From positions 1-20,454 of the IMG/VR virus record IMGVR_UViG_3300042331_000138: a stretch of DNA of 20,454 nt; one strand, 5' to 3'. How positions within the stretch are numbered: position 1 is the stretch's first letter; every line of letters starts with the position of its first letter. The DNA is from a virus. Position numbers and translations under genes: made by a program. The notes beneath the pieces are model-generated. The model had not been told where the DNA came from. It was given only the letters and a program-made list of their open reading frames with translations, and searched no databases. Shown here piece by piece: positions 1 to 20,454 of the stretch.

Positions 1-1
1 C

Positions 2-547
2 AAGTTGATTGTCGTGGTCCTTCTCGGCATCCTCGCTTTCAGTGGCTACTTCATCCACCAGAACTTCAACCTGTTTTTCCACGTGTGGCAGAAGCAGCAA
101 GAGCTTCCGACCATGAACGCAGACCGTTTCGACCAAGTGGCGGCTACGACGATGGCTGATTTGCAGGCTGACGTTCTGGTGATCTTCAAGGTTGACCCCA
201 TCCTGAACACGCGCATCTCCGAGCGCGCATACTTGCGCGAGGGTGGCCGCGCGCCCGAAATCGAAGGGCTTGATGTCGGACTGTTCACGAACAACCCGTC
301 GAACAACAAGGACGTTATCGACCTGATCGCCAGCGGCGTTCCGTGCTCCCAGTACACCCGCCCGCAGAGCGAGATTGGGCTTTGGTACATCCGGCAGGGC
401 GTGACATTCACTTGCCGTGTCAGCGTGCCGCCCGAGATCAACCAGTTCATCGGCCAGATTACGGTCGGTTGGAAAACTGCACCGACTGACCTGAACTATG
501 TGCGCGACATTTTGACCGTGGCCGCGCGCTCCATTTCGAGGAAGTGA
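2..547 (+). CDS. Membrane-anchored protein with GAF-like C-terminal region (5' end possibly off the window)
   Basis: The reading frame is open to the left edge; the first in-frame start visible is a TTG at 5, so the gene may begin outside the window. Counting from that TTG there are 180 residues. Residues 1-16 are strongly hydrophobic (IVVVLLGILAF), which looks like an N-terminal signal anchor, followed by a short amphipathic stretch and a soluble domain. The C-terminal part (about 129-175) reads like the end of a GAF-type domain: a turn, two beta strands (TCRVSVPP, FIGQITVGW) and a final helix. This likeness is by eye and weak. The stop at 545-547 overlaps the terminase ATG (TGATG), so the two are probably coupled. 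In T7 the gene just before the large terminase encodes the Rz spanin, so a lysis role is possible by position, but no coiled coil typical of Rz is seen. Function unknown. Confidence 0.75.
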   Translation, partial: KLIVVVLLGILAFSGYFIHQNFNLFFHVWQKQQELPTMNADRFDQVAATTMADLQADVLVIFKVDPILNTRISERAYLREGGRAPEIEGLDVGLFTNNPSNNKDVIDLIASGVPCSQYTRPQSEIGLWYIRQGVTFTCRVSVPPEINQFIGQITVGWKTAPTDLNYVRDILTVAARSISRK

Positions 548-2115
548 TGACCGAAGACGAGCGCCTCAAGAGCCTGCTTCTTCGCAAGAAGAAGATCATC
601 TCTTCGCGGGATGATCTCATCGCTTTCGCTGAGTACACCAACCCCGCCCAGGACCACCCTAACGACGTGGCGAAGTCCACCTACCAGGCGAAGAAGCACC
701 ACCGGGTGATCGCGGCCGCCCTGGAGGAAGTCGAGAAGGGCAACATCCAGCGCCTGATCATCAACGTGCCCCCCAGGCACGGCAAGACGGAGCTCGCCAC
801 GAAGGCCTTCATCCCCTGGTACATGGGCCGGCACCCGGAGAACCACGTCATCTTCGCCACCTATAACTCGCAATTCAGCTGGGACATCGGGCGCAAGATC
901 CGTGAGACGATTCGTGAGCCCCTCTACCAGCACATCTTCCCGCACATGCAGCTGAAGACCGGCTCCGCCTCCGTCGATCGCCTCGAGCTCGAGAGCGAGG
1001 GCAGGGCGTTCTTCGTCGGCCGCGGCGGCACCATCACCGGCCGCGGCGGCCATCTCCTGGTCGTGGACGACCCGATCAAGGATCGCCAGGAAGCCGACAG
1101 CAAGGCCCTGCGCGACAAGCTCTGGACCTGGTACACGCAGGTGCTGTCCAGCCGCCTCATGAGCAAGACCGGCAACATAATCCTGGTGCAGACCCGCTGG
1201 TCGGACGACGACCTGGTCGGCCGGCTGACGGATCCGGCGAACCACTTCTACAACGAGCGCGAAGCCGCCAAGTGGCACCTGGTGGACCTGCCGGCCCTGG
1301 CCGAGGACAACGACGTCCTGGGCCGCAAGCCGGGCGAGGCCCTCTGGCCTGAGCGCTTCGACGCGGAGTTCCTGGAGGCGCAGAAGCGCACCGACCCGCG
1401 TGGCTTCATGGCCCTCTACCAGGGCCGGCCGGCGCCCGAAGATGGCATCCTGTTCCGCGCCGAGATGCTGTCCGAGTACAACAGCCCCAAGGCCCGGCCG
1501 GCGGACGAGGAGCTGCGCTTCTACTGCGCCTCGGACCATGCCGTCTCCACCGCCCAGGATCGCGACCGCAGCTGCCTCCTGGCCTTCGGCGTCGACAAGA
1601 ACGACGACATCTGGATAATGCCAGACACCGTCTGGGCCAGGATTCCGACCGACCGGGCGGTCGAGCAGATGTGCAACCTCATCCGCAAGTACAAGCCGAT
1701 CTTCTGGTTTGCGGAGAAGGGGCACATCTCCAAGTCGATCGGGCCCTTCCTGCGCAAGCGCATGATGGAGACGAAATCCTACGCGGCCATCGACGAGATC
1801 ACGCCGATCGGCGACAAGGTGAGCCGCGCGCAGTCCGTCATCGCCAGGATGTCGGGCGGCAAGATCCACTTTCCCACATTCGCGCCCTGGTGGCCGGAGG
1901 TGCGGTCTGAGATCTTGAAGTTCCCGGCCGCGGCCCACGACGACTTCGTCGACGCCATGAGCATGATGGGCCTGGGGCTCCTCAAGCAGATGCGGCCGCG
2001 AGCCAAACAGGCCGAAGCGAGCACGTCCAAATTCGGCACCGGAGCCTGGCTCCGTGACAGAATCAAAAGTGAAAACCGTGCGGCAGCCGCCGAACGATCA
2101 AGAGCAGGATGGTGA
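547..2115 (+). CDS. terL: Terminase large subunit
   Basis: This is the packaging motor: it cuts concatemeric phage DNA and pumps it through the portal into the prohead using ATP. Numbering from the GTG at 544, the N-terminal ATPase shows Walker A PPRHGKT (76-82), Walker B LLVVDD (171-176) and a coupling motif LVQTRW (214-219). The C-terminal RNase H-like nuclease shows the expected acidic residues: D331 in CASDHA, E391 in WFAEKG, and D466/D467/D470 in HDDFVD. About 522 residues is a normal length. I prefer the ATG at 547 because GAGGA at 538-542 sits 4 bases before it, while the GTG at 544 is only 1 base away. The start overlaps the upstream stop. No small terminase is recognised next to it; it may lie upstream of the window. 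Confidence 0.97.
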   Translation: MTEDERLKSLLLRKKKIISSRDDLIAFAEYTNPAQDHPNDVAKSTYQAKKHHRVIAAALEEVEKGNIQRLIINVPPRHGKTELATKAFIPWYMGRHPENHVIFATYNSQFSWDIGRKIRETIREPLYQHIFPHMQLKTGSASVDRLELESEGRAFFVGRGGTITGRGGHLLVVDDPIKDRQEADSKALRDKLWTWYTQVLSSRLMSKTGNIILVQTRWSDDDLVGRLTDPANHFYNEREAAKWHLVDLPALAEDNDVLGRKPGEALWPERFDAEFLEAQKRTDPRGFMALYQGRPAPEDGILFRAEMLSEYNSPKARPADEELRFYCASDHAVSTAQDRDRSCLLAFGVDKNDDIWIMPDTVWARIPTDRAVEQMCNLIRKYKPIFWFAEKGHISKSIGPFLRKRMMETKSYAAIDEITPIGDKVSRAQSVIARMSGGKIHFPTFAPWWPEVRSEILKFPAAAHDDFVDAMSMMGLGLLKQMRPRAKQAEASTSKFGTGAWLRDRIKSENRAAAAERSRAGW

Positions 2116-2117
2116 CC

Positions 2118-4373
2118 ATGAACCTCGGACTTACCCCGCAAGACCCCAATGCCCCGCTCGATCCGCTGGCGAACACGGAGATGGCTATGTCGCCCACCGG
2201 CAACGCCCTGGCCGGCATGATGGACCCGGAAGGGAAGATCATGGACCGCGAAGACCCGGAGCTGTCGCGCTCGCGCGAAGCCCTGGTGAAGGCCTGGTCG
2301 GCAAATCTCAAGCAGGCCAAGGAGCGCTGGAAGGATGACTTCAAGCGCATGAGGTCCGATCAGGAGTTCGCCCGCGGCAAGCAGTGGCCGAATGACCCGA
2401 GCAACAGCAGCTATGTGGTGAACATCACCCTCCGCCACATCCAGCAGCGCGTGGCTGCCCTCTACGCCAAGAACCCCAAGGCGGTGGCCCGCCGGCGTGA
2501 GCGGCTCCTCAGCACCGTTTGGGACGGCAACAGCACGTCACTGAAGGCGGCCATGGAGGCCACGCAGATGGCCATGCAGGCCCAGGCGCCGCAGGTCGAC
2601 CCGATGACGGGCGCCATGACGCCGCCCATGCCGGTGCCGCCGGAGCTGCAGCAAGCCGCCCAGATGGCCGAGGCCGTCATCCAGGATGCCGCCCAGGTGC
2701 ACGACCAGATCCAGCAGCTGAACCGCATCTCGAAGACCCTGGAGATCCTCTACGACTACAACATCGCAGAGCAGCTGCACCCGTTCAAAACCATGATGAA
2801 AATGATGGTCCGGCGCAGCGTGACCACGGGCGTGGGCTACGTGAAGCTGGGCTTCCAGCGTCTCATGGAGGTGCGGCCCGAGGTCGAGGCCCGCATCGCC
2901 GACATCTCCAACCAGCTGGCCACCATGGAGCAGCTTTCGGCGGACATCGCCGATGGTGAGATCGACCACGACGCGGCCGCGGCCGAACAGCTGCGCCTCC
3001 TGGTGCAAGACCTCGAGGGCCAGAAGGACCACGTCGTCCGCGAAGGGCTCATCTTCGACTACCCAACGTCGACGTCGATCATCCCCGACCCGAAGTGCGT
3101 CCACCTGCGCGAGTTCCTGGGCGCGGATTGGGTGGCCCAGGAGTACATGCTGAGCTCTGACGAGATCAAGAAGATCTACAAGGTCGACGTCGGCAAGAGC
3201 TTCAATAGCTACAAGCGCGCGGACATCGGCCAGAACGTCGAGTCACTGGCGGCTAAGTACATGGGTGACAGCCTCAAGGACAGCGACAGCCTGGCCCAGG
3301 ACGTGGCCTGCGTGTGGGAGATCTACAACAAGACCGATGGCCTCGTTTACGTGGTCTGCGATGGCTACAAGGACTTCCTTCGTGAGCCGGCGGCGCCCGA
3401 GATCTACATGGAGCGCTTCTACCCCTGGTTCGCCTACGTGACGAATGAGTGCGACAACGAGAAGACCATCTTCCCGCCGTCCGACGTCACGCTCATCCGG
3501 CATCCCCAGATGGAGATCAACCGGAGCCGGGAAGGCCTTCGCGAGCACCGCGTGGCGAATCGCCCCCTGACGGTGACCGCCCAGGGCATGCTGGACGAGG
3601 ATGACCTCGCCAAGCTGCAGAACCGCCCCGCCAACGCGGTGGTGGAGCTGAACGCCCTCCAACCCGGCCAGAAGGTGGAAGACCTCCTGCAGCCTCTTCG
3701 GGGCCCTGGCATCGACCCCAATATGTACGAAACCAACGGCGCCTTCGAAGATATCCTGCGCTCTGTGGGCACCCAGGAAGCCAACCTGGGCGGCACGTCC
3801 AACTCGACGGCCACTGAATCGAGCATCGCCCAGGCCTCGATGTCGTCCTCCCTGGGCTCGAGCATCGACGACCTGAACGACGTCCTGACACAGCTGGCAC
3901 GGGCCGCCGGCCAGATCCTGCTCCTCAACGTGTCCAAGGAGACGGTCACCCAGATCGTCGGCCCGGGCGCGGTCTGGCCGGAGATGTCCGCCCAGGACGT
4001 GGCCCAGGAGATCTTCCTGGAGATCGAGGCCAATTCCACCGGCCGGCCGAACCAGGCGGAGGAGATCCAGAAAGCCGAAAAGATTGTGCCGTTGCTCCTG
4101 CAGATTCCGGGCATCAACCCGGAGTTCATCGCCAAGGAGCTCTTGCGCCGCATGGGCGATCGCTTCGACATGGAGGAGGCCTTCACGGCCGACCTGCCGT
4201 CGATCGTCGCTATGAACTCGGCCAAGGGGCTGTCTGCGCCCGGCGGTGGCGCGGCGCCGGGGGCCATGACACAGGGCCCCCAGGGCGCAGGGAACGCCCA
4301 GCAGCCGCCTCCGATGAACTCCCAGGGCGCCAGGCCCCCATCAGGGCCGCCCCAGCTGCCGACCATGCAGTAA
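2118..4373 (+). CDS. Portal protein
   Basis: The portal is the dodecameric ring at the unique capsid vertex through which DNA enters and leaves. The call rests on position (directly after the large terminase, before scaffold and capsid), length (about 751 residues, typical of long podovirus portals of the P22 type) and sequence character: an N-terminal segment with NPKAVARRRE near residue 120, typical of this portal group; a long helical central part; and a helical segment with GGTSNSTATESSIAQAS near residue 560, which resembles the tunnel and wing region of such portals. The last 50 or so residues are Gly/Pro/Gln-rich and probably disordered. Two starts are possible: ATG 2109, overlapping the terminase by 7 bases, or ATG 2118, which has AGGA 8 bases upstream and is preferred. 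Confidence 0.92.
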   Translation: MNLGLTPQDPNAPLDPLANTEMAMSPTGNALAGMMDPEGKIMDREDPELSRSREALVKAWSANLKQAKERWKDDFKRMRSDQEFARGKQWPNDPSNSSYVVNITLRHIQQRVAALYAKNPKAVARRRERLLSTVWDGNSTSLKAAMEATQMAMQAQAPQVDPMTGAMTPPMPVPPELQQAAQMAEAVIQDAAQVHDQIQQLNRISKTLEILYDYNIAEQLHPFKTMMKMMVRRSVTTGVGYVKLGFQRLMEVRPEVEARIADISNQLATMEQLSADIADGEIDHDAAAAEQLRLLVQDLEGQKDHVVREGLIFDYPTSTSIIPDPKCVHLREFLGADWVAQEYMLSSDEIKKIYKVDVGKSFNSYKRADIGQNVESLAAKYMGDSLKDSDSLAQDVACVWEIYNKTDGLVYVVCDGYKDFLREPAAPEIYMERFYPWFAYVTNECDNEKTIFPPSDVTLIRHPQMEINRSREGLREHRVANRPLTVTAQGMLDEDDLAKLQNRPANAVVELNALQPGQKVEDLLQPLRGPGIDPNMYETNGAFEDILRSVGTQEANLGGTSNSTATESSIAQASMSSSLGSSIDDLNDVLTQLARAAGQILLLNVSKETVTQIVGPGAVWPEMSAQDVAQEIFLEIEANSTGRPNQAEEIQKAEKIVPLLLQIPGINPEFIAKELLRRMGDRFDMEEAFTADLPSIVAMNSAKGLSAPGGGAAPGAMTQGPQGAGNAQQPPPMNSQGARPPSGPPQLPTMQ

Positions 4374-4377
4374 AGAC

Positions 4378-4406
4378 TAGACCCGTTATTCCCATTTGGG
4401 TATAAC
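4378..4406 (+). promoter_or_regulatory. Candidate sigma70-like promoter upstream of the scaffold/capsid genes
   Basis: In the 59-base gap after the portal gene, TAGACC (4378-4383, 4 of 6 matches to TTGACA) lies 17 bases before TATAAC (4401-4406, 5 of 6 matches to TATAAT). The gap is clearly more AT-rich than its surroundings. A promoter here would boost scaffold and capsid expression. The -10 box sits inside an inverted repeat, listed separately. Assignment is by consensus matching only. Confidence 0.35.
4385..4406. promoter_or_regulatory. Inverted repeat overlapping the candidate -10 box
   Basis: GTTATTCCC (4385-4393) and GGGTATAAC (4398-4406) are complementary at 8 of 9 positions with a 4-base spacer ATTT. 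As DNA this could be a protein-binding operator covering the candidate promoter; as RNA it could form a small hairpin before the scaffold ribosome-binding site (AAGGAG, 4422-4427). No T-run follows, so it is not a classic terminator. Confidence 0.4.
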
Positions 4407-4432
4407 GCTTCCAGCTTTACCAAGGAGCGACC

Positions 4433-5491
4433 ATGCCTGAGATTCCGGTTCCTAACCTCGACGCACCTACCGCCGCCCCGTCACCGGCACCCGCCTCAGA
4501 ACCGGCCGCTCCGAGCCCTACCCCTGACGCTACCGCGGCCCCGTCGCCCGCACCTGACGCTCCCTCCGCGGTTTCGTCGCCCGCAGACGCTACGCCGGCC
4601 TCGTCGCCCGGCACCACCGACCTGAAAACGGGTCTTCTCGCTGCGGTCAAGAAAGCCGTGGAGCCGAAGACAGAAGCCGTCGCCGGGTCGGAGCAGGCAA
4701 AGCCCGAGGAAGACCCTGCCAAGGGTTCTGAGCCGGACGAACTGCCGGAGAACGTCACACAGGAAGAGGCGAAGAATTACAGCCCGAAGGCCCAGAAGCG
4801 CATCTCCAAGCTGCTCCAGCAGCGCGAAGAAGCCAGGTCGATGGTCCGTGAAACTGAACCCTTCCGAGACTTCATGCGGGACAATGAGCTGGGTGCAGAA
4901 GACCTGGCGTTTGGCCTGCAGGCTCTCGCAACGCTCAAGAAGGGCGATTTCGAGGGCTTCCTTCAGCAGGTGCAGCCCTTCGTCCAGTTGGCGGAGGAAT
5001 ACACCGGGCGGCGCATCCCTGATGACCTGCGAGAGCAGGTGCGCCAGGGGCGAATGACGCCAGACGTGGCCGCCGCCTTAAGCCGGCAGCGGATGGACCT
5101 CGGACGAGCTCGTCAAGAACTTGACCAGCGCGACCAGTATGAGGGCCAGCGTCAAGAGGAAGAAGCTCGCGAGGCGAATCGCTCCGCCGTAGCCGTCTGG
5201 GAGCAGACCACCAAGCAGACCGACCCGGATTATGCCCGCAAACTGCCACTAGCGAAGGCGTTTGTTGCGCAGCTCAAGCAGGAATATGGCGACCCTCAGT
5301 CGGAGCAAGATAGCCGCACGATGGCCCAAGAGGCCTACCGCATGGCTGGCGAACAGCTGAAGCCATCCCTCCCGCCGCGAACGGCAACGCAAATGACCCC
5401 TTCTGGTGCGCAGCGCCCATCAAACCCGAGCGCGGTAGCATATCCCCGAAGCCTTGAGGACGTAGTCCGACATGGCCTCTCACGTAGGTAG
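4433..5491 (+). CDS. Capsid scaffolding protein (putative)
   Basis: A gene between portal and major capsid protein with this composition is usually the scaffold, the internal chaperone that guides prohead assembly and then leaves or is degraded. The 352-residue product has a Pro/Ala/Ser-rich N-terminus with imperfect PSPAPDA-type repeats (about 14-60), a highly charged, Gln/Glu/Arg-rich helical body (about 110-310, likely coiled coil), and a short basic amphipathic end (SLEDVVRHGLSRR, 340-352). In P22 the scaffold binds coat protein through a basic C-terminal helix-turn-helix, so this tail may do the same; that is inference. The start is ATG 4433 with AAGGAG 5 bases upstream. No sequence motif proves the function. 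Confidence 0.75.
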   Translation: MPEIPVPNLDAPTAAPSPAPASEPAAPSPTPDATAAPSPAPDAPSAVSSPADATPASSPGTTDLKTGLLAAVKKAVEPKTEAVAGSEQAKPEEDPAKGSEPDELPENVTQEEAKNYSPKAQKRISKLLQQREEARSMVRETEPFRDFMRDNELGAEDLAFGLQALATLKKGDFEGFLQQVQPFVQLAEEYTGRRIPDDLREQVRQGRMTPDVAAALSRQRMDLGRARQELDQRDQYEGQRQEEEAREANRSAVAVWEQTTKQTDPDYARKLPLAKAFVAQLKQEYGDPQSEQDSRTMAQEAYRMAGEQLKPSLPPRTATQMTPSGAQRPSNPSAVAYPRSLEDVVRHGLSRR

Positions 5492-5543
5492 ACGCGCTCC
5501 TCATCGGTGCGGCCGGCCAAGCCGGAGCCCATAGGAGACTAAA

Positions 5544-6605
5544 ATGACTGCTCTTAGCACTGCCCAGTTGACGAACATCGCCAACGGCGCCCTCGACTAC
5601 TACTTCGGCACGCCGGATTGCTACGCCCAGACCATCCAGAACAAGCCCCTTCTGAAGGCCCTCGAGGGCAAGAAGAAAACCTTCCCCGGTGGCAAGGGTG
5701 ACATCTCGATCGCGCTCCAGGGCGTGTTCGGCGCCGGCGGCGTGGCCGACTCTTTGAAAGGTTATACAAACAACGACACTGTCACGTTCATGAACCCGGC
5801 GAACATCGTGCGGGCTAATTGGCCCTGGCGTGAAATGCACATCGGTATGTCGATCTCCGGCACCGAGCTGAAGATCGATGGCCTGAGCGTCAGCGACGAG
5901 ATGGGCATCGAGACGTCCAACCACTCGCAGCGCGACCTCACCGTCCTGGTGAACCTGCTCGACAACAAGCTGGCCGACATGGCTGAGCAGTCCGCCCGTT
6001 CGCTGAACAGCCTGCTGTGGGGCGATGGCCTTGCGGATCCGCTGGCCCTGCAGGGCATCCGCGCCCTGGTCACCGACGACCCGACTGTCGGCACCGTTGG
6101 CGGCATCGACCGCGCCACGGCGTCGAACGCCTGGTGGAGGAACCACTCCGACGTGGCCGCTCCGATCACCTCGTTGCCGACGATGGGCGGCGCTCTGATC
6201 GAGCACATCCAGAAGACCTACCGTCAGCTGACCCGCTTTGGCGGCCGCCCGACGCATGCCTTCTGCGGTTCGGACTTCCTGGCCGCCCTCGAGAGGGAAC
6301 TCCGTGCGAACGGTAACTACTCGATGCAGGGCTTCTCGTCCGGCAAGGATGTCTCGGTTGGCGCCATCAACCACATGGGCCTGACGTTCGAGTATGACCC
6401 GACGCTTGATGATCTGGGTTTCAGCAAGCGTTGCTACCTTCTCGATCTCCAGAACATCTTCATCCAGGCCATGGATTCGGAATGGCGCCGGCGTCACAAC
6501 CCGGCCCGTCCCGAGAACGCGTTCGTCTACTACACCAGCCTGACCTACACCGGCCAGCTGGTGGCGAAGCAGCTGAACTCGTCTGCAGTGCTTGCCATCG
6601 CCTAA
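5544..6605 (+). CDS. Major capsid protein (HK97-fold type)
   Basis: This protein builds the icosahedral head. At 353 residues it has the length and feel of the podovirus capsid family: an N-terminal helix region (1-45), a stretch rich in Gly and beta strands (46-110), a helical region (130-160, DLTVLVNLLDNKLADMAEQS) that fits the HK97 spine helix and P-domain, and a C-terminal segment, DLQNIFIQAM (301-310) to YTSLTYTGQLVAKQLNSSAV (330-349), typical of these coats. No N-terminal delta domain or fused protease is apparent, in line with a separate scaffold gene. It starts at ATG 5544 with TAGGAGA (5532-5538) upstream. It is followed by a strong hairpin, as is common after capsid genes. Confidence 0.88.
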   Translation: MTALSTAQLTNIANGALDYYFGTPDCYAQTIQNKPLLKALEGKKKTFPGGKGDISIALQGVFGAGGVADSLKGYTNNDTVTFMNPANIVRANWPWREMHIGMSISGTELKIDGLSVSDEMGIETSNHSQRDLTVLVNLLDNKLADMAEQSARSLNSLLWGDGLADPLALQGIRALVTDDPTVGTVGGIDRATASNAWWRNHSDVAAPITSLPTMGGALIEHIQKTYRQLTRFGGRPTHAFCGSDFLAALERELRANGNYSMQGFSSGKDVSVGAINHMGLTFEYDPTLDDLGFSKRCYLLDLQNIFIQAMDSEWRRRHNPARPENAFVYYTSLTYTGQLVAKQLNSSAVLAIA

Positions 6606-6618
6606 CCCGCGGTGAGCA

Positions 6619-6659
6619 TGCGGTGGGAGGGGCTTCCTTGGTGCGTTCCTCCCACCGCA
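6619..6659 (+). terminator. Strong hairpin after the capsid gene (terminator or mRNA-processing hairpin)
   Basis: TGCGGTGGGAGG (6619-6630) and CCTCCCACCGCA (6648-6659) are perfectly complementary over 12 bp, with two further G-U pairs possible at the top. The 88-base gap between the capsid gene and the next gene is the largest in the rightward block. No run of T follows, so termination would be partial or factor-dependent, or the hairpin may protect capsid mRNA. T7 also has a leaky terminator, Tphi, just after its capsid gene. Confidence 0.6.
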
Positions 6660-6685
6660 CCAATCATCACCAAGGACACCAAGGA
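6635..6685 (+). promoter_or_regulatory. Hairpin loop complementary to a tandem repeat carrying the next RBS
   Basis: The loop of the hairpin holds TCCTTGGTG (6635-6643). Its exact reverse complement, CACCAAGGA, occurs twice in direct tandem at 6668-6676 and 6677-6685; the second copy contains the start of the AAGGAG ribosome-binding site (6681-6686) of the gene at 6694. Pairing would form a pseudoknot that hides or competes for this site. The complementarity is seen directly; the regulatory role is inferred. Confidence 0.45.
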
Positions 6686-6693
6686 GAGAACAC

Positions 6694-7077
6694 ATGGCAG
6701 AAATGGATTGGGTAGAGTGCGAGGTCATGATCGGTGGCGACATCCGCATGATCGCCTACCGGGGCTCCACTGAGCCCCTCAGCATTCCTGAAATCGCTGT
6801 TATCCGTGAGCTTCACGGCGAAGACAGCGTGCGGAAGATGAAGTACGTGAAGACCACCGAGACGACGCCTAGCGAGGAGAAGAACCGCCTCCTGGGCAGG
6901 TATTCCGCCGGCGTCGTCAACACCGCGTTCCCGGGCCGCGCACCGCAGATGCACATGAAGGCCGACGATCGTCCGTCCAAGGAGATCGAGGGCGGCGTGC
7001 GCAAGGTGCAGCGCGCGGGCACGAAGCAGACGGCCGCGGAGCCGTTCATCCCCTCGCTTGACGAAAGCACAGAGTAA
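6694..7077 (+). CDS. Hypothetical protein between capsid and adaptor genes
   Basis: I do not recognise this 127-residue protein. The first half (1-60) looks folded, with alternating beta strands (VECEVMIGGDIRMIAYRG) and one helix (SIPEIAVIRELHG). The rest is polar, charged and probably disordered. Small genes in this position often encode head-decoration, head-tail joining or capsid-stabilising proteins, but nothing here proves it. The start ATG 6694 is preceded by AAGGAG at 6681-6686, which forms part of the tandem repeat complementary to the upstream hairpin loop. Its stop TAA (7075-7077) is fused to the next ribosome-binding site (TAAGGAG), so expression of the adaptor is likely coupled to it. 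Confidence 0.85.
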   Translation: MAEMDWVECEVMIGGDIRMIAYRGSTEPLSIPEIAVIRELHGEDSVRKMKYVKTTETTPSEEKNRLLGRYSAGVVNTAFPGRAPQMHMKADDRPSKEIEGGVRKVQRAGTKQTAAEPFIPSLDESTE

Positions 7078-7088
7078 GGAGTCCAACC

Positions 7089-7784
7089 ATGGCAACGGGT
7101 GTCCAGCTTTCCAAGCTCGTGAAAGATCTCCGCGCAGAATGCGGGCACTCGCTTGCCGTGGCCCAGGGCCAGGCGACAGAGGAAACCCTCCGCTACCTGC
7201 TCGCACGACAGCAGGAGGAACTCTACGAAGGCTATGAGTGGTCCTTCTTGAAGATCCACCGCTCAATCCCCTCGAGGGCCGGCGAGCGCTACTACAACTA
7301 TCCGGCTGATCTTCCTTTTGAGCGCGTGACCCACGTCTGGAGCCACACAGTGGATGGCACGGATTGGGTGCCCCTCACAAAAGGTATCGGCCCGCCGATG
7401 TACGCCGCCATCAATAGCGACAAGGGTCAGACATCCTGGCCGCCGCGCAATTGGGACCACGCCGAGACAAACCAGATTGAGATCTGGCCGATGCCAGATC
7501 GCGACACCGGCGAGGTCATCGTCTACGGCATGAAGCCCCTGGCGCCGCTCCTGAAAAGCGAGGACGTCTGCACCCTGGACGACAAGGCGATCGTGCTCTT
7601 CACGGCCGTCGAGGTGCTGATGAAGACCGCGCCCAAGGAAGCCGAGGTCAAGTCGCAAAAAGCGCAGCGGGTGCTGCAGCGGCTTCTCGCCCAGCAGGGC
7701 GCGCGCAAGCGCATGTGGACGTCTCTCACGGGCCAACGGACCGCGCAGCCCATCGTGGGGCTCGATTATATCCCGAGGTACTGA
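7089..7784 (+). CDS. Head-tail adaptor protein (putative)
   Basis: The 231-residue product has the layout of adaptor proteins found between capsid and nozzle genes in many podoviruses (such as phage SU10-type adaptors or T7 gp11-like proteins). It starts with a helix containing LVKDLRAECG, then a helical segment RYLLARQQEELYEGYEWSF (about 38-56), then a beta-rich region with a Tyr-Pro motif (YYNYPADLP) and EIWPMPD, and ends with a helix and a short tail. The N-terminal W-containing pattern and the strand motif following it are characteristic by eye. The protein would form a ring under the portal to attach the tail. Its stop overlaps the next start (ATGA). It is preceded by TAAGGAG, 8 bases from the ATG. 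Confidence 0.65.
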   Translation: MATGVQLSKLVKDLRAECGHSLAVAQGQATEETLRYLLARQQEELYEGYEWSFLKIHRSIPSRAGERYYNYPADLPFERVTHVWSHTVDGTDWVPLTKGIGPPMYAAINSDKGQTSWPPRNWDHAETNQIEIWPMPDRDTGEVIVYGMKPLAPLLKSEDVCTLDDKAIVLFTAVEVLMKTAPKEAEVKSQKAQRVLQRLLAQQGARKRMWTSLTGQRTAQPIVGLDYIPRY

Positions 7785-9238
7785 TGTCCTACTTTGTGCT
7801 CGAGAACTTCTCCAGCGGCCTGGATCTTCGCAGGCCCACCCTGGTGGCGCCCCAGGGCACGCTCAGCGTCCTGAAGAACGCCCACGTCTCGGCCGGAGGC
7901 GACATCGAGAAGCGCTACGCCTTCGTGCCGGTCTTCAACACGCCGGGCACTTTCGGCCTGGCGGGCATCGGCGCCCAGCTTTATGTTTTCAAGCAGGCCG
8001 CGCCGCTTGACGCCCCGGCGGCCGATCCGCTCGTGCAGGCGGCGAACAGGGCGTTCCCGCCGGTTACGGTTAGCACGATCAGCCTGCCCATGCCGGCCGG
8101 GAAGACGGCCGAAGCCCTGGTGGATTGGGATCTGTTCAACGGTCAGATCTATTCCGTCATCAGGGCCACGGACGGCACCTTGCACCATTTCTATGGCACC
8201 ACCTACGTGGCCGACGTGGCCAAGATGTATGACCCGGTGCCCAACAACGTGAAAACTTTCAAGGGCAAGGTGTACGGCATCGCCAAGAACAAGGTGGTCT
8301 TCTCGGCGATCGACAACCCGCTGATCTGGGATCCAGCCGACACCAACGGGCTGGGTCAGGGTTTCATCGACACGGCCTCGACTAACGGCACCGGCGATGC
8401 CTTGACGGGTATCGAGGTCTACTATGATCAGCTGGCCATCTCCTCGCGTTACGCCACGCAGATCTGGGAGGTCGACGCGGATCCGAAGAACAACAACCTC
8501 CGCCAGACGCTCCGCGGCGCTGGCACGGTGGCCCCGCCCTCTATGTTGGGCTTCGGGTCGGGTGACGTTCTGTACCTGCATGATTCAGGGATCCGCTCCC
8601 TGCGCGCCAAGGACAGCTCCAACGCCGCGGCCGTGTCCGATATTGGTTCGCCGATAGATCCGGTCATCCAGCGGATCATCAAGACGGCGGCGGATACCGC
8701 GTACGTCACCCGGGCCTTTTCGCTCATTGAGCCGAACACTGGGCGGTTCTGGATGGCCTTCCGCGACCGGATCTTCATCCTGTCGTATTACCCTGGTCCC
8801 AAGGTGACGGCTTGGAGCGAGTACGATCCCGGCTTCCTCATCGACGCCGGCGTGGTAGCCAATTCCCAGGTCGCGCTCCGCTCAGGCGACAACATCTACC
8901 TCTACGGGGGCGCCACCGGGGAAGAGTACGACAGCAGCGAAGTCTCCGTCGACATCCCCTACTTGTCGGTGTCCCGGCCGGCCACGAAGAAGGCTTTCAC
9001 CGGCATCGACTTGGCCGCCTGGGGCCTCTGGACGGTGTGGGCGTCCTACGACCCCAATCGGCCCGACGCCATGGACGTCTCCGCCACGATCTCCGAACCC
9101 ACCCTTGGACAAGTAGATAGCGTCGGCCTCCAGGGCGTGTCCACGCACATCTCCCTCTCCCTGCGCAATAAGGCCCCCGGGCCGGCCAAATTGAGCGCGG
9201 TGGCCGTACATTACCACAGCGATGACAAGGCAGACTGA
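7784..9238 (+). CDS. Tail nozzle / tail-hub-like protein (putative)
   Basis: The N-terminus has the usual opening of podovirus nozzle or stabilisation proteins: an F-x-x-G-L-D-x-R patch, then a segment of the type G-x-x-x-L-x-N-A-H-V and G-x-I-E-K-R-Y (residues about 8-50). The rest is beta-rich with repeated strands and Trp/Tyr residues (ALVDWDLFNGQIYSVI, LIWDPAD, QIWEVDADP, NIYLYGGATG), which suits a beta-propeller-type tail tube end as in T7 gp12 or P22 gp10. Length 484 residues is in keeping. ATG 7784 overlaps the adaptor stop (ATGA) and is preferred to the ATG at 7715, which lies inside the adaptor gene. The stop overlaps the next start (TGATG). Assignment rests on position and pattern. 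Confidence 0.65.
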   Translation: MSYFVLENFSSGLDLRRPTLVAPQGTLSVLKNAHVSAGGDIEKRYAFVPVFNTPGTFGLAGIGAQLYVFKQAAPLDAPAADPLVQAANRAFPPVTVSTISLPMPAGKTAEALVDWDLFNGQIYSVIRATDGTLHHFYGTTYVADVAKMYDPVPNNVKTFKGKVYGIAKNKVVFSAIDNPLIWDPADTNGLGQGFIDTASTNGTGDALTGIEVYYDQLAISSRYATQIWEVDADPKNNNLRQTLRGAGTVAPPSMLGFGSGDVLYLHDSGIRSLRAKDSSNAAAVSDIGSPIDPVIQRIIKTAADTAYVTRAFSLIEPNTGRFWMAFRDRIFILSYYPGPKVTAWSEYDPGFLIDAGVVANSQVALRSGDNIYLYGGATGEEYDSSEVSVDIPYLSVSRPATKKAFTGIDLAAWGLWTVWASYDPNRPDAMDVSATISEPTLGQVDSVGLQGVSTHISLSLRNKAPGPAKLSAVAVHYHSDDKAD

Positions 9239-9903
9239 TGGACAGGACGCCCAAAATCGTGCTAACCGATCGAGATCCGCCCGAACTGGCCTCGGCAGCC
9301 GCGTCTGAAGACATCAGCGCAGGCCAGATGACGGAAGCAGCCCACGACTTCAGCACCCTCCCAGCGACGGCCCTCCGCACGCCGCGCCACATGCCGTCCT
9401 TCGTGATCCGGCAGGCGGGACCGATGGACCTGGTGCCGTTGATGGTGCTCACGGAGGCATTCTTCGAAGAGAGCGGCTGGAAGAAATTTACCAGCTTCAA
9501 TGACGAGGGCATGAAGCTCCACTATGAGCATGTCCTCAACTCTCCGTACACGGAAACAGCTCAGTTCATATACGTCGTGGATACTCTCCCCATCCCTGAC
9601 GGAACTGGCGGTGAGACGCCCCAAGTCCCGGTAGGCTTCATCAAGTTCGGCGTACAAGTCTGCTCAACCGTGGATCCCGTGGGTGTTCTCGACGGCGTCT
9701 ATGTGCATCCTACCTTCAGGATGTCGGCCGCCGGCCGCCTTCTTTTTACTGCAGCCGAGAACCGGCTGCGCGCCCTGGGTGCGTGTGTGTTCTTCGCCAG
9801 CCCGGGCGCCAAGATGGGCGGCGTCGACCGCTCCATGGCAAACATGCTCACCAAGCTGGGCTACGACATTCCGGTCATCAATGGATGTAAGGTGCTTCGA
9901 TGA
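9238..9903 (+). CDS. GNAT-family N-acetyltransferase (putative)
   Basis: GNAT enzymes move an acetyl group from acetyl-CoA to an amine. After an N-terminal extension of about 50 residues that I cannot assign, FVIRQAGPMDLVPLMVL (55-71) is the usual GNAT beta1-alpha1 opening. VGFIKFGV (132-139) fits beta4. LDGVYVHPTFRMSAAGRLLF (151-170) is motif A, with a VHP-x-x-R-x-x-x-x-G arrangement resembling the acetyl-CoA binding loop (R161, G166). The C-terminal FFASPG ... LGYD follows. A GNAT gene inside the tail module recurs in short-tailed phages, but substrate and role are unknown; it could modify a virion or host protein. TGATG and ATGA overlaps on both sides place it firmly in the late operon. 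Its codon use seems a little less GC-rich than its neighbours. Confidence 0.75.
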   Translation: MDRTPKIVLTDRDPPELASAAASEDISAGQMTEAAHDFSTLPATALRTPRHMPSFVIRQAGPMDLVPLMVLTEAFFEESGWKKFTSFNDEGMKLHYEHVLNSPYTETAQFIYVVDTLPIPDGTGGETPQVPVGFIKFGVQVCSTVDPVGVLDGVYVHPTFRMSAAGRLLFTAAENRLRALGACVFFASPGAKMGGVDRSMANMLTKLGYDIPVINGCKVLR

Positions 9904-10541
9904 GTGGCGGCGGAAAAGGTGGCGCGGATAACTCAGCCAAGAAGATGCTCAAGTTCGAAAAGGAGCAGATTGCCAAGGCCGAAAAGAAGGAAGCTGAACG
10001 CCAGGCGCGCCTGGCCTCCGGCAAGAAGGGCGTCGATGCGGAGTTCGGCAAGATTGGCGATCCCTTCTACAAGACATATCAGGATAATTATTTGAATTAT
10101 TACATGCCGCAGGTGGGCGAGCAGTACAACGAAGCCAAGGATGAAACCAACTACGGCTACGCCCGCGCCGGCACGCTGAACTCCTCGATGTCGGCGAAGT
10201 CCCTGGCGGATCTCTACAAGAAGAAGCTCGACCAGGACGCCATGGTGCGCTCGCAGGCGGATGCCGCCACGGGTCAGCTGCGCGGCAACGTGCTCGAGGC
10301 CAAGAACAGCGCCATCAACCAGCTCTACGCAACCGAAGACCCGACGATGGCCACGAACCTGGCCACCAACTCCGTGAAGAACCTCCAGGGCCAGCAGCCC
10401 AAGTACGACCCCCTGGGCGAGCTCTTCAACACGGCGGCCGTGGGTGCGGCGGGCTTCATCAACGCAAACTCGCAGCGTGCGTCGTCTGGCGGCTATTACG
10501 GCTCGCCGGGCTCGAGCAGCCGCAATTATTCGGTGGGTTAG
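9900..10541 (+). CDS. Putative internal virion protein
   Basis: A 213-residue protein of the kind found at the head of the ejection module. It has a Gly-rich beginning, a long charged helix (KKMLKFEKEQIAKAEKKEAE, 14-33), then a Tyr-rich motif FYKTYQDNYLNYYMPQ (56-71), followed by an Ala/Gln/Asn-rich helical body and a disordered Ser/Gly/Tyr tail. The F-Y-x-x-Y-x-x-x-Y-L-N-Y-Y-x-P-Q motif resembles motifs in podovirus tail and ejection proteins, but I cannot name the family. ATG 9900 overlaps the GNAT stop (ATGA). The Tyr-rich motif is encoded by an unusually AT-rich patch (10084-10102). The C-terminal stretch has some similarity in composition to the Gly-rich proteins downstream. Function inferred from place only. 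Confidence 0.7.
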   Translation: MSGGGKGGADNSAKKMLKFEKEQIAKAEKKEAERQARLASGKKGVDAEFGKIGDPFYKTYQDNYLNYYMPQVGEQYNEAKDETNYGYARAGTLNSSMSAKSLADLYKKKLDQDAMVRSQADAATGQLRGNVLEAKNSAINQLYATEDPTMATNLATNSVKNLQGQQPKYDPLGELFNTAAVGAAGFINANSQRASSGGYYGSPGSSSRNYSVG

Positions 10542-10544
10542 ACC

Positions 10545-11213
10545 ATGGTCGCCGCAGCACCTCTTATCGGCCTCGCGCTCACCGCTGGTGGCGCCGCCAT
10601 GCAGTATTCGGCCGCCTCGGCCGCGAACAAGGCCCAGCAGCGCGCCACTCAGCAGTGGATGCAATACCAGAAGCAGAAGGGCCGCGTGCAGAACGCGAAG
10701 GATGAGGCCAACCGGGCGAAGGCCGAGGCCGCACAGCGGGCCACGGCCAAGACGCTGGGCCAGAGCGGCGAGGCCGTGGACGCGGAGACGCAGCGCCTGG
10801 CCATGGACCTCAACGCCGACAACACGATGGCCGCGGCGCCCGAGGCGACGGTTAACGACCAGCTCCTGGCTGGCCAGGAGAACGATTCGAGCTTCAAGAA
10901 CTACGCCGCCCGCCGCCTCAACGAGGCGGCCCAGGAGGCCCGTGCGAGGACGAAGGCCCTGGCTGGCATGCAGGCCGCCACGGGCTCGCAGTATGGCTTC
11001 CAGAACCGCACCGGCCAGGCCCTGGCCGAGGGCAACCAGATGATCGATCTTTACAACAACTACCGGAAGGGCGACCTCGCCACCTACGGCCTGGTCAAGG
11101 GCATCCAGCCGCTGCAGGTGGGCGCACCCTCGAGCATCGGCAGCTCGCTCGCCGAGCTGGGCGGATCAATGATGAGCATGGGCGGGGGCGGTGGCCTCTC
11201 TGGAATGTTCTAG
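10545..11213 (+). CDS. Putative ejection protein (T7 gp14-like architecture)
   Basis: The 222-residue product opens with a small-residue hydrophobic stretch (VAAAPLIGLALTAGGAAMQY, 2-21) that could insert into a membrane, followed by a long Ala/Gln/Lys/Arg coiled-coil region (about 25-75) and a helical, Ala-rich central part. The end is Gly/Met-rich: SMGGGGGLSGMF. This layout matches gp14 of T7 and similar ejection proteins, which leave the head and help form the DNA channel through the host envelope. Similarity is architectural, not shown by sequence motifs. It begins 3 bases after the previous stop. Its own stop TAG is fused to the next ribosome-binding site, TTCTAGGAGACAC. Confidence 0.6.
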   Translation: MVAAAPLIGLALTAGGAAMQYSAASAANKAQQRATQQWMQYQKQKGRVQNAKDEANRAKAEAAQRATAKTLGQSGEAVDAETQRLAMDLNADNTMAAAPEATVNDQLLAGQENDSSFKNYAARRLNEAAQEARARTKALAGMQAATGSQYGFQNRTGQALAEGNQMIDLYNNYRKGDLATYGLVKGIQPLQVGAPSSIGSSLAELGGSMMSMGGGGGLSGMF

Positions 11214-11220
11214 GAGACAC
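11208..11220 (+). promoter_or_regulatory. Stop codon fused to RBS: TTCTAGGAGACAC (copy 1)
   Basis: The stop codon TAG (11211-11213) is also the first part of the AGGAG ribosome-binding site of the next gene (ATG 11223). The same 13 bases occur at 16806-16818 in the same context. This suggests stop-coupled re-initiation. Confidence 0.6.
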
Positions 11221-11222
11221 AC

Positions 11223-12539
11223 ATGGCACGCGTCGTTCCCAGCTCAATCTCCCCCGGCATCAGCGCCCTGGCTGATGCGATCGCCGGCTATGGCGCCAAC
11301 AAGGCGGCAGCCAACATGCGCCAGGCGCAGATGGAGAATATGTGGCGCGACGATGAGCGCGCACAGCAGCAACTCGCCATTCAGCAGGGCCAGGCAGACC
11401 TGGCGCAGAAGCGCTTCGAGTGGGAGCAGTTCAACCACAAGCTCACCGAAGGCCGTGCGGCCGAGAAGTTCCCCCTGGAGATGGAAGGCCTTGACCTGGG
11501 CAACCAGAAGGCCGGCGTGGACTTGGCAACAGCCCGGACCGCGAAGGAGCTCGAGGACACCCGCATCTCGTCGCTGTTCCCGACTGCGAACACTCTCACC
11601 GATGCTGTGGTGAGCAACGTCGAGCGGAAGATGCCGGAGTTCGACATCGGCGCCCTCCTGAAGCAGGGAGGCTCAGGCCTGCCGCCTGTGTCTAACGGCG
11701 CGGCGGAGTACGACACCGGCATGGACTACGGTGGTTACGGCGGCACGGCCGGCATGGAAGACATCCAGGGCCGCCTCGACATGCGCGACCAGGTGGGGCA
11801 GCTGGCCTACAACGAGGTGCTGTCGAACAAGGATCTCGACGCGGCGAAGTGGATTGACGACCATACGAAAACCTTCAGCGCGGGCGCCGGTGTGCCTGGT
11901 GGTGGGGAGGCCCTGATCAAGGATCCCTTCAGCATCACGAAGGAGATGAACAACGATAAGCAGTACCAGGCCGCCCAGGTGGGTATCGCCACGCTCAACT
12001 CGATGTATGATTCCTTCACGGATCCGAGCGCCATCAGCGATTACGACTTCATCAATGGTGTGGCCAAGATCCTCGATCCGACGTCCGTCGTGCGCACGCA
12101 GGAAGGCGACCAGGTGGTGGCAACGCAGGCCATGCCTTCCATGGTCGCCGGCCGGCTTAACCAGCTCCTCCAGGGCGAAGCCGTCCTGGACATGAAGACC
12201 CGCGCGGACCTCTACCGCCTGGCCGAACGCCGCGTGCGCGAGCTGCAGACGCAAGGGGAAGATAAGCGCGCCTTCTACGGGAACATCGCCACGCAGAACG
12301 GCTACGACCCAGCGGACTATGTTCCCGAGCTTCCAGCGGGGCCCAAGGGCTCGATCGGGTACATGCAGGACCAGCCGCCGGAGCCATCGTGGCTGCAAAG
12401 GGCGCTACAAAGCCAGCCCAGCTACCCGACGCCGACGCCCGACGCGATTGCCGAGCTTCGCGCTGACCCCAGCGCGGCGGCTGAGTTCGACCACACCTTC
12501 GGCCCCGGCGCTGCGGCGCGAGTTCTGGGGGCGCAGTGA
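11223..12539 (+). CDS. Putative internal virion / ejection protein with conserved C-terminal motif
   Basis: The 438-residue protein has a helical N-terminal region (about 10-110) rich in Gln, Ala, Glu and Arg with likely coiled coil (EAF-free QMENMWRDDERAQQQ...). The middle is helical with acidic patches and a Gly-Tyr-rich hinge (MDYGGYGGTAG, about 167-177). The C-terminus has the pattern A-I-x-E-L-R-x-D-P-x-x-A-x-x-F-D-x-x-F-G-x-G-A-A-x-x-V-L-G (about 407-436), a motif I recognise from the ends of many phage virion proteins; its role is unknown. There is no transmembrane segment. It lies between a T7 gp14-like protein and the large ejection-type proteins, so an ejection role is plausible. 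It starts at ATG 11223 with AGGAG 6 bases upstream. The stop overlaps the next start (TGATG). Confidence 0.65.
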   Translation: MARVVPSSISPGISALADAIAGYGANKAAANMRQAQMENMWRDDERAQQQLAIQQGQADLAQKRFEWEQFNHKLTEGRAAEKFPLEMEGLDLGNQKAGVDLATARTAKELEDTRISSLFPTANTLTDAVVSNVERKMPEFDIGALLKQGGSGLPPVSNGAAEYDTGMDYGGYGGTAGMEDIQGRLDMRDQVGQLAYNEVLSNKDLDAAKWIDDHTKTFSAGAGVPGGGEALIKDPFSITKEMNNDKQYQAAQVGIATLNSMYDSFTDPSAISDYDFINGVAKILDPTSVVRTQEGDQVVATQAMPSMVAGRLNQLLQGEAVLDMKTRADLYRLAERRVRELQTQGEDKRAFYGNIATQNGYDPADYVPELPAGPKGSIGYMQDQPPEPSWLQRALQSQPSYPTPTPDAIAELRADPSAAAEFDHTFGPGAAARVLGAQ

Positions 12540-14467
12540 TGGCAAGCCGCTTTGACAGATACGTGACCCCGCCGGCCGCGCAGCCGGCGAGCAGGTTCGA
12601 TAAGTATGCGCCCCCGGCTGCGCAGCCCTCGGCGCCAGGGCTGTCCTGGGGCGATGTGCCAGGGCAGGCTCTGTATAACGCCCCGGCAAGTGCCGGGCGG
12701 TTCGTCGGTGACATCTACACCGCCGTCACCAACCCGATCGACACGGCCGACAGCATGCTCGACCTGGCGGCCGGCGGCATCTCCAACGGCATCGAGTACG
12801 CCACCGGCCAGGACTTCTTCCCGGAGAACAAGGCCACCCAGACGGCCGATGCCGTTGGGCAGTTCTACAGCGACCGCTACGGCTCCTGGGATGGCGTGAA
12901 GAATGCTCTCGCCACGGATCCCGTGGGCGTGCTGTCGGACGCTTCTCTGCCGCTCACCGGCATGGGCGGCCTCGCCGCCAGGGCGCCTGGCATGATCGGC
13001 CGGGCCGGCCGCGTTGCGGCTACCGTGGGCAACGCGATCGACCCCGCGGTGGGGATGGTGAAGGCCGGCCAGGGCGTGGTGCGCGGAGCAGGGAACGTGG
13101 CCAACGCCGCGAGCGCCTGGAAGTCTACGCCGCACAACCTCGCCCTGACACAGGTCGGTGAGCTGGGCGACCAGGCCTTCGGGCCCTACAACGCCATGGG
13201 CATGAACCGCGAGATGGCCCAGCTGGGCCCGGAAGCCGTGCGCGCCGACGTCCTGGGCGAGAGGGGCTATGCGACCGCCCGCCAGGCGGCGAACCTCAAC
13301 CCCGACGCCCGGCAGGCTATTCAGACCTTCGGCAACGAGCGCCAGGGGCAGCAGAACGTGCGCCTGGCGCGCGACGTGCAGCGAGCCGGCGGCCTGCCCC
13401 CGGGCTCGAGGGAGCCGATCGGTGACATGCGCGCCGCCGCTGACCGCGCTTCGCGGCCGGCGATCGACCAGGCATACAACCAGGCCCGCACCATGGGCGC
13501 CGAGATCCCCTTCTCGGCCTTTGACGACATCATGAGCCACCCGGCCGCGGCCGACGTGTTTGAGCGCGCCCGGCAGAATGTCACCTACCGCGAGCGCCTC
13601 GGCGAGCAGGGCGGCAACCTGGCTGTCCTCGACGAGGCCAAGCGCCTCCTCCAGGCGCATGCCGCTAACTTCACCGACTCGAACCGCGGCATCTACGGGC
13701 GCCTGGCGGATGATCTGCGCACGCGCACCGACCAGCTGCTCATGGGCCCGGAATATGCCGACGCCCGGCGCCTGCGCCAGGATGCCTACGCGGCCGACGA
13801 GGCCTTCACGACAGGCGAGGATCTCGGCCAGCGCAGCCCGCCGATCGACGCGACGGCGCGCGGCGCAGCGGTGGCGCCGCAGCACGCCCCGAACATGGCG
13901 GCGGCCTACGCGCAGACGAAGTCCCACCACCTGCTGAACAACAACGACACGGCCGGCGCCCTGACCGAGTTCAACACGGACATGGGCCGCGAGGCCTACA
14001 ACGCCGCCCTGGGGCTCACAGGCGGCCAGCAGTTCGGCCAGGCAGTCGCCCGCGAGGGCACCTACCGGCGCCTGCTGAACGCCATGGGAAACTCCACCAC
14101 GGCGCGCCAGCTCATCGAGGCCGGCGCCCTGGGCAAGGGTGTGGGCCTTGGCTCCCTGATCGCAGGCTTTGACCCCCTGACAGCGGTCACCCTGGGCGGT
14201 GCCAGCTACCTGGGCCGCAAGTTCCTCGGCAATAAACTCGACAACATGGTGGATGGTCGCCGAATGGCTGCGGCTCCGATCGTCGCCCAGAACATGGTAA
14301 GCCGCGAGGCCTTGCCGTCGTTTGAAGCTATCCCACCCTCGCGCACCGGGCAGTTCGCCGATCGAGTGAACAGCTATGACCCCACCGTGGCGGCCAAGGC
14401 GCTATGGGGCGCCCGCCAGGGCGGCATCGTTAACGACATCGCAAGCCAATTCGGAGGGCCTCGCTGA
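12539..14467 (+). CDS. Putative large ejection / internal virion protein
   Basis: This 642-residue protein begins with a direct peptide repeat: SRFDRYVTPPAAQP then SRFDKYAPPAAQP (residues 3-29). It goes on with a segment of the type ALYNAPASAGRFVGDIYTAV then NPIDTADSMLDLAAGG (about 42-78), which recurs in phage ejection-type proteins. A helical region of the type IDQAYNQAR ... DEAKRLL ... YADARRL (about 305-410) has the same flavour. A small-residue hydrophobic segment lies at about 529-563. It probably leaves the capsid with the DNA. The start is ATG 12539 in TGATG; GTG 12536 is an alternative. No enzyme motif was seen. A long antisense open frame inside it is a by-product of GC-rich codons. 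The label is architectural and positional. Confidence 0.65.
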   Translation: MASRFDRYVTPPAAQPASRFDKYAPPAAQPSAPGLSWGDVPGQALYNAPASAGRFVGDIYTAVTNPIDTADSMLDLAAGGISNGIEYATGQDFFPENKATQTADAVGQFYSDRYGSWDGVKNALATDPVGVLSDASLPLTGMGGLAARAPGMIGRAGRVAATVGNAIDPAVGMVKAGQGVVRGAGNVANAASAWKSTPHNLALTQVGELGDQAFGPYNAMGMNREMAQLGPEAVRADVLGERGYATARQAANLNPDARQAIQTFGNERQGQQNVRLARDVQRAGGLPPGSREPIGDMRAAADRASRPAIDQAYNQARTMGAEIPFSAFDDIMSHPAAADVFERARQNVTYRERLGEQGGNLAVLDEAKRLLQAHAANFTDSNRGIYGRLADDLRTRTDQLLMGPEYADARRLRQDAYAADEAFTTGEDLGQRSPPIDATARGAAVAPQHAPNMAAAYAQTKSHHLLNNNDTAGALTEFNTDMGREAYNAALGLTGGQQFGQAVAREGTYRRLLNAMGNSTTARQLIEAGALGKGVGLGSLIAGFDPLTAVTLGGASYLGRKFLGNKLDNMVDGRRMAAAPIVAQNMVSREALPSFEAIPPSRTGQFADRVNSYDPTVAAKALWGARQGGIVNDIASQFGGPR

Positions 14468-16188
14468 TGGCCGCACCCCGCCCTGAGAGCATTGCCGACC
14501 AGGTTGTCGCCAAGAAGAAAAAGCGCCTGACGGCGGACGAGCCGCGCGTGCCCACGGGTGGCGGCATCAACACCAACTATGGCCCCCAGCAGCCCGATGG
14601 GCGCATCTGGCAGGAGAAGCTGCGCGATGGCGGCAACTCGGCGATCAACTACGCCCTGGGCCCGCACGCTCAGTCCCTGATGGACCTGTCCCAGTTCAGT
14701 GACGCGGCCGACATGCAGGACGCGGCGGCGAACAACCTCGAGCTCAGCAACGCGGCGAAAGACGGCCGGTGGTGGGACGCGGCGAAAGCCGCGCCCTGGG
14801 CCATCGGCTCGAGTGCCATGGCGCTGATCCCGGGGGCCTCTATCGGCCCCCTGGACAACATGGCGAAGGGCACGACGTCGCTTGCCGACGAGACAGCAAA
14901 ATCGACGAAGCGGCCGGCCAAGGTCAGGCCCCCAGGCGCCCCGATCAACCCACGCGTCAAGATCGGCCACAACATGCCGCCCCCGGATCTCAACCTCGAG
15001 AACACGCTCCAGGCGCGCGCCGATCAGATGAACCTGCCGCCCAACCAGCGCATCCAGCCGGATCCGAATCGTCGTCGCGTCCTCGACACCAACTACCAGC
15101 AACAGGCCCCGGTGGGCCCCCGGACCGACCTGGCCGCCAACTATCCGCGGAACCCGAACCCCAACGCCCAGCTGCCGAAGGGCGATCGCGGCCGCGTCCT
15201 GGTCGACCGCAAGACCGAGATCGCCGCCCGCCTGGCGGAGAAGATCAAGGCCCGCGGCCTGATCGGCACGGACGTCCAATACTTCTACAGCTCCGATGGC
15301 CCCATCTACCGGGCGGCCATGAAAGCCGGCCTGTCGCACGACGAGGCCGTGCAGTATCTCAACGACTTCGCGCAGCACTATGCCGCGACGAGCCCGCGCA
15401 CTGACACCACCCAGAACCTCCGCAACGCCACGCTCTCGATGGCCAAGCAGGCCGCCAACATCCCACACCGCCAGGTGATGGGGCCCGGCACCGAGACGAA
15501 GGGCGTGAAGGGCATCTCGGAGAAGGGCTATCCGATGATGACCGGCAAGGGCGGCATCCACGGCGGCCTGCTCGATTCAGTGATCAGCGGCGAGGGCATC
15601 AACAACCTCACCAACCCGAAGCCGTCGACCTTCGGCGGCAACATGAGCGGCAACCTCTCGGGCGTCACGGCTGACACGCACGCCATCCGCGGCGTGCTGA
15701 TGGCCCTCAACGAGATCGACCCCGGATCCGTGCCCGATTCCTGGCTGATCCCGGAACACATCCCGGCCTACCGGGCCGACCACACCAAGCTCAACCCGAG
15801 CATGATCAACGACACCCTGGCCAGCCAGATGATCGGCCCCAGGGGCGCGACGACGAGCGCGCAGACCGAATACCCGGTGATCGCCGACATCTGGCATGAG
15901 GTCGCTAGAGTTCTCGGTGTCGAGCCCGCGGAAGCGCAGGCCCTGGGCTGGTTCAGCCTGGGCGACGAGACGAACCTGGGCAGCCAGCTCGCCACGGTGG
16001 GCGAGCTCATGGATCAGCGCATCAACGTGACTTCCCAGGCGATGCAGAACAGCCCCGAGGACGTGGCGCGCGCTCTCTTCCGCCGGCAGATCCCGCTGAT
16101 GGGTGTGGCTGGTGCGGGCGGGGCCATGGGCCTGGGGGCGATGTCCAACTCCGACCAGCAGCAAGAGCCGAGAAGGGATGTGTACTGA
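14467..16188 (+). CDS. Ejection-type virion protein with embedded enzyme-like domain (DUF7178-like pattern)
   Basis: A 573-residue protein with a polar N-terminal half (1-245) that includes Pro/Asn-rich linkers and a hydrophobic patch (about 109-127). The region 265-510 looks like a folded domain: FYSSDGP (273-278), YAATSPRTDTTQNLRNA (305-321), KPSTFGGNMSG (385-395), TADTHAIRG (401-409), EYPVIADIWHEVARVLGV (468-485) and QALGWFSLGD (491-500). The order S-P...N, K-x-x-x-F-x-x-N-x-x-G, T-x-D-x-H-x-x-R, Y...A-x-x-x-G-x-x-P-x-x-x-Q-A-x-x-W is one I associate with a family of phage-encoded unknowns (DUF7178-like); the match is from memory. A hydrophobic Gly/Ala-rich segment lies near the C-terminus (541-559). 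It starts in TGATG with GGAGGG 8 bases upstream. A catalytic role is plausible but unproven. Confidence 0.65.
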   Translation: MAAPRPESIADQVVAKKKKRLTADEPRVPTGGGINTNYGPQQPDGRIWQEKLRDGGNSAINYALGPHAQSLMDLSQFSDAADMQDAAANNLELSNAAKDGRWWDAAKAAPWAIGSSAMALIPGASIGPLDNMAKGTTSLADETAKSTKRPAKVRPPGAPINPRVKIGHNMPPPDLNLENTLQARADQMNLPPNQRIQPDPNRRRVLDTNYQQQAPVGPRTDLAANYPRNPNPNAQLPKGDRGRVLVDRKTEIAARLAEKIKARGLIGTDVQYFYSSDGPIYRAAMKAGLSHDEAVQYLNDFAQHYAATSPRTDTTQNLRNATLSMAKQAANIPHRQVMGPGTETKGVKGISEKGYPMMTGKGGIHGGLLDSVISGEGINNLTNPKPSTFGGNMSGNLSGVTADTHAIRGVLMALNEIDPGSVPDSWLIPEHIPAYRADHTKLNPSMINDTLASQMIGPRGATTSAQTEYPVIADIWHEVARVLGVEPAEAQALGWFSLGDETNLGSQLATVGELMDQRINVTSQAMQNSPEDVARALFRRQIPLMGVAGAGGAMGLGAMSNSDQQQEPRRDVY

Positions 16189-16811
16189 TGTCCGCGCGCG
16201 ATGACTTTGGATCGAGGGCCGGAACACCGGGCGGCTACGGCGGCGGCGCTGGCGGCCTTGGCAATGGTGGTGTTGCTGGTGGCCGCAATGGTGGCAGCAA
16301 CTCCAGCACTGGGCTGACCACTGGCACCACCTGGCGGGGCAATACCTATGTCGGGCGGCCAGGTGGCATGGGCTCGTCTCTGGCCGATATGTTTTCGGCT
16401 CCCAGGGCCCAGGGCGTCAGGCAGGCAGGCGCGCCCCCGGCCCCTCCGACGATTGTCCCGGTGGGCGCCCCGCCGCCCGTCGCCCCGCTGCCGACTTCAG
16501 CTTGGTTGAAGGCTTACGGCAACATCAACAGCCCGATCGCAACGGGCTGGGCTTACAGCCCCGGAGACATGACCGGCGCGCGACCAATGCAGGACTATCC
16601 TCGATACCAGAGCCAGCCTCAGAGGCTCGCCCCCGGCCAGCCTAAGATTCAGGACCGGTTGCCGGGCAATGTCGGGCCGGGTGATTGGAGGGGTCAGGCC
16701 AGCAACCCCCGAGCCCTCAGCGGCCAGAACTGGGGCAACCCCGGATCCGGTTCGATGGGCCTTGGTTCGTCCGGTCGCGGTCGCGGCGGCGGCGGTGGCG
16801 GCGGCTTCTAG
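16188..16811 (+). CDS. Gly/Pro-rich hypothetical virion-region protein
   Basis: I do not recognise this 207-residue protein. It is Gly-rich at the start (10-60), has a short motif SSLADMFSAPRA (63-74), a Pro/Ala-rich linker (80-103), a middle part with aromatic residues (SAWLKAYGN ... TGWAYSPGDM) and ends in an Arg/Gly tract followed by Phe (GRGRGGGGGGGF). It is probably mostly disordered. The ADMF motif and the Gly-tract-then-Phe ending are shared with the 164-residue protein at 17886, suggesting a common binding signal. ATG 16188 overlaps the previous stop (TGATG). The TAG stop is fused to the next ribosome-binding site. It may be a structural spacer or adhesin-like component, but that is a guess. 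Confidence 0.7.
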   Translation: MSARDDFGSRAGTPGGYGGGAGGLGNGGVAGGRNGGSNSSTGLTTGTTWRGNTYVGRPGGMGSSLADMFSAPRAQGVRQAGAPPAPPTIVPVGAPPPVAPLPTSAWLKAYGNINSPIATGWAYSPGDMTGARPMQDYPRYQSQPQRLAPGQPKIQDRLPGNVGPGDWRGQASNPRALSGQNWGNPGSGSMGLGSSGRGRGGGGGGGF

Positions 16812-16818
16812 GAGACAC
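16806..16818 (+). promoter_or_regulatory. Stop codon fused to RBS: TTCTAGGAGACAC (copy 2)
   Basis: Identical 13 bases to 11208-11220. The TAG stop at 16809-16811 overlaps AGGAG, which serves the lysozyme-like gene starting at ATG 16824. Confidence 0.6.
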
Positions 16819-16823
16819 GGGAC

Positions 16824-17876
16824 ATGTTGCCAGACATTGCAGTGATGGAAGCCTACATCCGCCGCGCGGCCCTCGCTCGCGGCATCGATCCTGACACGGC
16901 GGTGCGCGTGGCCCGCTCCGAGGGCCTGGCGCCGGGTGTCTGGCAGGCCAGGGGCATGCTCTCCTACGGGCGCGAGCGTTCCTACGGGCCCTTCCAGCTG
17001 CATGTGGCGCCCCAGGGGCACCGCGGCGGCATGGGCAACGACATGATCGCCCAGACAGGCCTCGACCCGTCCAACCCGGCGAATTGGCAGGCCGGCATTG
17101 ACTTTGCCCTGAATGGCGCCGCCAGGAACGGCTGGGGCGCCTGGTATGGCGCCAAGAAGATCGGCGTCACCGGCATGATGGGCATCAACGGTGGGCGCAC
17201 GGTGCCCGTGTCGACGGGCCAGGCTACGCAGCCGGGCGCCTACACGGCGGGCGAATATGTGCCGGAACACAATTACACGACCTATGCGCCGAACATGAAC
17301 GTGCAGGCCGCGGGTGGCCCTCCGCCGGCGCCGACGCGCACGGCCTACACGGACATGATGCGCCGATCGATCGAGAAGGGCTCGCCGGCTAACGAGGCCC
17401 GCCAGCAGATCGGCGCCATGGAGGCCGCCCAGGGCACCGGCGGCGGCTTCAAGATCCCCGGCCTGAGTGCCCTGGCGGGCGGCAAGGGTGGCGCTGGCGG
17501 CAAGTCGGGTGGCGGCGGCCAGAAGGCCATGCCGACGTCGGCGCCTGCCGCTGGGCCCACTGAAATCGCGATCCCGGGCGGCGATCTGCCGGTCGGTCCG
17601 ACGCCGAAGCCGCGTCCGCAGAGCCAGAACATGAACCTACCCCCGGTGCAGGGGCCAACCGCGCCCTATTGGGGTGTCCATGCGGGCGATGCGGAACAGG
17701 CGCAAGATAACGCGATGGATTTCGGCGCGGCGTTCCGCGGCGATGTTGGCGACCTTCCCACTCCCGGCGTTACCGATGGCATGGGTCCGCGCCCGTATAA
17801 CCCGAAGGGTTCCCCCTTGTGGGATCCCAAGCTCAAGAAATTCGTGCCGCGCCTGCGGCCTGACACCATCCCATAG
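16824..17876 (+). CDS. Lysozyme-like lytic transglycosylase, probably virion-associated
   Basis: The N-terminal 120 residues read as a lysozyme-fold peptidoglycan hydrolase: helix YIRRAALARG, then RVARSEG with E33 as the probable catalytic glutamate, then SYGPFQLH (53-60), the usual G-P-F-Q strand after the catalytic loop, and a helix with W-G-A-W-Y-G (104-109). Such enzymes make a local hole in the cell wall during DNA entry. The remainder (about 160-320) is Gly/Pro/Lys-rich and probably disordered, ending in a basic tail (SPLWDPKLKKFVPRLRP). The long low-complexity tail and the position among virion-type genes favour an entry enzyme over an endolysin, though an endolysin cannot be excluded. 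The start is ATG 16824, 9 bases after AGGAG. The stop is fused to the next ribosome-binding site (TAGGAG). Confidence 0.75.
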   Translation: MLPDIAVMEAYIRRAALARGIDPDTAVRVARSEGLAPGVWQARGMLSYGRERSYGPFQLHVAPQGHRGGMGNDMIAQTGLDPSNPANWQAGIDFALNGAARNGWGAWYGAKKIGVTGMMGINGGRTVPVSTGQATQPGAYTAGEYVPEHNYTTYAPNMNVQAAGGPPPAPTRTAYTDMMRRSIEKGSPANEARQQIGAMEAAQGTGGGFKIPGLSALAGGKGGAGGKSGGGGQKAMPTSAPAAGPTEIAIPGGDLPVGPTPKPRPQSQNMNLPPVQGPTAPYWGVHAGDAEQAQDNAMDFGAAFRGDVGDLPTPGVTDGMGPRPYNPKGSPLWDPKLKKFVPRLRPDTIP

Positions 17877-17885
17877 GAGCTGAAA

Positions 17886-18380
17886 ATGGCTGACACCCCT
17901 CCCACCACCCCGCCGACCACACCCCCGGCCAAGAAGCCCAACGGGATGCGCGACAAGCTTGTGCCTATGATGCAGCACGCCTTCAAGACGCGCGGTCCTG
18001 TGGGCGGCAAGGCGGCGATGCTGGGCGTGCCGTACTGGCAGCGCGGGCAGGGGGTCATCAACCCCCAGGGCGAGTGGGAGCAGCACCAGATGCTTCAGGA
18101 TTACCGGAAGCGGATGAAGGCCCAGCAGGCCCCCAAGCCTGACGTGCCGCTTCCGCCCTTGGACCCGAACACGCCCCAGGCGGCGGGGCCCGCAACGCCC
18201 CCTGCAGCGGCGCCCGCAGCGGCGCCGCAGTCCATGGCGGACATGTTCTTACCCGCCAGGCGCAAGCTCACGCCCATGAGCGTCTTCGGTCTGCCCAGCA
18301 ACACCCGCAAGATCAATGGCGGCAGCGGCGGAGGCGGCAATGGCGGAGGCGGTGCCTTTGGCGGCGGAGGCTTCTTCTGA
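17886..18380 (+). CDS. Pro/Ala-rich small protein with Gly-tract C-terminus
   Basis: This 164-residue protein is not recognised. It has a Thr/Pro-rich start (4-16), a short folded-looking middle (20-80; MRDKLVPMMQHAFKTRGP and QGEWEQHQMLQDYRKRMKAQ), a Pro/Ala-rich linker with a tandem AAAP repeat (about 107-114; DNA 18204-18226), the motif QSMADMFLPAR (115-125) and a Gly/Asn tract ending in FF. The ADMF motif and the Gly-tract ending match the protein at 16188. It is preceded by TAGGAG, whose TAG is the stop of the lysozyme-like gene. Its stop overlaps the next start (TGATG). Likely a minor virion protein. Confidence 0.7.
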   Translation: MADTPPTTPPTTPPAKKPNGMRDKLVPMMQHAFKTRGPVGGKAAMLGVPYWQRGQGVINPQGEWEQHQMLQDYRKRMKAQQAPKPDVPLPPLDPNTPQAAGPATPPAAAPAAAPQSMADMFLPARRKLTPMSVFGLPSNTRKINGGSGGGGNGGGGAFGGGGFF

Positions 18381-18589
18381 TGCCGCGGCCGATTCCGTTC
18401 GCCACGCCCGGCTCGTCTGAATCGGCGCAGAGCCACGTCTACCGGGCGCAGCGCGCGATCCGCGGCAAGAGCATATCCGAGGGCATGCGGAAGGCCGCCG
18501 AAGAGCGCGAGGCCAAGGCCGGCCTGGTAGATGTGGAAAGCGAGAAGGAAGACCTGGCCGAGGCGGTGGTGCCTCGGCGGAGGCGCTAG
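18380..18589 (+). CDS. Small basic hypothetical protein, last gene of the rightward block
   Basis: A 69-residue highly charged protein, with a central helix-prone region (RGKSISEGMRKAAEEREAKAG, about 28-48; this includes many Lys, Glu and Arg) and an Arg-rich end (PRRRR). It starts in TGATG with the preceding gene. Its TAG stop lies in the loop of a short palindrome and overlaps by 4 bases (CTAG) the stop of the gene on the other strand. It could be an accessory protein of the late operon; nothing more can be said. Confidence 0.7.
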   Translation: MPRPIPFATPGSSESAQSHVYRAQRAIRGKSISEGMRKAAEEREAKAGLVDVESEKEDLAEAVVPRRRR

Positions 18590-18595
18590 GCCTCC
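18579..18595. terminator. Short palindrome at the convergent stop codons (candidate bidirectional terminator)
   Basis: GGAGGC (18579-18584) and GCCTCC (18590-18595) are perfect 6-bp inverted repeats around a 5-base loop, GCTAG, that contains the stop codons of both convergent genes. No T-run flanks it, so efficiency as a terminator is doubtful. Confidence 0.35.
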
Positions 18596-18975
18596 TTGGC
18601 GGCGGCCTTCTTCTGCAGCCTTTTGAACTTGGCCCGGGCCTTGGCCTGGTCCTTCTTCATTTTGGCCGTCATTTCAGACCAACCTTTCGAGAGCTTGGCG
18701 GAGTATTGCTCTGCCTTGTCGTATTGCTCTTTAAGCTCGTCCGCGTGGTCAAACATATAATCCATGCGCGCGAGCCCGTAGGCTCTTTCCGTTTCGCTAT
18801 CCACGAAGCCAACAAGGTCTTCCGTTTCATAGTCGATCAGAAGCCCCCGAAAGACGACCGGGTCGCGCGGCTTTCGCCGGAGATAGCCGTTCTCGTCTTC
18901 AACGAGTTGGCTTTCCGGGTACATCTCCCTCGTCTCCTTGTTCAAGTCTTCGAGCATTTTCTTGTCGAGTGCCAT
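18586..18975 (-). CDS. Lys/Ala-rich hypothetical protein, last gene of the leftward operon
   Basis: A 129-residue acidic-then-basic protein of unknown role. The first 55 residues are acidic with a strand pair (VVFRGLLIDYETEDLVGFV) and the second half is a long charged helix (about 65-129) ending in KKAAAKEA, which could bind nucleic acid or form a coiled coil. ATG 18975 has GGAGG 6 bases upstream, located inside the end of the tandem-HTH gene, with 2 bases between stop and start. It belongs to the operon with integrase and the tandem-HTH protein, so a role in lysogeny or recombination is possible. It converges with, and overlaps by 4 bases, the last late gene. Confidence 0.75.
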   Translation of the reverse strand: MALDKKMLEDLNKETREMYPESQLVEDENGYLRRKPRDPVVFRGLLIDYETEDLVGFVDSETERAYGLARMDYMFDHADELKEQYDKAEQYSAKLSKGWSEMTAKMKKDQAKARAKFKRLQKKAAAKEA

Positions 18976-18977
18976 GT

Positions 18978-19280
18978 CTACCTCCCGTGCCTTTTCAAAA
19001 CATCATATACGCCCTGGCGGCTGAGCCTGAATCGTCGGGCGATGGCCGTCACCGGCTTGCCGGCGTCGAAGTCCTTCAGGAGCAGGGCATCGCGCTGGGC
19101 CACCAGGGCAGGATCCCGCCGCACCCCGGTCTTGCGCCGGGGGATGTCGTACCGGCGCAGGAGATTGTGGATGGTCTGGTAGTGCACGCCCAGCTCGGCA
19201 GCCGCCTCGGGTGCTGTGAGGCCCCGGACGACGTAGACCTCGAGCAGCTGCTCCTTGGTGATGCTGACGCCCCTGGTCAT
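18978..19280 (-). CDS. Tandem helix-turn-helix DNA-binding protein
   Basis: A 100-residue protein with two helix-turn-helix motifs: LTAPEAAAELGVHYQTIHNL (21-40) followed by LRRYDIPRR, and PVTAIARRFRLSRQGVYDVL (76-95). Each has the usual helix, small residue, turn and recognition helix. The first resembles the HTH-LRRY.IPRR patterns seen in phage homing-type and resolvase-like proteins. The true start is ATG 19280, which overlaps the integrase stop (ATGA) and has AAAGGAGG 6 bases upstream; the open frame extends further up to 19385 but that lies inside the integrase. Small DNA-binding proteins encoded next to an integrase are often excisionases or repressors, so either is plausible here. No effector domain is seen. 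Confidence 0.8.
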   Translation of the reverse strand: MTRGVSITKEQLLEVYVVRGLTAPEAAAELGVHYQTIHNLLRRYDIPRRKTGVRRDPALVAQRDALLLKDFDAGKPVTAIARRFRLSRQGVYDVLKRHGR

Positions 19281-20125
19281 GCAAACCTCCTTTCCATGGC
19301 GCCCAGCAGGTGCTCGGGCGCGTGGTGACCATAGACCTTCTGCACCATGTCTGGCGAGTTCCCCAGCACCCCGGCCACCTCCCAAACGGGCACGCCGGCC
19401 CTCAACATGAGGGTGGCGCAGGTGTGGCGCAGGCTGTGCGGTGTCACGTCGGCGTGTCCAGCCCTGGACATGAACGTGCCGAAGGGCCCGTCGATCGCCG
19501 CGGCGCTGTCCAGGACGAAGTCCGAGACACGCTCCGCATAAGCCCGCTCGAGCATCGGCCGGAGGCGCGCCGGGATCGGCAGGACGGCCTGCTTCTTGGA
19601 CGTGGCGCCGGGCATGCGGAAGTCGATGGTGCCGCGGGCGAGATCCACCTGGGACCAGCGCAGGCCCAGGATGGCGGCCTTGCGCTGGCCGGTGTCGAGG
19701 CCCAGGCAGATGAACCGGGTCAAGCGGGGAAGCCGCTCCTGGCCCATCCCCAGGCCCATGGCGAGGGCATAGACGCGCGCCTCGTCCGCCTCATCCAGCC
19801 AGACGTCCTTGGGGGCCACCGGCGCCGGCCGCTCGAAGAAGGGCACGTCGCGGACCTTCCGCATGCGGTGGGCGTGGGCGATCGCGGCGACGACCACGGC
19901 CGTCATCTTGCGCCTGGTGCCGTCCGCCCAGGCCTTGGCGGTGAACCAGGCTTCCAGGGCGGCCTGGTCGAGGTCGGAGACGGCCAGGTGGCCGATCTCG
20001 CGCTGGACCTGGAGATAGGCCGCGACGACCTTGTCCTGGCTGGAGCGGGCCCGGTACTTCGGGCGCGCCAGGTACAGCTCGATGCAGTCGGCGAGGGTCG
20101 GGGAGGGGAGCTTAACGATCTTCAT
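19277..20125 (-). CDS. int: Tyrosine recombinase / phage integrase
   Basis: This enzyme inserts and removes the phage genome by site-specific recombination at att sites. The 282-residue product has an N-terminal SAM-like core-binding domain (about 8-90) and a catalytic domain (about 105-275). Catalytic residues seen: R148 in TGQRKAAI, K177 or K178 in SKKQAVLPI, H230 and R233 in TPHSLRHT, and the nucleophile Y265 in QKVYGHH. The position usually held by His or Trp is N256 (LGNSP), which is unusual. No arm-binding domain is obvious, so it is a short integrase. Both ends overlap neighbours by ATGA on the minus strand. No noncoding attP candidate is found next to it inside the window. Confidence 0.93.
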   Translation of the reverse strand: MKIVKLPSPTLADCIELYLARPKYRARSSQDKVVAAYLQVQREIGHLAVSDLDQAALEAWFTAKAWADGTRRKMTAVVVAAIAHAHRMRKVRDVPFFERPAPVAPKDVWLDEADEARVYALAMGLGMGQERLPRLTRFICLGLDTGQRKAAILGLRWSQVDLARGTIDFRMPGATSKKQAVLPIPARLRPMLERAYAERVSDFVLDSAAAIDGPFGTFMSRAGHADVTPHSLRHTCATLMLRAGVPVWEVAGVLGNSPDMVQKVYGHHAPEHLLGAMERRFA

Positions 20126-20454
20126 GGCTTTGCCCCTTTGCTATCCCAGAGGCGCTTGGCCTCGTCGTAACCATCCGCGAACGCGAGCAAGGCTTCCGCT
20201 AACCTGCGAGCTTCCTCCGGCCGGTACACCGCCACTTTTAAGAACTCAGGTTCCCCGGTGTCATCCATAGTAACCCGCTCGACCAGGAGGGTCGCCATAG
20301 GGCTGAAGTATTCAAAAGACTCGAAACCTAGATCCCTCGCGTATTCAGGGTCGAAGGCGCCAACAAGCAATGACAACGTGCCTGTACCCTCCGAGTAGGA
20401 GTCTTCGCTGTCCGTGGATTGGATGATGGGGTGCTTGCTCTCTTCGGCCTGGAG
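20122..20454 (-). CDS. Hypothetical protein, 5' end probably off the window
   Basis: The minus-strand frame is open to the right edge of the window, giving at least 110 residues. Alternative internal start: TTG at 20376, with GGAGG 11 bases upstream, which would give 84 residues. The visible part has a beta-rich middle (FEYFSPMATLLVERVTMDD then FLKVAVY) and a C-terminal helix (PEEARRLAEALLAFADGYDE) of the kind seen in small phage accessory proteins. No known family is recognised. The stop overlaps the integrase ATG (ATGA), so it is in the same operon and upstream of int. Base composition is less GC-rich than in the integrase. Confidence 0.7.
   Translation of the reverse strand, partial: LQAEESKHPIIQSTDSEDSYSEGTGTLSLLVGAFDPEYARDLGFESFEYFSPMATLLVERVTMDDTGEPEFLKVAVYRPEEARRLAEALLAFADGYDEAKRLWDSKGAKP

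Follow-up and report, generated by a model that had tools for sequence, protein, structure and literature searches.

A putative pseudoknot between the major capsid gene and the following gene in an uncultured phage family

Phages need hundreds of capsid subunits versus few neck proteins, all from one late mRNA, and the locus described here raises the question of whether an RNA element directly behind a major capsid gene could set the output of the gene that follows it. The locus lies in an uncultured virus record of 20,454 bases, which was analysed whole and is called the window. The gene order is terminase, portal, scaffold, capsid, a 127-aa gene, and an SU10-type adaptor, with an integrase on the opposite strand; the scaffold label is assigned by position. 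The 127-aa protein has a confident alpha/beta model for residues 1-90. It belongs to no Pfam or PHROG family, its model has no convincing PDB match, and a comparison of the model with BFVD returned uncharacterised phage proteins only. An earlier note on this DNA described a hairpin after the capsid gene whose loop is complementary to two tandem copies of a short sequence, and proposed that a pseudoknot hides the ribosome-binding site of the 127-aa gene.

The 12-bp stem, the loop, the tandem copies, the AAGGAG, and the ACCAAGGAG at 4419-4427, ahead of the scaffold gene, all lie to the base where that note placed them (Table 1). The stem, P1, begins 13 nt past the capsid stop and encloses a loop of 17 nt; on folding it grows to 15 pairs through weaker inner pairs of 6631-6633 with 6645-6647, two of which are G.U. 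The linkers from the stem to copies 1 and 2 are 8 and 17 nt long, and copy 2 merges into the AAGGAG of the gene at 6694. The 5' arm of an outer helix, P0, lies 6-10 nt past the capsid stop. With Rfam covariance models, window positions 4300-7100 gave no hit at E<=1, and neither the window nor 11 related loci had one at the gathering threshold.

Table 1. Positions of the element and the flanking genes in the window
Feature	Positions	Strand	Basis	Remarks
Major capsid gene	5544..6605	+	ORF; PHROG major head protein, E 1.8e-45	TAA stop 6603-6605
Outer helix P0, 5' arm GGTGA	6611..6615	+	minimum-energy fold	5 bp with 6667-6671 (TCACC), overlapping copy 1
Stem P1, 5' arm TGCGGTGGGAGG	6619..6630	+	sequence, fold	12 bp with 6648-6659
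Loop segment TCCTTGGTG	6635..6643	+	sequence	complementary to both downstream copies
Stem P1, 3' arm CCTCCCACCGCA	6648..6659	+	sequence, fold	exact reverse complement of TGCGGTGGGAGG
Copy 1, CACCAAGGA	6668..6676	+	sequence	loop pairing here leaves the Shine-Dalgarno uncovered
Copy 2, CACCAAGGA	6677..6685	+	sequence	head to tail with copy 1; AAGGA of the Shine-Dalgarno would be covered on loop pairing
Shine-Dalgarno AAGGAG of the next gene	6681..6686	+	sequence	7 nt upstream of ATG 6694
Next gene, putative target of control	6694..7077	+		conserved protein of 127 aa, encoded between the capsid and adaptor genes; homologues at the same place

On the window sequence alone the loop match is modestly unlikely, with P about 0.01, or 0.001 with both copies. 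When the letters of the 17-nt loop were shuffled, 0.96% of trials produced a complement of at least 9 nt within the 34 nt downstream, and 0.13% a match to the 9-mer that occurs twice. The match is also the longest (9 nt) among 180 hairpins found in the window, five others reaching 8 nt. A match in a single sequence is suggestive only, so the weight is carried by the relatives.

The nearest relative is a sister species (L204), represented by four contigs that are mutually 99.1-99.4% identical and whose capsid is 78% identical to that of the window. It was found by a profile search, exact window peptides having missed it. The sister gap reads GGGGCGGCAGG-CTTCCTTGGTGC-CCTGCCGCCCC-GACCACTCG-CACCAAGGA-ACCAAGGAG. 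The loop segment TCCTTGGTG is unchanged inside a 14-nt identical block, copy 1 is conserved at 9/9 positions, and copy 2 at 8/9. Taken together, and with boundaries set beforehand by the coordinates of the earlier note, the loop and copy 1 are identical at 18/18 nt, versus 30/60 in the remaining gap (Fisher p 3e-5); identity is 48-63% at third codon positions and 48% in the scaffold-capsid gap. With the stems aligned at the loop, 3 of 11 pairs differ, all of them compensated and none uncompensated. The earlier note would have been contradicted by a stem kept and a loop match lost; in the nearest relative the loop and repeats are kept and it is the stem that is rewritten, with compensation. The P1a-loop-P1b-copy order of an H-type pseudoknot, in which the helices interleave, is present in both phages. 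At the level of sequence, this comparison shows the stem, a constraint on the loop and copies, and the interleaved arrangement.

Additionally, P0 has a 7-bp counterpart in the sister (GCGAGTG/CACTCGC), and the helix of loop and copy 1 extends there to 11 bp. The sister loop, at 12 nt, leaves little room for a helix of 9-10 bp, which counts against a pseudoknot. The helix of loop and copy is invariant within the window's own lineage, where no covariation is seen because just one sister lineage is known. Scanning viral contigs for TCCTTGGTG followed by ACCAAGGAG gave 45 stretches, a number near chance by rough estimate, and an 11-bp stem around the loop occurs only in the sister's four contigs. 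As a separate observation, the portal-scaffold gap is 83% identical between window and sister, versus the 48% of the scaffold-capsid gap, and it is before the scaffold gene that an imperfect hairpin, CGTTATTCCCATTTGGGTATAACG (window 4384-4407), is nearly unchanged in the sister; this hairpin could be a promoter, an operator, or an RNA element.

A second clade has the same layout in unrelated letters. Its members are L106, L108, L112, L118, L127, L134, L142, L157, L221, L237, L241, and L254, and the capsids of the aligned members are 74-90% identical to L134. The capsid stop is followed by a first hairpin, which displays GCACTC in its loop (mostly TCGCACTCC), then by another hairpin, two complements, and the start codon. 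The complements are full or partial, such as GGAGTGTGA...GAGTGTGAGGAAT; the loop TCGCACTC faces two copies of GAGTGYGA, the second copy lies at the Shine-Dalgarno, and the sequence is unrelated to that of the window. In L254 the copies stand in tandem (GAGTGTGAGAGTGTGA), as they do in the window. The 9-mers compared in this clade were set by hand because MAFFT misaligned the copies, and picking them by eye biases the figures toward pairing. On these 9-mers, 88.9% of cells pair between loop and copy 1, four pairs are changed on both sides, and one pair varies as G-C, G.U, and A-U. The covariation score of loop and copy 1 was reached in 2/500 shuffles and in 0 slid registers. Copy 2, likewise on hand-set 9-mers, pairs in 84% and its covariation is weaker. 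The earlier note proposed to look for covariation in this gap of related phages. For the stem it is seen as compensation between window and sister; for the loop helix the second clade is suggestive, on the hand-set 9-mers. Comparison with this clade also shows that the arrangement recurs, as sequence, with other letters. The start region of the second clade, ATGCACTT, is complementary to the copies as well, so that loop and start codon may compete for them. In the second-clade loci L231, L233, L235, L237, L241, and L254, the start region ATGCA(C/T)TT of the post-capsid gene shares loop letters.

The wider family was assessed with capsid relatives collected from viral contigs, and 55 lineages were defined as 90% capsid clusters of the loci gathered by then. 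Perfect stems of 8 bp or longer occur behind the capsid stop in 45/55 lineages versus 16% of control stretches, and stems of 10 bp or longer in 69% of lineages versus 3% of controls. Post-capsid gaps fold with a median z of -3.9, other gaps in the same phages with -0.8. The stem sequences vary widely among lineages, and the hairpin is absent after the capsid gene in L099, L111, and L131. In a first comparison, covering 47 distinct relatives with a best capsid match of 57% and not including the sister, the window alone had a loop match, which by itself would have contradicted the earlier note; in most other lineages the hairpin is present without one. Since many relatives have hairpins that lack a loop match, the pseudoknot is not family-wide. 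The reading of the earlier note stands in part: the loop:repeat pairing looks like an evolved pseudoknot, as judged from the sister and the second clade.

When the most stable hairpin of each gap was used, there was no family-wide signal of loop matching; members of the second clade carry a pair of hairpins, of which the one nearer the capsid gene matters, and this explains the absence. The most-stable rule was then replaced by a fixed rule, adopted once the second clade had been seen, that picks the 5'-most hairpin. With lineages defined as 80% clusters, one 5'-most hairpin for each, and loops of at least 6 nt, complementarity of loop and downstream sequence exceeded that of shuffled loops at p<0.05 in 9/18 lineages. 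Loops matched their own downstream sequence better than swapped ones (Wilcoxon 4e-4; 0.0017 excluding the window's lineage), and the Fisher value without the window's lineage was 3e-5; several of the significant lineages are second clade, and the result depends on the choice of the first hairpin. At 70% clustering seven lineages were left and the Fisher value without the window was not significant (0.24).

Several loci in the family have features of their own. Single loop matches adjoin the Shine-Dalgarno in L021 (CTCGCGTT/AACGCGAG) and L024 (GCTGTTG/CAACAGC), and these are leads. At L005:4108-4740 an inserted small HNH endonuclease-like gene separates the capsid stop from the ancestral hairpin; a further hairpin that came with this gene (CTTCCTGTTAGG/CCTAACAGGAGG) directly masks the gene's Shine-Dalgarno, as in phage Aeh1 mobE. 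L037 and L064 are both on contig IMGVR_UViG_3300021082_000020 (94,958 bases), where two capsid genes of the window's family lie ~45 kb apart; joined phages, a duplication, and an assembly artefact are the alternatives for this contig. Bacterial genomes yielded one distant relative only, L165.

There are several other readings of these data. The hairpin may be an ordinary post-capsid structure, that is, a partial terminator, a Rho-linked 3' end, or an RNase barrier that keeps capsid mRNA abundant, with the loop match due to chance and to a slipped duplication of the Shine-Dalgarno region. This fits the strong hairpin that most lineages have, mostly without a loop match, the U-rich tail in 16/45 hairpin lineages, which may be terminators, and the P of about 0.01 for the match by itself. 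It is nevertheless judged unlikely, since it leaves unexplained the unchanged loop and copy 1 in a diverged gap and the two-copy layout in another clade, and since window and sister have no U tract. An intrinsic (Rho-independent) terminator in the window was rejected as a candidate: the stem is followed by CCAATCATCACC (in the sister by GACCACTCGCAC), with no U tract, and it is absent from the terminator scan. The suggestion in the earlier note that the element also sets transcription is not supported, given the same lack of a U tract behind either stem.

A reading with alternating nested helices, in which an open stem is required for loop and copy 1 to pair, in the manner of an attenuator or antiterminator, draws on the predicted nested fold of L134, where the loop segment pairs with copy 1 and the first hairpin is not formed, and on the 11-bp loop helix of the sister. 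In the window, however, the stem is the stronger helix by a wide margin, at -25.3 kcal/mol versus -15 to -16.3 for the loop helix, it forms first in transcription, and nothing downstream resembles a terminator to switch, which makes this reading quite improbable. It is more improbable still, to the point of being hardly credible, that the loop has a distant target, the ACCAAGGAG of the scaffold gene, or is a protein-binding operator. The scaffold Shine-Dalgarno does match the loop (-14.0 kcal/mol), and in the sister it lies in the loop AACCAAGG of a perfect 8-bp hairpin with arms GGCCAGCT and AGCTGGCC; however, this reading leaves copy 1 unexplained, and also the second clade, where the complements found lie just downstream of the hairpin. 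The scaffold hairpin of the sister falls in the L204 stretch 7381-7560, and its loop could kiss the loop of the post-capsid hairpin.

From the sequences compared, the element has the look of a genuine RNA switch and not of a coincidence. Pseudoknot energies were computed with a 9.6 kcal/mol penalty and loop-length (steric) limits. The pseudoknot is predicted over the nested fold by 5.3 kcal/mol in the window (the best of 130 gaps) and by 1.4 in the sister; with the steric limits, these energies do not separate the family from shuffles. In the window the loop helices with copies 1 and 2 are nearly equal (-18.6 and -18.9 kcal/mol), and in the sister the helix with copy 1 is the stronger. It is considered fairly probable that a cis-acting pseudoknot tunes translation of the next gene relative to the capsid, which would be a new form of a known kind of control. 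The hairpin loop would pair with either downstream copy to form an H-type pseudoknot; on copy 2 it would cover the Shine-Dalgarno of the 127-aa gene, and on copy 1 it would leave it free. In this way the output of the downstream protein could be set relative to the very abundant capsid protein. The trigger would probably be ribosomes finishing the capsid gene, whose footprint should reach the base of the structure. P0, which overlaps copy 1, is estimated on geometric grounds to be incompatible with either pseudoknot. Its 5' arm would be within reach of a terminating ribosome, so capsid traffic could open P0 and permit the pseudoknot, which would lower or spare the downstream gene according to which copy wins. 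That both helices coexist, that ribosome access is controlled, in which direction, and what copy 1 contributes are all inferences from this arrangement.

A broader proposal is offered tentatively and is itself rather doubtful. An uncultured-phage family would carry a fast-evolving post-capsid switch, in which the loop chooses between a decoy and a Shine-Dalgarno copy and ties the output of the following gene to translation of the capsid. At least two lineages would have this switch, in unrelated sequences, and in the second it would be a three-way switch, as the copies there can also pair with the start codon region. A pseudoknot at exactly the capsid/neck boundary, in two lineages and with different letters, would offer a translational route to setting a protein ratio.

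To our knowledge, very few phage pseudoknots that control translation have been described. No such element was found in the open literature, which is weak evidence, as most subscription papers are outside that coverage. The T-phi terminator of phage T7 after gene 10 and the terminator of filamentous phage after gene VIII are post-coat terminators with U tracts that act on transcription. They resemble the window in the place of the hairpin, immediately behind the major coat gene and between abundant and scarce products, but the hairpin of the window has no U tract. RNA structure hides the ribosome-binding site of phage T4 e, soc, 49, and I-TevI and of Aeh1 mobE (PMC3014915). These are simple helices, whereas the loop of the window would pair outside its own stem. 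The nearest element in kind among phages is the pseudoknot of T4 gene 32 mRNA, which lies upstream of the start codon and controls translation; it is located 67 nt upstream, nucleates gp32 binding, and is itself unpaired with the Shine-Dalgarno (PMC3014915). A 2010 review named it as possibly the sole viral pseudoknot in translational autoregulation (PMC3014915). The window differs from it by the loop match to the Shine-Dalgarno region. In repZ, the loop of an upstream hairpin pairs just before the Shine-Dalgarno of the next gene, and the upstream frame, a leader peptide, ends beside the structure; the pseudoknot activates translation, and an antisense RNA competes for the loop. This pseudoknot, of the repZ (repA) gene of IncI-alpha/IncB/IncL-M plasmids, is nearest in logic to the window (Asano and Mizobuchi 1998, as cited in PMC10724649). 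In repZ, as in the reading proposed for the window, a loop pairs ahead of the next Shine-Dalgarno and a reading frame ends beside the structure, but in the window that frame is the capsid gene and the loop has two target copies.
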